64,000 nt of DNA from Planctomycetota bacterium (GTDB lineage: Bacteria > Planctomycetota > Phycisphaerae > Phycisphaerales > SM1A02): NCBI GenBank assembly GCA_016872915.1, contig VGYQ01000003.1:1-64000 (forward strand), given 5' to 3'. Positions 1 through 64,000 of this stretch are shown here, in pieces. A program made the translations under genes and the position numbers. The first letter of the stretch is position 1, and each line of letters opens with the position of its first letter. The notes under the pieces were generated by a model. It made no database searches. It saw only the letters and a list, made by a program, of their open reading frames with translations, and was not told where the DNA came from.

Positions 1-21
1 CAGCGCCGTGAGGTCGAATGC

Positions 22-882
22 TCACGGACTCGGCGCTGGAGGCGCTTCGGGCTCAACCTCCGGCATGTCGGCAGGGGCGTATGCGTCCGCATCCTGACTG
101 CGCTTGTTGCCCTGTGCATCGGTACTGGTGGCAGGCGGCTCTGGCACTGTGAGCAGCGGTTCGCTGCCAGTTCCAAACATGGTGGAACGCGACCGACCCT
201 TGAGCAGATCACTCAGCATCGCTTCGCCAAGATCGCTTGTGACCACATGCACCGAGATGGGAACCGCCGCCGCCGACTCGGTGTAGCCCGTGCAATCACC
301 AACGGATTGCCAAACGATCTCACCGCTTGGCGCGTGGTACAGCTGCAGCACCATGTTCATGTTCGTCCAGTCAGATCGGACGATGGTCAACCCAAGCGGA
401 TTGAAACGTGTCGAGTTGCTGATGTTGATCCACGCGATCGTGCCCAGGAAGAAGTAGTCCAGTCCTGTTGCCTTGCCCAGTGCCGCCAAGTCCTCGGCAG
501 CGAGAATGCCAGTGTTGTTTGCGCGGTCGAGCAAGTTGTGCAGTTCGCGTGACTTGCCCACGCGCGCCGCGAGTGCCGTGGTTGTTGGTCCAGTCAGCAC
601 CGTTGCATCGGGGCATATGCGGTGGAGCCCGATCCGCACGGCATCGGATGCAAATACCCCGAGTCCACGGAGTGGCGCGCCTGGCGAGACGCCTTGCAGT
701 GTGCCCACGCGCGGTGGCTTCGCGGTGAGGATGGCACGGGCGCCACCATCGCGCTCAAGCTGCGAGTTGCCATAGACCGCAGAGCGCGTGTGCAGCCCGA
801 CCTTCATGGATGCTTCGCCGCAGCCGAAACAAACAGCCGTCAAACTGATAAGAAGGAGCACCCGCGTGAAAGGCATCGTCAT
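22..882 (-). CDS. Putative outer-membrane/periplasmic lipoprotein, CsgG-like style
   Basis: A protein of 286 residues with a clear lipoprotein signal: a short basic start, a hydrophobic stretch (VLLLISLTAVCF) and a cysteine at about residue 21 in the context CFGC. The mature part has alternating hydrophobic stretches. Around residues 140-200 it reads like the core of CsgG/LpoB-type lipoproteins (a YFFLGTIAWI strand, then a MVLQLYHAPSGEIVW strand describing a per-protein variable). The last 50 residues are Pro/Glu/Ala-rich and probably unstructured. No catalytic motif is visible. The CsgG-like reading is inference from strand pattern only; a plain hypothetical lipoprotein is the safe call. It is transcribed away from the respiratory operon. 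Confidence 0.7.
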   Translation of the reverse strand: MTMPFTRVLLLISLTAVCFGCGEASMKVGLHTRSAVYGNSQLERDGGARAILTAKPPRVGTLQGVSPGAPLRGLGVFASDAVRIGLHRICPDATVLTGPTTTALAARVGKSRELHNLLDRANNTGILAAEDLAALGKATGLDYFFLGTIAWINISNSTRFNPLGLTIVRSDWTNMNMVLQLYHAPSGEIVWQSVGDCTGYTESAAAVPISVHVVTSDLGEAMLSDLLKGRSRSTMFGTGSEPLLTVPEPPATSTDAQGNKRSQDADAYAPADMPEVEPEAPPAPSP

Positions 883-1586
883 GCAGCGAGGGTACGACCC
901 TCTGCCCGCGCTGTGGTGCCGCCGCGAATCGAGTTGTGAACAAACACCTTGGAACTGCCCAACGAGCGCTGGCTTGCCGGGGTTTCACACGCGTCGAGCG
1001 CCTGCTGCCGAATCTGCCGTCTTGGCAGCCGCCGACCGCGCGGCCGATCGCGCCCATCAGATCGCAACTGCTCCATGTGCGAGAGATTCACTGCAAAGAG
1101 AGCGGCCAAACATCCCATCCGAGCGGGGAGTGCCCTGTGCGCGCTCGCGGATCAAGGAGACCGTTTGCATCGATCGCGTGTGTGAAGATCAAACTGCGGA
1201 GGAGGGGGGGGGCCAGTGGAGGAAGGTGCCGCTGTGATATGACTTCTGCCTTCGACATACTTAATTTTAGTTTGCATATAAAAACTAACTTTGACGGTTT
1301 CGGTTATAGGTCTTTCTTGAGTTTGGATTGCAGCTCCTCAGGCGGTGGGGCGCAATGACATGTTTCCGTCCTTTGGCGTTGATTTCGCCGATAGTCGAAT
1401 TCGGACCCAACGGCACTCACCATCCCATGCCGTGAGGTTCGGCATTCATTGCGGCACCACCCCTTGCCCCCTACCATTTGATTCCGTCAAAACATTGTGA
1501 AAAAAATCACAAAGTAGCGTTTCTGTGAACCTCTTCTTGCACGCTTTCTTGATCCGCCCCACATCCCTCGCCCGAGTCATCGCACC
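883..1586. other. 700-bp intergenic region upstream of the respiratory operon
   Basis: No convincing gene is seen on either strand: the open frames here are short, Arg/Pro-rich and lack ribosome binding sites. The stretch contains an AT-rich island at about 1240-1320 that contrasts with the GC-rich surroundings and is a likely promoter zone. It also contains a G-run at about 1200-1212 and a perfect CRP-type palindrome at 1495-1512. It probably holds divergent promoters for the lipoprotein gene on the minus strand and the alternative complex III operon on the plus strand. Confidence 0.6.
1495..1512. promoter_or_regulatory. Perfect CRP/FNR-family type operator palindrome
   Basis: The sequence is TTGTGA, six A residues, TCACAA: an 18-bp perfect inverted repeat containing the classical CRP half-sites TGTGA-N6-TCACA. 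It is centred 83 bp upstream of the ActA start codon. The match to the CRP spacing is exact. Which regulator of the CRP/FNR superfamily uses it in this organism, and whether it activates or represses, cannot be told from sequence. Confidence 0.6.
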
Positions 1587-2227
1587 ATGAGCCGATTCCT
1601 CTTCCCCCGCTGGACGAACAACCTCCTGCCATTCATCCTCGTGACGGGGGCCATTATGCCCCTGTACGCGGTTCTGGTCGTTGCGTACGGCTTCAGCCCC
1701 AAGACGATCGATGCGGGCTACATGCCAACGCAGCCAGTGCCCTATAGCCATGCAACGCATGTCGGCAAGCTGGGGTTGGATTGCCGCTACTGCCACACAA
1801 CGGTGGAGCGAACATCGTTCGCCGCAGTGCCGCCGACGCAAACCTGCATGAATTGCCACACGCAGATTCACCGCGAGAGTCCGAAGCTTGCAGAGGTGCG
1901 TAGTTCGTACGAAACGGGACTGCCCATCGAATGGGTCAAGGTGCACAAGCTTCCGGACTACAGCTATTTCAATCACGCCGCACATGTCAACCGCGGCGTC
2001 AGCTGTGTGGAGTGCCATGGACGCGTCGATCAAATGGAAGTGGTCTATCGCCACTCGCCGCTTGCGATGGGCTGGTGCCTGGAGTGTCATCGTGATCCCA
2101 TCGATCGACTTCGCCCCGTTTCGCAGATCACCAACTTGGCGTGGGATCAGCGCATTGAAATGACGCGCGAGGAGCGCGAGGCGCTCGCCACGCAATACCA
2201 CATCAATCCCAGCGAGAACTGCTCGAC

Positions 2228-2240
<13 letters not shown>
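1587..2240 (+). CDS. actA: Alternative complex III pentaheme cytochrome c subunit ActA
   Basis: A protein of 217 residues with an N-terminal membrane anchor (about 13-35) followed by an exported domain with five CXXCH heme c motifs, starting at C66 (CRYCH), C87 (CMNCH), C140 (CVECH), C164 (CLECH) and C212 (CSTCH). Five hemes and this anchor are the hallmark of ActA, the electron-transfer subunit of alternative complex III, a quinol:cytochrome c/oxidase oxidoreductase that replaces the bc1 complex in many bacteria. It is first in a long co-directional operon with the other Act subunits and a caa3 oxidase. Its stop codon overlaps the next gene's start. Family assignment is strong from heme spacing and gene order. 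Confidence 0.93.
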
Positions 2241-5485
<3,245 letters not shown>

Positions 5486-5488
5486 TCC

Positions 5489-7033
5489 ATGGCGAGCCAT
5501 TCATCCATGTCGTCCAAGCCATCCATGCACCACTCTTCTGCCACGAAGGGCTTCGTCGAGACCGACAACACGGAGCAGCCCATCGGAGGACGTGCTCCGC
5601 TTGTCCTCAACATGCACCGCTTCGGCGAAGTGACCCACCAGGTCTGCCGCGTTGCGGAGAGCAAGCCACCGCTCGCTTGGTATGTCGCGTTTGTGATCTG
5701 TCTGGGAATGCTCGGGTTCCTTGGCGTCTGCGTGAACTATCTGATCTTCACGGGCGTTGGCGTGTGGGGACTGAACAACCCGGTGATGTGGGCGTATGAC
5801 ATCACGAACTTCGTGTTCTGGGTCGGCATCGGTCACGCAGGCACACTGATCTCAGCCATCCTCTTTCTCTTCCGCCAGAAGTGGCGAACGGGCATCAATC
5901 GGTTTGCCGAGGCGATGACCATCTTCGCAGTCATCTGCGCCGGACTCTTCCCGGGCATCCACGTCGGCCGCGTCTGGCTGGCGTACTGGCTGTTCCCGCT
6001 GCCGAATTCGATGGAGATGTGGCCGCAGTTCCGAAGCCCACTTTTGTGGGACGTGTTCGCGGTCAGCACGTACTTCACCGTGTCACTGGTCTTCTGGTAC
6101 ATCGGCATGGTTCCGGATCTCGCGACGCTTCGCGACCGCGCGAAGGGCAAGTTCCAGCAGTTCGCTTATGGGCTTGCAGCGATCGGCTGGCGTGGATCGA
6201 TGCGTCACTGGCATCGCTACGAAGTCGCGTATCTCCTGCTCGCCGCGCTTGCGACACCGCTCGTGCTCTCTGTTCACAGCGTGGTGTCCTTCGACTTCGC
6301 GGTCAGCCAGGTGCCCGGTTGGCACACCACCATCTTCCCGCCTTACTTCGTCGCAGGTGCGATCTTCTCCGGATTCGCGATGGTGGTCTCACTCGCCGTT
6401 CCTGCGCGTGAACTGTTCGGGCTGAAGGACCTGATCACCCTTCGGCATCTCGACAACATGAACAAGATCATCCTGCTCACCGGCTGCATGGTGGGCTACG
6501 CCTACTCGATGGAGTTCTTCATTGCGTGGTACTCCGGTGCGATGTACGAGAAGTTTGCCTTCGTGAACCGTGCGTTCGGGCAGTACTGGTGGGCGTACTG
6601 GATCATGGTCAGCTGCAACGTCATCACGCCGCAGTTGTTCTGGTTCAAGAAGGTCCGCACGAGCATCCCGCTGATGTTCATTCTCAGCATCTTCGTGAAC
6701 GTCGGCATGTGGTTTGAGCGTTTCGTGATCATCGTCACAAGCCTCGCCAACGATTTCCTTCCCACGAGTTGGGATCAGTTCGTTCCGACGTGGGTCGACA
6801 TCGGCACGATGGTCGGCGCGTTCGGTTTGTTCGGGGTGCTGTTCCTGTTGTTCTGCCGCTATCTGCCGATGATCGCGATCGCCGAAGTCAAGGCAGTGAT
6901 GCCAGAAGCAGATCCGCATCCCCACGCGCATGGAGCCCACGCACATCACGGGGGCTCGCAGGAAGGTCATGGTGTGCCAAGCGGGGCGATGCCAGCCTTC
7001 CGTGACCCACGATCCTCGGAGGGACAACCATGA
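5489..7033 (+). CDS. actC: Alternative complex III membrane subunit ActC (NrfD/PsrC family)
   Basis: A polytopic membrane protein of 514 residues with about ten hydrophobic segments, in the NrfD/PsrC (polysulfide reductase membrane subunit) family. ActC carries a quinol-binding site and passes electrons to ActB. It starts 3 nt after actB. Typical family segments include the [26 protein letters not shown] region (about 90-115) and the [20 protein letters not shown] region near residue 320. The tail is His-rich ([11 protein letters not shown]). A second NrfD-like gene, actF, lies further down, as expected for the complex. Confidence 0.92.
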
Positions 7034-7644
7034 GTACTTTGACTGCACCGAAGGTCGATGCACCATCCATGGCGCCAACGTCGGCGCCGTATGGATTGAT
7101 GGCGGAGTTCCGTACACCAGCCGAGATCATGGAGGCGGCACAGCGCGTGCGCGCGGCGGGCTACCGCTACTGGGACTGCCATGTGCCATTCCCCGTGCAT
7201 GGGCTTGACAAGGCGATGGGTGTGCAGCGCACGATTCTGCCCGTGCTGGTCTTTGGCGCTGGCGCCACGGGTGCGGTCGTCGGTTTCTGCCTTCAGGCGT
7301 TCACGAATGCGGCGAGTTTTTCCGTCTGGGCGCTCGTCTGGGTGACGGGCTATCCCTTCCTGATTTCGGGGAAGCCACTGATGTCCGTACCTGCCTGGAT
7401 CCCCGTGATTTTCGAACTCACGATTCTGCTCTCGGCGCTCTCCACCGCGGGGCTGATGCTCCTGATGAACAATCTGCCGCGCCTGTCGCACCCGCTGTTG
7501 GCGAACAATCGATTCCGGCGCGCGACGGATGATCGCTTCTTTGTGGTGATCGAAGCGCGCGATCCAAAGTTCCTCCGCTCGAAGACGGAGGCGTTCCTGA
7601 AGTCGCTTGGTGCCTCGCATGTCGAGGTGGTGGAGGACCGCTGA
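7030..7644 (+). CDS. actD: Alternative complex III subunit ActD (DUF3341)
   Basis: A protein of 204 residues overlapping actC by 4 nt. The N-terminal half is a soluble domain with the YGLMAEF...[24 protein letters not shown] signature of DUF3341. Two transmembrane helices follow (about 75-98 and 118-145), then a short soluble tail ending HVEVVED. ActD is a structural membrane subunit of alternative complex III. Gene order and motif make the call secure. Confidence 0.92.
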
Positions 7645-8312
7645 TGCCGCGGATCATCGTTTACACCCTGCTGATCCTTGGACTGCTGCTGCTGTTGCCG
7701 CCAGTCATCGCCGCGAACGCACGTTCGCGACCGAATCCCAACCGCCCGATCAACATCATTCAGGACATGGATCTGCAAGCGAAGTTCCTTCCACAAACCG
7801 AGAACGATCTCTTCGCGGACAAGCGCTCGCAGCGTCCCGCCGTCTTGGGCACCGTGGCGCGCGGCGAGGCGTATCTCGACGCACATCTGAACGACGGCGT
7901 GGTGGACGGCCAGTGGGCGACCACGCTGCCCTCGCAGTTCACCCTCGATGCGAAGCTTCTGCTTCGTGGACAAGAACGCTTCAATATCTATTGCACGCCA
8001 TGCCACGGCTACACGGGTGTCGGCAACGGGACCGTGAATCAGCGCGCGATGGAACTCGTGGCCAATGCCGAGGGGCCTGTGAATGGAACGGTGTGGGTGG
8101 CGGCAAAGAGCCTGCATGATCCAACCGTCACCATCCAACCCGTTGGACAGATCTTCAACTCGATCACACATGGCGTCCGGAACATGGCCGGCTACGGGTC
8201 ACAGGTTCCAACCGAAGACCGCTGGGCGATCGTCGCCTACGTGCGTGCGCTGCAGCTCAGTCAGAACGCGTCGCTGAGTGATGTGCCCTCGGACAAGCGG
8301 GGAGGTCTCTGA
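7644..8312 (+). CDS. actE: Alternative complex III monoheme cytochrome c subunit ActE
   Basis: A protein of 222 residues with an N-terminal hydrophobic signal/anchor (about 5-27) and one heme c motif, CTPCH, near residue 117 in the context FNIYCTPCHGYTGVG. A distal Met suited to be the sixth heme ligand lies in RNMAGYGSQVP. This matches ActE, the monoheme cytochrome of alternative complex III that can hand electrons to the terminal oxidase. It starts on the last base of actD (TGATG arrangement) and is followed 2 nt later by actF, so it is translationally coupled on both sides. Confidence 0.9.
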   Translation: MPRIIVYTLLILGLLLLLPPVIAANARSRPNPNRPINIIQDMDLQAKFLPQTENDLFADKRSQRPAVLGTVARGEAYLDAHLNDGVVDGQWATTLPSQFTLDAKLLLRGQERFNIYCTPCHGYTGVGNGTVNQRAMELVANAEGPVNGTVWVAAKSLHDPTVTIQPVGQIFNSITHGVRNMAGYGSQVPTEDRWAIVAYVRALQLSQNASLSDVPSDKRGGL

Positions 8313-8314
8313 AC

Positions 8315-9646
8315 ATGGCATCGACGTTCGCGCCCACGGCTGACCTCTCGGACCGAAGCGTGCTCGGCGATTCGCGCCTCGTGCGCGTGTCGCAAGTCGC
8401 GCTGGTCGTGGCCTTCGCCTGTGCGCTTGGAGCAGGACTCTTCGCTGCGCGAAGCGTGGATGCGCACACCATCGCGATGGTGTGGCTGCAGAATGGCATC
8501 TTCGTGCTCACGCTCTCGCTCGGCTCCCTCTTCTTCCTGCTCATTCAGCACATCACCAGCGCCGGTTGGGGCATTGCGGTGCGGCGTGTCGCGGAAGCGC
8601 ACGCGGCAAATCTGCGCTGGTTGTGGATCGTGCTCCTGCTTCCCATGCTGTGGCTGCACTTCTCGCACCGCGAGTGGGCGGGCTACGGTCACGGTTTGGC
8701 GCTGATCTGGCCGTGGGCGGATATGGCGCACCTTGCTGCAGCACACCCTGCAGAGGCATCCATCGTCTCTGCCAAGAGCGCCTATCTGAATACGCAGTTC
8801 TTCTTGATCCGTGCGGTCGTCTACTTCGCCCTTTGGGCAGGTATCGCGCACTGGTTCGTTGCGACTTCGCGCGCTCAAGATGCATCGGGTGATCAGGCTC
8901 TCTCGCGCAAGATGCGTGCCTTGGCGGGTCCCGCGCTCATCGTGTACGCGCTCACGACGACCTTCGCAGCATTCGACTGGATCATGTCCCTCTCTCCGGC
9001 GTGGTTCAGCACCATGTTCGGCGTGTACTTCTTCGCGGGCACATGTGCGGGAGGTTTCTCGATGGTGGCGTTCACTTGCCTTCGTCTGCAGTCGCTGGGC
9101 TACTTGCGCGGCGTGATCACCGGCGAGCACTATCAGGATCTCGGCAAGATGATCTGGGCGTTCGGCATCGTGTTCTGGGCGTACATCGCGTTCAGCCAGT
9201 ACATGCTGATCTGGTATGGCAACTTGCCTGAGGAAACCGTCTGGTTCCTTGCTCGGCAAATCGGTGACTGGTCTTGGGTCAGCGTCGCGCTGCTGTTCGG
9301 CCACTTCATCATCCCGTTCGTCCTCTTTATCTCGCGCTGGACGAAGCGATGGAAAGCAACCCTCGCATTTGGCTGCCTTTGGATGCTTGCGTTCGCTTGG
9401 CTCGACATCTACTGGCTCGTGATGCCCGTGGTTCCTGCCGATGTTTCGACGTTCACCACCTACGAAGCGCTTTCCGCTGCCTACGCGGGCACCACTTCGG
9501 GGCTGTCGAATCCCCTCAACTTCCTGATGCTCGGAGCGATGCTTGGACTGAGCATCTCACTGACGGCGCGGCGCCTGTCCAAGGGCTCGCTCGTCTGCCG
9601 ACGCGATCCACGTTTCGACGAGAGCCTCCGCTTCGAGAACATCTGA
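8315..9646 (+). CDS. actF: Alternative complex III membrane subunit ActF (second NrfD-like protein)
   Basis: A protein of 443 residues with about ten transmembrane helices, related to ActC/NrfD but shorter and lacking its His-rich tail. ActF is the second large membrane subunit of alternative complex III. Diagnostic stretches are WLHFSHREW near residue 110, FAAFDWIMSLSPAWFSTMFGVYFF near 220-245 and FAFGIVFWAYIAFSQYMLIWYGNLPEE near 285-310. The last matches the conserved segment in which homologues end a helix with the SQxxLIWYxNxPEE motif. It is followed by a 66-nt gap to a small membrane protein gene. Confidence 0.9.
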   Translation: MASTFAPTADLSDRSVLGDSRLVRVSQVALVVAFACALGAGLFAARSVDAHTIAMVWLQNGIFVLTLSLGSLFFLLIQHITSAGWGIAVRRVAEAHAANLRWLWIVLLLPMLWLHFSHREWAGYGHGLALIWPWADMAHLAAAHPAEASIVSAKSAYLNTQFFLIRAVVYFALWAGIAHWFVATSRAQDASGDQALSRKMRALAGPALIVYALTTTFAAFDWIMSLSPAWFSTMFGVYFFAGTCAGGFSMVAFTCLRLQSLGYLRGVITGEHYQDLGKMIWAFGIVFWAYIAFSQYMLIWYGNLPEETVWFLARQIGDWSWVSVALLFGHFIIPFVLFISRWTKRWKATLAFGCLWMLAFAWLDIYWLVMPVVPADVSTFTTYEALSAAYAGTTSGLSNPLNFLMLGAMLGLSISLTARRLSKGSLVCRRDPRFDESLRFENI

Positions 9647-9712
9647 ACGATCCTTTCCGCCCGAGACCTCCTCGATTTCATCTCCCGCACCTGCTTCACA
9701 CCACCCGATCCC

Positions 9713-10057
9713 ATGGCACAGACAGAATCCACTCAAGCACCGTTGATGGACGACCCCGAGGCAGGACAGACTTGGGTGGTGTCGCTCGCGGGCATCATCA
9801 TTCTCTCGGTTCTGGTCATCGCCATCTGCGTCTTCTTCTTCCGCTTTGAGAACAAGGAAGTGGATGAGAAAGTCGTGATGCCTGCGAATGCTTGGTCGCA
9901 GGGAATGCGTCTTGAGCAGGAGGGTGAGCTTGCGAAGTACCAGAAGTACTCCGTGGCGGCGCCCGATGGCTCGATGCAACCAAGAATCCGCATCCCGATC
10001 TCGCGTGCGATGGAGATCGTGGCTGAGCGAGGCGTCGCCGCACCAACCGCACCCTGA
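9713..10057 (+). CDS. Small single-pass membrane protein of the respiratory operon
   Basis: A protein of 114 residues: a cytoplasmic N-terminus of about 20 residues, one strong transmembrane helix (VVSLAGIIILSVLVIAICVFFF, about 24-45), then a soluble domain ending with RIPISRAMEIVAERG. That C-terminal motif recalls small proteins often found next to alternative complex III or cytochrome oxidase genes, but I cannot name a family with confidence. It could be an ActG-like accessory subunit. The stop codon overlaps the start of the SCO gene by one base, so it belongs to the operon. Confidence 0.7.
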   Translation: MAQTESTQAPLMDDPEAGQTWVVSLAGIIILSVLVIAICVFFFRFENKEVDEKVVMPANAWSQGMRLEQEGELAKYQKYSVAAPDGSMQPRIRIPISRAMEIVAERGVAAPTAP

Positions 10058-11010
10058 TGAACCAGCGAGCGCCACATCTTTGCACCAATCGAACCATGCG
10101 CTCTGCGCTTGGCGCGCTGGTTGTTGCTGTGGCGTCCTGGACCGAGGGTGCCTCTGCACAACAGATGTCCATGCCTGCGCACGCGCCAGGGCAGGCACCG
10201 ATCGCAGCGGATGGAGTTGCGCCCGAACTCGAAGGCGTCACCATCGTGGAGCATCTTGGGGAACGCGTTCCGCTGGACACCGCTTTGGTGCTCGATGACG
10301 GCACCACCACCACGCTTGGCGAACTGTTGAAGCCAGGGCGACCGCTGATGCTCCATATGGGCTACTTCAAGTGCCCGATGTTGTGCACGCTGGTGCTGAA
10401 TGAGGCGATTCGGTCGCTGCAAAAGGTCGATCTCTCCATCGGGCGCGACTTCGACGTCGTGTCGATCTCCGTGAACCCGCAGGAGTCTTGGGAACTCGCA
10501 GGCGCGAAGAAGAAGGGCTACGTTGCCGAGTACGAGCGTGCCGGCAGCGAACGCGGCGTTCACTTTCTGACAGCTGTGCAGAGTGAGCAGGGTGCGCTCG
10601 CTCCCGCGCAGATCGCCGATGCCGTGGGCTTCCAGTACCGACGGCTGCCGGATGGCGAGTACTCGCATCCTGCAATGCTTGCCATGATCGCTGCCGACGG
10701 CCGCATCGTGCGCTACCTCTATGGCGTCAAGTTTGAACCCGCCACCATGAAGATGGCGATCGTTGAAGCGGGGGAGGGACGCATCGGAACGCCGCTCGAC
10801 CGATTCATCCTTTGGTGCCACCAGTACGACACGTCATCGCAGGGTTATGTGGTCTTCGCCTTCCGTCTTATGCAGATCGGTGGCGCCATCACGGTCGTTG
10901 TGATCGCCTCTGGGCTTCTTTTCCTCTTCCTGCGTGGCTCGCGCGCAGCGGCACTTGCGCCGCAAAGCGAGAATGGGCTGCCAAAACACTCCGCGCCTCG
11001 TCCCTCCTAG
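10057..11010 (+). CDS. SCO1/SenC family copper chaperone for the oxidase CuA centre
   Basis: A thioredoxin-fold protein. The first in-frame ATG gives 317 residues; the ATG at 10096 (MRSALGALVVAVASWTEGASA) places a signal peptide at the very N-terminus and may be the true start. The copper site is visible: CPMLC (C-x3-C) in GYFKCPMLCTLVLNE near residue 109, and the distal His in EYSHPAMLAMI near residue 206. A C-terminal transmembrane helix (about 272-296) anchors it. SCO proteins load copper into the CuA site of cytochrome oxidase subunit II, which is encoded immediately downstream. Confidence 0.9.
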   Translation: MNQRAPHLCTNRTMRSALGALVVAVASWTEGASAQQMSMPAHAPGQAPIAADGVAPELEGVTIVEHLGERVPLDTALVLDDGTTTTLGELLKPGRPLMLHMGYFKCPMLCTLVLNEAIRSLQKVDLSIGRDFDVVSISVNPQESWELAGAKKKGYVAEYERAGSERGVHFLTAVQSEQGALAPAQIADAVGFQYRRLPDGEYSHPAMLAMIAADGRIVRYLYGVKFEPATMKMAIVEAGEGRIGTPLDRFILWCHQYDTSSQGYVVFAFRLMQIGGAITVVVIASGLLFLFLRGSRAAALAPQSENGLPKHSAPRPS

Positions 11011-11018
11011 GATTTCCC

Positions 11019-12128
11019 ATGCTGTCGATTGCCTCCATCCTGATCGCCCAAGCCGCCGCCCCCACGGCGACTCCCGCAGACTTCTGGCTCCCCTCGGGTG
11101 CGAGCAACCATGTCGCGGGCGTGGACACGATGTTCCACTGGATCAACTACATCTGTTACTTCTTCTTTGTCCTTGTTGTCGGCATGATGGTGGTCTTCAT
11201 TTGGAAGTACCGAGCCAAACAGGGCGAACGCATCCGCCTCGACGGAATGACACACCACAAGGGTCTCGAACTCTCGTGGACGATCATTCCGCTGCTCATC
11301 AGCATCGCCATCTTCTTCTTCGGCTTCCGCGGCTTCGTTGATCTCACGACGCCACCCAAGAACTCGTTTGATGTGAACGTCACCGCATTCAAGTGGGGAT
11401 GGACCTTCAAGTATCCCAACGGCGCGCAGTCCGACAATCTCGTGGTTCCCGCCGGGCGACCCGTACGCCTTGTGATGCGTTCCAATGATGTGTTGCACTC
11501 GTGCTTCATTCCTGCATTCCGCGTGAAGCGAGATTTGGTGCCAGGGCGTTTCAGCACGCTCTGGTTCCAGAGCGATGTGCCGACCGGGCTCGACGAGGCG
11601 AAGGGCTACCACCTCTTCTGCACCGAGTACTGCGGAACAGGCCACAGCAACATGAATCGGAAGGTTTTGGTCCTGGAACAGCCGGAGTTCGATGGCTGGC
11701 TCACCAAGCAAGCTGCTTGGCTGGATGAAATCCCCGACGAAGAGCTGTACTTCAAGGCGGGTCCCAAGTTGTACGCGCGGTGCCAACAGTGCCACTCGCT
11801 CGATGGCACTGCGGGTCTCGGCCCTTCGTGGAAGGGCATCTGGGAGCGCGTGAGCAATCCGAGCGGCGGTGTGGCCTTCGCGGATGGCAAGTCCTACTCA
11901 GATCTGATTGGTCCGGGGAAGGAGTACGCGACGCCCGAGGATTACATTCGCGATTCCATCTACAACCCTGGCAAGCATCTGATCGCCCCGTACGGCAATG
12001 TCATGCCGACGTTCAAGGGGCAGTTGAATGACCGCGGCGTCGAGGCGGTCATTGGCATGATGAAGCATTTGGATGAGTTTGATGCCAAGGGCGCTTGGAC
12101 CAAGTCCGTGCCCGTGGCGACGAAGTAA
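11019..12128 (+). CDS. ctaC: Cytochrome c oxidase subunit II with fused cytochrome c (caa3 type)
   Basis: The reading frame is open from further upstream, but the ATG at 11019, 8 nt after the SCO gene, gives a proper signal/anchor start (MLSIASILIAQAAAP) and 369 residues. Two transmembrane helices form the COX2 hairpin. The CuA motif C-x3-C-G-x2-H-x2-M is present as CTEYCGTGHSNM near residue 200, with the upstream CuA His in VLHSCFIP. From about residue 245 there is a cytochrome c domain with CQQCH and a distal Met in NVMPTFKG. The fused cytochrome c makes this a caa3-type oxidase. Confidence 0.95.
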   Translation: MLSIASILIAQAAAPTATPADFWLPSGASNHVAGVDTMFHWINYICYFFFVLVVGMMVVFIWKYRAKQGERIRLDGMTHHKGLELSWTIIPLLISIAIFFFGFRGFVDLTTPPKNSFDVNVTAFKWGWTFKYPNGAQSDNLVVPAGRPVRLVMRSNDVLHSCFIPAFRVKRDLVPGRFSTLWFQSDVPTGLDEAKGYHLFCTEYCGTGHSNMNRKVLVLEQPEFDGWLTKQAAWLDEIPDEELYFKAGPKLYARCQQCHSLDGTAGLGPSWKGIWERVSNPSGGVAFADGKSYSDLIGPGKEYATPEDYIRDSIYNPGKHLIAPYGNVMPTFKGQLNDRGVEAVIGMMKHLDEFDAKGAWTKSVPVATK

Positions 12129-12167
12129 GTTGCAGTTCGAGTACGTCTTCACTTTGAGAGGTTTTTC

Positions 12168-13892
12168 ATGAGCACCGTCACAGCACCAAGACCACACGTC
12201 GTCGATCATGTCGATGTGCCCGACAACTACCTGACCCACTCGCGTGGATTCCTGTCGTGGATCCTGACGCTTGATCACAAGCGCATTGGCGTCATGTACA
12301 TGGGGGCCGTGTTGGCGTCGTTCTTTGTAGGAGGCGTCTTTGCCCTGTTGCTTCGGACTGAGCTTCTCACTCCGGGCCGCACCATCGTCAGCGCCGACAC
12401 CTACAACCAGTTCTTCACGCTGCACGGCGCGATCATGGTGTTCCTGGTGATCATTCCGAGCATTCCTGCAGCGCTCGGCAACTTCGTGCTGCCGATCATG
12501 CTCGGTGCGAAGGATGTCGCGTTCCCACGGCTGAATCTCTTCTCGTTCTGGCTGTGGCTCGCGGGCGCGGGATTCACGCTGTACTCGCTCGCGGCCGGCG
12601 GCTTCGATACCGGCTGGACTTTCTACACGCCATACTCGACCACCACCACCACCGGCGGCGTGATCCCCGTGCTGACCGGTGTGTTCATCCTCGGCTTCTC
12701 GTCGATCTTTACGGGCCTGAACTTCATTGTGACGGTGCACAAGTTGCGTCCGCCTGGCATGACGTGGTTCCGCATGCCGCTCTTTCTGTGGGCGCTGTAT
12801 TCGACTGCGATCATTCAGGTGCTCGCAACCCCCGTGCTTGCGATCACGCTTTGCCTTCTCATCGTGGAGCGACTTCTGAACATCGGCATCTTCAACCCGT
12901 CGATGGGTGGAGACCCCGTCCTGTATCAGCACTTCTTCTGGTTCTACAGCCATCCGGCGGTGTACATCATGATCGTGCCTGCCATGGGCATCATCAGTGA
13001 ACTGATCGCAGTGCACGCGCACCGCACAATCTTTGGCTACCGCTTCATCGCGTTTTCATCGATCGCGATCGCGATGTTCTCCTTCATTGTGTGGGGGCAT
13101 CACATGTTCGTGTCGGGTCAAAGCGGACTGATGAACACCATCTTCTCGTTGATCTCCTTCAGCGTGGCGATCCCATCCGCGGTCAAGACCTTCAACTGGA
13201 CGATGACGCTGTACAAGGGCACCATCTCGCTGACGGCGCCGATGATGTACGCACTGGCGTTCTTGTTCCTGTTCACAATCGGCGGACTCACAGGCATCCA
13301 CTTGGCCACCCTGAACACGGACGTGCACCTGCACGACACCTACTTTGTCGTCGCGCACTTCCACTATGTGATGATGGGCTCCGCGCTGATCGCGATGATC
13401 GGTGGGTTGCATCACTGGTGGCCGAAGATGACGGGCAAGATGTACGACGAGAAGTTGGCGATCGCCGGCTGCATCATCATTTTCGTCGGCTTCAACCTGA
13501 CCTTCTTCACGCAGTTCATGCTTGGAAGCCAAGGCATGCCGCGGCGCTACTACGACTATCAACCGGAGTTTCAGATCTATCACGTGATCTCCACGATTGG
13601 TTCCTACGTCATGGGTATCGGCTTCCTCACCACGGCAGTCTGCTTCGTGCAGAGCCTCCGAAGCGGAGCGCCTGCGCCTGCGAACCCATGGGGTGGACGA
13701 AGCCTCGAGTGGCAGTGCGCATCGCCGCCGCCACACGACAACTTCAAGAACACGCCGCGTGTGGGAAACCCTTACGACTTCTCCATGCTGCAGTGGAACC
13801 CCACCACGAAGGGCTATGACGTTGATCCAGTGCGCGAAGCTGCGGCGTTCGCAGTGGAAGCACGCAACGAACAGGCCCGAGGACACGCATGA
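12168..13892 (+). CDS. ctaD: Cytochrome c oxidase subunit I, A2-type (YSHP)
   Basis: A protein of 574 residues with twelve expected helices. Low-spin heme ligand H86 (TLHGAIM). CuB ligands H262 (in FYSHPAVY), H311 and H312 (WGHHMF). The Tyr266 cross-linked to H262 is present. Heme ligands lie in [16 protein letters not shown] near residue 390. The helix VI motif is YSHP rather than GHPE, so the D-channel Glu is absent and the YS pair is present, which defines A2-type heme-copper oxidases such as the caa3 enzyme of Rhodothermus. The start is preceded by GAGAGG. The stop overlaps the subunit III start by 4 nt. Confidence 0.96.
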
Positions 13893-14875
13893 CACAGATC
13901 ACGGCAGAACCACAGACGAGTGGACATGCGAGCGGGCATGGGCACGCGGATGATCACCACTCGGGTGAGCACGCGAAGTACCCATTCCTCGCGCATCACT
14001 TTGAAACGCCGGCGCAGCAGTTCGACAGCGCCAAGCTCGGCATGTGGCTCTTCTTGGCAACGGAAGTGTTGTTCTTTGGTGCGCTGTTCGTGGCGTATGC
14101 GGTCCTGCGCAGCCGATTCCCAGAGGTCTTTTCGTACGCCAGCCACTATCTCGATACGGTGATGGGTGGTGTCAACACCTGTGTGCTCATTGTTTCAAGT
14201 CTCACGATGGCGTTGGCGGTCTACTTTGCGCAGCGCGGCAAGAAATTCGCGCTTGTCCTTTGCTTGTGGCTGACGATGGGCGGCGCCGTCGGATTCCTCG
14301 TCATCAAGTATTTCGAGTACACCCACAAGATTCACGAGAATCTCGTCTGGGGCCCGTCTTTCTACGTGCCACCACACAGTCCAGAAGGTGAAGTCGAGGC
14401 ATCCGTACTGGCCAAGGCTCCCGCACCAGCCGTGAATCCAGTTCCTGCGCCCACGGACCCGAGCGCCACAGGACTTGTTTCCCTCGCAGCGCGTCCTCCC
14501 GCAGACGCTTCGGCGATCAAGCCTGCACAGTCTGGACCGAAAGGTCTTGGTGTGTGGAGCGCGCCCACAGCCGCTGCAGCCGCCGCCATGGAACCGCAGG
14601 ATCCAATCCCGGCAGAGGCTCCTTCGGATCACTTGGCGGATCCAGAGCTGCCGCCGAATACGCACCTCTTCTTCGCAATCTATTACGCGATGACCGGTCT
14701 GCACGGTATCCATGTTGTGGTCGGCATGATCGTGATCGGCATGCTGATCTTCCGAGCCACGCGCGGGGACTTTGGTCCCAACTACTACACGCCCGTCGAT
14801 CTTGTCGGCCTGTACTGGCACATCGTGGACCTCGTGTGGATCTTCCTCTTCCCGCTTTTCTACCTGATCCACTGA
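13889..14875 (+). CDS. ctaE: Cytochrome c oxidase subunit III with a long Pro/Ala-rich insertion
   Basis: A protein of 328 residues. A His-rich N-terminus ([17 protein letters not shown]) precedes five hydrophobic helices. The characteristic helices [18 protein letters not shown] (about 50-67), [18 protein letters not shown] (about 270-287) and [18 protein letters not shown] at the C-terminus identify the COX3 family. Between the third and fourth helices, at about 165-255, lies a low-complexity Pro/Ala-rich segment ([22 protein letters not shown]) of some 90 residues. This is absent from ordinary 190-260-residue subunits of this branch and is probably a disordered loop outside the membrane. 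Confidence 0.92.
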
Positions 14876-14911
14876 TCCATTCACTCGCGCACAGAGATAC
14901 GGAGCACACGT

Positions 14912-15349
14912 ATGGCCCACTCATCGACTCCAGCACATGGCACTGCACACGCGCACGCGGGTGGTCATCCCCTGGTTGGTCATCTCGTTCCCGTCAGCAC
15001 ACTGCTGTTCACGGCGACCGGTCTGTTGATATTGACGGTCATCACCGTGGCGGTTCGCTACATCGATATCGGCGAGTTCAACATCTGGGTCGCGATCGGA
15101 ATCGCTGTGGTGAAGGCGGCTCTTGTGGCCACGTTCTTCATGCACCTCCGATGGGACCGTCCGTTCAACGTCCTGGTGTTCGTCGGCTGCACGCTCTTTG
15201 TGATCCTCATGATGGCGTTCTGCGTGCTGGACACAGGGCAGTACCGAGCGACCCAGTACACAGGCAATCCGCCGGTGGCGCAGCAGACGCTCGATGCGAA
15301 TGCGCCTGGCGCACCGGTCGCTCAGCGCAAGGAAGAGATCAATCCCTGA
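14912..15349 (+). CDS. ctaF: Cytochrome c oxidase subunit IV family (CtaF/CoxF-like)
   Basis: A protein of 145 residues. A His/Ala-rich N-terminus (GTAHAHAGGHPLVGHLVP) is followed by three hydrophobic helices, including the family stretch WVAIGIAVVKAALVATFFMHLRWD near residues 60-85. In prokaryotic COX4 proteins this KAxLVxxFFMHL sequence marks the second helix. A short Gln/Ala-rich tail follows. It lies 36 nt after subunit III in the oxidase operon. Confidence 0.9.
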   Translation: MAHSSTPAHGTAHAHAGGHPLVGHLVPVSTLLFTATGLLILTVITVAVRYIDIGEFNIWVAIGIAVVKAALVATFFMHLRWDRPFNVLVFVGCTLFVILMMAFCVLDTGQYRATQYTGNPPVAQQTLDANAPGAPVAQRKEEINP

Positions 15350-15362
15350 CCGCACCGCGGTC
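15348..15362 (+). other. Small GC hairpin over the ctaF stop codon
   Basis: GACCGC and GCGGTC form a perfect 6-bp stem with a 3-nt loop, starting on the stop codon of ctaF. There is no U-tract after it, so it is not a typical terminator. It might reduce read-through or separate translation of the last oxidase gene; significance is uncertain. Confidence 0.25.
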
Positions 15363-15379
15363 GCGATTGATCTTTCGCC

Positions 15380-15982
15380 GTGGACGAACTCGAAGAACGC
15401 GATCCCTTCCATTCCACGCTGTCCCGTGAACGCGCTGCCCGCATGGGCATGTGGCTGTTCGTGCTTGTGGTTGGGCTGCTCTTTGCGGCGGCGCTACTCG
15501 GCTATGCGGTCGTGCGTGTCAGTCCCTCCGATGGACGCGAATGGCGCCCGGAGGGAACGCCGGGGCTGCCGTGGACACTGCTCGCGAGCACTCTTGCGAT
15601 TCTCGCATCGAGCCTCGCGCTGCACCGATCTCTTGTGGCGGTACGGCAGGGGCGTCTGTCTGCGTGCAGTCGCAGCGCGAGCGCCGCGTACTGGTTGGGT
15701 TTTGCGTTCGTGATCCTGCAAGGCATCGCTTGGTGGACGATGTGGCAGCAGGTTCGCATTCAGGACAACCTGTACGCATGGACTTTCTACGTCCTGACAG
15801 CGCTCCATGTGTTTCATGTCCTTGGCGGGATTTATGCGCTTGGTGTTGTCGCATCACGCGCGCAGGCAGGGCAGTACCGCAGCGACAGCCATAACGGGAT
15901 CGTGCTGTGCGGCATCTATTGGCATTCGCTCGATGCGATCTGGCTGGTGCTGTACGCGACACTCTGGATCGGATCGCGCTGA
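15380..15982 (+). CDS. Second cytochrome oxidase subunit III-like protein
   Basis: A 200-residue protein starting with GTG (an alternative ATG start is MGMWLFVLV at 15443). It has five transmembrane helices with COX3 hallmarks: ARMGMWLFVLVVGLLFAAALLGYAVVR near the start, FYVLTALHVFHVLGGIYALGVV near 135-155, and a C-terminal NGIVLCGIYWHSLDAIWLVLYATLW. This is a second COX3-family subunit beside ctaE. Paired COX3-like genes occur in several caa3 operons, but the second member's role is not fixed. It ends 8 nt before a convergent gene. Confidence 0.85.
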   Translation: MDELEERDPFHSTLSRERAARMGMWLFVLVVGLLFAAALLGYAVVRVSPSDGREWRPEGTPGLPWTLLASTLAILASSLALHRSLVAVRQGRLSACSRSASAAYWLGFAFVILQGIAWWTMWQQVRIQDNLYAWTFYVLTALHVFHVLGGIYALGVVASRAQAGQYRSDSHNGIVLCGIYWHSLDAIWLVLYATLWIGSR

Positions 15983-15990
15983 CGAGCGCA

Positions 15991-17157
15991 TCACGGCGCA
16001 CTTTGCCGGAATGGATGGAACGCCTCCCATGCAAACCATCGGCAGGGGACCATCACGGGCAAATCGGAATTGGAGTCCGCGATGAGCGCGCCGCGCAGCG
16101 GCACCACGCGCCAGTTCGCACGCACGCCGAGTGCCGCAGAGTCCGCCGTCATTGAACTCGGGTCAACAAGTTGAGCGAGTTGCGCCACAGGCAGCACACG
16201 CCATCCATCCGCGCGCTGTACGGCGATGACAAGTGCCATATCGCCCAGGCCCTGCATCAGCAGGGGTGCGACGGTCGGTGCAATGTCGGCGAATGGGATG
16301 CTGCCCTCGCGTGGGGATTGGATCGGAATGGTGCCGATCGGGAACTGCAATTTCCCATCGAGCCAGTAGCGTTCGTAGTCCGTGCCCTTCATGCGGCGGC
16401 GATCCGTATCGTCAGGAAGTGCGACCGTCGTATCGGGGTGGAGCAGGAGCCACGCTGCCCATGTACAGATCTGTGTGCCTGACGCAACGGTGAGTTGGGC
16501 GTTCTCCGATGCTGCCGGACCGGCAATGGCACGGAACGCAAGCTGGGACCACAGGCTCGGTCGAAATGTCTGCGCGCTATTCGTATCAGGTGCCGCGTCG
16601 TACAGCACCAGGTTGTTGTTCAGCAGCAGCCCGCTGATGCCAAAGCGCAAGATGCGATCACCAACGCGTCGGTCGAACACCACCGCGCTATCGCAGAGCG
16701 GGCTGTAGGTGACGGCGATGGGAACCCCGCCAAGTGTGTCGTGCACCACTTCATGCACGTTGAGAAGTTGCAGCGGGTATGCGCGCCTTTCTCCGCCTAC
16801 GACGACACCCACAACACGGTCTGTCGAGACGGCATACTTCTGCCGCTCCCTTGCGTTTCGCGGCGCGATCTCGGAGCCAGCGATCGTCTTGGGATCGTCG
16901 AGCGGTTTCAGGAAATCGCGCGGCTGACCAGAACCAACGAGGAGTTCACGCGGGACATTCAGATTGGAGAGATCGAACCCGTAGGTGGTGGGGTCTCTCC
17001 CATCGCCGACGGGTGCTTGCATGCCACGCAGGGGACCCCACAGAGCAAAGAGCACAACGGCGAGTGAAACGAGAATAGAAAGTGCGATCACCCAGCGCGC
17101 AGCTGCAAGTGATGGTCGCGCCGGAGTGGGCTGCGGATCAGGGGTCTCGCCACTCAC
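15991..17157 (-). CDS. DUF3179 domain-containing membrane-anchored protein
   Basis: A protein of 388 residues: a Pro-rich N-terminus, one transmembrane anchor (about 21-44), then a DUF3179 domain. Family signatures are visible: RRAYPLQLLNVHEVVHDTLGG, VTYSPLCDSAVVFDR near residue 185, FGISGLLLNNNLVLYD near 210, and SLWSQL followed by an RYW-containing region. The biochemical role of DUF3179 is unknown. The conserved P-L-C-x-S and TSLWSQ-like motifs suggest an extracytoplasmic binding or redox-related domain. Its last codons overlap the heme O synthase gene by 4 nt, so the two are co-transcribed. Confidence 0.85.
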   Translation of the reverse strand: MSGETPDPQPTPARPSLAAARWVIALSILVSLAVVLFALWGPLRGMQAPVGDGRDPTTYGFDLSNLNVPRELLVGSGQPRDFLKPLDDPKTIAGSEIAPRNARERQKYAVSTDRVVGVVVGGERRAYPLQLLNVHEVVHDTLGGVPIAVTYSPLCDSAVVFDRRVGDRILRFGISGLLLNNNLVLYDAAPDTNSAQTFRPSLWSQLAFRAIAGPAASENAQLTVASGTQICTWAAWLLLHPDTTVALPDDTDRRRMKGTDYERYWLDGKLQFPIGTIPIQSPREGSIPFADIAPTVAPLLMQGLGDMALVIAVQRADGWRVLPVAQLAQLVDPSSMTADSAALGVRANWRVVPLRGALIADSNSDLPVMVPCRWFAWEAFHPFRQSAP

Positions 17158-18266
17158 GGTGATGGCATCGCACCCGTGGCGCTCGGCAACCCGCGCGACT
17201 CGGTCTGGGGACTCAACTGCAGAACGCCACCCTCGCCGTCGATCACGCCACGCATTCGGACGCCTGCGGCTGGCGAGACGGGACCGCGGTCAAGCACCAT
17301 GACAAGCAGCAGCAGCGGCAGATACACAATGCTCACCAAGAAGACGCGGCGAGCCATTGCATCAGACCGATCGCGCAGGAAGCGAAAGCTCTCCCAAGAC
17401 AGCCACAGGCCAAGAAGCGAGGCTGACGACGCGAACACGATGCCGGCCAGTCCATGCAGCGTGGCGAGCAGCGCCATCGGAACAAGTGTGAGCGAAGTGA
17501 GCAGCATCGTCTGCGCGGTCAGACCGCCGCTCGGATCGCGGGCAGGCAGCATCACAAAGCCGCCGCGTGTGTAGTCCTCGCGGAACATCCACGCAAGCGC
17601 CATGAAGTGTGGCAGCTGCCAGACAAAAAGAATGCCGGCAATGATCCAGGCACCAGAATCCACCGAGCCCGTGACCGCAGTCCAGCCGACCATCGGTGGA
17701 ATGGCGCCACACACCGCACCGACGATTGTGTTGAGCGATGTCAGCGGCTTCAGCGGCGTGTACAGCAGCGCGTACACGAGCACATTTCCAGTGGCAAGCG
17801 TGGCCGGAATCCATCCCGCTTTCCAAAGAAGCAGCGCCCAACCCGCGTAGGCGAGCGCGCACGCAATCACAAAGACGCGCAGCGGGCCGATGTGTTGCTG
17901 CGGGAGCGGGCGTGATGCCGTTCGCCGCATCAATGCGTCGCGGCGGCGTTCGAGCAATTGGTTGAACATGGATGCACTGGCGGCTGAGGCAGCCGTGCCG
18001 AGCAGTGTCCAACCCAGCAGCCCCCAAGGAATGGCGGAGGGCGCGGCGACTACGCCCCCGACCGCTGTCGTGATAAGCACAAGCGCGTTGAGGCGAATCT
18101 TCGCCAATGCACCCAGCGTGGGCAGGATCCCAGCCGGCTTGCTTTTGGATTCAACCGTTTCGATGACCCTAGTATAGAAACGCCATGCAGCACCAATCGA
18201 AGGATCAGCGCGGTCTTCATCTCGCCATCGGTTTCGCCGCAACGGTGGCGATGTGGGCGTTGGCAT
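17154..18266 (-). CDS. ctaB: Protoheme IX farnesyltransferase (heme O synthase)
   Basis: A UbiA-family prenyltransferase that adds a farnesyl group to heme B, the first step towards heme A for the neighbouring oxidase. About nine helices are seen. The first Asp-rich region is modified as NQLLERRRDALMRRTASRPLP, the NxxxxxxDxxMxRTxxRP motif of CtaB; the second segment is FMALAWMFREDYTRGGFVML. The start is unresolved: the longest frame begins at 18266 and would overlap the divergent ctaA by 82 nt. No ATG exists between 18184 and the first helix, so a TTG at about 18107 or an unusual start is likelier. Confidence 0.9.
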   Translation of the reverse strand: MPTPTSPPLRRNRWRDEDRADPSIGAAWRFYTRVIETVESKSKPAGILPTLGALAKIRLNALVLITTAVGGVVAAPSAIPWGLLGWTLLGTAASAASASMFNQLLERRRDALMRRTASRPLPQQHIGPLRVFVIACALAYAGWALLLWKAGWIPATLATGNVLVYALLYTPLKPLTSLNTIVGAVCGAIPPMVGWTAVTGSVDSGAWIIAGILFVWQLPHFMALAWMFREDYTRGGFVMLPARDPSGGLTAQTMLLTSLTLVPMALLATLHGLAGIVFASSASLLGLWLSWESFRFLRDRSDAMARRVFLVSIVYLPLLLLVMVLDRGPVSPAAGVRMRGVIDGEGGVLQLSPQTESRGLPSATGAMPSP

Positions 18267-19555
18267 ACGTCGCCATGATGCGACCAGGCCAACTCGCAGG
18301 CGAAGTGCTGTTCGCGTGCATGGGACTCATTCTCGTGCTCGCGGCCCGCATCAGTGGAAAACTGGTGGAAGCACCAACCCTTGCGGCTTGCATGCGAGCG
18401 GGAGCAAAGGTGGGTGCGTTCTCGGCCATTGCGAATCTCTTGCTCATTGGAAGTCTTGTTGGTGGCGGTGAAGCGGGGGTGCTTCGGCAATTCGCACTTT
18501 GGAGCGCCGGTCTCTTCGGGGTCAGCATCGTGTGCGGATGTCTCGGTGGAGCATGGGGGTGCGCAGGCCTGCGTTGGCGGGCACGGGTTCCTGCCACGGG
18601 ATTGTTTGGGCTGACCACTGCCGCGGCAATATTTCTCCTGCTCGTGACGGGCGGGCTTGTCACGGGACTTGAGGCGGGGCTTGCGGTCCCGGATTGGCCA
18701 AACTCCTTTGGGCACAACATGCTGCTGTATCCGCTGGCCGAGATGAAAGATGGCGTGTACTACGAGCATGCACATCGCCTCTACGGAATGCTCGTGGGCT
18801 TCTGCGCCGTCCTGATGCTTGTGCTCACGCTCATGAACGAGCAGCGCAGCTGGGTGCGCGCGCTTGCATTTGCTGGCTTTCTGATGGTGTGTGTGCAGGG
18901 GCTCATGGGCGGGCTCCGCGTGACCGGGAATCTCACTCTGTCGCAGGAGGCGTCGGAACTTGCGCCGAACGTCGGACTCGCGGTCGCACACGGTGTGTTT
19001 GGGCAGATCGTGTTTTCACTCTATTGCTTGCTTGCCGTGGTGTGCGGAACGCGCTGGAACAGCGGCATGGCACCACAAGCTGTCGCGGAGGCTCCTAGTG
19101 CCACCCTCCCAACCGCGCTCGTCGGAGTTCTGTTGGTGCAACTGATTTCGGGTGCGCTGTACCGCCACCTCCAGATTCCAGTGGCAGGCGCTGCGCCCAC
19201 CTATCCAACATGGGCGATGCACATGCATCTGACCTTTGCTGCGGTCGCCTTCGTCGCGACACTGTGGACAGGACTGCGCGCCATGCGCATGCCAGCAGCA
19301 CTGAGACCACTCCGCGCCGTCGGTCACGGACTGTTGATGGTCGTCGGACTGCAAGTCGTGCTCGGCATCCTTGCGCTCGTGATGGTCATCACGCGAAAGA
19401 CCGAAGCGATTCCGCTGTGGGAAGTCGTCTTCACCAGTCTGCATCAGGTGACGGGTGCGGCCCTGCTCGCCACCAGCGTGCTGCTTGCCGCGTGGTGGCG
19501 TCGGCTTACGGTGCCGCAGGCGAGTTCGCAGGGACTGCCGCTGGCACAGGCTTAA
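18185..19555 (+). CDS. ctaA: Heme A synthase (CtaA/Cox15)
   Basis: A protein of 456 residues with an N-terminal extension of three or four helices before the eight-helix catalytic core. The core begins with LVTGGLVTGLEAGLAVPDWPNSFG near residue 160 and the heme-ligand/catalytic motif EHAHRLYG (E-x2-H-R) near residue 195. Further His residues are in AVAHGVFGQ, MHLTFAAVAF and SLHQVTGAAL. It oxidises the C8 methyl of heme O to give heme A. It is divergent from ctaB and the longest frames of the two overlap. Its 3' end overlaps the convergent next gene by 50 bp. Confidence 0.92.
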   Translation: MQHQSKDQRGLHLAIGFAATVAMWALAYVAMMRPGQLAGEVLFACMGLILVLAARISGKLVEAPTLAACMRAGAKVGAFSAIANLLLIGSLVGGGEAGVLRQFALWSAGLFGVSIVCGCLGGAWGCAGLRWRARVPATGLFGLTTAAAIFLLLVTGGLVTGLEAGLAVPDWPNSFGHNMLLYPLAEMKDGVYYEHAHRLYGMLVGFCAVLMLVLTLMNEQRSWVRALAFAGFLMVCVQGLMGGLRVTGNLTLSQEASELAPNVGLAVAHGVFGQIVFSLYCLLAVVCGTRWNSGMAPQAVAEAPSATLPTALVGVLLVQLISGALYRHLQIPVAGAAPTYPTWAMHMHLTFAAVAFVATLWTGLRAMRMPAALRPLRAVGHGLLMVVGLQVVLGILALVMVITRKTEAIPLWEVVFTSLHQVTGAALLATSVLLAAWWRRLTVPQASSQGLPLAQA

Positions 19556-20873
19556 TCGCCTCCTCCAGTGCAAGCACCGCGTAGATGGTGCAGAGTTCGT
19601 TGTCTCCCTCATCCCAGCGTGATGCGCTGTTGACCCACGAACCATCGTTCGCCTGCATGCTCACGAGCGCAGCGATGAGCTCGTCGCGCCAGTTGTGCGT
19701 GGTGCCCTGCACATCGGTGATCGTGTGCTGCTGCGCTGCGTGCAGGGCGCGCGACACTGCGTGCAAGTAGTAGAAGTGGCCCTGTGCACCGAGTCCTGGA
19801 TTTTCTCGGAATGTCCAGTTTCGACGAATCCACTCGAAGGCTGCCTGCACGCGTGGATCATCCCTCGACAGGCCCGCGTACAGCAGGCTCTTGAACCCTG
19901 CGTAGGTCATCGATCCGTAACTGCGCAGACTGCGCGGCTGACCGACCGCGACCTTCTCTCCGAAACGTCCTTCACCGGCCTCTTCGCTCGCGAAACTCTC
20001 GCCGCCATTCGCAGGGGTGTAAACAAAGCCGCCGTCGCGCGTTCCGCTACTCGCCCATGGGGCTGCGTTCGTCTGCGCAAGATTCTGCGTTCGGGTGAGA
20101 AACACGAGTGCACGTCGCACGGCAGGATCATCTGCAGAAACACCCGCATCATGCAGTGCGTCGAGCATCATCTGTGTGTTCGACAAGTCAGGACGCCCGG
20201 AACGCCCATACCCCGCGCCACCAAACCAATCCATCCTCGGTGAAACACCTTCGGTCTGATCCCACTGATGCATCGTGAGCCACTCCACACTTGAGCGAAG
20301 CAGGAGACGATCCTCGGGATCTTGGATCGATGCGAGCGCGCTGGCAACGGCGCTTGCCACGTAATTTCCAAGACCTCCCTGCGGATCCGGGTTGAACGCC
20401 CGCCCCGTTCCGCCGACCCGACTCCGGATGGAATCACGCGCGCGTGCGGCTGTCGAGGAGTGTGTCGGTGTTTCGCCCACTTGTGCGAACGCTTTCAACG
20501 CCAGTGCGGTGATCGCCGTCGATGCTGCAAGCGATCGATCACGCTGATCCGTTCCGGAACTTCCCTTCCACACGCGCCACCCGCCGCTGGCGTCCTGCCG
20601 AGTGCGGAGGAACTCAAGCCCCTTGGTGATCGCATCACGGGCGGACTGCCACGATGGTGCGGTGCACGGAACCTCCGCTGCAACTTGGCTCACGCGGTGG
20701 ACGGCAGGTGGCGGCGGAGCAGACACCGATGGCTCGGCGGGCGTGGGTTGTTCCGTCACCTTTGATCGATTGACCCGCGGATCCAGTGGAACACCAGCAT
20801 CCTGAGCAGCCGTCGAGCCTGCGCCCACGATGTGCAGAAGAGAGATCGCTGTGATGATCGCCATCCGTGTCAT
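19506..20873 (-). CDS. Secreted prenyltransferase/squalene-oxidase-repeat (terpene-cyclase-fold) protein
   Basis: A much longer frame runs upstream, antisense to the porin gene. The coding sequence should start at the ATG at 20873 (or 20864), which gives a signal peptide (MAIITAISLLHIVGAGSTAAQ). After a Pro-rich linker, residues from about 75 contain alpha/alpha-barrel repeats of the squalene cyclase/prenyltransferase type: GLEFLRTRQDASGGWRV, TQMMLDALHDAGV, ALVFLTRTQN, ALVSMQANDGSWVN. No DXDD catalytic motif is seen, so cyclase activity is not supported. Such exported repeat proteins are common in planctomycetes with unknown role. The stop lies inside the end of ctaA. Confidence 0.85.
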   Translation of the reverse strand: MTRMAIITAISLLHIVGAGSTAAQDAGVPLDPRVNRSKVTEQPTPAEPSVSAPPPPAVHRVSQVAAEVPCTAPSWQSARDAITKGLEFLRTRQDASGGWRVWKGSSGTDQRDRSLAASTAITALALKAFAQVGETPTHSSTAARARDSIRSRVGGTGRAFNPDPQGGLGNYVASAVASALASIQDPEDRLLLRSSVEWLTMHQWDQTEGVSPRMDWFGGAGYGRSGRPDLSNTQMMLDALHDAGVSADDPAVRRALVFLTRTQNLAQTNAAPWASSGTRDGGFVYTPANGGESFASEEAGEGRFGEKVAVGQPRSLRSYGSMTYAGFKSLLYAGLSRDDPRVQAAFEWIRRNWTFRENPGLGAQGHFYYLHAVSRALHAAQQHTITDVQGTTHNWRDELIAALVSMQANDGSWVNSASRWDEGDNELCTIYAVLALEEAIKPVPAAVPANSPAAP

Positions 20874-20942
20874 CACGCAGAAGTCTAAGCGCGTTGACAT
20901 GCTCCGCGAATCACGGCGTATCGATGCGAGTACCCTCTGCTG

Positions 20943-22310
20943 GTGCTCAGGTATGTTGCTTTGATTCTTCTGCCCCTGAGTTTCCTCACATGCACCGCCG
21001 TTGCGCAGGACACTGTCCCTGTCGACAGCTTTACGGAGCGCGAGGCGCAGACGATCACAACGGACGACACATCCGATGCCCTGCCGCAGGACCCCGGCAC
21101 GCCTGTCACGATGCCTCCGGCAGCGTTCGACTTCAGTCCCGAACTCAAGGCTCAGCGTGAGGCTCTTGCAAAAAAGGGATTCACCTTCAATGTCAATCTG
21201 ACGATCGATGCCGGCTACAACCTGACAGGTGGTCAGAGCGCTGGAGGCTTCTTGGCTGGACTCTTGGATGCGGCGATACAGTTCGATTTTCAGCGGATGG
21301 GGCTCGTCGACGGCGGACTCCTTTTGGCGCGTTGGCAGTCGTACTATGAAACGAACCCGGGACCTTTGGAACTCGTGCCCGACTACTGGGGGTGGGAGAA
21401 CCTTGCCAGTGGCATCGGGGATGTGAACCAGCTCTCGGAACTCTATTGGCAGCAGAAACTCTTTGATGAGGCGCTCACGCTTGTCTTTGGCAAGCAGGAT
21501 GCGTTGAACTACTTCCTGAACCCGATTGGACCGACGGGGTATTTCCTCAGCAACATCGACACGCTGCCTGCGACGATGGTGCCATGGGTGCCGACCTTTC
21601 CCAATCAGGCCATGGGGCTTGTTGCAGTCGTTCGACCGAGTGAATGGTTGACAGGCAAGTTCGGGTGGTTTGATGGCACCAACGTCTACTCCAACAATGG
21701 CAGTCCGGTGAAGTCGACCGGCACACTCGGTCCCGGGACGTTCTTCGACAATCCAGGTTCTTGGTTCTTCATCTCCGAGATCAACTTGAGTTGGAAGACT
21801 GAGTCTGGGTTGGATGGCATCCTTGGTGTCGGCGGCTGGGTTCAGACAGGACCAAGCGCTGTGTCGGGGAATGGCACCCCAGACGTTCTGATGCCATCGC
21901 AGCCAAACGGCGGGTGGTATGCCCAGATCACGCAGCGTGTGTGGGACCACGCCGCGCACGATGAGAGTGAGAGCGGGCTCCGTGTCTTTGGGCAAATGGG
22001 ATGGGGCGATCCGAGCATCAACCCAGTCAATTGGTCGCTCGCGGGTGGATTCATCGTGGATGGACCATTGACAGGTCGACCAAACGATGACTTCGGAATG
22101 GGCATGGGCTACGCGTGGTTCAGCAACCCAGCGTTCGTGTATCCGGCCGAGTCTGGACTTCACGAGATGAACTTCGAAACCTTCTACGCGATCGCGGTGA
22201 CGGACTACATGACGATCGAACCGTCTCTCCAGTTCGTTGCAAGCCCCGGTGAGTTCGGACAGCAGCCGATGGCAGTCGCAGGATTCGTCCGATTCTCGAT
22301 CAATTTCTGA
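20943..22310 (+). CDS. Carbohydrate-selective porin, OprB family
   Basis: A protein of 455 residues from a GTG start, with a signal peptide (LILLPLSFLTCTAVAQ). The family pattern is seen: an early strand FNVNLTIDAGYNLTGG, then DFQRMGLVDGGLLLARWQSYYETNPG, WWLSELYWQQ-like and GKQDALNYF segments, and a C-terminal strand ending in FVRFSINF with a terminal aromatic residue, as expected for insertion by the outer-membrane assembly machinery. OprB-type porins let sugars pass the outer membrane, which would fit the alpha-glucan locus 5 kb downstream, though linkage is only positional. It is divergent from the terpene-cyclase-fold protein with a 69-bp gap. Confidence 0.88.
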   Translation: MLRYVALILLPLSFLTCTAVAQDTVPVDSFTEREAQTITTDDTSDALPQDPGTPVTMPPAAFDFSPELKAQREALAKKGFTFNVNLTIDAGYNLTGGQSAGGFLAGLLDAAIQFDFQRMGLVDGGLLLARWQSYYETNPGPLELVPDYWGWENLASGIGDVNQLSELYWQQKLFDEALTLVFGKQDALNYFLNPIGPTGYFLSNIDTLPATMVPWVPTFPNQAMGLVAVVRPSEWLTGKFGWFDGTNVYSNNGSPVKSTGTLGPGTFFDNPGSWFFISEINLSWKTESGLDGILGVGGWVQTGPSAVSGNGTPDVLMPSQPNGGWYAQITQRVWDHAAHDESESGLRVFGQMGWGDPSINPVNWSLAGGFIVDGPLTGRPNDDFGMGMGYAWFSNPAFVYPAESGLHEMNFETFYAIAVTDYMTIEPSLQFVASPGEFGQQPMAVAGFVRFSINF

Positions 22311-22393
22311 CGAAGGGAGCAATGCGCCGCGGTTGGTGTGCGTGTGTTCGCGTACGGAGTGGATGAGGCGCAAGAGCGGCTACGCTCTCCGCC

Positions 22394-23749
22394 ATGACCC
22401 CGATTGCGCTGTCCATACTGCTTGCCGCTGCACCCCCGATTCCGACGCTCTCGCAGTCGGCTGTACTTGATGCGCCGAGCCCAACCGTATCGCCCACGTT
22501 CGGCATGGTCATCGGTCTTTCCGGTGACCGTGTCGTCGCAACGGGACCGGACCCATCGAAGGAGGGCGGATCGCTCGGGCAGATCGCCACCTTCCAGTTG
22601 CAGCCGACAGGTGAGTGGAGCACCTTCAAGGAGATGCAGTCCATCGATCAGGTACGCCGAGGTGCCATGGTGTTGCAACGTCTCGCTTTTGCCGGCGAGC
22701 AGATGCTCATCACCGAGGATCGTCGTGATGGTTCAAGCAGCTCAGTCGTCACCTTTGAGGCGGCAGCGAGCCCATCGGGGTGGCGCCAGTTGAGTCGACT
22801 CGAATCACCTGCCACATCCCCGGAGCCCGCCTTCGGTGCATCGATCGCCACCGATGGCACGATCGCGGCCATCGCAACCGTCGATATGCGTGTGCTTGGA
22901 GACAAGCCGCGCACCGTTCAGGTCGCGCCGAAGGTGTTCCTCTTTGAACGCATCAAGGATGGATGGAAGGGGCTTGGTTTTCTTCAGCGAGACGCGTCGA
23001 AGCAGCCGACATTCTTTGGCGCGTCGCTGGCGCTCGCAAACAACACTCTCGTGATCGGTTGCCCAAAGGCCATCCCTGCGTCGCCGCATCAATCGCTCGT
23101 GCAAGGTGGAGATTCCGCTGTCGTCGTCTATCGGCGCGGCACTGACGGTGCGTGGGCGCTCGATGGGGAGCTCACGCCGCCGCCGCATCGGGTGGACTAT
23201 CTTGGTTTCGGCACAGCCCTCGCAACGGATGGCGAGCGGATCGTCCTGCGTCAGGCGCAGATCAGCGGGTCAGGTGCGGAGGTGCTCGTCTACAAAAGGG
23301 GAACGACTGGCTGGGTGTATGACGGCGAACTCGCGCCGCAGGTGGATATCGTTCGTGGCCCAGGTTGGGGCATCACGCTCGCGATTGCAGACGGCCGTAT
23401 CGTCGTGGGCGATCCAACCGCGCTGTCGGGTGAACAGATGACTGGATATGTCGGTGTGTTTGCGCGATCATCGGAGGGCAATTGGGGCGAGTCACTGCGG
23501 CTGAAGCCCTCTGTGGCCGTGACGAGTTCGCGTTGGGGTGTGTCGCTTCGGGCGGATGGAAGACGCGTTCTTGTGGCACGCCCGGCAAGCGAGCGCGAGG
23601 GCATCATGCCGGGTGGGGCGCTTTTGTTCACGCTTCCCGAGCAGCGCGATGCGCCGCCAGTCTCATCGGGCGCGGTGGCTGCCACAGATGTTCCACTTGC
23701 GCCAAGTGCGCCGCCCTCGTCGCCCGCGCCGAACGTGCCGCCGAAGTAG
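22394..23749 (+). CDS. Secreted FG-GAP-like beta-propeller protein
   Basis: A protein of 451 residues with an N-terminal hydrophobic leader and repeated blades of about 55-60 residues of the form FG.SLA...LVIG.P......G.V.VY.R: FGMVIGLSGDRVVATGP, FGASIATDGTIAAIATVD, FGASLALANNTLVIGCP, FGTALATDGERIVLRQ, WGITLAIADGRIVVGDP and WGVSLRADGRRVLVARP. This is the FG-GAP/integrin-alpha-like propeller pattern, with about six or seven blades. The tail is Pro/Ala/Ser-rich. Substrate or partner unknown. Confidence 0.8.
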   Translation: MTPIALSILLAAAPPIPTLSQSAVLDAPSPTVSPTFGMVIGLSGDRVVATGPDPSKEGGSLGQIATFQLQPTGEWSTFKEMQSIDQVRRGAMVLQRLAFAGEQMLITEDRRDGSSSSVVTFEAAASPSGWRQLSRLESPATSPEPAFGASIATDGTIAAIATVDMRVLGDKPRTVQVAPKVFLFERIKDGWKGLGFLQRDASKQPTFFGASLALANNTLVIGCPKAIPASPHQSLVQGGDSAVVVYRRGTDGAWALDGELTPPPHRVDYLGFGTALATDGERIVLRQAQISGSGAEVLVYKRGTTGWVYDGELAPQVDIVRGPGWGITLAIADGRIVVGDPTALSGEQMTGYVGVFARSSEGNWGESLRLKPSVAVTSSRWGVSLRADGRRVLVARPASEREGIMPGGALLFTLPEQRDAPPVSSGAVAATDVPLAPSAPPSSPAPNVPPK

Positions 23750-23792
23750 TTTTGTTTTGCTCGAGTTTGGTCCGTGCGGACGGATTCCGTGC

Positions 23793-24089
23793 CTACTGCC
23801 AGTTCCGAACAACGCATGCGGCGCACAGCACGCCGCATGCAATGTGAAACGCTGGCAGCCAGTTTGCCGGCATGTCGGGCGGGGCGATTTGATTGAGAGC
23901 GACCGCCATTGCGCCGAAGATCGCCGACCAAGCCGCGAACTTCTGGCGGGCAAGCCACACGGCGCTTACGGCTATTGCCGCAAAGACGGTCCAAGAGATG
24001 ATTGGAGCCAGTTGGGCGCCCTCAAGGGCAGGAAGACGAGCCGCTTTAGCAAACAGGAGTGCGCCTGCAACCCCCATGATGATGAGCAT
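23793..24089 (-). CDS. Small membrane protein, possibly DUF6804
   Basis: The longest frame runs from 24230, but the likely start is the ATG at 24089 (or GTG at 24098), giving about 98 residues of almost continuous hydrophobic helices: MLIIMGVAGALLF, APIISWTVFAAIAVSAVWLA, WSAIFGAMAVALNQIAPP and WLPAFHIACGVLCAACVV. The third helix, W..IFG..A...N.I.PP, followed by a W-containing fourth helix, resembles DUF6804 proteins; that is a by-eye impression. No function can be given. Confidence 0.55.
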   Translation of the reverse strand: MLIIMGVAGALLFAKAARLPALEGAQLAPIISWTVFAAIAVSAVWLARQKFAAWSAIFGAMAVALNQIAPPDMPANWLPAFHIACGVLCAACVVRNWQ

Positions 24090-24239
24090 GACCTTCACAG
24101 GAACGGATAATAACTTGAAACAGAATCCGTTTCGGCTCGGTGGACGGAAGAGTGCGGACCTCGGGTGAGTCGCTCTTGAGGCCAGACAGAGTGATCCTGC
24201 AGTGTTGTTGGGACCGCAACGAGAATTCACGACTTTCTT

Positions 24240-24267
24240 TTGACTTTTGTTCGTTTGAGACTACCGT
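24240..24267 (+). promoter_or_regulatory. Possible sigma70-type promoter of the dockerin protein gene
   Basis: TTGACT at 24240-24245 and TACCGT at 24262-24267 are separated by 16 bp, 23 bp before the start codon and just upstream of an AAGGAG ribosome binding site. The -10 element is weak, so this is tentative. Confidence 0.25.
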
Positions 24268-24289
24268 TGAATCAAGGAGAAATAACCCA

Positions 24290-25252
24290 ATGTTAAACCG
24301 TCTTTCATGCACTGTTGCGTTGGTCTGCTGTTCCGCTTCGTTTGGCTTCCCGGAAATAGTTGCCGACGGAGTGCGTGATGCGACGTATCCACCGGCTAAA
24401 GAACTACAGGCCTGTACGACAACGTTCGGCGACTCGACCGACGCCCTCTGTGATCGGTCCGACGGCGGATCGGAACTATGCAACCTTCATGCAACGGTGC
24501 AGAACGGCGTTCTTTTCATCTTTATTGGCGGAAATCTCGAATCGAATTTCAATAAGTTTGATCTTTTCATCGATGCAAAGCAAGGTGGTCAGAACGTACT
24601 GCGGACCGACAATCCAGATGTCGATTTCAATGGTCTGAACCGAATGGGCGGTAACCCTGGATTGACCTTCGATACTTGTGTCACTCCGGACTTCTACTTG
24701 ACTGTCACCAACGGAGGTGATCCGGCCGCGATGTATGCAAGCGCGGCTCAACTGCTCTCGTTAGGGGGTGGTGTCGGGGCATATCTCGGACAAGGTGTCC
24801 CATGCACCTCGCCCATCGTCAACCAGTTGGGGATCATCGTTGCCCTGAATAACAGCAATGCAGCCGGCGTTGGCGGAGACGGTGGCAGCGTGAAGGGGGC
24901 GGCTGCTGTCGATACAGGCATTGAAATTGCAATCCCGCTGCCAGTGCTTGGATACGACCCCGCCATTCAACAGAACATTCGATTTGTGGCATTCATCAAT
25001 AGCGGTGGCCACGACTTTCTTTCCAATCAGGTTTTGGGGCCACTTCCCGGGGGCAGCGGCAATCTGGGTGAGCCTCGCTCCGTTAACCTGGCGAACATTG
25101 ATGGCAACCAGTACGCAACACTCGTGGTGAATCCGCAAGAGCAAGCGTGCCCGCCTGCGCCGCCTGCGTGCGTGTCGGACCTCAACGGAGATGGCGTCAC
25201 TGACGGCACCGACCTTACGCTGGTGCTCGGCGGTTGGGGCGTCTGTCCGTAA
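24290..25252 (+). CDS. Secreted protein of unknown function with C-terminal dockerin-like repeat
   Basis: The frame is open from 24140, but the ATG at 24290 follows a good ribosome binding site (AAGGAG) and gives a signal peptide (LSCTVALVCCSASFGFPEIVA). The mature protein, about 300 residues, has a beta-rich domain. It contains a FIGGNLESNFNKFDLFIDAKQGGQN stretch, as in proteins annotated as choice-of-anchor or calcium-binding domains, and Cys pairs such as C...FGDSTDALCDRSDGGSELC. The end carries one dockerin-type calcium loop, DLNGDGVTDGTDLTLVLGGWG. Function is unknown. Confidence 0.8.
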   Translation: MLNRLSCTVALVCCSASFGFPEIVADGVRDATYPPAKELQACTTTFGDSTDALCDRSDGGSELCNLHATVQNGVLFIFIGGNLESNFNKFDLFIDAKQGGQNVLRTDNPDVDFNGLNRMGGNPGLTFDTCVTPDFYLTVTNGGDPAAMYASAAQLLSLGGGVGAYLGQGVPCTSPIVNQLGIIVALNNSNAAGVGGDGGSVKGAAAVDTGIEIAIPLPVLGYDPAIQQNIRFVAFINSGGHDFLSNQVLGPLPGGSGNLGEPRSVNLANIDGNQYATLVVNPQEQACPPAPPACVSDLNGDGVTDGTDLTLVLGGWGVCP

Positions 25253-25288
25253 GTCGACCGAATCTGCCTCAAGAAACCTGACTTTTCA

Positions 25289-25317
25289 AGCGCCCCTTGC
25301 CTTTGGCAGGGGGCGCT
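25289..25317 (+). terminator. Strong GC-rich hairpin, probable intrinsic terminator
   Basis: AGCGCCCCTTGCC and GGCAGGGGGCGCT form a 13-bp stem (one G-U pair) closed by a TTT loop, 36 bp after the dockerin gene stop. A pyrimidine-rich run with scattered T (ATCCTTTCC) follows. It is a plausible terminator, although the T-tract is poor. Confidence 0.6.
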
Positions 25318-25331
25318 ATCCTTTCCCCCAC

Positions 25332-25348
25332 CGCGCAATGGATGCGCG
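25332..25348. repeat. Short inverted repeat upstream of the SYLF lipoprotein gene
   Basis: CGCGCA and TGCGCG are perfect 6-bp arms with a 5-bp spacer, 28 bp before the start codon of the SYLF lipoprotein and just before its ribosome binding site. It could be an operator or leader hairpin; no family is recognised. Confidence 0.3.
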
Positions 25349-25375
25349 TGTTCTATCGCCGTCAAGGAGAGGCTC

Positions 25376-26044
25376 ATGGCTTACACATTTCTTCGCGTGT
25401 TTCATTCATGGATGCTGTTGATCTGCGTCACCGCTTGCTTTGTCGGCATGGGCTGTCAGTCGACAAGTCCAATGCTCGAGTACATCACCGATGGACAGCA
25501 GACCTTCATGGCTGTTCAAACAACGGGCAAGCCTGTACCGGCAGAGGAACTCAAGAGCGCCGTCGCGATCGCGTCGCTGCGCTGCTTTCAGGCGGGCGTG
25601 GTGCTGGGTTGGATGGGTGGCAATGGTGTCGCCATGAAGCGACTTCCATCAGGATGGTCGCCGCCGATCGCCATCGGGATTATCAAGGGAGACTTTGGGC
25701 CGCTTGTCGGTGCGCAGCACGTGGACATTGTGATGGTTTTCAATGACCCGGCAACGTTCGACAAATTTATCGAGTCTGGATCGTACTTCTATGCAGGAGC
25801 ACAGGGAACGGCCGCCGCTACGAGTGGTACGACTCAAGCAAGTGGTCCGACCGTCAAGACATACATGAACGCGGCGGGTCTCTACGCCGGAGCGTCGCTC
25901 GGTGGTATCGGTATTTTGATCAAGGACAAGGTCAACACCAAGACATATGGAGAGGGTGCCACGACCGAAGACATCCTGAATGGCAAGTACCAGATGCCGC
26001 CTGGTGGCATGGAACTCGCAAACAAACTTGACGGGAAGGGCTGA
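25376..26044 (+). CDS. SYLF (Ysc84-type) domain lipoprotein
   Basis: A protein of 222 residues preceded by a strong AAGGAGAGG ribosome binding site. The leader ends in a lipobox (CFVGMGC, Cys at about residue 25). The mature part has SYLF/Ysc84 family traits: CFQAGVVLGWMGGNGVAMKRL, WSPPIAIGIIKGDFGPLVGAQHVDIVMVFNDPATFDKFI, and the late AGLYAGASLGGIGILI segment. SYLF domains bind lipids in eukaryotes; bacterial members are exported lipoproteins of unknown function. It lies between two possible hairpins and is probably monocistronic. Confidence 0.82.
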   Translation: MAYTFLRVFHSWMLLICVTACFVGMGCQSTSPMLEYITDGQQTFMAVQTTGKPVPAEELKSAVAIASLRCFQAGVVLGWMGGNGVAMKRLPSGWSPPIAIGIIKGDFGPLVGAQHVDIVMVFNDPATFDKFIESGSYFYAGAQGTAAATSGTTQASGPTVKTYMNAAGLYAGASLGGIGILIKDKVNTKTYGEGATTEDILNGKYQMPPGGMELANKLDGKG

Positions 26045-26058
26045 CCAGTCGTTGGCGT

Positions 26059-26083
26059 GCCGAATCCGGCATGCCGCATCGGC
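26059..26083 (+). terminator. Hairpin after the SYLF lipoprotein gene
   Basis: Outer arms TGCCGA and TCGGCA enclose an inner palindrome CGGCATGCCG, giving a compact GC-rich structure 15 bp after the stop codon and followed by AAAAA and a second palindrome. A T-tract is missing on the plus strand, so termination efficiency is uncertain. Confidence 0.4.
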
Positions 26084-26084
26084 A

Positions 26085-26101
26085 AAAATGTTGAACATTT
26101 T
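26085..26101. promoter_or_regulatory. Perfect 17-bp palindrome upstream of the alpha-amylase gene
   Basis: AAAATGTT-G-AACATTTT is a perfect inverted repeat with a single central base, ending 34 bp before the start codon of the secreted GH13 enzyme. AT-rich and symmetric, it looks like a transcription factor operator for the alpha-glucan locus. I do not recognise the regulator, and no identical copy was noticed elsewhere in the window. Confidence 0.45.
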
Positions 26102-26135
26102 GGGCAAGAGCCGTAGTTGGAGCTAATCTTCCTGC

Positions 26136-28184
26136 ATGGGCGGTCGAACTACCTCCTCCTGCGGGCTCTTGGCGCTGTGGCTCGGGTTTGGCCTTGCGCC
26201 GTCGGCGTCTGCGCAAGTGTCACAGCGGCCTGGCTACGGTGCCGTTCCCTACGTTCAGGGAACGCAGTTCGGAGTGACCTTTCGTGTCTTTGCTCCCAAT
26301 GCGACCGGGGTCAATGTCGCTGGCTCCTTCAACTTTTGGAGCACGACCTCGATGCCCCTGTATGCGGAGGGAAACGGCTACTGGTCAGTCGACGCGCCAA
26401 ACCTGCAAGCTGGTTCTCAGTACAAGTTCGTTCTCAAGAATGGGAGCCAGACCCTTTGGAAGAATGATCCATGGGCGCGCGACTTGACAAGTTCCGTGGG
26501 CAACTCGGTGATCTACAACCCTGCGAGCTACACCTGGCAGGTGAACAACTTTCAGGTACCCCAGTGGGACCAGCAAGTGATGTACGAAATGCATATTGGC
26601 ACTTTCGGGACATCTTCGTCCGGCACGCCACCAGCCAATTTCGATCAATGCACCGCCAGACTTGATCACCTGCAAGATCTCGGTGTGAACATGATCGTTC
26701 TGATGCCGACTGCGGAGTTCCCAGGCGATAGGTCGTGGGGCTACAACCCGTCTTACCCCTACGCGGTCGAAAGTGCGTACGGAACTCCCAACGATATGAA
26801 GGAGTTCATCGATGCGGCGCATGCGCGGGGCATCGGCGTGAATATCGATGTCGTCTACAACCACCTCGGACCAAATGATCTCGATATGTGGCGCTTCGAT
26901 GGCTGGTACCAGAACATCAACGGCGTTCAAGGCGGTGGCATCTTTTTCTACAACGATGAGCGCGTCGTCACTCCGTGGGGGAATAGTCGCCCGGACTTCG
27001 GCCGTGGCGAGGTGCGCACGTACCTGCGCAACAATGCGCTCATGTGGCTTCAGGAATACCGTGCCGATGGACTCCGGGTTGACGGAACCAAGTTCGTCCG
27101 CCGCATCGGGCTGACGGGGCCTGACAATCCCGATGGCTGGACCTTCCTGCAGTGGATCAACAATGACATCGACGCGGTGTTCCCAGGCAAATTGATCGTC
27201 GCCGAGGACATGGATGTGGACCCATGGATCACGAAGACAACGGGTGCTGGCGGCGCTGGCTTCGACAGCCAGTGGGACTCCAGTTTCTACCCGAGAATCC
27301 GCGGCAACCTCATCACGTCGAGCGATGCCAACCGAAACATGGGGGAGATCCGTGATGCGATCGCGTTCTCGTATAACGGTTCGATGCAGCAGCGCGTGAT
27401 CTACACCGAGAGCCATGACGAGGTGGCAAACGGGCGCTCGCGGGTTCCCGAAGAGATTTCGCCCGGCAACAGCGGGTCGTACTGGGCTCGGAAGCGTTCA
27501 ACGCTCGGCGGTGTGATCGTCATGACTGCTCCTGGCATTCCGATGATCTTTCAGGGACAGGAGTTCCTGGAGGACGAGTATTTCCGTGACGATGTGCCGC
27601 TTGACTGGTCCAGGAAGACCACGTACGCGGGCATTTACGCGATGTACAAGGATCTGATCAAACTGCGCAAGAACACAACGGGCGTGACGCGCGGCCTCTC
27701 TGGTTTCAGCACCAACACCTTTCATGTGAACAATACGGATAAGGTGCTGGCGTATCACCGGTGGCAGAATGGTGGCGACTTCGACGACACGATAGTGGTG
27801 ATCAACCTTTCCGCCACGCCGCGCATGAACTACCGAATCGGAATGCCGCGGTCGGGGACCTGGTACTGCCGTTTCAACAGCGACTGGACTGGCTATGCAT
27901 CCGACTTCGGCAACACGCTTTGTCAGTCGACATCGACATCGCCCGTGGCGTGGGATGGACTTTCGCAGAGTGCTCTGGTGAATCTGGGTGCTTACTCGGC
28001 AGTGATTCTGTCGCAGGGAATCGTCTATGCGCCCGAGGACACCAACCAAGATGGTTCAGTCAACGCATTTGATCTGGCAGTCGTCTTGGCGCAGTGGGGG
28101 ACATCGGGCGGTGGTGGTGACATTGATGGCGATGGCACGGTGGGCGGTCCCGACTTGTCTCGCGTACTTGCCGCTTGGCAATGA
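26136..28184 (+). CDS. Secreted GH13 alpha-glucan enzyme with CBM48 and dockerin-like tail
   Basis: A protein of 682 residues. Signal peptide (CGLLALWLGFGLAPSASA); CBM48/early-set domain at about 45-125 (VTFRVFAPNATGVNVAGSFNFW); GH13 barrel at about 145-560; C-terminal all-beta domain; then two dockerin-type loops (DTNQDGSVNAFDLAVVLAQWG and DIDGDGTVGGPDLSRVL). Catalytic residues fit GH13: nucleophile D316 (DGLRVDGTK), acid/base E357 (IVAEDM), stabiliser D428 (ESHDE), plus VYNHLGPND in the first conserved region. The AED and ESHDE motifs resemble branching-enzyme-like GH13 subfamilies, so it may transfer or hydrolyse alpha-1,6 or alpha-1,4 links. It acts outside the cell membrane. Confidence 0.88.
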   Translation: MGGRTTSSCGLLALWLGFGLAPSASAQVSQRPGYGAVPYVQGTQFGVTFRVFAPNATGVNVAGSFNFWSTTSMPLYAEGNGYWSVDAPNLQAGSQYKFVLKNGSQTLWKNDPWARDLTSSVGNSVIYNPASYTWQVNNFQVPQWDQQVMYEMHIGTFGTSSSGTPPANFDQCTARLDHLQDLGVNMIVLMPTAEFPGDRSWGYNPSYPYAVESAYGTPNDMKEFIDAAHARGIGVNIDVVYNHLGPNDLDMWRFDGWYQNINGVQGGGIFFYNDERVVTPWGNSRPDFGRGEVRTYLRNNALMWLQEYRADGLRVDGTKFVRRIGLTGPDNPDGWTFLQWINNDIDAVFPGKLIVAEDMDVDPWITKTTGAGGAGFDSQWDSSFYPRIRGNLITSSDANRNMGEIRDAIAFSYNGSMQQRVIYTESHDEVANGRSRVPEEISPGNSGSYWARKRSTLGGVIVMTAPGIPMIFQGQEFLEDEYFRDDVPLDWSRKTTYAGIYAMYKDLIKLRKNTTGVTRGLSGFSTNTFHVNNTDKVLAYHRWQNGGDFDDTIVVINLSATPRMNYRIGMPRSGTWYCRFNSDWTGYASDFGNTLCQSTSTSPVAWDGLSQSALVNLGAYSAVILSQGIVYAPEDTNQDGSVNAFDLAVVLAQWGTSGGGGDIDGDGTVGGPDLSRVLAAWQ

Positions 28185-28219
28185 ACCATTTGGCCGCTGT
28201 GCTGTTCAGGTTGCCGCGC

Positions 28220-29371
28220 TCACGCCGTACTCGTCGGTGAAAGATGGGGGAGCGAGTTCCCTGCCGCAGCTGGGTCAAACAGGTGTGCACTCTCGAGGAG
28301 GAGTTCAAAGGAACTCTCCGTGCCCTCGCGGAGGGGGGCTGTCGGTGATCGGCTTGTGAGACGGAGCCCACCGCTCTCGATCACCACGTCCATTCTGTCT
28401 CCGTAGTTTTCGACGGCGATCACTCGCCCGCGACTGGAGCCAGTTCCCACGCGGATCTGATCGGGACGAACCCCGAGTTCCAATGGCTTGCCTTGCCACC
28501 CTGACAGTCCAACCCATCGTGCTTGGGGCAGTTGCAGCGTTCCTGCGGACCAGCGGAAGACTCCGCCTGCTTCGATTGTCCCGTTGATGAAGTTCATGGT
28601 GGGGGTGCCCACAAACCCTGCAACGAAACGGTTTGCCGGGCGGCCATACACCTGGGTCGGCGTTCCCACTTGTTGGACGACACCGTCCTTCATCACCACG
28701 AGTCGGTCCGCGAGGCTCATGGCCTCTTCCTGATCGTGCGTGACATACACCATGGTGGCACGAAGGCGCTGATGGAGCAGCCGCAGTTCCGTCCGCATCT
28801 CACCCCGCAACTTCGCATCAAGATTCGAAAGCGGTTCATCAAAGAGGAATGCGACAGGATCGCGCACGAGCGCTCGCCCGACTGCCACGCGCTGCCGTTG
28901 TCCACCCGAAAGCTCGCGGGGTTTGCGGTGGAGCAGAGATTCGATGCCAAGCGTTGCTGCAGCTGCCGACACACGAGCATCGATCGCCTTTCGTTCGGCG
29001 GTGCGCTTGTCCCGGTACGTAGAGTTCAGCAGTGCCTTCAGCAGACTGCCGTGCGATCTGCGTCGTTCGAGACCGAAGGCCATATTGCGGCGTACATCGA
29101 GATGGGGATAGAGCGCGTAGTTTTGGAAAACCATCGCCATGTTTCTGCGTCGAGCAGGAACATCGTTCATCCGTGTTTCGCCGACGATCAGCGATCCACT
29201 GGAGATTTCCTCCAGTCCGGCGATCATGCGAAGCGTGGTGCTCTTGCCGCAGCCTGATGGGCCGACAAGAACGACGAATTCACCGTCAGCGATCGAGAGT
29301 GAAACACAGTCAACGGCCTTGACGCCGTTGGCATAAACCTTGGAAACGCCCTGCAGTATCACGGGTGCCAT
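28220..29371 (-). CDS. Sugar ABC transporter ATP-binding protein, MalK/UgpC type
   Basis: A protein of 383 residues. Walker A GPSGCGKST near residue 37, Q-loop VFQNYALYPH, signature LSGGQRQRVAVGRA near residue 138, Walker B VAFLFDEPLSNLD, and the switch His in TMVYVTHDQEEAM. A C-terminal OB-fold (TOBE/MalK regulatory) domain begins near residue 245. MalK-type ATPases often serve several sugar importers. The permease genes lie 1.5 kb away on the same strand, separated by one oppositely oriented gene, and are the natural partners. Confidence 0.92.
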   Translation of the reverse strand: MAPVILQGVSKVYANGVKAVDCVSLSIADGEFVVLVGPSGCGKSTTLRMIAGLEEISSGSLIVGETRMNDVPARRRNMAMVFQNYALYPHLDVRRNMAFGLERRRSHGSLLKALLNSTYRDKRTAERKAIDARVSAAAATLGIESLLHRKPRELSGGQRQRVAVGRALVRDPVAFLFDEPLSNLDAKLRGEMRTELRLLHQRLRATMVYVTHDQEEAMSLADRLVVMKDGVVQQVGTPTQVYGRPANRFVAGFVGTPTMNFINGTIEAGGVFRWSAGTLQLPQARWVGLSGWQGKPLELGVRPDQIRVGTGSSRGRVIAVENYGDRMDVVIESGGLRLTSRSPTAPLREGTESSFELLLESAHLFDPAAAGNSLPHLSPTSTA

Positions 29372-29420
29372 GGTGGGAGCGAAAGGCTAGCCCACACCTT
29401 GGTTCGGGTACAACTATGCC

Positions 29421-30794
29421 ATGCACCAGTCGATTGGCGTGGCTTTCTTGCTGCTCGGGCTCTGCTTGGATTCTGCGGTGGGTGCCGCAGCACAAGACGC
29501 ACCCATTTCGCCAGCCGAAGCGGTGGTGGATGAGGCAACACCTGATTTGCTGCCGCCAAACCGCCTCTGTCCGACAGATCGCAAGCTGCCGCGCACGATG
29601 CGATACACCATCCTGCCGCTGCACGGCGACATCATCGATCCGAGCATGAGCATCGCGATGAAGGAAGTCAACGGTCGTCACGCTCGCACGTCGAACTTCA
29701 ATGCGCTGGTGATCGACTTTGGTATCACGGGCGGTCATCAGGAGGAGACGCTCGCTCTTGCTGCGGAGATTGCGCTGATGCGCAAGCGCGTGCCGATCAT
29801 CGGTGTGCTTGGCAGTGCCATCGGCCCTGGAGCCATGCTGCCGCTGCTCTGCGACTACTTGGTGATCCTCGATCCTGCGAGTGAGAAGGTGCTGGTCGAC
29901 TGGACTCCTGGCGTTGATATGTCATCAGCGAATATCTCGGCGGATATCGGCAAGTTCTTCGAGAAGTTCCAGGCTTTCACGATCTCGCCTGAGTCGACGG
30001 GTGAAGTGATTCGAGCGATGTGCAATCCGAATCTCGACCTCTTTCTTTGGCGAACGCCCGACAACTGTTTGCGATTTGGGACGAGTGCACCCGCGGACAT
30101 CGAAACGGTAAAGCTGTCGAGTGGCACCGATGCATTGACTGGATTCTCTGGAAATCAGCTCATCACATCGGGACTCGCACTGCAAGGGCAAGGTGGCATC
30201 GACAGCGTTGGTACGGCACTTGGAGCAGAGAAATGGATCGCCGTTCCCGGTATTGGAGAGAAAATCCTGACGCAGGTGAAGTCGCGTCTCGCCATGGAGA
30301 GCAAGCAGGCGACCGAGGCTCTGCGCACAGGATTCCGTTCCGTGAAGGATGCGCGCTCCATCGTGGCTGCGATGGTGGAAGCTGAGTCGATCGCGCGCGC
30401 GAGCGATCCACGCAGGCAGCAGTACCGTCGTTCCTATTCTCGCGAGTGGACGAACGGTTCGGGGTCTCAATCCAACTCGAGTCGGTGGAGCTTCACCCGC
30501 GTCACGACCGTTGCCTGGCAGAAGAATGTGGACGCATCGATCACGGCATGGCAGACGGTATTGAACATGTATACGCAAGCTTCCACCGCCACAAGCCAAG
30601 CACGACTCATCGCACAGAAGTTGGCGGAGTCAGACTCCGCCAAGATCGACCCGGAGTTGCGTGGCGAGATCACCGCGCTGCAGGCGGAGGTCGATGCTCT
30701 CTTGCAGCAGGGACCGATGCTCGATGTCAAGGGGAACAGCGCGCGGCAGGAGATCGAGTGGCTGCGTGCGAATCGCAACAGCCCTGTGTTCTGA
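29421..30794 (+). CDS. Exported protein of unknown function, possibly crotonase/ClpP fold
   Basis: A protein of 457 residues with a signal peptide (IGVAFLLLGLCLDSAVGAAAQ). Residues 65-165 read TILPLHGDI..., ALVIDFGITGGHQEETLALAAEI, VPIIGVLGSAIGPGAMLPLLCDYLVI. This follows the pattern of ClpP/NfeD-like serine peptidase folds (a beta strand, a helix, then a Gly/Ser turn before a helix), but I cannot find a convincing catalytic Ser/Lys or Ser/His/Asp set. The C-terminal 120 residues are helical and may be coiled coil. It sits between the ATPase and permease genes of the glucan importer in the opposite direction. Function unknown. Confidence 0.72.
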   Translation: MHQSIGVAFLLLGLCLDSAVGAAAQDAPISPAEAVVDEATPDLLPPNRLCPTDRKLPRTMRYTILPLHGDIIDPSMSIAMKEVNGRHARTSNFNALVIDFGITGGHQEETLALAAEIALMRKRVPIIGVLGSAIGPGAMLPLLCDYLVILDPASEKVLVDWTPGVDMSSANISADIGKFFEKFQAFTISPESTGEVIRAMCNPNLDLFLWRTPDNCLRFGTSAPADIETVKLSSGTDALTGFSGNQLITSGLALQGQGGIDSVGTALGAEKWIAVPGIGEKILTQVKSRLAMESKQATEALRTGFRSVKDARSIVAAMVEAESIARASDPRRQQYRRSYSREWTNGSGSQSNSSRWSFTRVTTVAWQKNVDASITAWQTVLNMYTQASTATSQARLIAQKLAESDSAKIDPELRGEITALQAEVDALLQQGPMLDVKGNSARQEIEWLRANRNSPVF

Positions 30795-30845
30795 TTCTTC
30801 TGTCGCGGACTCGCCTCGGATCCATGCGCTCAGTCGATTGCAGCT

Positions 30846-31715
30846 TCACCCCTTGACGGCACCCTGCGAGAGCCCCTCGACAAACTGCCGCTGCGCCGCG
30901 AGGAACAGCAGGATGCATGGCACCATCGTGACGAGGCTTGCGGCCATCAGCAGATGGACATCCTCAAGGCCGCCATATTGATTTCGAAAGGAATTGAGCG
31001 CAACGGCAAGCGTCGCCTGCTCGTCTGAATGCAGATACACCAGTGGCCCAAGGAAGTCATTCCAAACCGCGACGAATGTGAAGACCGCGCAGATGGCGTT
31101 CACTGGCTTGCAAAGCGGAAGGATGATGCGGAGCCAGATGCCAATGTGACCGTAGCCGTCGATGCGCGCGGCCTCGAAGAGCGACTCGGGAAGCTGTGCG
31201 ATGAACTGTCGATACATGAAGATGAAGAACGCGTTCCCAAAGAATGCAGGGACTGCCAGCGGTAGGAGCGAATCGATCCACCCGAGTGACCGAAAGAGCA
31301 GGAACAGCGGAATGATCGTGACTTGCCCAGGCAGCATCATGGTGCCGAGCATGATCAGAAAGAGACCCTCCCGCCCGCGGAAGCGCACGCGCGCGAACGC
31401 ATAGCCGACGAGGCTGCTTGACAGGATGGTGCCGATCACCACAAGCACGGTGACCACCACGGAATTCGCAAGCGCATTGGTGAAGCCCGACCATGGTTCT
31501 GCACCGCCCATTTCCCGCAGCGCATCTGGATAATTATGCCACTGGGGACTCGGCGGCCACAGCGTCAGGCCTGTTCCGCCCGTGATGGCCGCACCTGCGC
31601 GTTCTGGGGTCTCAAGACTGACGACCACCATCCACCAAAGCGGGAAGAGAAGCGCGGCGCCGCCGATGGTGAGGGGTAGAAACGCGAGTGATCGGGCAAG
31701 ACCACGCGCGTTCAT
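30846..31715 (-). CDS. Sugar ABC transporter permease, MalG type
   Basis: The start was chosen at the ATG at 31715, which overlaps the stop of the upstream permease fusion by 4 nt (ATGA) and gives 289 residues. Six helices are seen, with the cytoplasmic EAA loop EAARIDGYGHIGIWLRIILPL near residue 190, the docking site for the ATPase. It is the second permease half of a CUT1-family importer for oligosaccharides. With the malto-oligosaccharide enzymes next door, maltodextrins are the likely cargo. The upstream codons of the longer frame are Cys/Arg/His-rich and not credible. Confidence 0.92.
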   Translation of the reverse strand: MNARGLARSLAFLPLTIGGAALLFPLWWMVVVSLETPERAGAAITGGTGLTLWPPSPQWHNYPDALREMGGAEPWSGFTNALANSVVVTVLVVIGTILSSSLVGYAFARVRFRGREGLFLIMLGTMMLPGQVTIIPLFLLFRSLGWIDSLLPLAVPAFFGNAFFIFMYRQFIAQLPESLFEAARIDGYGHIGIWLRIILPLCKPVNAICAVFTFVAVWNDFLGPLVYLHSDEQATLAVALNSFRNQYGGLEDVHLLMAASLVTMVPCILLFLAAQRQFVEGLSQGAVKG

Positions 31716-34108
31716 TTGGCACCCCCTTCGACATGCACCCATCGATTGCTTGTACGCAGCACGATGGCGGTGAGCACAAGCACGATGACAAGCAGGATCC
31801 ACGCCAGCGCGCTTGCATATCCCATCTCGTAGAACTCAAAGCCTTGGTTGAAGATGTAGAGCACAAGAAAGCGCGTGAGATCGCCGGGCTCACCGCCTGT
31901 CATCACGAAGGACTGTGTGAAGACCTGAAAACTGGAGATGACGGCCATGATGGTGTTGAACAGAATCACCGGCGACAGCATCGGCAGCGTGACGGAGAAG
32001 AATCGGCGCAGTGGACCCGCACCATCGATCGCCGCAGCCTCGAGCAGATCCGCAGGTACCTGCTGCAATCCTGCGAGGTAAACCATCATCGTTCCGCCCA
32101 CGAACCACAGGCTCATGATGGCGAACGCGGGCGCGCCCCACACTCCGGCATCCGCACCGAACCACTCTGGTGGGACGATGCCGAGCGGCTTCAGCAGCGG
32201 CTCAAGGGCCATGTTCATCAGACCGTGATCGGAATCGAAGACCCAGCGCCAGAGCACGGAGACTCCCACCCCCGCAAGCACGCTCGGGAGGTACCACGCC
32301 GCGCGAAAGAGGTGGATGCCCCGTACCTTCGTGTTCATAAGCAGCGCTGCGAGAAGCGCCAGAATCTGACCTGTCGGGACGGCGATCAGCGCGTACCAAA
32401 GGGTGACCCGCATGCTCGTGCGGAAGCGCGCATCCGAGGTGAAGATTTGCTCGAAGTTGGCGGTTCCTGCGAAGTCTGCCTGTGCAAGTGGTGATACACC
32501 CTTCCACCGCGCGAATGCGAGGAGCAAACTCATGGCCACAGGGAATGCCATGAACAGCAGGAACCCCACGATCCACGGTGAAGCAAGCGCGTAGCCAGCC
32601 CGTTCATCTTCCCGCTCGCGACCCGTCAGCGAGCCACTTCTCAGCCGAACCATCCACACACCCGCGACGAGCACGAACAGAAGAATCGCTGCAAGACCTA
32701 TGGCATCCCACGGCATTGGCGCAAGCGATGCACCCCTCAGTGGGCTCGCGCATTCGGCGTTCCAGTCTCGCTCGAAGTTGGCGATCGCTTCCGGCAGTGG
32801 AACATCAGCCGTCTTCAGTCCTTGATCAAGGCGCGATCCCATGAGTGCCTCGAACTGCGGGTTGACAGGCCAGTCCACGATCTGCGCGACTTCCGCGGCG
32901 CGCAGATAGCCGGCATCGTTTGCAGGTGGGAGGGATGGATCCAAAAAGGCGGAACTCTCCGCGGCGGCGCGGATGGTGGGGATCGCCAGACCCAGCTTGG
33001 CGAGATCCCGCTGCGTTTGCTCGCCAGAAAGAAATCGCACGAGCCGCCAAGACTCCTCCGGATGCGCTGTCTGCGCTGAGATACTCCAAGAGACCGTCAG
33101 CACAATATTCGCTTCGGTCTTGCCGCGTGGCAGCGGTACGAAGTCCCAATCAAAGCCGCCTTGCGACGGTGGAGGGATCTTTCGGTAACTCGGTACGACC
33201 CAGCGACCGAACGGACCTGCCATGCCAACCTTCCCCGACAGGAAGACGCTTGAACCGCTTGCAATCTTGCTCTTCCCACTCGTCAGCGCGCCTCGCTCAT
33301 CATGCCTCCATCCTCGCAGACGATCGAGTGACTCGAAGACGGCGGGTTCACCCGTGCGCAGCATCTCGAATGAGGTGCCCTTGATGTCGAGCCCGTCGGT
33401 CATCAGGTACGCGCGAACCATCGCTGGCCAGGTGACGAATTCGGCTCCGGTGCAGTCGGGCAGCGTGCCAATCCGCCGTGCGGCTGCGATGAATTCGTCC
33501 CACGTCCAGTCATCTCGTGGTGGAGAGACACCTGCCTTTGCAAACAGATCCTTGTTCCAATAGAAACCGACTGTCGTGAAGTCTTTCGGGATGCCGTAGA
33601 GCGAGCCTTGCCCAGACCGTTCACCGTCAAATCGGAACGCAGCGACAGTCGCGGGATAGAAGCCGTCTAAGTCGAGTCGATCAGAGACCTTCTGCTCCAC
33701 GTCGGCCGCAAGAAAGTCATCGACGGGGAGCAGCAGTCCCAAGTCGACAAAGGATGGGACTCGCTCAGATCCAACATAGAACACATCAGGCGGATCCCCG
33801 GAAGCCATCATGGTCTGCAGCTTCGTGTAAAAGCTCCCGGCATCACCAGGGTTGATGCGCCGAACGCGAATGCCGGGATTGTCAGCGGTGAATCGTGCGA
33901 GCGCTGCCTCCACGATCGCGTCCTCCTCCTGTCCACCTTCGCCCGACCAGTGCATGACGACGATTTCGGTACGGGCATCGGTCGACAGCAACCGTCCAAG
34001 CTCGCGAATTCCAACAGTGAGAAACGCCCAAGCGATCAGGAGGACGGCGCATGCGGCGAGCAGCCATTGGAAAGTTCGTCCGACCGCGGGCACCATTCGA
34101 TGAAGCAT
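31712..34108 (-). CDS. Fused sugar-binding protein and MalF-type permease
   Basis: A protein of 798 residues joining two normally separate importer parts. A first helix (about 14-35) anchors a MalE-like solute-binding domain at about 47-445. Its traits are ALARFTADNPGIRVRRINPG, DPPDVFYVGSERV, YGIPKDFTTVGFYWNKDLFAKAG and a late ESWRLVRFLSGEQ. A second helix at about 460-485 leads to a MalF-type permease from about 505 (ASPWIVGFLLFMAFPVAMSLL), with the EAA loop EAAAIDGAGPLRRFFSVTLP near residue 720. So one binding domain is physically tied to each transporter. No frameshift or linker repeat suggests an artefact. The next gene (MalG type) overlaps by 4 nt. Confidence 0.9.
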   Translation of the reverse strand: MLHRMVPAVGRTFQWLLAACAVLLIAWAFLTVGIRELGRLLSTDARTEIVVMHWSGEGGQEEDAIVEAALARFTADNPGIRVRRINPGDAGSFYTKLQTMMASGDPPDVFYVGSERVPSFVDLGLLLPVDDFLAADVEQKVSDRLDLDGFYPATVAAFRFDGERSGQGSLYGIPKDFTTVGFYWNKDLFAKAGVSPPRDDWTWDEFIAAARRIGTLPDCTGAEFVTWPAMVRAYLMTDGLDIKGTSFEMLRTGEPAVFESLDRLRGWRHDERGALTSGKSKIASGSSVFLSGKVGMAGPFGRWVVPSYRKIPPPSQGGFDWDFVPLPRGKTEANIVLTVSWSISAQTAHPEESWRLVRFLSGEQTQRDLAKLGLAIPTIRAAAESSAFLDPSLPPANDAGYLRAAEVAQIVDWPVNPQFEALMGSRLDQGLKTADVPLPEAIANFERDWNAECASPLRGASLAPMPWDAIGLAAILLFVLVAGVWMVRLRSGSLTGREREDERAGYALASPWIVGFLLFMAFPVAMSLLLAFARWKGVSPLAQADFAGTANFEQIFTSDARFRTSMRVTLWYALIAVPTGQILALLAALLMNTKVRGIHLFRAAWYLPSVLAGVGVSVLWRWVFDSDHGLMNMALEPLLKPLGIVPPEWFGADAGVWGAPAFAIMSLWFVGGTMMVYLAGLQQVPADLLEAAAIDGAGPLRRFFSVTLPMLSPVILFNTIMAVISSFQVFTQSFVMTGGEPGDLTRFLVLYIFNQGFEFYEMGYASALAWILLVIVLVLTAIVLRTSNRWVHVEGGAK

Positions 34109-34151
34109 AGATGGGTCACAGTATTTTCAGCGATCTGCCTACACTTCCGAA

Positions 34152-36605
34152 ATGCTTTTCGCGGCGCCCTTGCGCTTGTTCTTGCCAAGTGTTGTCGCCG
34201 CTTCATGCTTGGCGGCTGCCAGTCATCAGGACGCCACCAGTCGGTCATGGCCGCCACGCGAACCGACCATCCAGTCGTCGCTCCCCAGAAACCAGTTTGC
34301 CAGTGTTCCATCGGTGGACATCCGTGAAAGCAGCGTGGGACGCTTCGACTGCACATTCGCCTATCAGCCGGTGAAGCCTGCGCGAAGCGTGTGCCTAGCC
34401 GGCTCGTTCAACAGTTGGAACATGAGCGGCACACCGCTTTCCCGCGGTGATGACGGTGTTTGGCGGGTCAAGGTGACACTTCCCGCGGGCGCGCAACTTT
34501 ATAAGTTTGTCGTGGATGGCGATCAGTGGACGGCCGATCCTCGGAACCCGTTCACGGAACTGGATGGCCATGGTGGCAAGAACAGCGTGCTGCGCCTTGG
34601 GGCTGAAGCCAATCTTGGATCGGTCCGAGCGAAGCGTGGTGATGGGAAGGTGGAGGGGGCAGCGATCCTCCATGACCCTGAGCGTGCGTCGTTCGCGCAG
34701 CGACTGCCCAGTGGCTCCGTCTTGCTCCGTGTTCGAACCCTCCGCGACGATGTCGAGGGGTGTGAACTCGCCATGCAAGGCAAGCCCCGTCAACCCATGC
34801 GTGATTCGGGGGCGGATGAAGCCTTCTCTTGGTGGGAGATTGAAGTTGCCGATAGCGGGTCGACGTTGACCTACACATTCCTCTTTTCAGATGGAGCAAA
34901 GCGCTTGAAAGACGAGCGAATCTATTCACTCAATACTGCACCGGATGCATTGTTTCGTACTCCCGCATGGGCAAAGGATGCGATCTGGTACCAGATCATG
35001 CTCGAGCGTTTTCGGGATGGTGATCCGCTCAACAATCCCGATCCCTGTCGGCCGTGGACGGGGGAGTGGTATGGGCTGAGTCCGTGGGAGGGGCAGAACG
35101 GTGCGACCTTCTTCAAGTGGGATGTCTTCTCGCGGCGCTACGGCGGCGATCTCGCTGGTCTGCGGGAGAAGCTCGGCTACTTGAAGCAGTTGGGGATCAA
35201 TGCGATCTATCTGAACCCAGTCTTTCAGGCACCGAGCCATCACAAGTACAACGCAACAAACTTTCTTCACATCGACGAGCACTTTGGCACCAAGGGCGAC
35301 TATGCCAAGGCGGAGGCAGCAGAGGATCTGCTCGATCCGCGTTCATGGCAGTGGACACCAACGGACAAGTTGTTCCTCGAAGTCCTTCGTGAGTCCAAGC
35401 GGCTTGGGATTCGAGTCATTCTGGATGGTGTCTTCAACCATGTCGGTACCTCCCATCCCGCGTTCCGGGATCTGAAGGAGAAGGGAGAACGCAGCCGATT
35501 CAAGGATTGGTTCAGCGTGCGCTCATGGGAACCCTTCGAGTACGACGGTTGGGCAGGGTTCGGAGAACTTCCCGTGTTCCGAAAGAACGAACGAGGATTC
35601 TCCTGCGACGCTGTGAAGGAGCATGTCTTTGCCGTCACACGCCGATGGATGGACCCCAACGGCGATGGTGATCCATCGGATGGCATCGACGGATGGCGTC
35701 TCGATGTGCCCAACGAGGTTGCGATGCCGTTCTGGCATGAATGGCGCGATCTCGTAAAGTCGATCAATCCCGACGCATATATCGTCGGCGAGATTTGGAA
35801 ACGCGCGGATGACTGGTTGGATGGCCGTTCATTCGACGCAGTGATGAACTATCCGTTCGCAGAGACCATGCTGCAATGGATGCGAGACAAGGAACGAAAG
35901 ATTTCGGCGAGCGAAATGGACCGGCGACTGGCAGAACTGCGGCGCGCATATCCGGCGGAAGCGACGTATGTCCTGCAGAATCTTGTCGACAGCCATGACA
36001 CGGATCGAATCGTGTCGAAGTTTCTGCATCCAGACTGCGAGTACGACAAGGGAAATCGGGAACAGGAGAATCCCAACTACAACGGCAAGAAGCCGGGACC
36101 CGAGGAGTACCGACGCGCGCGGCTTCTTGCGCTCGTGCAGATGGTGTACGTCGGCGCGCCGATGGTGTACTACGGAGACGAAGTCGGGATGTGGGGTGCC
36201 GATGATCCCACGAATCGCAAGCCGATGCTGTGGGAGGATCTGCAGCCCTACGAGCAGCCTGAGGAAAATACGGTCGATCATGAACAGTTCGACTGGTATC
36301 GCCGCGTGATCGCGCTCCGCAACGCGCATCCTGCGCTGCGGACAGGATCCTTCGAGACGGTCACCACGGATGATGCACAGGATGTCTGGGTGTTCATGCG
36401 ATCGCTGCCTGCGGAGTGTCTGCTTGTGGCGATCAATGCGTCACCGCGTGAGGCGAGACTCGATTTGTCATCTTTGCCGGTGGCAGGGCTCGGTGCGACG
36501 TGGAAAACGGTGTTCGGCGGCGAAGGCGCCTCACTCTCCGATGATGCTTTCCCACGTATCTCTGTGCCGCCATTATCGGGTCGCGTATGGGTGCTGCAGC
36601 GGTGA
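34152..36605 (+). CDS. Exported GH13 alpha-amylase/neopullulanase-type enzyme with N-terminal CBM48
   Basis: A protein of 817 residues. Leader peptide, then a glycogen-binding-type CBM48 at about 60-145 (ARSVCLAGSFNSWNMSG, YKFVVDGDQWTADP). A second beta domain follows at about 165-265, then the GH13 catalytic domain from about 275 (WAKDAIWYQIMLERFRDGD). Catalytic residues: nucleophile D518 (GWRLDVPNEV), acid/base E547 (IVGEIW) and D616 (VDSHDTDR), with GVFNHVG as the first conserved region. The layout resembles cyclomaltodextrinase/neopullulanase/maltogenic amylases. It should cut starch or pullulan outside the cytoplasm into oligosaccharides for the neighbouring importer. Confidence 0.88.
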   Translation: MLFAAPLRLFLPSVVAASCLAAASHQDATSRSWPPREPTIQSSLPRNQFASVPSVDIRESSVGRFDCTFAYQPVKPARSVCLAGSFNSWNMSGTPLSRGDDGVWRVKVTLPAGAQLYKFVVDGDQWTADPRNPFTELDGHGGKNSVLRLGAEANLGSVRAKRGDGKVEGAAILHDPERASFAQRLPSGSVLLRVRTLRDDVEGCELAMQGKPRQPMRDSGADEAFSWWEIEVADSGSTLTYTFLFSDGAKRLKDERIYSLNTAPDALFRTPAWAKDAIWYQIMLERFRDGDPLNNPDPCRPWTGEWYGLSPWEGQNGATFFKWDVFSRRYGGDLAGLREKLGYLKQLGINAIYLNPVFQAPSHHKYNATNFLHIDEHFGTKGDYAKAEAAEDLLDPRSWQWTPTDKLFLEVLRESKRLGIRVILDGVFNHVGTSHPAFRDLKEKGERSRFKDWFSVRSWEPFEYDGWAGFGELPVFRKNERGFSCDAVKEHVFAVTRRWMDPNGDGDPSDGIDGWRLDVPNEVAMPFWHEWRDLVKSINPDAYIVGEIWKRADDWLDGRSFDAVMNYPFAETMLQWMRDKERKISASEMDRRLAELRRAYPAEATYVLQNLVDSHDTDRIVSKFLHPDCEYDKGNREQENPNYNGKKPGPEEYRRARLLALVQMVYVGAPMVYYGDEVGMWGADDPTNRKPMLWEDLQPYEQPEENTVDHEQFDWYRRVIALRNAHPALRTGSFETVTTDDAQDVWVFMRSLPAECLLVAINASPREARLDLSSLPVAGLGATWKTVFGGEGASLSDDAFPRISVPPLSGRVWVLQR

Positions 36606-38056
36606 AGCAAGGCACCAACCCGATTCTTGATCGCCGCGCCTTCGGTGTACTTGCGCACATCAGCAGTCTCGATGGCGGCTGTGCCATCGGTGATGCGGGT
36701 CCGAGTGCGTTGGCGTTCATCGATTGGTGCGCAGATGCTGGCGCGGGCTGGTGGCAGATGCTGCCGGTGGGACCCGTTGGACCTGGTGAATCGCCCTATT
36801 CGAGCACATCAAGTTTCGCCGGCGAACCGCTTTTCATTTCCCTTGAGGGACTTCGCGATGACGGACTGATCTCCGCACGAGCGCTGCGTGAAGCGCGTCG
36901 AACAGCCGCGCGTCTTGGCGGGAAGGCGCTGACGGCGCGAGGGGCTCATGCCCGGTGCAACTTTGACGCTGCGCGCGCCGCGAAGGAGCCGGCCTTTCTT
37001 GAGGCATTCGAAATGTTCCGTCTCGGACGCGGGTTCGAGGGCGGCGCGTATCGAACCTTTGTGCGTCGCGAGCGGGCATGGCTTGATGGTTGGTCGCGTT
37101 ATCAGCAGGATGCCCATGGGTATCACGCCTTCCTGCAGTTTCAGTTTGATCGTCAGTGGGAACGCCTGCGCGCGCACGCTGCCCGTCGGGGTGTACGCCT
37201 CCTTGGTGATGTGCCGATCTTCGTCTCGCTTGACAGCGCAGATGTCACATCTGATCCAGGACTGTTTCGTCTCGACTCGCGTGGACGCCCGCGCGTTGTG
37301 ACAGGGGTGCCGCCCGACTGTTTTTCCGCGGACGGCCAGTTGTGGGGCCATCCACATTATCGCTGGGAGGCGCATCGTCGACAGGGCTTCGATTGGTGGT
37401 GCCGCAGACTTGGAAGCGCGTTGCGGCGTTTCGATGGTGTCCGTATTGATCACTTCGTTGGCTTTCACCACGCCTATGAGATTCCTGCACGTGCTCGAAC
37501 GGCACGCCGTGGGGTGTGGCGTCCGCAGCCAGGGCGGGAAGTGCTCGCCGCTGCACGTCGGAAGCTCGGTGCGCTCCCCCTCATCGCGGAGGATCTCGGT
37601 GCCGTCACGCCAGAGGTTGTGTCGCTTCGGAGGGCATTCCAGTTGCCGGGTATGAAGGTTCTGCACAATGCGTTCGGCGGCGATGACTCTGGGGAGCTGC
37701 CGCATCACCATCCACTGGACAGTGTGGTCTACACGGGTACGCACGATAACGAGACCACTGTGCAGTGGCTTCGCTCGCGTCGGCCCGAAGAGCGAGCACG
37801 GCTGCGCACCATCGGGGGACCCGACGCGCTTCGAGATCCTGCACAGGCGCTCATCCGAATGGCATTCGCCTCTCCGGCCCAGTTGGCTGTTGTGCCGATG
37901 CAGGATGTGCTGGGGCTTGGCGCGAGTGCTCGGATGAATGTTCCGGGTGTTGCACTGGGCAACTGGACATGGCGGATCGGATCGGACTGGTCTGCTGTGC
38001 GCCGAAGTTGTGCGGATCGACTCCGCGCTTTGGCGCAGGCGACGGGGCGTAGGTAG
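36587..38056 (+). CDS. malQ: 4-alpha-glucanotransferase (amylomaltase, GH77)
   Basis: A protein of 489 residues. GH77 signatures: GVLAHISSL, WWQMLPVGPVG..ESPYSSTSSFAGE, GDVPIFVSLDSADVTSDP, GVPPDCFSADGQLWGHPHYRWEAH. Nucleophile D288 (VRIDHFVGFHHAYEIPA) and acid/base E335 (LIAEDLGAVTPEV), and the late YTGTHDNETTVQW. It disproportionates maltodextrins in the cytoplasm, feeding the phosphorylase encoded next. The longest frame overlaps the upstream gene by 19 nt; a GTG at 36602 would give a 4-nt GTGA overlap instead. No signal peptide is present. Confidence 0.94.
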   Translation: MGAAAVKQGTNPILDRRAFGVLAHISSLDGGCAIGDAGPSALAFIDWCADAGAGWWQMLPVGPVGPGESPYSSTSSFAGEPLFISLEGLRDDGLISARALREARRTAARLGGKALTARGAHARCNFDAARAAKEPAFLEAFEMFRLGRGFEGGAYRTFVRRERAWLDGWSRYQQDAHGYHAFLQFQFDRQWERLRAHAARRGVRLLGDVPIFVSLDSADVTSDPGLFRLDSRGRPRVVTGVPPDCFSADGQLWGHPHYRWEAHRRQGFDWWCRRLGSALRRFDGVRIDHFVGFHHAYEIPARARTARRGVWRPQPGREVLAAARRKLGALPLIAEDLGAVTPEVVSLRRAFQLPGMKVLHNAFGGDDSGELPHHHPLDSVVYTGTHDNETTVQWLRSRRPEERARLRTIGGPDALRDPAQALIRMAFASPAQLAVVPMQDVLGLGASARMNVPGVALGNWTWRIGSDWSAVRRSCADRLRALAQATGRR

Positions 38057-38113
38057 TTGCGGGTTCGCAGCACCCCCCAGAAGTCATCAGAGTTGGTAGG
38101 AATACGAGGCTCC

Positions 38114-40243
38114 ATGGCTCGCAAGCGACGTCATCCATCGATCGGTAGTGACGATCTCGTCACGCACCTCCGCGACATTGCATCCAACCTTTGGTGGTGC
38201 TGGAATGAGGAGGCATGGTCCGTCTTTCAGACGCTTGACCCCGTGGAGTGGCGAGCGACCAATCATTCGCCGCTCGCCACGCTTGAGCGAACAACAACAG
38301 CGAGACTTGAAGCGCTTGCCTCCGATCCGCTCTTCGTCAAGCGCGTCTATGACGCACTTGCCGCGCGTGCTGCCTACCTCGCAGAGCGGGCCTGGTTTCA
38401 GCGCGGTGCAGTGGCTCGGCTTCGCGGTTTTCGTGTGGCATATTTTTGCAGCGAGTACGGCTTGCATGAGTCGATCCAGCAGTACGCGGGTGGGCTTGGG
38501 ATCCTCGCCGGCGATCATCTGAAGAGCGCCTCGGATCTGGGTATCCCACTCGTTGGCGTGGGGCTGGCCTATCGCCATGGGTACTACATTCAGAATCTGG
38601 CGCGAGACGGAACCACACAGGTGCTCTATCCAAACTACGACTTCCACCGCTGGGGTATGGAGGACACGCACCGGACAATCGCCTGTCCGATCGGCAATCG
38701 ATTGGTGACTGCGCGTATCTGGCGGATGTGGGTTGGGCGAGTTCCGCTGTACTTGCTGGATACGGATTTGATGGCGAATGCTCCCGAGGATCGTCGCCTC
38801 ACCGAGGGCCTGTACAAAGGCGAGCCACAACTTCGCCTGCGGCAGCAGGTGCTTCTGGGCATCGGTGGAACACTCGCGCTCCGTGCGCTCGGTGAGCATG
38901 CCAGTGTGATGCATCTCAACGAGGGTCATGCAGCGCTTGCGCCCCTCCAGAGAGTCGCGGACTGTCTGGGGCAGGGGATGTCTGCCGCTGCGGCGATGGA
39001 CAGCGTGAAGCAGTCGACCGTGTTCACGACCCACACTCCAGTCGCTGCTGGACACGATCGCTATGACCCCGCGCTCTTCGTGCGGGAGGTTGCTCCCGCC
39101 GTCGCGCGGCTTGGGATGAGCGATCAAGATTTGCTCGATCTCGGGCGCATCGAAGCTGGAAACGCGAAAGAACCGTTCTGCATGACCGTCCTTGCCCTGC
39201 GGATGGCAGAGCGAGTGAATGGTGTCGCGAAACTGCACGGCGAGGTGAGTCGCGAAATGTGGAAGGATCACTACCGATTACCTGCGGCGAAGGTGCCGAT
39301 CGGTTCGATCACGAATGGCGTTCATGTACGGACATGGATCGATCCTGATGCGGAACGGTTCTGGCAGGCAGAGATCGGGCTGCGGCTTGGAAAACAAGCG
39401 CCGAAGGCAGTGGGTTGGAAGCGTGCAGGATCCGCAAATCCCAGCGCATTTTGGGATCTTCGGAGTCGCTTACGAAAGCGGCTCATTCACTTCCTCCGTG
39501 ATCGAGTGGCGCTCCAGCGCAAGCGTCGCGGCGATGGGCAGTCCGATGTGGCAGCCACATATGGACTTCTCGATGATCAGGTGCTGACGATTGGCTTCGC
39601 TCGACGTTTTGCCACCTATAAGCGTGCGCCGCTGATCTTCCAAGATCCCGCGCGCCTGTCGAGCATTCTTTGCAACGCTGCGCGCCCAGTGCAGATCGTC
39701 TTTGCCGGCAAGGCGCACCCGCGCGATGAGGGCGGGCAGGCGTACGCCCAGAGAATCTTTGACATGGCACGCGATCCCCGCTTTGCCGGCAAGGTGGTGC
39801 TCATCGAGGACTACGACATGCATGTGGGGCGCATGCTGGTTTCAGGCTGCGATGTCTGGCTCAACAATCCGATTCGACCGTATGAGGCAAGCGGTACAAG
39901 CGGCATGAAGCCGCCGCTGCATGGTGGGCTCAATCTGTCGATTCTTGATGGTTGGTGGCCTGAGGGCGCCAACGGATCCAACGGATGGTCGATTGAGTCG
40001 GCAGTCGACGGCGCGACCGATGCCGAACGCGATGCCTTCGATGCCAACAGCATGTACGAGCAGTTGGAGAGGGAAGTGGTGCCGCTGTTCTATGAGCGCG
40101 ATGCAAGCGGGCTGCCAATGAATTGGATCAAGCGGGCCCTTCAAAGTGCCGCGACAGTTCCGCTGCAGTTCAACTCGCACCGGATGGTGGCGGAATACAC
40201 ACGCAAGGCGTATGTACCCGCGCACCAATCCGGTACGCGCTGA
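38114..40243 (+). CDS. glgP: Alpha-glucan phosphorylase (GT35, short bacterial type)
   Basis: The frame opens at 38057 with TTG; the ATG at 38114 is a better start and gives 709 residues, the size of the short glucan phosphorylases. Signatures: FCSEYGLHESIQQYAGGLGILAGDHLKSASDLG, VMHLNEGHAAL, TTHTPVAAGHDR, FARRFATYKRAPL, and the pyridoxal phosphate lysine K599 in EASGTSGMKPPLHGGLNLS. It releases glucose-1-phosphate from maltodextrin or glycogen using phosphate. Together with malQ and the exported GH13 enzymes it completes an uptake-and-degradation pathway for alpha-glucans. Confidence 0.94.
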   Translation: MARKRRHPSIGSDDLVTHLRDIASNLWWCWNEEAWSVFQTLDPVEWRATNHSPLATLERTTTARLEALASDPLFVKRVYDALAARAAYLAERAWFQRGAVARLRGFRVAYFCSEYGLHESIQQYAGGLGILAGDHLKSASDLGIPLVGVGLAYRHGYYIQNLARDGTTQVLYPNYDFHRWGMEDTHRTIACPIGNRLVTARIWRMWVGRVPLYLLDTDLMANAPEDRRLTEGLYKGEPQLRLRQQVLLGIGGTLALRALGEHASVMHLNEGHAALAPLQRVADCLGQGMSAAAAMDSVKQSTVFTTHTPVAAGHDRYDPALFVREVAPAVARLGMSDQDLLDLGRIEAGNAKEPFCMTVLALRMAERVNGVAKLHGEVSREMWKDHYRLPAAKVPIGSITNGVHVRTWIDPDAERFWQAEIGLRLGKQAPKAVGWKRAGSANPSAFWDLRSRLRKRLIHFLRDRVALQRKRRGDGQSDVAATYGLLDDQVLTIGFARRFATYKRAPLIFQDPARLSSILCNAARPVQIVFAGKAHPRDEGGQAYAQRIFDMARDPRFAGKVVLIEDYDMHVGRMLVSGCDVWLNNPIRPYEASGTSGMKPPLHGGLNLSILDGWWPEGANGSNGWSIESAVDGATDAERDAFDANSMYEQLEREVVPLFYERDASGLPMNWIKRALQSAATVPLQFNSHRMVAEYTRKAYVPAHQSGTR

Positions 40244-40269
40244 TCAGTTCCTTCCGTCTGCTGGGATCC

Positions 40270-40956
40270 TCATCGCCGACGGCGTCCGCGAGTGGCTCCT
40301 GCAAGAACCAAGAGCGCAACCGCACCTGGCGCTGGAACAAGATTGCCCTGCACCCAGTCGATCGCCGCATCGTGGTCCGCCTCATCAGAGCCTAGGTTGA
40401 AAACGACCCAGAAGGTGTCACTCGAATTGAATCCCGAGGCAGAGGCCTGCATGGCCAGCAAGTAGATGCCCGCGATCGGATCGTTCCCCGCATCACCACT
40501 GATCGTGAAGTTGGGATGCAGATCGAGTCCTTCCGTCACGAGGAAGCTGAAGCTCCCACCTGACGCGGAAGAGCCGCTTGATCCGCCGTACTCGCCGCTG
40601 ATCGCCGCGCCAGCGAATGACGCGAATTCGCTGCCAGTCCATCTGGACAGGCCACTCAGCACGTTGATGGAAAGCGTCGTGCCGACGAGATTGGAGCCGA
40701 ATCCTGGCTCATCACTGCTGAATGGGAACTCGGGATCCTCGCCGAATTCGGCGGAGAACACGCGCGCGGCGGAATCGATGATTTCGCCGGTGTCGTGATC
40801 CCACGACGCGGTTCGCAGTTGTCCACCGCTTTGCCAGACGAACGCATCAGGGTGTACTTCACCCTCGTCAGCGGCAGCGTGCGACTCGCAGAAGAGAAGC
40901 CCCACCGCGGCTACTGCCGCGAGTCGGGAACAAATTGAGATAGAACGCAGAGACAT
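40270..40956 (-). CDS. Secreted protein with PEP-CTERM-like tail, paralogue of the next gene
   Basis: A protein of 228 residues. Signal peptide ending SHAAA, then a beta-rich domain (HPDAFVWQSGGQLRTASWDHDTGEI, RVFSAEFGEDPEFPFSSDEPGFGSN, GIYLLAMQASASGFNSSDTFWVVFNLGSDEADHDAAIDWV). The end is LVPAPGAVALLVLAGATRGRRRR: a PxPxA turn, hydrophobic helix and Arg tail typical of PEP-CTERM-like sorting signals recognised by an exosortase. The middle matches the neighbouring protein at 41060-41902 closely in order and spacing, so the two are paralogues with different C-terminal ends. A relation to the Zur-repressed PEP-CTERM family (all3515-like) is a guess only. Confidence 0.75.
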   Translation of the reverse strand: MSLRSISICSRLAAVAAVGLLFCESHAAADEGEVHPDAFVWQSGGQLRTASWDHDTGEIIDSAARVFSAEFGEDPEFPFSSDEPGFGSNLVGTTLSINVLSGLSRWTGSEFASFAGAAISGEYGGSSGSSASGGSFSFLVTEGLDLHPNFTISGDAGNDPIAGIYLLAMQASASGFNSSDTFWVVFNLGSDEADHDAAIDWVQGNLVPAPGAVALLVLAGATRGRRRR

Positions 40957-41059
40957 GAAAGGTACTCCTCGAAAATGGTTTGGGCGAAAGGGACAAAGAC
41001 AATCGCAGCATTCGCCCGTGCGCTACGACTGTCACAGAAGGGATTGAAGTGAGAAGCGG

Positions 41060-41902
41060 TCATGGGCACTCTCCCCATGCGCCGAGCAAGATGGTGAGAT
41101 CGCTGCCGTCGACGATGCCGCTGCCGTCGATATCGGCCGCACCAGATCCGCCCCAACCGCTCAACACGACGGCAAGATCCTGTCCGTTCACGACGCCATC
41201 CGTTTGCACATCTGCGGGGCAGGGGTTCGGGAGGAAGTTATCGATGACCCAAGCTGCCGCAGCGTCGTGTGCGTCTGTTGTGGACGCATGGTTCATGACC
41301 ATCCAAAGAGGCTTGCTCTGCAGAACGCCCGGGTCGTTGGACCACAGTTCCAGTTCGAGCAGGTAGATGCCAGGGGTGGGCGCAGATGTGCCCGTTGCGG
41401 CAAGGAGATTGAACGAGAGGTGCCGATGCCAACCTCCATCCGACTGCACGGCGAGCGAGAAACCCGGAACGCTTCCCGCGTTGCTCGTGACATTGGAAGT
41501 GATGAACGAGATCTTCAGACGCTCGCCTGCGAGCGGCCCGGCAGGATCGGTCGGTTCGAACGTAGTGCCGTTCCAAACCAGAAGTGCCGTTCGAATGTTG
41601 AATCCGATCCGATACCCGGTGCTGAAGGTGCTTGGCAGGGCATCGAAGCCAGGATTCGATGTGAATGCCGCGATGCCCGTATCTCCGAAGTTTGCACGGA
41701 AGACACGTCTTTCTGATCCGATTCCGCCCGAAGTGATTTCGTGGGTCGTGATCTGTCCATTGGTCGCAACATCCAGTCCGACATCGCCGATATGACCCTG
41801 CGCATGCGCAGTGGCAGGCGAGAGCACTCCAATGACCGTGCCGATGGCGAAGAGCGCGCATCGGTTGGAGAGGGGCATCTGAAAGGGGGAGATGATCTTC
41901 AT
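41060..41902 (-). CDS. Secreted protein with two dockerin-like repeats, paralogue of the preceding sorting-signal protein
   Basis: A protein of 280 residues. Signal peptide ending ATAHAQ, a domain of about 195 residues (HIGDVGLDVATNGQITTHEI, RRVFRANFGDTGIAAFTSNPGFDA, GWHRHLSFNLLAA, GIYLLELELWSNDPG, KPLWMVMNHASTTDAHDAAAAWV), then two calcium-loop repeats (DVQTDGVVNGQDLAVVLSGWG and DIDGSGIVDGSDLTILLGAWG). It overlaps the upstream prepilin-like gene by 4 nt. The His residues (HIGDV, HRH, MNH, DAHD) are spaced in a way that could bind metal; this is inference. Confidence 0.78.
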   Translation of the reverse strand: MKIISPFQMPLSNRCALFAIGTVIGVLSPATAHAQGHIGDVGLDVATNGQITTHEITSGGIGSERRVFRANFGDTGIAAFTSNPGFDALPSTFSTGYRIGFNIRTALLVWNGTTFEPTDPAGPLAGERLKISFITSNVTSNAGSVPGFSLAVQSDGGWHRHLSFNLLAATGTSAPTPGIYLLELELWSNDPGVLQSKPLWMVMNHASTTDAHDAAAAWVIDNFLPNPCPADVQTDGVVNGQDLAVVLSGWGGSGAADIDGSGIVDGSDLTILLGAWGECP

Positions 41903-42678
41903 GATGTGGGGGCCTGGGGATCAGGATCAAAGAGATTTCGGTTGCAGTCGATCCACACGTCATCGAACTCATGCGTGCGTGTATGACCATCCAGGAAGGA
42001 GTAGTTGGAGAGTGATTGGCGCGCGGGCTTGTACCGATCGACTGCGTTGATCGACACCTGTGTCGCGGCCATGGTCGGTACAGATGTTTCAGAAAGACCG
42101 CACCACGTCTCCATGTGGGGATGATCGGCGAGCGCAAAGTCACCCTCCTCGGCCATCAGGAGGAAGCACACCGTCTCGTCTGCCTTGCGCACCTCTGTCA
42201 GCCGATCGCAGCCCGCGCCCGGTCCATCCAAGGCGGCTGCGGGCGAGTAGTTGCGCGAGATGTAGTTGTTCAGACCGTAACTGGTGACTCGAACGGGACC
42301 GAGTGCAGGATCGGCGGAACCACCCTGATCCGCGGGCCAGCGACTCGACTGATCGAGTGGTCCGCGCAGTGCGATGGGATGATCGAGGTACGGACGCAGC
42401 GTCGTGACAAACGATGCCAGCGGACTTCCGGCGCCACCGTGCGGGAGCCCAGCATCAACAAAGTGCTCCTTGTGCACATTCATGTAGGCGGTGTGAGCCA
42501 TGGACAACGATCGCAGCGCAGACAAGTCACTTGCGGTTCGCGATTGCCGCTGCACACCAGCGAGCGCGGGCACAAGAAGCCCGACGAGGATCACAATCAC
42601 GCCAACTACGACCAGCAACTCCACAAGTGTGAAGGCGCTGCGTGCGGATGGTGGCGATATCGAGCGAGGTGTTGGCAT
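41899..42678 (-). CDS. Prepilin-type N-terminal protein with H-X9-DG-like C-terminus
   Basis: A protein of 259 residues. Type IV prepilin/pseudopilin signal near residue 17: SAFTLVELLVVVGVIVILVGLLVPALAGVQRQSR, with Phe after the cleavage point and Glu at position 5 of the mature protein. The C-terminal part ends YSFLDGHTRTHEFDD, similar to the H-X9-DG domain of the DUF1559 family that is greatly expanded in planctomycetes. These are thought to be pseudopilin-like exported proteins, not pilus fibre subunits. It is translationally coupled (ATGA) to the secreted dockerin protein downstream. Confidence 0.8.
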   Translation of the reverse strand: MPTPRSISPPSARSAFTLVELLVVVGVIVILVGLLVPALAGVQRQSRTASDLSALRSLSMAHTAYMNVHKEHFVDAGLPHGGAGSPLASFVTTLRPYLDHPIALRGPLDQSSRWPADQGGSADPALGPVRVTSYGLNNYISRNYSPAAALDGPGAGCDRLTEVRKADETVCFLLMAEEGDFALADHPHMETWCGLSETSVPTMAATQVSINAVDRYKPARQSLSNYSFLDGHTRTHEFDDVWIDCNRNLFDPDPQAPTS

Positions 42679-42715
42679 TGCAACGGTCGAACGGAGGAAC
42701 TTGATTGCGCCAAGC

Positions 42716-42732
42716 GACCCTCCCTGAGGGTC
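42716..42732. repeat. Intergenic hairpin between the His/Cys-rich and prepilin-like genes
   Basis: GACCCTC-CCT-GAGGGTC is a perfect 7-bp stem with a 3-nt loop, located 38 bp upstream of the prepilin-like gene and 51 bp downstream of the His/Cys-rich gene on the minus strand. It may be a weak terminator or an operator; there is no T-tract. Confidence 0.3.
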
Positions 42733-42783
42733 ATCACGGCGCAGAACGACTGCGTGTCATCGCGGAGCGCGATGGAGCGTGTT

Positions 42784-43167
42784 TCAGTTGAACGCAGGTG
42801 GCGGTCGAGCCCAGATCCCCCGAGGGCTCGGTAGTGCGATGCTGAATGGACGATTCTCCAGCTCAGCACTGACGACCAGAGAAATCTGATCCACGGGCGG
42901 CACCGTGGTGGAGAGCATCACCACCACCGCAAGCAACGAGCATTCGAGGCAGCCCGAGTCGTGATCCGTGGAAGTCGGCTCTTCCGTTGGCTCGTCGTGA
43001 TCGTCGCAGCAGGAGTGGCTGTCGCAAGAAGGATCCGCGTGCTCACTCCGACATGCCCCCTCGTCACCATGGTTCTGGCCGTGGGAGAGATGCACATGCG
43101 CTGCAGTCCAACCGGCGACGCCCACGGAAAGGACAAGCGCAGTCAAGATGGAGAGGAACGACCGCAT
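42784..43167 (-). CDS. Exported His/Cys-rich protein, probable metal-binding
   Basis: The start was placed at the ATG at 43167, which gives a leader (MRSFLSILTALVLSVGVAGWTAAH) and 127 residues. The middle is remarkably rich in His, Cys and Asp: HVHLSHGQNHGDEGACRSEH, then DPSCDSHSCCDDHDEP and TDHDSGC, followed by a hydrophobic helix (LLAVVVMLSTTVPP) and a short tail ending in Phe-Asn. This is typical of small metal-binding membrane or periplasmic proteins of the DUF2946/copper-zinc kind. The real metal cannot be inferred. It is preceded by a palindrome (43247-43262). Confidence 0.65.
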   Translation of the reverse strand: MRSFLSILTALVLSVGVAGWTAAHVHLSHGQNHGDEGACRSEHADPSCDSHSCCDDHDEPTEEPTSTDHDSGCLECSLLAVVVMLSTTVPPVDQISLVVSAELENRPFSIALPSPRGIWARPPPAFN

Positions 43168-43246
43168 CGGCAATAGGGAAGGGTAGACCCGCAAATCCCA
43201 AAAGCAATTCCAAAGGGCCAGAATTTCTGACCATCCTTGTTGTAAA

Positions 43247-43262
43247 TGCGAATTGGTTCGCA
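43247..43262. promoter_or_regulatory. Palindromic operator candidate upstream of the His/Cys-rich gene
   Basis: TGCGAA-TTGG-TTCGCA is a perfect inverted repeat within a longer imperfect one (flanks AAA on both sides), about 80 bp upstream of the start of the metal-binding-like protein gene. It could be bound by a dimeric metal regulator (Fur/Zur or other); the motif is not one I recognise. Confidence 0.35.
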
Positions 43263-43278
43263 AAAACGGGGGGGTGCC

Positions 43279-44448
43279 TTAGGGACCCGGTGGAGCAGGG
43301 GGGAGTCCTTCGATCGGCGGAGGGAGCGAGCCGTTCAGCGCATCGATCCGTGCGCGCAACGCTTCCTCATCCCACGGGTCGATGATCGCCAGTGCGCGAT
43401 CGAGTGTTGCGCGTGCCGCAGTGACCTGTCCACTTCGCAGTTGAACGTCCGCGAGCGCCGCGTACGCCAATCCCTCGCGCTGCTTCGATAGGGAGATTGC
43501 CTTCAGCGCCGCCATGGTCGCGCGCTGCAGGTCAGGCTTTTCGAACAGCTTCGAAACAAGCGTCGTCGCAAGCTCCGCACAGGTGTCCCAATCGGTCGAG
43601 TGGCGAAGAATCGTGTCGGCTGCCGCAAACGAGTCCTCCGTTCGCCCCGCCTGTTGCAGTGCGCTGATGACGAGCAGCCTGCCTTCGCGGGCGATCGACG
43701 GATTCTTGTCGGCGGACATTTCGCGGCAGATGTCGAGCAAGGTGTCCCACTCGCGTCGGTCGATCGCAATCTGCGTGCGTTCGGCAAAGGCTGCGCTGCG
43801 CTGCAGTACCGCGGCACGCTCCTCGTGCATAGCGCGGCGTCCCTCGCGTGACCAGCGTCCGCTCTGAACAGCCTCCACCACGGCGCCAGCTTCACGAGGA
43901 TCACCGATCCACGCAATGTTCCCCTGATGGACGATGAAACAGGTGGGCACACTTGTCTGCCATGATGGCTTCATCCAGTCGTTCCATGCGCTGCGATCGG
44001 GGTCGCAGCCGATGACAATGTCGACACGGTCCTTGAAGCGGGGTGTTTCCAAGAGTGGTGCCACCACATCGAGAGGTTCGCACGCGATTGCCACCACCTC
44101 GACACCCTTGTCGCGGTTCCTTTGGGCCACCTTCGCAAGTCGAGGCAGACTGTCGCGCGCGGGTGTCACTGCTGGGGACCAGAACAGCACGATCCATGTC
44201 TTGCTGCTGTCGGCAAAGTCGGGCTCCTGCCCTTGCAGCCAGTGGGAGATGTCCGAACGAGGTGCGGCAGAGCCAACGGTCAAAGGCGGACGCGCTACCC
44301 CGAGGCCTGAATTTGGTGGCGGCGGAGTGGGCTCCGAGTGAGGCGCGGGGCTTGGTGGTGCCGGCTCGGCTTGAAGCGCGCTGCTTGCGCAGCCCGACGG
44401 TCCGCACAGAGACAGGGCGCTCACCAGAAACGACAGAGGCACTCTCAT
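43279..44448 (-). CDS. Lipoprotein with a thioredoxin-like domain lacking CXXC and a TPR-like C-terminus
   Basis: A protein of 389 residues. Lipobox near residue 20 (GPSGCAS), a Pro-rich linker, then a TlpA/AhpC-like thioredoxin fold at about 55-200. Its strands VLFWSP, VEVVAIACE and TCFIVHQGNIAWIG follow the family order, but the active-site position reads FWSPAVTPARDS with no Cys, so it cannot be a normal disulfide reductase. The C-terminal half is helical with TPR-like periodicity (RTEDSFAAADTILRHS, GLAYAALADVQLRSGQVTAARATLDRAL). It overlaps the adenine deaminase gene by 4 nt, which is a surprising pairing. Confidence 0.75.
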   Translation of the reverse strand: MRVPLSFLVSALSLCGPSGCASSALQAEPAPPSPAPHSEPTPPPPNSGLGVARPPLTVGSAAPRSDISHWLQGQEPDFADSSKTWIVLFWSPAVTPARDSLPRLAKVAQRNRDKGVEVVAIACEPLDVVAPLLETPRFKDRVDIVIGCDPDRSAWNDWMKPSWQTSVPTCFIVHQGNIAWIGDPREAGAVVEAVQSGRWSREGRRAMHEERAAVLQRSAAFAERTQIAIDRREWDTLLDICREMSADKNPSIAREGRLLVISALQQAGRTEDSFAAADTILRHSTDWDTCAELATTLVSKLFEKPDLQRATMAALKAISLSKQREGLAYAALADVQLRSGQVTAARATLDRALAIIDPWDEEALRARIDALNGSLPPPIEGLPPAPPGP

Positions 44449-46211
44449 GGTGTTACTCCATCTTGCAGCGGTACCACAGCGAACGCCTGGACATCGATGA
44501 TGCCTTGATCAGAAACCTTCAGGTGGGGGATCACGGACAGAGGCAAGAACGATAGTTGCATGAACGGGTCTTCGAGAGTGCCTCCGAGCGAAACATATGC
44601 GGCATCAATGGCAAACTGTGCAGCTGCGACCTCGGCGACAGAGCGGTCGGACAGGAGTCCCGCGATCGACAAGGGGAGTTCGGCGAGAATGCGTCCACCA
44701 TCGGCGACACACTGTCCTCCACCAATCTCCGCGAGTCGCCGCACGGCCAGCAGCATGTCCGCCGGATCGACGCCAGCCACACTCAGGTTGTGAGCATCAT
44801 GGCCGACTGTGCTCGCTATGGCACCACGGCGCATGCCGAAGCCGCGCACGAGCCCACGACCAATCCCACCTGCACCACCGTGCCTTTCGACCGACGCGAG
44901 CAGAAGCAAATCACGCGTGGGGTCCGCGCAGACACGCCCTCCCGCAATGGGCGGCAGTTCCCACAGATGCTCGGTCACGATCTGCCCGGGTACTACACCC
45001 ACCACGCGCGCCGGCTTCGATGGATCTCCCTGCAATGTGAACGCCGCCGCACTCAGCGAAGCGGGCAGGTGAACGGTGGATCGGAGAAATGGCGGGATCA
45101 CGACAGGCTCAGACTTCACAGTGCACACACCATCACGCGCCACCTCGCCTCCCGCAATCAACATCCGCTCGACCTTCATCGACGACCATCCATCATGCCC
45201 GAGTCGCACAATCGCGATGTCCGCAGCCAAGCCAGGCGCGATGGCACCCCAATCCCGAAGTCCGTAGTGCTCCGCGACATGCAGCGACGCCATCGCAACG
45301 GCTGTCGGACCATCGAATCCCATCTGTGCAGCTCTGCGAATGACCCGATCAAGATGTCCATCCTCGAACCCATGACACGCATGCACATCGTCCGTGCAGA
45401 AACAGAAGCGATGTGCATTGGCTTGCGTCACCACGGGAAGCAGATCGCGGAGATTGCGTGCGGCACTGCCTTCGCGGATGAAGATGCGCTGGCCGGACTC
45501 CAGCTTTTCGATTGCCTCCTCGGCACGGAAGCACTCATGATCGCTGGAGGGACCTGCAGCGACATACGCCTGCAGCCGCTGCCCAGACAGGGCGGGCGCA
45601 TGACCATCGACCCGATGGCGCCGCGATAGTCCAAGCGCGCTCTTTGCAAGCAGATCGGGGTCGCCAGCAATCGTCCCAGGGAAGTTCATCAACTCTCCAA
45701 GCGCGATGATGCGCGGGTCGTCGAAGAGAGGATCAAGATCGCCGGCGGACAGGGTGGCGTTCGTACTCTCCAGTCCGCTCGCTGGAACACAACTCGACGC
45801 CGTGAACCAGATGTGCATCGCAGCACGGCGAGCATCCTCCATCATCCATCGGATGCCCGCAACGCCGGTGACATTTGCGATTTCATGCGGATCCGCAACG
45901 ATCCCCGCGGTGCCATGCGGCAACATCATCTGTGCGCACGTGGATGGCGGCAGCATGGTGCTCTCAATGTGCATGTGAGCATCAAGCAGCCCCGGCATCA
46001 CCACAAGCCCGCTCGCGTCGATGCGCTGAACTGCCTTTACGGCAATCGTCGGATCGAGCACGGCGGCAATGCGCCCACCGTGGATCACGACCGTTGCGGC
46101 ACGGAGTCGCCGCGAATGAACATCCACGATCAGTCCCGATTCGATGGCAGCATCCGCAGTGGCTTCGCCCCGAGCGACGGCGATGAAGGATGGATCCGTC
46201 CGCGGGATCAT
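44445..46211 (-). CDS. ade: Adenine deaminase
   Basis: The start was chosen at the ATG at 46211 (MIPRTDPSFIAVARGE), giving 588 residues, the normal size; the longer frame upstream is basic shadow sequence. Amidohydrolase traits: GLVVMPGLLDAHMHIESTMLPPSTCAQMMLPHGTAGIVADPHEIANV, CFCTDDVHACHGFEDGHLDRVIR near residue 280, and a C-terminal stretch FGMRRGAIASTVGHDAHNLSVAGVDPADM with the conserved GHDAHN. It hydrolyses adenine to hypoxanthine and ammonia using a dinuclear metal site. The stop overlaps the lipoprotein gene start by 4 nt. Confidence 0.93.
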   Translation of the reverse strand: MIPRTDPSFIAVARGEATADAAIESGLIVDVHSRRLRAATVVIHGGRIAAVLDPTIAVKAVQRIDASGLVVMPGLLDAHMHIESTMLPPSTCAQMMLPHGTAGIVADPHEIANVTGVAGIRWMMEDARRAAMHIWFTASSCVPASGLESTNATLSAGDLDPLFDDPRIIALGELMNFPGTIAGDPDLLAKSALGLSRRHRVDGHAPALSGQRLQAYVAAGPSSDHECFRAEEAIEKLESGQRIFIREGSAARNLRDLLPVVTQANAHRFCFCTDDVHACHGFEDGHLDRVIRRAAQMGFDGPTAVAMASLHVAEHYGLRDWGAIAPGLAADIAIVRLGHDGWSSMKVERMLIAGGEVARDGVCTVKSEPVVIPPFLRSTVHLPASLSAAAFTLQGDPSKPARVVGVVPGQIVTEHLWELPPIAGGRVCADPTRDLLLLASVERHGGAGGIGRGLVRGFGMRRGAIASTVGHDAHNLSVAGVDPADMLLAVRRLAEIGGGQCVADGGRILAELPLSIAGLLSDRSVAEVAAAQFAIDAAYVSLGGTLEDPFMQLSFLPLSVIPHLKVSDQGIIDVQAFAVVPLQDGVTP

Positions 46212-46230
46212 GGACGGCGCTGTCGAGTGG

Positions 46231-46968
46231 TCAATTTGGTGCGGGCGGGGGCGTGCCGCCACCCTTCCCGCCAAAGGCCATCTCGCGCGGTGTCTTCTGT
46301 TGAAGGACGCGCGCCTGACCCGTTGCCAACGCTTGATCGATGAAGTCCTGCACCATCGCGTCAGCCTGTGCAGCACCCGACTGTTTCACCGACTGTCGAT
46401 AGATCTCCGTGATCGCCCACGCCTCGCAGTTCCACGGCACACTGCTCGCGGTGTTTCGCATGGCGGCAAGGAACAGTCTGGAGTTCTCCACATACTGCGA
46501 CTTGTCCCGCACGAGCGATCCATTGGGCTCGTAGACGCCGCGGAAGCAGTACCACGTACAACTCGGCGTGCTGCCATCCTCGGGCGCACGCACCACGCGT
46601 CCCGCCCAGGCAATCAGGAAACGGTTTCGGGCGGGGAGATAGTCGTACGCGATTCCATCAATCGTCTCAGTCAACTTGATTGGATTCCCACCGCCATCCA
46701 TCTCATCGGCTGTCTTTGATCGCTGTTGGATTGCTTGCAGTATCCGTTCTTCACCCGCGGAGTTGTTCGGCAACTTTCCCGAATCGCTGTGTGCGCTCAC
46801 GATGCTGTTTCGTGCGGCTGCCGCTTGCGTCGCCACGAGCGATGGAACAATGGCACCCGGGATTGTTCCACCCGTGTTGGCGCAGCCCATCGCGGACCAG
46901 AGTCCCGATGCCGCAAGAAGAACCGTGGTGAACGCCTTTCGGCGCAGTGTCGTGCTTGGTTCGTCCAT
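46231..46968 (-). CDS. Putative lipoprotein of unknown function
   Basis: The start was set at the ATG at 46968 (MDEPSTTLRRKAFTTVLLAASGLWSAMGC), which gives a leader and a lipobox Cys near residue 29 and 245 residues in all. It contains four further Cys (CTWYC, NCEAW) and a GIAYDYLPARNRFLIAWAGRVVRAP stretch. The C-terminal region is helical (EAWAITEIYRQSVKQ...) and Pro/Gly-rich at the end. I do not recognise the family. It lies 19 bp upstream of ade on the same strand and could be cotranscribed. Confidence 0.65.
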   Translation of the reverse strand: MDEPSTTLRRKAFTTVLLAASGLWSAMGCANTGGTIPGAIVPSLVATQAAAARNSIVSAHSDSGKLPNNSAGEERILQAIQQRSKTADEMDGGGNPIKLTETIDGIAYDYLPARNRFLIAWAGRVVRAPEDGSTPSCTWYCFRGVYEPNGSLVRDKSQYVENSRLFLAAMRNTASSVPWNCEAWAITEIYRQSVKQSGAAQADAMVQDFIDQALATGQARVLQQKTPREMAFGGKGGGTPPPAPN

Positions 46969-47099
46969 GTCACTACTGTAACGCACCGCGCTCTCTCCAT
47001 ATTGCGATCGCCCCGATGGCGGTTGGGAGGCGGTGCGACCAACCACTTTCTGCGAATAGACTTGGCGGTGCGGCGATGCGTTGCGCCGCTTGGTCTGGA

Positions 47100-47173
<74 letters not shown>

Positions 47174-47201
47174 TTTGTGGGGGTGCGTTTGGGGCGCGCT
47201 G

Positions 47202-47717
47202 TTAATTCGGGGCTTCACCCACAACAGTGACAAGCAACTCACGGCGATCGCTCGGCTTGTCCATCTCCCAAGGACGAACGAGTACAAAGACGAGTCGCGT
47301 CGAGCCCGCCGTACTTGCGGTGAAGTCAAACACGTCGAGCACAGGACCGCCCGGCATCCCATTCGTCTGCGGCTGCGCCTGGCCCTTGCCGCTCGCGGCG
47401 TCGAAGCTCGCTTTCAGAATGGGCGCGAACGACCCTGAGTCCTTCGACAGTTGCCATTCGTAGCCAGTACCACTGCTGCGCTTGAGTTCGACGCGCACCG
47501 TGTCGCCTGCGTTCGCGGTCATCGAAGAGGTCGCATCGAGAAGGATCTCGTCCACTGGACCCGTGGTTGTGCTTGGTGCAACTGCCTCGCGGATACGGCA
47601 GATCATCCTCCGTTGGGGGAGGATGGGCGTTCCACCAGTCACAGTCTTGGGCTGATCTTGACAAGACACGCATGCGATGGAGATGCACACAAGGGCAATG
47701 GTGTGAAGGATTTTCAT
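47202..47717 (-). CDS. Lipoprotein with chagasin-like (I42) protease inhibitor domain
   Basis: The start was chosen at the ATG at 47717, which gives a lipoprotein leader (MKILHTIALVCISIACVSC) and 171 residues. Residues from about 75 match inhibitor I42/chagasin: an LxxNAGDTVRVELKRSSGTGYEWQL loop (GTGYxW) and a later VFVLVRPWE loop (RPW), the two loops that insert into papain-type cysteine proteases. The third loop is modified. It is probably a cell-surface inhibitor or recognition module. Its start codon directly abuts the start codon of the divergent gene. Confidence 0.8.
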   Translation of the reverse strand: MKILHTIALVCISIACVSCQDQPKTVTGGTPILPQRRMICRIREAVAPSTTTGPVDEILLDATSSMTANAGDTVRVELKRSSGTGYEWQLSKDSGSFAPILKASFDAASGKGQAQPQTNGMPGGPVLDVFDFTASTAGSTRLVFVLVRPWEMDKPSDRRELLVTVVGEAPN

Positions 47718-49301
47718 ATGGCGCGAGAGGTTACCGCCAGTACGGTGGCGGGTATCGTCCACCGCGTGAAGAGTGAAGCGGTGAACGCCGCGAGCCAGTG
47801 GTGGACGCCTCGGCGAATCTTCTGGGTCGCCACGATCGGCATCTATCTCAGTTGGTGCCTCGCCACACTCGCGCTGCAGGGAAATCTTGCCCTCGACCAT
47901 GTGGAAATGCTGATGTGGGGGCGGGGCTGGCAGCTTTCGTATTGGAAGCACCCGCCACTTCCCGCATGGCTCGCAGAGGCAGTTTCTGTCGCAACGGGGC
48001 GCGCCATTTGGCCGCAGTTCTTCATCGCACCAGCTCTGGTCGCGATCACCGCGTGGGTTGTCTGGCGCGCGGCGCTCGACCTCGTTGGGCAGTGGCGGGC
48101 ATTGCTCGCTGCGCTCTCGCTGCAAGGCTGCGTGTACTACAACTACGAGAGCGATGTTCTGAACCACAACTTGATTCAGTTGCCCTTCATCGCGGCACTG
48201 ATCTGGGCAGGATGGCATGCGGTCCGCGGATCGGCGCGTGCATGGATCGCGTTCGGTGTCATCTCAGGCATCGCTATCTACGGCAAGCACACGGCCGCGT
48301 TCTCGTCGATCGGTGTGGTGACGTTCTCTCTACTGATCCGCGACTCGCGGCGGCAATGGCTCTCGCGCGGACCTTGGCTTGGGATGCTTGCAGGAACACT
48401 CACCGTGCTGCCGCATCTCTGGGCAATGTGGCGAATCGGCTTCACGCCGCTGCGCACCGCCACACTGGATCACGACGGTGGTTTCCATGAGAGTGTTGCA
48501 GCGGAGCCGTGGTGGGGGCGCATCGCGTTCCCTGCGGAGTTTGTTGCGGCGCAGTTCCTCATGCTCCTTGGCGTCTGGATCATGATGTTCCTGCTGTTTG
48601 CACGGCCTGGCGAGCCGACCATCGAGCATGTCCGCCCACGATCGCAGATGCGACCTGCCGCTTGCTACTACGCCTGGTGCACGGCGTTTCCTGTGATGTT
48701 TGCAGCGGTGCTGTCGGCGATCGTCAACCTGCACATGAACTCGCTCTGGGCGATGGCATGGCTGCCGTTCGCAGGGCTCGCGGTCTTGCTTTGGATTGAA
48801 CGCCCGATTGGCTGGAGTGGCCTGCGGACATTCTGGATCGCGTGGTGTGTACAAGCCATCGGCACGCTCATCTTTGTCGTCGTGAAGATGTCGGCGGGAC
48901 CGCATATCAGCGGGCGGGCACCGAACGTGCTGTTCGACGGCGAAGGCCTTGCTGAGCAAGTCGGCGCACGCTGGGCCGCGCGCTTTCCCGATGCACCGCT
49001 CACGCTGGTGATCGGTCCACATTTCGTCGCTGGCAGCGTCTGTGTGTACCACCCCAGCCACCCAGAACTCATCATTGATGGTGTGCCGATCCGATCGCCG
49101 TGGATCGATACGAAGCGGATCGGGCGGGAGGGTGCCGTGCTTGTCTGGGATGGTGGTTCCGACCCGCCGTGGGTGGATCAGTTCGGCGCACACAGTGTGG
49201 TCGAACGCTTCGATCTGCCGCTGCGAACCACTGCAGCGCTGCCGCCGCGGCGCATGGCGATTGCTTTCATCTCTCCCCAACCGTCCAAGCAAGAGCCTTG
49301 A
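47718..49301 (+). CDS. GT39/PMT-type membrane glycosyltransferase
   Basis: The frame is open from 47451; the chosen ATG at 47718 gives 527 residues. After a short N-terminus, a polytopic membrane protein with about ten helices follows. The first extracellular loop holds the family motif LDHVEMLMWGRGWQLSYWKHPPLPAW (an acidic residue in place of DE, and the KHPP site near residue 75), as in ArnT/PMT-like enzymes of family GT39. It uses polyprenyl-phosphate sugars as donors. The acceptor is unknown. A soluble domain of about 120 residues lies at the C-terminus. GTG at 47703 is an alternative start. Confidence 0.82.
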   Translation: MAREVTASTVAGIVHRVKSEAVNAASQWWTPRRIFWVATIGIYLSWCLATLALQGNLALDHVEMLMWGRGWQLSYWKHPPLPAWLAEAVSVATGRAIWPQFFIAPALVAITAWVVWRAALDLVGQWRALLAALSLQGCVYYNYESDVLNHNLIQLPFIAALIWAGWHAVRGSARAWIAFGVISGIAIYGKHTAAFSSIGVVTFSLLIRDSRRQWLSRGPWLGMLAGTLTVLPHLWAMWRIGFTPLRTATLDHDGGFHESVAAEPWWGRIAFPAEFVAAQFLMLLGVWIMMFLLFARPGEPTIEHVRPRSQMRPAACYYAWCTAFPVMFAAVLSAIVNLHMNSLWAMAWLPFAGLAVLLWIERPIGWSGLRTFWIAWCVQAIGTLIFVVVKMSAGPHISGRAPNVLFDGEGLAEQVGARWAARFPDAPLTLVIGPHFVAGSVCVYHPSHPELIIDGVPIRSPWIDTKRIGREGAVLVWDGGSDPPWVDQFGAHSVVERFDLPLRTTAALPPRRMAIAFISPQPSKQEP

Positions 49302-49326
49302 CGATCGCGGGCACGCCCAACGGCCA

Positions 49327-51495
49327 TCAGGAGATATTCAGCCCGCTGAGATATCGCTTGAGTTCCTCATTCAGCTGTTGCAGTTGGCGCTTCCATTCGG
49401 TCGAAGATTTCTCCAGTTCGGCGAGGCGATTCTCCTGCTCGTCAAACTTGGCGAGATAGCGCCGGTAAAGTTCGGTTCCCTTCTCGATGGAACCCATGTT
49501 CTGTCGGACGCGCTCTTGGTCGGATGCGATCGACTGGCGCTCCGCTGCGTCGCTTTCCAACTTGCGCTGTACATCAGCGATCGCTGACTGCATGGCTGCG
49601 ACCTTGCGGACAGCCTCGACGACAGCCGATGACGCCTTGCCGCTGCTGGCATGGGCGAGCAGGTCGGGGAGGCTGTACCCGGTTGCAGCGAAGCGCTGGC
49701 GCGTGGTGACTTCCTGGACCACACTCAGCGACGCAGTCTTGTCCGCGGCAATCTCCAACTCGAATCGGTACACCTGCGCAGTTTCGGATGCAGGCTTCTT
49801 TGGCTCGATCAGATCCCAACCCGCCGACTTCGGCGACTCGACAAGCAGTGTGCGCCCACGCGTCGCATCTTTGTTCTTGAATGCATAGGTCACCGAATTG
49901 CGGACCTTCTGCGTCTCTTCAATGGAGCCATCCACGATTCGCACAGAAACGATTGCCGTCGTTGAGTCGTTCGTGACCGCACACGCCACATCAAGATCGA
50001 CCGCGTAGGCAAGCAGCCGCTTGTCACCTGCCCCCATGAATGCGATCTGCGCGTCCCCGGCGTAGGCGTTTCCATCAAAGACTGCGATCGGTCCTGGGAT
50101 CAGTTGCTGCCCACTGGAGTTCGAGAGCTCGACGCCGCGCATGGGATGGTCGATCCCGTCCGACGCGCTGAAGATGCTGATGCGGCGCGCCTGGACGTCA
50201 CTCGAAATGATCGGGAGCATGGCTGACTGTTGGCGTGCGATCGAAACAGGATTCCGCAGCGTGTATTGGAAGGACTCACCGACCGAACCGCCTTCCGCCT
50301 GCGCAGTCGCCGCCATCTTCCATGAGAGTTCTTCATTGCCCTCGGTGCCGCCGAACACACCGGCCGCGTCCGACGCCACCGCGCGCGGAAGGGGTGCCGA
50401 AGCAACTGCAGGTGCTGGTGTTCGCTCGCGTCCCATCTCCCCTCCGCCGCCACCTCCCGCCTTCCGCTTTGCAGCGACGCTCAATTCTCGCTGTGCCTCG
50501 AAGGCTGCACTGTCGCCGTAGACCCGTGGCGCTGCACCGGCCACCATCGGTACGGGCACTTTGGGGCGCTCGATATGCATGGCTTGTGAGAGGTTCATCT
50601 CGAAACTGACGGGCTGGCTGGCGACGAGGGACAGCCGCACATCACTCCAGTCGTCGTCGGTGGAGTTTTCGACAATGGCCCAGCCAAAGAGCAGCGACGG
50701 ATCCTTCGGCTTCTCCGCGCTCGGCAGCACCAATCTGTAACTGGTCTTCCATACGGGCATTTCGCCCACATAAGCGATCCGCACGGTGCGACTGCCTTGT
50801 CCTGCGAAGGAGATCGACACGCTCTTGAATCGATCGGTTGTGTGTGCGGCGAGTGCAGCAAGCGCCTTCCCGAGTTCGGCGTTCAGCCCCGCATCCTGCA
50901 ACTGCACGGATCCGACGGTCGTCAGGTTCACCGATCGGATGCCGCTATCGGTGAGCACATTGATATACGGCACCGCGATGGGTTCCTTCGACTCGCCGAC
51001 GGCTTGCTCGCGCGTCTCACTGCCGAGGATCGTGCCCGAGATGGGACCGTCATCACTGCTCACGGTGATCCGAGTGCCACGCAAACGACCAAGCAGGTCG
51101 GCGAGCGATGGATTCCCCGACAGGTCGATGCCGAAACTCGCAAGTTGCCGCGTCAGTGGTTCATTGGATTCGTATGACACACCCCTCAGTGCCTGCTGCT
51201 CATCCAGAATGACCATCGATTTGAGAAGGTCGTTGATGCCGTCCTGCGCGAAGCGCAAAGACACCGTGTCGCCTGCGGCAATGGGACCCTGCCGCTCAAA
51301 GGACCCAACACCGCTGCGGTACAGCGTGACGCCAGTGATCGGCATACGCGGTGATCCGCCGACGCCCGTCACCGCCTGTGCCGATGCCATCGATGCGATA
51401 CTCGCTGCAAGAAGCAATGCGAGAGATGGCACCATGCCAAAGGCAGGGCGCTTTGATACGGGGTTCCATGTGTTCTCCCATGGCTGCGTCTTCAT
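49327..51495 (-). CDS. Exported DUF4139-family protein with C-terminal coiled coil
   Basis: The start was set at 51495 (MKTQPWENTW...MVPSLALLLAASIASMASAQ), giving 722 residues with a leader; the ATG at 51435 is an alternative. Residues 50-110 read VTLYRSGVGSFERQGPI... DLLKSMVILD, as in the N-terminal domain of DUF4139/mucoidy-inhibitor-like proteins. The DUF4139 core lies at about 200-560. The last 110 residues form a coiled coil (RKVAAMQSAIADVQRKLESDAAERQ...). The role is unknown. It is third in an operon after a membrane protein and a BNR protein. Confidence 0.75.
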   Translation of the reverse strand: MKTQPWENTWNPVSKRPAFGMVPSLALLLAASIASMASAQAVTGVGGSPRMPITGVTLYRSGVGSFERQGPIAAGDTVSLRFAQDGINDLLKSMVILDEQQALRGVSYESNEPLTRQLASFGIDLSGNPSLADLLGRLRGTRITVSSDDGPISGTILGSETREQAVGESKEPIAVPYINVLTDSGIRSVNLTTVGSVQLQDAGLNAELGKALAALAAHTTDRFKSVSISFAGQGSRTVRIAYVGEMPVWKTSYRLVLPSAEKPKDPSLLFGWAIVENSTDDDWSDVRLSLVASQPVSFEMNLSQAMHIERPKVPVPMVAGAAPRVYGDSAAFEAQRELSVAAKRKAGGGGGGEMGRERTPAPAVASAPLPRAVASDAAGVFGGTEGNEELSWKMAATAQAEGGSVGESFQYTLRNPVSIARQQSAMLPIISSDVQARRISIFSASDGIDHPMRGVELSNSSGQQLIPGPIAVFDGNAYAGDAQIAFMGAGDKRLLAYAVDLDVACAVTNDSTTAIVSVRIVDGSIEETQKVRNSVTYAFKNKDATRGRTLLVESPKSAGWDLIEPKKPASETAQVYRFELEIAADKTASLSVVQEVTTRQRFAATGYSLPDLLAHASSGKASSAVVEAVRKVAAMQSAIADVQRKLESDAAERQSIASDQERVRQNMGSIEKGTELYRRYLAKFDEQENRLAELEKSSTEWKRQLQQLNEELKRYLSGLNIS

Positions 51496-51496
51496 G

Positions 51497-52159
51497 TCAG
51501 TGTGCTCCTCGTCCGTTGTGTGGCTGGTCTTTCGCCGCAACGCTTACCGCGTGGCTTTCATTGCAGCATGAGTTTGGAAAGAGTGCAATCCAAGCGAAAA
51601 CTGCAAGCAGGAGCGGATCAACCAGTGCATCCCAAAGATTGGTCGACTCTAGAATTCCGCACGAGTAGCCGGCCAGCCCAGCGGTGACGACGAGTGCCCA
51701 GCGCGGGCACCACCGACCAGCCATCGCGGCAGCACCAGCCACGACTGCGAGCAACAGCAGGAGCGACTCCGGTTGCCACCCAAGCCAGTAGGCATCGCGC
51801 TGCATGCGGGGGATGGGCAGCACCAGCGGACCGTAGAGAGGCAGGGCAACGAGCAACACGAGCGCCACGCGCCAGACACGCGCTGGTCGGTTGGGCAGTG
51901 CGCTCGGTGCGATCACGTACAGCGCAAGGATGACCAGCGTGGTGATGCTCAAGTCGCCCCAGAGTCCGCGCAGATGACCTGCGAGTGTGATGCCACCGAG
52001 CGGTACGAACAGCACCACGATCATCGGCAGCCACGACTCCGGGCCGAGCGGCTTCAGTACGCGCTTCGTGAAACGTTCACGGACGAAACGACCGAGCGCA
52101 GCGACGACAAGCGCCTGTCCCACGAATCCGATCCATGTGCTCAGCGGCCACGCGCTCAT
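51497..52159 (-). CDS. Polytopic membrane protein of unknown function
   Basis: A protein of 220 residues with six or seven helices (STWIGFVGQALVVAALGRFV, WLPMIVVLFVPLGGITLAGHL, WRVALVLLVALPLYGPLVL, SLLLLLAVVAGAAAMAG). The C-terminus is short and His/Gly-rich. No family recognised. It overlaps the BNR gene by 4 nt and ends one base before the DUF4139 gene starts, so the three form an operon. Confidence 0.7.
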   Translation of the reverse strand: MSAWPLSTWIGFVGQALVVAALGRFVRERFTKRVLKPLGPESWLPMIVVLFVPLGGITLAGHLRGLWGDLSITTLVILALYVIAPSALPNRPARVWRVALVLLVALPLYGPLVLPIPRMQRDAYWLGWQPESLLLLLAVVAGAAAMAGRWCPRWALVVTAGLAGYSCGILESTNLWDALVDPLLLAVFAWIALFPNSCCNESHAVSVAAKDQPHNGRGAH

Positions 52160-53316
52160 GGAGCGCCTCCGATCGCGGGCGCAGTCGATCCGTCATCTCG
52201 GAGCCAACCGCGACCAAATGAGCAAAGGCGGATCCCTTGTCGCCGCCAGGTGTAGGTCAGATGAATGACGCCATCCGCCGACTCTGCAAGACACGGGTAG
52301 GAAAACTCGCCGCTGTCATCGCGTTCGATCACACGCGACGAAGCCCAGGTCGTGCCATCGTCGTCCGATGTAAAGAGTTGCAGCGTGCCGCGACCGCCGC
52401 GCGTTGGATTCGCTGCGAGCAGCAGTGTTCCATCACAGAGCCGCAGCAACGCAACGGACGCATCAGGGTTCGGGATGTCGAGCGCGGCCTGCATCGACCA
52501 GGTGGCCCCGCCATCCGTCGACCGATTGACGCCAATGAAAGGAGTACTGCGGCTGGCTGACCGAAGAAGCGCAATCGCCGCTCGAGGCGAGAGCGCAGCC
52601 ACGGCAGGCTGCAGCCATCCGCCCTCGTACTTCTGCATGCGTTCCGCAGAACCCACCGCACCATCGGCGCGCAGGTGCAGGAAGAGCGCGTGCTTTTCGA
52701 TGAACTCGTGGTAGGCCGGCAGTCCCCACGTGCCGTTCGCCATGGCGACGGGTTGTGTGCGAACGAGTGTGCTCAAGTTGAAGAACGGCGAAACCACCAG
52801 ACGCCGTGCCGATTGCCACGTCACGCCGCCATCCGAGGACACGAGGTGATTGATCGCGCTACCCGACCAGCCGCCGTAACTGACGCTCACGACATGCATG
52901 TTCACGAGTCCCTGTGCGTCCACCCACACCACCGGATTCCCAAGTGAACGGATGACCCGCTGCACCATTCCCTGGAGTTGCTCGCGCGTCAGTGATGTCC
53001 AGGTGGCCTCGACCGTGCCCGCGCGCACGCGCGCCATCTCAATACCGACGTCTGACGCACCTTCACGCGCGCCAGCAAACCATGCCACAAGCAGCGCTCC
53101 ATCCGGCAGCGTCGTGACCGATGACGCGTGCGCCGAGGGCGTTGGACGCGGCAGATCCATTGACGCAGAGTGAAGGCTCTCCGCGGTCGGAGACGCCCGC
53201 GGCGGCATGAAGACAAAGCGCACATCGGTCGGGCGCGGCGCCTGAATGAATGCCGCAAGCCATGCGAGCACAAAGATGATGACCGCCAGAACGCGAAAGG
53301 GGATGAGCGCGCGCAT
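52156..53316 (-). CDS. Exported BNR-repeat (sialidase-like) protein
   Basis: The start was set at the ATG at 53316, giving a leader (MRALIPFRVLAVIIFVLAWLAAFI) and 386 residues. Asp-box repeats of the S-x-D-x-G-x-T-W type are present: SSDGGVTWQ, STDGGATWS and TSDDDGTTWA; blades such as LPDGALLVAWFAGAREGASDVGI fill a six-bladed propeller. It matches the BNR_2 neuraminidase-like group. No certain Arg triad can be assigned without a model, so activity is uncertain. Confidence 0.82.
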   Translation of the reverse strand: MRALIPFRVLAVIIFVLAWLAAFIQAPRPTDVRFVFMPPRASPTAESLHSASMDLPRPTPSAHASSVTTLPDGALLVAWFAGAREGASDVGIEMARVRAGTVEATWTSLTREQLQGMVQRVIRSLGNPVVWVDAQGLVNMHVVSVSYGGWSGSAINHLVSSDGGVTWQSARRLVVSPFFNLSTLVRTQPVAMANGTWGLPAYHEFIEKHALFLHLRADGAVGSAERMQKYEGGWLQPAVAALSPRAAIALLRSASRSTPFIGVNRSTDGGATWSMQAALDIPNPDASVALLRLCDGTLLLAANPTRGGRGTLQLFTSDDDGTTWASSRVIERDDSGEFSYPCLAESADGVIHLTYTWRRQGIRLCSFGRGWLRDDGSTAPAIGGAP

Positions 53317-53369
53317 GCAGACGCCGTGAGGGCAGGGCGAGCGTAGCATCGCCCGCCGCAAGGACGCGC

Positions 53370-54605
53370 ATGGACATCCATCTTCAAAGGCTGGTGGATC
53401 GATGGGTGGGCGTACCGCTGTGCGGTGCGCTCTCGGCATGGCACGCGGCGCAGCGTGCACTCGGTGTCGTTCCACTGCCCGATGATCGACCGCTGCTTCG
53501 GCGGGTCCTCGTCATCTTGCTCAGCGAAATGGGAAGTTTGGTGTTGGCCGAGCCGATGTTCCGTCGACTTCGTGAGCGACACCCCGGCGTGGAAATCCAT
53601 GCGATGGTGTTTCGGAAGAACAGGTCGGTGCTCGACCTGCTTCGTGTGGTGGATCCCGCGCATGTGATCACGCTGCGCGATGGCTCGCCTGCACAGTTGG
53701 CGGGGGACTTGCTGCGCGCGGTCGGCATCATGCGATCGGAACGCTTCGATGCGGTCGTGGACTGCGAACTCTTCGCGCGCATCAGCGCGATCCTCAGCGG
53801 CGTTTCGGGTGCACGCCACCGCGCTGGATTTCACCGAGCAACGCAGGAGGGGCTCTACCGCGGATCGTTCATGACCGCGCCCGTGCCATACAACCCGTAT
53901 CGACATTTGTCGCATCAACTCATCGCACTCGTCGAGGCGATCGGCACACCGACTACACCGCCAAGCAAGAACGCGCCGATTGCCGAGCGATTCACGCCGC
54001 CCGTCTTCGAGCCGGAGACAGGAGAGGTGGAACGAGAAGTCTCCCAACTGCATCGTGACCATCCCGCGTGCGAGGGGCGATCGCTCGTGCTTCTCTATCC
54101 AAGCGGAGGTCTCTTGCCGATTCGGGCGTGGCCACTTGACCACTATGCATCGGTCGCGCGCGCACTGCTCGCCGACGGCCATGCGGTCGGGATCATCGGC
54201 ATGCCGGAGGATCGTCCGCTGGCCGATGATCTCCGCCGCGCCTGCGACTTCCTCCCAGCGATCGTCAACCTTGCCGGCGAAACCCGTTCGGTTCGCCATC
54301 TGATGTGCCTCTTTCACCGCGCGAAACTTTTGATCACAAACGACGGTGGCCCCGTCCAGTTTGCCGCGATGACGCCCATCCACGCGCTTGTGATGTACGG
54401 CCCTGAAACGCCGCTGCTGTACTCAAGTTGGAGCCCGCGTATGCGCGCATTCTGGCAGCCGATTGCATGCTCACCCTGCGTGACCGCGTACAACCATCGC
54501 AACTCGCCCTGTGATGGCGACAACCAATGTCTCAAGCGCATCGCACCCGATGCGGTCCTCGCCGCAGCGCGTGAAGCGCTCGCTGCCGCTTCGCAAAGCG
54601 CATGA
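53370..54605 (+). CDS. Glycosyltransferase family 9 (heptosyltransferase-like)
   Basis: A protein of 411 residues. GT9 pattern: VLVILLSEMGSLVLAEPMFRRLRERHPGVEIHAMVF near residue 45, ARHRAGFHRATQ, then the C-terminal donor domain with LLYPSGGLLPIRAWPLDHYASVARALLADGHAVGIIGMPEDRPL near residue 245 and LICNDGGPVQFA-like ITNDGGPVQFAAMTPIHALVMYGPETP near 330. It probably adds a sugar to a cell-surface glycan. It is followed by a 4-nt overlap with the GtrA fusion gene and is divergent from the BNR operon with a 53-bp gap. Confidence 0.88.
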   Translation: MDIHLQRLVDRWVGVPLCGALSAWHAAQRALGVVPLPDDRPLLRRVLVILLSEMGSLVLAEPMFRRLRERHPGVEIHAMVFRKNRSVLDLLRVVDPAHVITLRDGSPAQLAGDLLRAVGIMRSERFDAVVDCELFARISAILSGVSGARHRAGFHRATQEGLYRGSFMTAPVPYNPYRHLSHQLIALVEAIGTPTTPPSKNAPIAERFTPPVFEPETGEVEREVSQLHRDHPACEGRSLVLLYPSGGLLPIRAWPLDHYASVARALLADGHAVGIIGMPEDRPLADDLRRACDFLPAIVNLAGETRSVRHLMCLFHRAKLLITNDGGPVQFAAMTPIHALVMYGPETPLLYSSWSPRMRAFWQPIACSPCVTAYNHRNSPCDGDNQCLKRIAPDAVLAAAREALAAASQSA

Positions 54606-56821
54606 AGCCCCAACAGCGCAGCCCCGCCACACGCACGCCGCTTGGCATGATCCATGCGGTACTCGGATGGTCGTGGCGACAGCGCGGTCGTTTCATGCGG
54701 TTCGGGACTGTTGGCGTCTCTGGGGTCGCCATCAACCAGATCGTCATATGGATCTGCTTCGAATGGCTCTACAGCGCGGTCACAGATCAGTCGCTTCGGC
54801 TGAATCTGTCGATGTTCACGGGCATTGTCATTGGCATGACCAACAACTTCTGGTGGAATCGCCTCTGGACGTGGCGAGATCGTGATCGCACTCGCGATGT
54901 ACCGATCGTGCAGCAGTACGTCCAGTATGCGGCAGCCAACTGGGCGGGCATTCTTGTGCAGATCGCGCTCACCAACATGCTTGTCGCGATCGTTCCCTAT
55001 CTCGTCGCGAACCTCATGGGCATTGCGGTCGCAAGTCTCATCAACTTTGTGATGAACGACCTTTGGACCTATCGCCATGTACGCATTGAGGGCATCGATC
55101 CTGAAGCGGAGCGGGTGCGCGAGGAACGCACCGCACTGCTGCTCGGCGGGCTGGGTCTGTCGCTCGCACTCTGCACCTACATCCATGGCATCGGATCGGT
55201 GCAGGCGCCGACAAACGGCGACGAGTGGGTGTATCTGCAGATCACGCGCATGACGGCCGCGAGCGGGCAGTGGCTCCCGCTCGTGAGCGGGATGGAAGAG
55301 ATGCGGAATACGAAGCCACCGCCGCTCTTCTGGCAGGGGATTCTTTCCTCCGATTGGGGAGCGTGGTGGAACTTGCCCGCGCTGCGCTGGCCGAGCATCG
55401 TCTGGTCGTTCGGAGTGGCGGGTCTTGCTGCGCTGCTCGCGTGGCGCATCAGCGGCCGGACTGCAACGGTCGCGATCACGGCGGCGCTCACGCTGCTGGG
55501 TTTCCTCGGCACGTTCCGTTACGGCAGACCGTTTCTCACCAACGCGCCCGAGACGTTCTGGCTCTTTGGTTCGGTTGCGTGGGTGACGCTTGCACCGACG
55601 CGCGTCACCCGCGGCTGGCGGTTGCCGCTGCTGGGTGTTGTGGTCGGCGTGGCACTGCTGTTCCGAAGTTTCGCTCTGCTTGCGCCCATCCTGTTGTGGC
55701 TCGCGCTGGTGGAGTGGCACGGTGTGAGTGCGCCCGTTGCCACCACTCGCTTCGCACGCGTGTTCAGAAGCATTCTGGTCTGCGGCACCGTTGCAGTCGT
55801 TTCACTCGCCCTCTTCAGCCTGTGGTTCGCCCTCGATCCCGATCCTGCAGCTGTCTGGCGTGAGTTCGTCGTGGGTGAGAATGTCGGCAAGATGGCGGGC
55901 GGAGTGGGCGATTGGGTGCGAGGATTTTTCTGGGGCGGGTTCAGTGTGTGGTCGCTCGCCGCCTCGCCGTTTCTGCATGCAGGACTGTTGGCATTTCCAC
56001 TCTTTGGCGTGCTTGTCGAATGCTGGAAGCACCGCCGAGACCTCACCGAATCCGAGCGATTGCTGCTCCTCTGGGTTGCGGTGATGTTCGTGGTGTTCTG
56101 CCTGCCCGCCCAACGTTCGGGGCGCTATTTGCTGGAAGCGATGCCTGCGCTTGCTGTGCTGCTTGCCACGCGCGGGCACCATGTGGGGCGGAATGCGTTC
56201 ATGCTCACGCATATCGGCGCCATCATCGCGGTCATCCCGATCGCGTGGCTCTCGCTCATGCTCGCACGTGATCTGGGAGGACTCGCATTCGCGTGGTGGC
56301 ACTGGCCACTGCTGGCGGCAACGGTCGCCTTCGCGCTGTGGGCGCTGTTCACGCCGCGCTGGACTCGGCTGGCGGCTGCACCCTCGGCACTTGCCGTGCT
56401 GCTAGCACTCACCAGTTTTCTCAGCGTCTTCGATGCGCCCCTCGGCACGTTCACCACCGCGCAGCAGGAACAGCTCGCGGGTCAACGCATCTGGGTACCC
56501 GAGAATTTCCGGAGCGTTGCGGAGATTCACCGCATGCTGCTGCCAAAGTCCGAGGTCATCGGATTTCCCATCTCGGATGGCACGCCGCCCGCGGATCGCG
56601 TTCGAAGCGGCGACTGGGTGAGCGTGGTTGGCGCGATCGATGCGCCCATGCCTGCGAATGCCGTCGCATCGCGCATTCAGATGGCGAGCCGACACACGGG
56701 CGCGCAGATCCTGGAAATGTTTCAGGGACGCGCGCGCGAGCAACTGTTCATGCGCGAGTGGATCATTCCGCTTGCACAGCCTGCGGTTCCCGCGGCAGGC
56801 TCCGCGCCACAAGCACCATAA
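54602..56821 (+). CDS. GtrA-like domain fused to a membrane glycosyltransferase (GT39/GT83-like)
   Basis: A protein of 739 residues. Residues 30-160 form a GtrA domain with four helices (RFGTVGVSGVAINQIVIWICFEW, GMTNNFWWNRLWTWRDRD, VQYAAANWAGILVQIALTNML, GIAVASLINFVMNDLWTYRH), as in lipid-linked sugar flippases. From about residue 180 a polytopic transferase follows, with the acidic motif PTNGDEWVYL and NTKPPPLFWQG (the K-x-P-P-P site) at about 205-240, and a C-terminal soluble domain. This couples flipping and transfer in one chain. The 3' end overlaps the convergent MFS gene by 59 bp. Confidence 0.85.
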   Translation: MKPQQRSPATRTPLGMIHAVLGWSWRQRGRFMRFGTVGVSGVAINQIVIWICFEWLYSAVTDQSLRLNLSMFTGIVIGMTNNFWWNRLWTWRDRDRTRDVPIVQQYVQYAAANWAGILVQIALTNMLVAIVPYLVANLMGIAVASLINFVMNDLWTYRHVRIEGIDPEAERVREERTALLLGGLGLSLALCTYIHGIGSVQAPTNGDEWVYLQITRMTAASGQWLPLVSGMEEMRNTKPPPLFWQGILSSDWGAWWNLPALRWPSIVWSFGVAGLAALLAWRISGRTATVAITAALTLLGFLGTFRYGRPFLTNAPETFWLFGSVAWVTLAPTRVTRGWRLPLLGVVVGVALLFRSFALLAPILLWLALVEWHGVSAPVATTRFARVFRSILVCGTVAVVSLALFSLWFALDPDPAAVWREFVVGENVGKMAGGVGDWVRGFFWGGFSVWSLAASPFLHAGLLAFPLFGVLVECWKHRRDLTESERLLLLWVAVMFVVFCLPAQRSGRYLLEAMPALAVLLATRGHHVGRNAFMLTHIGAIIAVIPIAWLSLMLARDLGGLAFAWWHWPLLAATVAFALWALFTPRWTRLAAAPSALAVLLALTSFLSVFDAPLGTFTTAQQEQLAGQRIWVPENFRSVAEIHRMLLPKSEVIGFPISDGTPPADRVRSGDWVSVVGAIDAPMPANAVASRIQMASRHTGAQILEMFQGRAREQLFMREWIIPLAQPAVPAAGSAPQAP

Positions 56822-58007
56822 GACCCGCGCCCACGAGCGCGATCACGCCGAAGGCGGCGAAGATGCCGTTGTTCGGTGCGCCTGCGTCGCGCAGCGCACC
56901 AAAAGTCCAGTCCGCGAGACCGCCACAACTGATGCTCACAAAGTTCATGATGCCGTAGCCCGTCGCTCGCAGATGCGGACGCGCGATCTGCGAAAGGATC
57001 GGCATGTTGTTGCAGTCAAAGAGCCCCCAACCCAGTCCGAAGAGCGACAGGAACACCACCGCCTGCACCAGCGTTCCGGCGTTGCCAACCCCAAACAGCG
57101 CAGGCACGAGCGCAACGATGCCGATGCAACTCACCCATGCACGACCACGTCCAGTGGTTCGGCTCCAACGGTCCGCCATCCAGCCACCGATCACGACACC
57201 CACAAGCATCGCGAGTGTCGTGTAGAGCGTTGCTGAAACACCAGCCATCCCTTGTCCAATCTGAAACTGCTCCTTCAGGACGGCAGGCATCCAATCGCGC
57301 ACAATCCACCCGGCCATCGCGGGCAGCGTGAAGCATGCCACAAGCAGCAGGAATGGAACGCTGCCAAGAAGTTCGCGCAGCGCCGTGCGCACAGGCGGGC
57401 GCTCAAGAGCTTGCGCAGGCATTGCGTGGGCACTCGCGCGCAGCAGCCACGGCAGCGGCAGCGCATAGAGCATGCCGACGATCCCCGCAAAGTGGAATGC
57501 ACTTCGCCACCCGAGCGAAGGCGCATCCGCAACGTAGCCACCAAATCCGCCCGCCATCATGCCGACATAGATCGCGGTCTGGTGGAGTCCGATGGCACGC
57601 GATCGAGTGCGCGGTCCATGCAGGTCGGTGATCAGCGCGAGCGCAGCAGGAATGTAGAACGCTTCGCTTACGCCCATCAACGTCCGCGTCCACAGCAGTT
57701 CGTTCGCGCTGGTGGCACTGCCTGTGGTCCATGTCACGGCGGACCACGCGAAGAGACTGCACGCGATCGTGATGCGCCGACCGAATCGGTCCGCGACCCA
57801 TCCGCCGAGCGGACTCAGCAGCGCGTACATCCACTTGAACTGCCCGAGCATGATGCCCCACTGCGCATCCGTTGAAAGATCTGTGATGTCACCCATCACC
57901 GACGACTTCATCGATGCGAGCATCTGCCGATCGAGGTAGTTGAGAAGCGCAACGGGCAGCAGAAGCAGCACGGCGCGCCATGCGGCACGCTGCCAAGTGG
58001 CATTCAT
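56763..58007 (-). CDS. Major facilitator superfamily transporter
   Basis: The start was chosen at the ATG at 58007 (MNATWQRAAWRAVLLLLPVALLNYLDRQML), giving 414 residues with twelve helices. The MFS loop motif between helices 2 and 3 is GGWVADRFGRRIT, and the repeat between helices 8 and 9 is GGWMADRWSRTTG. The YLDRQ start resembles the spinster/anion:cation symporter groups. Substrate cannot be inferred. The gene overlaps the end of the GtrA fusion. Confidence 0.88.
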   Translation of the reverse strand: MNATWQRAAWRAVLLLLPVALLNYLDRQMLASMKSSVMGDITDLSTDAQWGIMLGQFKWMYALLSPLGGWVADRFGRRITIACSLFAWSAVTWTTGSATSANELLWTRTLMGVSEAFYIPAALALITDLHGPRTRSRAIGLHQTAIYVGMMAGGFGGYVADAPSLGWRSAFHFAGIVGMLYALPLPWLLRASAHAMPAQALERPPVRTALRELLGSVPFLLLVACFTLPAMAGWIVRDWMPAVLKEQFQIGQGMAGVSATLYTTLAMLVGVVIGGWMADRWSRTTGRGRAWVSCIGIVALVPALFGVGNAGTLVQAVVFLSLFGLGWGLFDCNNMPILSQIARPHLRATGYGIMNFVSISCGGLADWTFGALRDAGAPNNGIFAAFGVIALVGAGLMVLVARSLPREPQAVQAE

Positions 58008-58026
58008 GGCTGCGGACGGTACGCGA

Positions 58027-58953
58027 TCAGCCGCCGCAGGATCCCCATGCGCCAAGCAAGGCCGCGAGGTCCGTGCCATCCGTCGTGCCGTCGTTGTTCA
58101 CATCGCCGGCAGGACCGCCCCAGCCTGCGAGCACCGATGCGAGGTCCGTGGCGTCCACGGATCCGTCGCCGTTGCGGTCCGCTGGGCATAGGGGTGTCGG
58201 CAATTCTGCGGAAATCGTGAAGTTGTCGAAATAGCCGAATGCGTTGAGCGCGTCTGGAGTCGCGTCGGTGACCGCGAGGAGGTTCGATGCATACACAGTT
58301 CCGAACAGCGTGGTCTGATGCGTGGCAACAAGCGGGCCATTCACGCGCAACTCGCCGAGCCCCGTGGCGACATTCCATCGATACACAAAATCATTCCATT
58401 GACCGAGCGGCACGATGAACCCCGTTGGCGTTCGGTTGGCAGGCACATGGCCGCCGTTCAGCAGCGAGATCTCTCCGCTCTGGGCGCTGATAACGAAGCC
58501 GCCCGATGTCTCGGAGGCACTCTTTGAAATCATGATGCCGAAGCCGGAGGGAAGGGCTTGCGCAGCGGGCAGAAACACCTTGATGCGTGTCTCAAGAACC
58601 GTTCGGCCGCCAGCGGATGCCGTCACCCATTGACCCGTACTCATCAGGTTCAGATATGCCTTTGTGCGCCCGTTGTTGAACTTCTCCGTGCAGAGGCGGA
58701 CCATCTTGCCGGTGCCGCCGAAGGGATTCGTGGCAGGGTCAACGCCCGCACCGATCACCAGTGCGGCGATCTGCGGCGAATTGACCGATCCAGAAACAGA
58801 CCATGTGCCTGTGCCGCCACCCCATGCGATCTGCCCAGACAGCGACGCACTGGTGTAGGTATTGAAGGTGGTCGTCAGCATGACCGCGCCATGCGCGATC
58901 TGCGTGGAAAGGGCAAAAACTGCTGTCCAAACAGTCCGTATATGCCTCATCAC
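58027..58953 (-). CDS. Secreted LamG-like protein with two dockerin-like repeats
   Basis: A protein of 308 residues. Leader (TVWTAVFALSTQIAHGA), a beta-sandwich domain of about 215 residues (TTTFNTYTSASLSGQIAW, TRIKVFLPAAQALPSGFGIMIS, WNDFVYRWNVATGLGELRVNG, FGYFDNFTISAE; the last resembling the DNF(T/S) end of LamG-like domains), then dockerin repeats DRNGDGSVDATDLASVLAGWG and DVNNDGTTDGTDLAALLGAWG. Probably extracellular and carbohydrate-directed, by analogy only. It is divergent from the aminomutase operon, sharing a 91-bp region with repeats. Confidence 0.75.
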   Translation of the reverse strand: MMRHIRTVWTAVFALSTQIAHGAVMLTTTFNTYTSASLSGQIAWGGGTGTWSVSGSVNSPQIAALVIGAGVDPATNPFGGTGKMVRLCTEKFNNGRTKAYLNLMSTGQWVTASAGGRTVLETRIKVFLPAAQALPSGFGIMISKSASETSGGFVISAQSGEISLLNGGHVPANRTPTGFIVPLGQWNDFVYRWNVATGLGELRVNGPLVATHQTTLFGTVYASNLLAVTDATPDALNAFGYFDNFTISAELPTPLCPADRNGDGSVDATDLASVLAGWGGPAGDVNNDGTTDGTDLAALLGAWGSCGG

Positions 58954-58957
58954 TACA

Positions 58958-59030
58958 GAGTGTTACACCACTTCGCCGATGTGCAAACTGCGGCAGATAA
59001 ATTCGGCGAATCAAGCACGGAGTGTTACAC
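58958..59030. promoter_or_regulatory. Divergent control region with repeated GAGTGTTACAC sites
   Basis: GAGTGTTACAC occurs at 58958-58968 and again at 59020-59030, 62 bp apart (about six helical turns). Each contains GTGT-T-ACAC, a near-palindrome. Between them lies an inverted repeat TTCGCCGA (58972-58979) and TCGGCGAA (59003-59010). The region lies between the divergent dockerin protein and aminomutase operon. It looks like a regulator site pair that could loop the DNA; the regulator is unknown. Confidence 0.45.
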
Positions 59031-59044
59031 TTTTAACCACCCCT

Positions 59045-60487
59045 ATGGAACTCACTTACACCCAAACGGACCGTGAACGCACATTTCTCGCAAACGTGGA
59101 GGACGGCCGCCACGAGCGCAACATCATCAACGGACTTGCGCCGTTCCTGGAAACGAACGTCCCGGAAGATATGAAGGGGCTCTACACGGGCGAGGAACTC
59201 GTTCAGCTCCGAGTCCTGAAGGGTGGCGAGCGCGATGTCGAGAAGCGCATGCCCGTCAAGATCACGCGGCATTACTTCGATCTTGCGAAGCAGAGCGCAC
59301 CGATTCGCCGGCTTGTGAAGGCGGATCCATCCGAAACCTACGACTTGGCTGGTTCCGAGGATCCTGGTTTTCAGATGGACTACAGCCCAGTGGAGGGCAT
59401 GCTGCACAAGTACGAGATGGGACTGCTGTATGTGGTGTCCACGTGCTCAGCGCACTGCCGATTCTGTTACCGCGAAGAGCTGATCGCGCGCAAGGAAGTG
59501 AAGCGCCAGGACGGCACCGTCGCGAAGAAGGGGCTGGCGAACATTCCCGAAGTCATCAGCTATATCAACCAATTCAACAAGGCCGTGCGAGACAACGGCG
59601 GTCGCCATCCAGTCTGTGGGCGTGAAAAGCTCCGAGAAATCCTGATGTCGGGTGGTGATCCGATGGTGCTCAACAATTCCAAGATCGCCGCGTGGCTTGG
59701 TGCCCTCGCGGAGGCGGGGATCGAGTCCATCCGCATCGGCACCAAGGAGATGGCGTTCTATCCCGAGCGCTTCGATGACGCCTTCTGTGCGATGCTCGAT
59801 CGATTCCACGAGATGTACCCGGAAGTTGGCCTGCACATCGTTGTGCACTTTGAGCATCCCGATGAGTTCCTTGCGAAGGATCCCGAAGGGCACTACCTGC
59901 GCAACGGGCAGGGATTCCTGCAGTGGGTTCCGGCGACGGGCGCTGCGATGCGCCGCCTGAACAAGCGCGGTTGGCTGAGTGTGGAGAATCAGACGCCGAT
60001 CATCAAGGGCATCAACGATGATGCCGATGCGCTGCGCATTCTGCAGCGTGAATTCAAGCGTGCAGGCGGCGAGAACCATTACTTCTTCTGCGGGCGAGAC
60101 ATTGTTGCGTATCGAGCCTTCAACGTGCCGATCGAGCGCGCATGGCATTTGCTGAATGAGTCGCAGAAGGGGCTCTCGGGCGTGGAGAATCACGCCAGAC
60201 TCTCGATCACGCATTACAAGGGCAAGACCGAAGTCAATGCGGTCACGAGCGAGCCGATCCCGGGTCTGAAGGGGAGCGAGAATGGTGTGGTCATCTTCAA
60301 GATCCTTCGCAACCAGGGTCTTGCCGCCGATCGCGGCAAGGTGTGCATCGTGGGACGCAATCCAAACGCGCTCTGGTTCGATGGCTACAACGACCGTGTG
60401 CTCTTCGACGAGGCGGGTCTGTATGACTACTCGCGCGTGAAGAGCGCCCGCATCACGCACGCAGCCCCGCCGCCCGTCTGCCGATGA
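59045..60487 (+). CDS. Radical SAM amino acid 2,3-aminomutase family protein (divergent KamA)
   Basis: The start was chosen at 59045 (MELTYTQTDR), 14 nt after a repeat; 480 residues. The SAM/4Fe-4S cluster motif is C134-x3-C138-x2-C141 (CSAHCRFCYRE), with R143 in the place of the carboxylate-binding Arg of lysine 2,3-aminomutase. From MSGGDPMVL onward the family order is retained. Around the PLP site the classical PGGGGK is replaced by HYKGKTEV (K392, K394). By-eye alignment puts R351 (CGRDIV) where lysine aminomutase has its first epsilon-amino-binding Asp, and a non-acidic residue at the second. So lysine is an unlikely substrate; a dicarboxylic amino acid fits better. Confidence 0.82.
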   Translation: MELTYTQTDRERTFLANVEDGRHERNIINGLAPFLETNVPEDMKGLYTGEELVQLRVLKGGERDVEKRMPVKITRHYFDLAKQSAPIRRLVKADPSETYDLAGSEDPGFQMDYSPVEGMLHKYEMGLLYVVSTCSAHCRFCYREELIARKEVKRQDGTVAKKGLANIPEVISYINQFNKAVRDNGGRHPVCGREKLREILMSGGDPMVLNNSKIAAWLGALAEAGIESIRIGTKEMAFYPERFDDAFCAMLDRFHEMYPEVGLHIVVHFEHPDEFLAKDPEGHYLRNGQGFLQWVPATGAAMRRLNKRGWLSVENQTPIIKGINDDADALRILQREFKRAGGENHYFFCGRDIVAYRAFNVPIERAWHLLNESQKGLSGVENHARLSITHYKGKTEVNAVTSEPIPGLKGSENGVVIFKILRNQGLAADRGKVCIVGRNPNALWFDGYNDRVLFDEAGLYDYSRVKSARITHAAPPPVCR

Positions 60488-61194
60488 TCGACAAGCGTGT
60501 GGCGGGCCCAGCGGCCGCCGTGGCGGATATCCACGATGGCGCCACCGTCATGATTGGCGGCTTTGGCGAAGCGGGAAGTCCCATTGAACTGATTCACGCG
60601 CTGATTGACCAAGGTGCGAAACGCCTGACGGTTGTCAGCAACAACACGGGCAGCGGCGAGGTTGGACTTGCGGCACTGCTGAAGGCGGGGCGTGTGCGCA
60701 AGGTCATCTGCTCCTTTCCGCGCACAGCAAACTCGACCGTCTTCCCCGATCTCTACCGCCGCGGCGAAGTGGAACTCGAACTTGTTCCGCAGGGCACCCT
60801 CGCTGAACGCATTCGTGCAGGCGGCGCTGGAATTCCCGCATTTTTTACGCCAACAGCCGTCGGTACGCCGCTCGCGCAAGGCAAGGAACACCGTCTCTTC
60901 GGGGACACCGAGTGCGTGCTTGAGTACGGCATCCGCGCCGACTTCACGCTCATCAAAGGCCGATGCGCCGACACGCATGGCAATGTGCTCTACCACCGGA
61001 CTGCTCGCAACTTCGCGCCGCCGATGGCGACCGCCGCCGGTGTCACCATCGTGCAGGTCTCGGAAGTGGTGGATGCCGGGCAACTCGACGCCGAGGCGAT
61101 CGTCACGCCTGGAATCTTCGTGGACCGCATCGTTCATGTGCCGTCGCCGCAGCAGGAGTCCGCGTTGATCGCTGCAGGAGCTCGTTACCCATGA
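60484..61194 (+). CDS. 3-oxoacid/3-oxoadipate CoA-transferase subunit A (PcaI-like)
   Basis: A protein of 236 residues overlapping the aminomutase gene by 4 nt (ATGA). Family I CoA-transferase alpha subunit: ATVMIGGFGEAGSPIELIHAL near residue 25, VVSNNTGSGEVGLAALLKAGRVRKVICSFPR, ELELVPQGTLAERIRAGGAGIPAFFTPTAVGT, then HGNVLYHRTARNFAPPMA and IVTPGIFVDRIVHVP. The ICSFPR and ELVPQGxLAERIRAGGAGIPAFFTP sequences are close to PcaI/ScoA-type 3-oxoadipate or acetoacetate transferases. It moves CoA from succinyl-CoA (or acetyl-CoA) to a 3-oxoacid. PcaI-like rather than AtoD-like is by eye. Confidence 0.88.
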   Translation: MIDKRVAGPAAAVADIHDGATVMIGGFGEAGSPIELIHALIDQGAKRLTVVSNNTGSGEVGLAALLKAGRVRKVICSFPRTANSTVFPDLYRRGEVELELVPQGTLAERIRAGGAGIPAFFTPTAVGTPLAQGKEHRLFGDTECVLEYGIRADFTLIKGRCADTHGNVLYHRTARNFAPPMATAAGVTIVQVSEVVDAGQLDAEAIVTPGIFVDRIVHVPSPQQESALIAAGARYP

Positions 61195-61880
61195 CGCCAC
61201 CCGCGACCGACGAATCCGCCGCGATTGGATGGAGCCGCGACGACATCGCGCGCCGACTCGCGCAGGACATTCCGCATGGCTCGTATGTCAACCTTGGCAT
61301 TGGCATTCCCGAACTCGTGGCGCGTTTCGTTCCTGAGGGACGCACGCTCATCTATCACACGGAGAATGGACTGCTTGGCATGGGTCCATCGCCTGCGGCG
61401 GGCGCTGGCGATCCCGAACTCATCAACGCAGGCAAGCGTCAGGTCACCATGATGCCGGGCGCGGCATTCTTTGACCAGTCCACCAGCTTCGCGATGATTC
61501 GCGGCGGCCATCTGGACCTCAGCGTGCTCGGTGCGCTGCAAGTTTCGCAGACCGGCGACCTTGCCAATTGGTCGACAGGCGAGGCCGATGCGATTCCTGC
61601 GGTGGGTGGCGCCATGGACCTCGTGGCTGGCGTTCGGCGCGTCTTTGTCATCACGCAGCACTGCACAAAAGAGGGCGAGATGAAACTGGTGGGGGAGTGC
61701 ACCTACCCTTTGACCGGGCGAGCCGTTGTGGACCGCGTCTACACCGACCTCGCGGTGATCGACATTACGGCCGATGGCTTCCGTGTGGTGGAGCTCGCGC
61801 CAGGTGTCGGATTCGATTTCGTGCAGGAGCGCACGGGCGCGACGCTCCTGCCGCCGATCCAGCGCACCGCCGCCGTGTAA
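61191..61880 (+). CDS. 3-oxoacid/3-oxoadipate CoA-transferase subunit B (PcaJ-like)
   Basis: The frame is open from 60963; the ATG at 61191, overlapping subunit A by 4 nt, gives 229 residues. The beta-subunit motif YVNLGIGIPELVARFVPEG is near residue 32, and the catalytic Glu is E58 in the HTENGLLGMG loop (the ENGxxGMG motif); MMPGAAFFDQSTSFAMIRGGHLDLSVLGALQVS follows. The Glu forms the covalent CoA ester intermediate. With subunit A it should activate a 3-oxoacid produced by the preceding enzymes. Confidence 0.9.
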   Translation: MTPPATDESAAIGWSRDDIARRLAQDIPHGSYVNLGIGIPELVARFVPEGRTLIYHTENGLLGMGPSPAAGAGDPELINAGKRQVTMMPGAAFFDQSTSFAMIRGGHLDLSVLGALQVSQTGDLANWSTGEADAIPAVGGAMDLVAGVRRVFVITQHCTKEGEMKLVGECTYPLTGRAVVDRVYTDLAVIDITADGFRVVELAPGVGFDFVQERTGATLLPPIQRTAAV

Positions 61881-61920
61881 GCGCGGCGCGTTCAAGCAGA
61901 CGACTGATGGAGTGCACACG

Positions 61921-63243
61921 ATGACCACCGAACAAGCCACCAACCGAAGCGAGAGTCTTTTTGCGCGTGCGAGGAAGGTGCTCGCAGGCGGAGTCAGCCG
62001 CAATACGGTTCTGCGCGGACCACATCCTCCATACGCCGACTACGGACAGGGCTGCCGCATCACCGATCTCGACGGCATTTCGCGCATTGACTTCTCGAAC
62101 AACATGGCATCGCTGATCCACGGACATGCGTTCCGACCGATCAATGAGGCGGTGACGTCACAGTTGCAGCGGGGCTCGGCATTCATGATGGCAACCGAAG
62201 CAGAGGTGCGCTACGCCGAGCATCTCGCCAGTCGCAGCGCTGCGTTCGAGCGGCTGCGATTCGTCAACTCTGGCACCGAGGCGCTGATGGCCGCGCTGAA
62301 GGCGGCGCGTGCGTTCACCAACCGTGCCAAGGTCGCGAAGGTCGAAGGCGCGTACCACGGCGGCTACGACTACGCCGAGGTCAGTCAAGAGCCCAAGCCG
62401 GAGAATTGGGGCAGCATCGATCATCCCAACAGCGTGCCGTTGACGCATGGATCGCCGCAGTCGGCGCTGCAAGACGTGCTCATCATGCCCGCGAACGACG
62501 TGGACCGCGCGATCGCGATTCTCGATGCGCACCGCAGTGAAGTGGCGTGTGTGCTGCTCGATCTGATGCCGCACCGCGCGGGTTTGCGCGCTGCGGATCC
62601 CGCGTTTGTTGCCGCGATTCGCGAGTGGACCGCACGGCACGGGGCACTGCTGGTGCTCGATGAGGTGATCACCTTCCGCACGGAAGTCGGTGGGATGCAA
62701 CAGCGGTACGGGCTGAAGGCGGATCTCACCGCGCTTGGCAAGATCATCGGAGGCGGATTCCCCGTTGGTGCGCTCGCAGGGCGCGCCGATGTGATGGATG
62801 TGATGAACCCGCAGGCGAGCAAGCTGCTCTATCCGCTTTCAGGAACGTTCTCGGCGAACCCTGTCACGATGACCGCCGGGCTCGCGGCAATGCAGCACTA
62901 CGACGCCGCAGCAGTTGCAAGACTGAACGCACTCGCGGAGCGCGCGATGCACGGCATTCGTGAGGCGATCGGTCGCACCAATGCGCAGGCATGCGTCACA
63001 GGAACGGGATCGATGTTCCGTGTGCACATGAAGCCAACGGCACCGCTTGACTATCGCCAGCAGTTCCTCAGCGCGGAAGAATCGAAGCGGCTGAAGGTGC
63101 TGCTTGAGCATCTCTTCCAAGAGGGATTCCTGATGATCAATACCTGTTCGGCGACGCTGTCGACGCCGATGACCGAGGTGGAGATCGATGCGCTCGTGGA
63201 CGCAGTCGAGGGCGGACTCCGCCGCATCGCCTCAATGAACTGA
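61921..63243 (+). CDS. Class III (HemL-like) PLP aminotransferase, probable beta-amino acid transaminase
   Basis: The frame opens at 61774; the ATG at 61921 follows a GGAG ribosome binding site and gives 440 residues. Fold type I class III traits: RVTDLDGISRIDFSNNMASLIHGHA-like start, RFVNSGTEALMAALKAARAFT near residue 115, LLVLDEVITFRTEVGG near 240, and the PLP lysine K274 in LTALGKIIGGGFPVGALAG. HemL and beta-phenylalanine aminotransferases share this LGKxIGGGFPVGA sequence. In this operon a beta-amino acid to beta-keto acid transamination is the natural step. HemL itself is less likely because the context is not heme synthesis. Confidence 0.82.
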   Translation: MTTEQATNRSESLFARARKVLAGGVSRNTVLRGPHPPYADYGQGCRITDLDGISRIDFSNNMASLIHGHAFRPINEAVTSQLQRGSAFMMATEAEVRYAEHLASRSAAFERLRFVNSGTEALMAALKAARAFTNRAKVAKVEGAYHGGYDYAEVSQEPKPENWGSIDHPNSVPLTHGSPQSALQDVLIMPANDVDRAIAILDAHRSEVACVLLDLMPHRAGLRAADPAFVAAIREWTARHGALLVLDEVITFRTEVGGMQQRYGLKADLTALGKIIGGGFPVGALAGRADVMDVMNPQASKLLYPLSGTFSANPVTMTAGLAAMQHYDAAAVARLNALAERAMHGIREAIGRTNAQACVTGTGSMFRVHMKPTAPLDYRQQFLSAEESKRLKVLLEHLFQEGFLMINTCSATLSTPMTEVEIDALVDAVEGGLRRIASMN

Positions 63244-63272
63244 AGTTCGGCAGCGCATCCGCAGGCGGCGGA

Positions 63273-64000
63273 TCACTTTCGCTCCAAGAGCAGCGCGAGA
63301 CCCTGCCCAACACCCACGCACAGTGCCGCAACGCCGCGGTCCGCGCCGCGCCGCTTCATCTCATGCAGAAGTGTTGTCGCCAGCCGTGCTCCGCTCGCGC
63401 CGAGTGGATGCCCAATCGCGATCGCGCCGCCATTCACATTCACGCGTGCCGGGTCAAGGGCAAGTTCCCGCACGCATGCAACCGCTTGGGCGGCGAACGC
63501 CTCATTGATCTCGTAGAGATCCACCGACGCTGCGGCAACGCCCGTGCGCTCGAGCAGCGTTCGGATGGCGGGTACGGGACCGATGCCCATCTGCGCTGGG
63601 TCCACGCCGACCGCGCATCCGCGCCCGACGAAGCCAAGCGGCGTCAATCCCAACTTCGCCGCCTTCGCCGCATCCATCAGCAGCAGCGCCGCCGCGCCAT
63701 CGTTCACGCCCGATGAGTTGCCGGCAGTGACGGTGCCGTCCTCCGCCTTGGTGAACGCGGGCTTCAGCGCCGCCAGTTTCTCAAGCGTGGTGTCGGCGCG
63801 CGGGTGCTCATCGGTGTCGAAGACCAGCGGCGGGCGCTTGCCCTGCGGAATCTCCACGGGCACGATCTCATCACGGAACCGTCCCGCAGCATGGGCAGCG
63901 GCCCAGCGCTGCTGACTCTCGAGCGCGAATCGATCCTGATCGCCGCGGCTCACATGGAACGCACGCGCGACATTCTCCGCCGTTTCGCCCATCGAGAATG
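63273..64000 (-). CDS. Acetyl-CoA acetyltransferase/3-oxoadipyl-CoA thiolase, C-terminal part
   Basis: Partial: the 5' part and the first nucleophilic Cys lie beyond the right edge of the window. Visible residues include [56 protein letters not shown], the general base His in [10 protein letters not shown] and the second Cys in ALCVGVGQG. The [24 protein letters not shown] and GIGPVPA sequences are close to PcaF-type 3-oxoadipyl-CoA thiolases, but acetyl-CoA acetyltransferase cannot be excluded. It converges on the aminotransferase gene with a 29-bp gap. Confidence 0.85.

Follow-up and report, generated by a model that had tools for sequence, protein, structure and literature searches.

The window analysed here, a stretch of 64,000 nucleotides from a planctomycete genome, encodes near its end a KamA-like radical SAM aminomutase of 480 amino acids (P0001; 59045-60487, + strand), which we propose, with a probability of roughly 55%, to be an L-2-aminoadipate 2,3-aminomutase. 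From its product, 3-aminoadipate, the enzymes encoded next to it would form 3-oxoadipate, 3-oxoadipyl-CoA and finally succinyl-CoA and acetyl-CoA, in what would be a new branch of lysine catabolism. More generally, P0001 is likely to be a radical SAM aminomutase supplying a catabolic pathway that passes through a 3-oxo acid. As part of the 2-aminoadipate reading we propose that it forms a clade of 2,3-aminomutases of its own, radical SAM enzymes that depend on PLP. The chances are about even that it represents the first 2-aminoadipate 2,3-aminomutase, acting in an undescribed lysine branch that arose on two or more occasions and recruited a CoA-transferase of another subfamily each time. In the open-licence PMC literature no description of an enzyme or pathway of this kind came up; the terms 3-aminoadipate or beta-aminoadipate turned up in a meteorite paper and, within a cited title, in the available part of PMC9854754.

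From the operon, the enzyme families and the invariant residues described below we infer the substrate, every reaction and its direction as follows. 2-Aminoadipate would come from lysine via piperideine-6-carboxylate dehydrogenase. The chemistry of P0001 would be that of lysine 2,3-aminomutase (LAM): the cluster would cleave SAM to the 5'-deoxyadenosyl radical, which would take a hydrogen from C3 of the substrate, bound as aldimine of the PLP freed from K394, and the amino group would move from C2 to C3, yielding 3-aminoadipate. R143 would hold the alpha-carboxylate and R351, together with T389 and H390, the distal carboxylate, replacing the two Asp for the ammonium group of lysine. The transaminase would then convert 3-aminoadipate to 3-oxoadipate, the CoA-transferase 3-oxoadipate to 3-oxoadipyl-CoA and the thiolase 3-oxoadipyl-CoA to succinyl-CoA and acetyl-CoA.

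The known catabolism of lysine via 2-aminoadipate (piperideine-6-carboxylate dehydrogenase, then the 2-oxoadipate route by HglS or dehydrogenase) shares 2-aminoadipate with the proposed branch, which differs in that the exit would be migration of the amino group to C3 rather than transamination at C2. If the proposal is true, 2-aminoadipate has another exit besides transamination to 2-oxoadipate, amino acid and aromatic catabolism are linked at 3-oxoadipate, the short list of substrates of radical SAM aminomutases grows by one, and a name can be given to proteins that are at present annotated as hypothetical, such as the one in Mesorhizobium. 3-Oxoadipate and 3-aminoadipate are also useful for making C6 diacids from lysine, and hypothetical steps of this sort have figured in route proposals for adipic acid. 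According to the accessible portion of PMC7241714, no enzymes are known that deaminate 2-aminoadipic acid for the C6 diacid aim; an aminomutase followed by a transaminase would be another way round the missing deamination.

No Pfam model matched P0001 at an E-value of 0.001, and the protein scored 96.9 bits, under the cut-off of 199.2, against TIGR00238, the model for KamA-like radical SAM proteins at large. The scores with the narrower NCBIfam models were 87.7 bits for arginine aminomutase (cut-off 600), 83.1 bits for AblA-like proteins (cut-off 396), 80.3 bits for EpmB (cut-off 369), 78.4 bits for glutamate 2,3-aminomutase (TIGR04368; cut-off 650) and 74.9 bits for lysine 2,3-aminomutase (TIGR03820; cut-off 525.4). 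Judged by these models, P0001 belongs neither to the lysine nor to the glutamate 2,3-aminomutases. The only solved relative found by sequence at an E-value of 0.001 was lysine 2,3-aminomutase (2a5h), which also came top in a fold search (Z 24.6 over 300 residues, rmsd 3.4; runner-up Z 12.6) with a structure model that was built from 22 sequences (mean pLDDT 69, pTM 0.74) and in which residues 350-355, the segment of Arg351, were poorly modelled (pLDDT below 50). With LAM (KamA/AblA) P0001 shares the fold, the radical SAM core, the cluster motif CxxxCxxC (C134-C138-C141; 59444-59467, + strand), the position of the PLP lysine and an arginine, R143 (59471-59473, + strand), at the position of the LAM Arg which we take to bind the alpha-carboxylate of the substrate. 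It differs from LAM in having R351 and T389 in place of the two ammonium-binding Asp and in a loop that is two residues shorter, in agreement with an earlier note on this DNA, which had reported the PGGGGK loop to be lacking.

In 2a5h Asp293 and Asp330 bind lysine and Lys337 binds PLP. When ten orthologues were aligned by profile with eleven Asp-type KamA proteins, G350-R351-D352 fell without a gap on C-D-P of the motif YQCDP, the Asp of which is residue 293 in 2a5h numbering (Asp330 and Lys337 were read from the same numbering). Arg351 (60095-60097, + strand) thus lies on Asp293, where a by-eye alignment in the earlier note had placed it. A sister clade that likewise carries Arg opposite Asp293 (FQCRP or FQGRP) aligned gap-free with P0001 there and through SITHYKGK, and the MSH of this clade aligned with the region of the second Asp; via the sister clade T389 (60209-60211) falls on Asp330, as the note had expected of a hydrophobic or Thr residue of SITHYKGK, and K394 on the PLP lysine. 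A direct MAFFT alignment put a gap, not T389, opposite Asp330, and neither alignment puts an acid there. Next to R351 stands D352 (60098-60100, + strand), and a shift by one residue, in a segment where the predicted model is weak, would give an Asp at position 293. The one-residue gap that this shift needs, suggested by the resemblance of C-D to R-D, was rejected on the gap-free alignments of P0001 with the Asp-type proteins and with the sister clade.

All of R143, R351, D352, T389, H390 (60212-60214; with T389 60209-60214, + strand) and K394 (60224-60226, + strand), and likewise the three cysteines of the cluster motif, were kept in 92 of 92 aligned rows of close homologues, a set in which the window protein and one other gene each appear twice, two sequences contain internal stops and a further one has unread residues. 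K392 (60218-60220, + strand) was kept in 90 of these rows and is Leu or Arg in the other two, for which reason it was rejected as PLP lysine. Since K394 is invariant (a Lys was also found there in 44 of 44 rows of the wider family), it is K394 that is probably the PLP lysine; of the two candidates named before, K392 or K394, only the latter stood.

Neither the two Asp of LAM nor the Lys and Asn which we take to be characteristic of glutamate 2,3-aminomutase at these positions are present in P0001, which has Arg and Thr. As in glutamate 2,3-aminomutase (TIGR04368), a basic residue replaces the first Asp and an acidic side chain of the substrate is to be expected; the difference is that in P0001 the residue is Arg rather than Lys and that the gene sits in a catabolic operon. 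A candidate glutamate 2,3-aminomutase is IdnL4 from incednine biosynthesis, whose activity has not yet been seen in vitro according to the available text of PMC11284099.

In a tree of 44 KamA-like rows labelled by the first Asp position, as the earlier note had suggested (L028, L141 and L224, which had no frame under the filter, and L136 were left out), the Asp293 column contained Asp in 14 LAM-like rows, Lys in two glutamate-aminomutase-like rows and Arg in 28 rows of three kinds. Arg351 is therefore characteristic of the family rather than a peculiarity of this one protein. The Arg-type rows did not form one clade; the middle group needs three changes and long branches meet in this tree, so the Arg may have had one or several origins. 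With the window proteins as queries, no CoA-transferase, transaminase or thiolase of this kind was found in 11 neighbourhoods (6-16 kb) of other Arg-type KamA proteins, which indicates that Arg alone does not mean 2-aminoadipate as substrate. A relative of P0001 with 47-50% identity in genome G419 likewise stands without the partner genes.

Several other members of the wider family deserve mention. Some proteins on rhizobial plasmids are annotated as lysine 2,3-aminomutase (L223, Rhizobium sp. C104 plasmid pRSpC104f, 4980-6032; hits H28, H31-H33, H35 and H37); the one of them that was read, the L223 protein, which forms a very long branch in the 44-row tree, is probably misnamed because it has Arg in the Asp293 column, and near its gene lie a piece of a class III transaminase gene and a gene for an RpiR regulator. 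A second Arg-type clade (L016, L018, L029, L122, L123 and L225; 100/100 support) is characterized by VERDTG and MSAxPGK. Two planctomycete proteins (L130 and L131) come near glutamate 2,3-aminomutase (570.1 and 567.5 bits, cut-off 650); Lys replaces the first Asp in both, and inspection by eye showed no acidic residue in place of the second.

The aminomutase gene is followed on the same strand by the genes for 3-oxoacid CoA-transferase subunit A (60484-61194, + strand; TIGR02429 322.6 bits, cut-off 128.5), the start of which overlaps the aminomutase stop, 3-oxoacid CoA-transferase subunit B (61191-61880, + strand; TIGR02428 294.3 bits, cut-off 243.55), for which the ATG overlapping the subunit A stop was chosen as start, and a class III transaminase of the beta-transaminase type (61921-63243, + strand, start also chosen), the ends overlapping or close. 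A convergent gene (63273-64000, - strand) encodes the C-terminal part of a 3-oxoadipyl-CoA-type thiolase; the full gene (401 amino acids) extends beyond the window end. At loci with enough DNA the same-strand downstream genes were found without exception (subunit A in 85/85, subunit B in 80/80, transaminase in 74/74), and a facing thiolase lay within 5 kb in 53 of 70 operons and was not found within that distance in the other 17. These counts are from 90 loci, representing 89 distinct genes, which partly overlap the 294-genome set below and are not all independent.

Among 294 genomes of the phylum ten carry P0001, one being the window genome itself and nine having the protein at 67 to 77% identity; six carriers are among 41 close relatives. 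Within the phylum of G324 matches at 1e-100 were obtained in 3 of 288 genomes, with an identity of no more than 50% in one case. Of 539 stretches matched in a scan of the collection 410 encode a relative, and 72 of the best 80 of these 410 were labelled planctomycetes or Phycisphaer-. Of the 79 loci whose upstream DNA reaches 1.2 kb or more, 42 have a divergent gene for a MurR/RpiR-family regulator upstream of the aminomutase (for example L034, 10295-11119); no RpiR-type regulator was found in the window. In three loci labelled Spartobacteria or Chthoniobacterales (L075, 6252-7487; L088, 6370-7602; L119) another thiolase gene precedes that of the aminomutase (PRK06289 355.9 and 382.4 bits in L075 and L088, cut-off 375; by eye in L119), and L075 has a piece of a PcaF-type thiolase about 7.5 kb downstream.

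The cluster thiolase is, by the best-fitting family models, probably of the 3-oxoadipyl-CoA (PcaF/PaaJ) type. 3-Oxoadipyl-CoA is the substrate of both PcaF and PaaJ. The whole gene, read in L031, scored 557.7 bits with NF006551 (cut-off 605) and 556.4 bits with TIGR02430 (cut-off 597), against 472.2 bits with the general thiolase model and 423 or less with the acetyl-CoA and BktB models; although the 3-oxoadipyl-CoA models fit best, the scores are 40-50 bits under the curated cut-offs and other substrates are possible. A second cluster thiolase reached 577.8 bits with the 3-oxoadipyl-CoA thiolase model. The cluster thiolase shares 57% identity with the PcaF encoded in the Chelatococcus pca operon and 64.6% with a thiolase from a phenylacetate cluster of the non-carrier G319, in which PaaA and PaaC score over cut-off and genes resembling PaaF, PaaG and PaaH are also present, and among the best 25 of 1147 plasmid matches 19 were annotated as pcaF or beta-ketoadipyl CoA thiolase, four as 'thiolase family protein' and two not at all. 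Since relatives without the operon also have such enzymes (561.1 bits in G315 and 585.3 bits in G319 with the same model), PcaF-type thiolases are not confined to carriers. The acetyl-CoA-type thiolase from carrier G303 shows 42% identity to the cluster thiolase and did not match the 3-oxoadipyl models at 1e-100; other carrier genomes have further high-scoring thiolases.

The planctomycete CoA-transferase could be placed only in the broad pcaI/scoA family; those of its solved relatives that have a name act on 3-ketoacids, acetoacetate or acetate. In Mesorhizobium sp. 113-3-3, plasmid MesoLj113b2 carries, in this order, a P0001 orthologue (64% identity, annotated 'hypothetical protein'), the ferredoxin FdxA, which would suit a radical SAM enzyme as electron donor, a transaminase (57%) and a CoA-transferase pair of a different subfamily, the subunit A of which shows 23% identity to ScoA (E 0.002) and has a frame that looks interrupted near its start. 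The nearest relative of its beta subunit in the PDB is glutaconate CoA-transferase, and the nearest plasmid relatives of the pair (77-83% identity) include pairs within pca operons, in Chelatococcus sp. CO-6 and Methylocella tundrae between pcaHG and pcaF. Because the Mesorhizobium pair resembles the pca pairs, another lineage appears to have combined these first two enzymes with a CoA-transferase of the kind that acts in 3-oxoadipate pathways. The likeness to the lower beta-ketoadipate pathway (PcaIJ or CatIJ, and PcaF) and to PaaJ of phenylacetate degradation is in the thiolase type and in the type of the Mesorhizobium CoA-transferase; the difference is that here 3-oxoadipate would come from an amino acid and not from an aromatic ring. 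BREX genes (pglX, pglZ and brxL) are located a few kb upstream of the Mesorhizobium operon (L215, 1-8104) on the plasmid.

The closest solved relative of the window transaminase is 6k8h from Sphaerobacter thermophilus (384.7 bits), which, in the part of PMC10589169 available, is described as active on several free beta-amino acids including beta-leucine and aromatic beta-amino acids, its R36 being proposed to bind the substrate carboxylate. The window transaminase has R27 at the place of R36, and at least 74 of the 75 transaminases aligned share this Arg.

A gene for L-piperidine-6-carboxylate dehydrogenase (736.2 bits, cut-off 730), an enzyme that makes 2-aminoadipate (available part of PMC9854754), adjoins the operon transaminase in genome G092, and the synteny with G196, read by eye, suggests that the operon was inserted beside the dehydrogenase; among 90 loci this is the sole one with such a gene close by. 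With a score of at least 560 bits the dehydrogenase was found in 10/10 carriers versus 107/284 non-carriers (Fisher p 8e-5, kinship not corrected) and over the cut-off in 9/10 versus 100/284, that of the window genome, at 724.8 bits, being just under it. In the close relatives it is nearly universal (at least 560 bits in 34 of 41, six of these 34 being carriers) and therefore does not discriminate there. The negatively charged distal group of the substrate, which the earlier note had suggested from the positive charge in the pocket, is supported by three pointers to a dicarboxylate, namely the dehydrogenase in these ten carriers, the PcaF/PaaJ-type thiolase and the Mesorhizobium CoA-transferase. 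The window genome and G095 also encode a member of the HglS family (2-oxoadipate route), so that the operon is not the sole possible exit from 2-aminoadipate there; none was found in the other eight of the ten carriers. Mutual exclusion of operon and HglS was not observed, both being present in these two genomes (G000 and G095). No enzymes leading from lysine to piperideine-6-carboxylate were recognised beside the operon, and 15 dehydrogenase neighbourhoods (13 carriers, two non-carriers) read by eye had no lysine-to-piperideine gene in common; a gene that by eye looked like saccharopine dehydrogenase in one non-carrier had no NCBIfam match at 1e-30.

The main rival of 2-aminoadipate as substrate is glutamate. 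As a glutamate 2,3-aminomutase P0001 would form beta-glutamate and the transaminase 3-oxoglutarate, which would be activated and cleaved, or would lose CO2 to yield acetoacetate and from it acetoacetyl-CoA. Arg351 would suit any distal carboxylate, Lys occupies the Asp293 column of the two glutamate-aminomutase-like planctomycete proteins, and the solved relatives of the window CoA-transferase would suit acetoacetate. We nevertheless consider glutamate unlikely, since the cluster thiolase is probably of the 3-oxoadipyl-CoA type, carrier G303 has a separate acetyl-CoA-type thiolase and other carriers have further high-scoring thiolases, the Mesorhizobium CoA-transferase is of the pca-operon kind and the TIGR04368 score is under the cut-off. 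Because R351 holds the place of Asp293 in the chain, the distal group should lie at about the distance of the lysine ammonium, and 2-aminoadipate, being of the same length as lysine, would fit better than glutamate, which is one carbon shorter; weightier than chain length are the types of thiolase and CoA-transferase, which favour 3-oxoadipate. A neutral amino acid such as leucine, converted via the beta-amino acid to a branched 3-oxo acid that undergoes thiolysis, with Arg351 in a structural role, is quite improbable: 6k8h does take beta-leucine and aromatic beta-amino acids (PMC10589169, part available), and downstream in L092 and L093 are genes that by eye look like those for a 2-oxo acid dehydrogenase complex, while L038 has a leucine/tryptophan-dehydrogenase-like gene near the operon, but the Arg in the distal pocket is invariant and the types of thiolase and Mesorhizobium CoA-transferase speak against it.

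Least probable of all is lysine itself, processed via beta-lysine by transamination, CoA activation and thiolysis, or in the known lysine fermentation with a HemL-like transaminase. A variant of that fermentation in Cloacamonas uses a KamA enzyme, a HemL-like transaminase, AtoDA and a thiolase (accessible portion of PMC3149608). In P0001, however, both ammonium-binding Asp positions are occupied by Arg and Thr and the score with the lysine model is under its cut-off; no gene for lysine 5,6-aminomutase or a cleavage enzyme was recognised within 4.5 kb by eye from short stretches, a weak test, and a genome search for lysine 5,6-aminomutase, which gave no match in 14 carriers but none in any control either, carries no weight. 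The pathway from 2-aminoadipate could also run in another order, with the CoA-transferase acting first to yield 3-aminoadipyl-CoA and the transaminase working on the thioester. To this order, too, we give a very slender chance, since pca-type CoA-transferases act on free 3-oxoadipate. The transaminase 6k8h works on free beta-amino acids (PMC10589169, as far as available), while Kat of Cloacamonas, a HemL-like transaminase, is active only on CoA thioesters (PMC3149608, in part).

Other CoA-transferase and catabolic genes were seen near dehydrogenases of the 2-aminoadipate-forming kind. On plasmid pTM2 of Tistrella mobilis (L216, 961-7391) a ScoA that is 66% identical to that of the window is encoded with ScoB near genes for a piperideine-6-carboxylate dehydrogenase (797.8 bits), a DUF1338 (HglS family) protein and an aminotransferase. 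Another CoA-transferase subunit B gene adjoins the 2-aminoadipate-forming dehydrogenase gene in L207 (5684-6427), L208 (5746 on) and L210 (8161 on), from the carriers G313 and G301 and the non-carrier G315 (TIGR02428 319.6 bits in L207, the others assigned by clustering). In two planctomycete genomes genes for BoxB and BoxC of the benzoyl-CoA pathway lie near such a dehydrogenase gene (L039, 15747-18876, over cut-off; L204, by eye).
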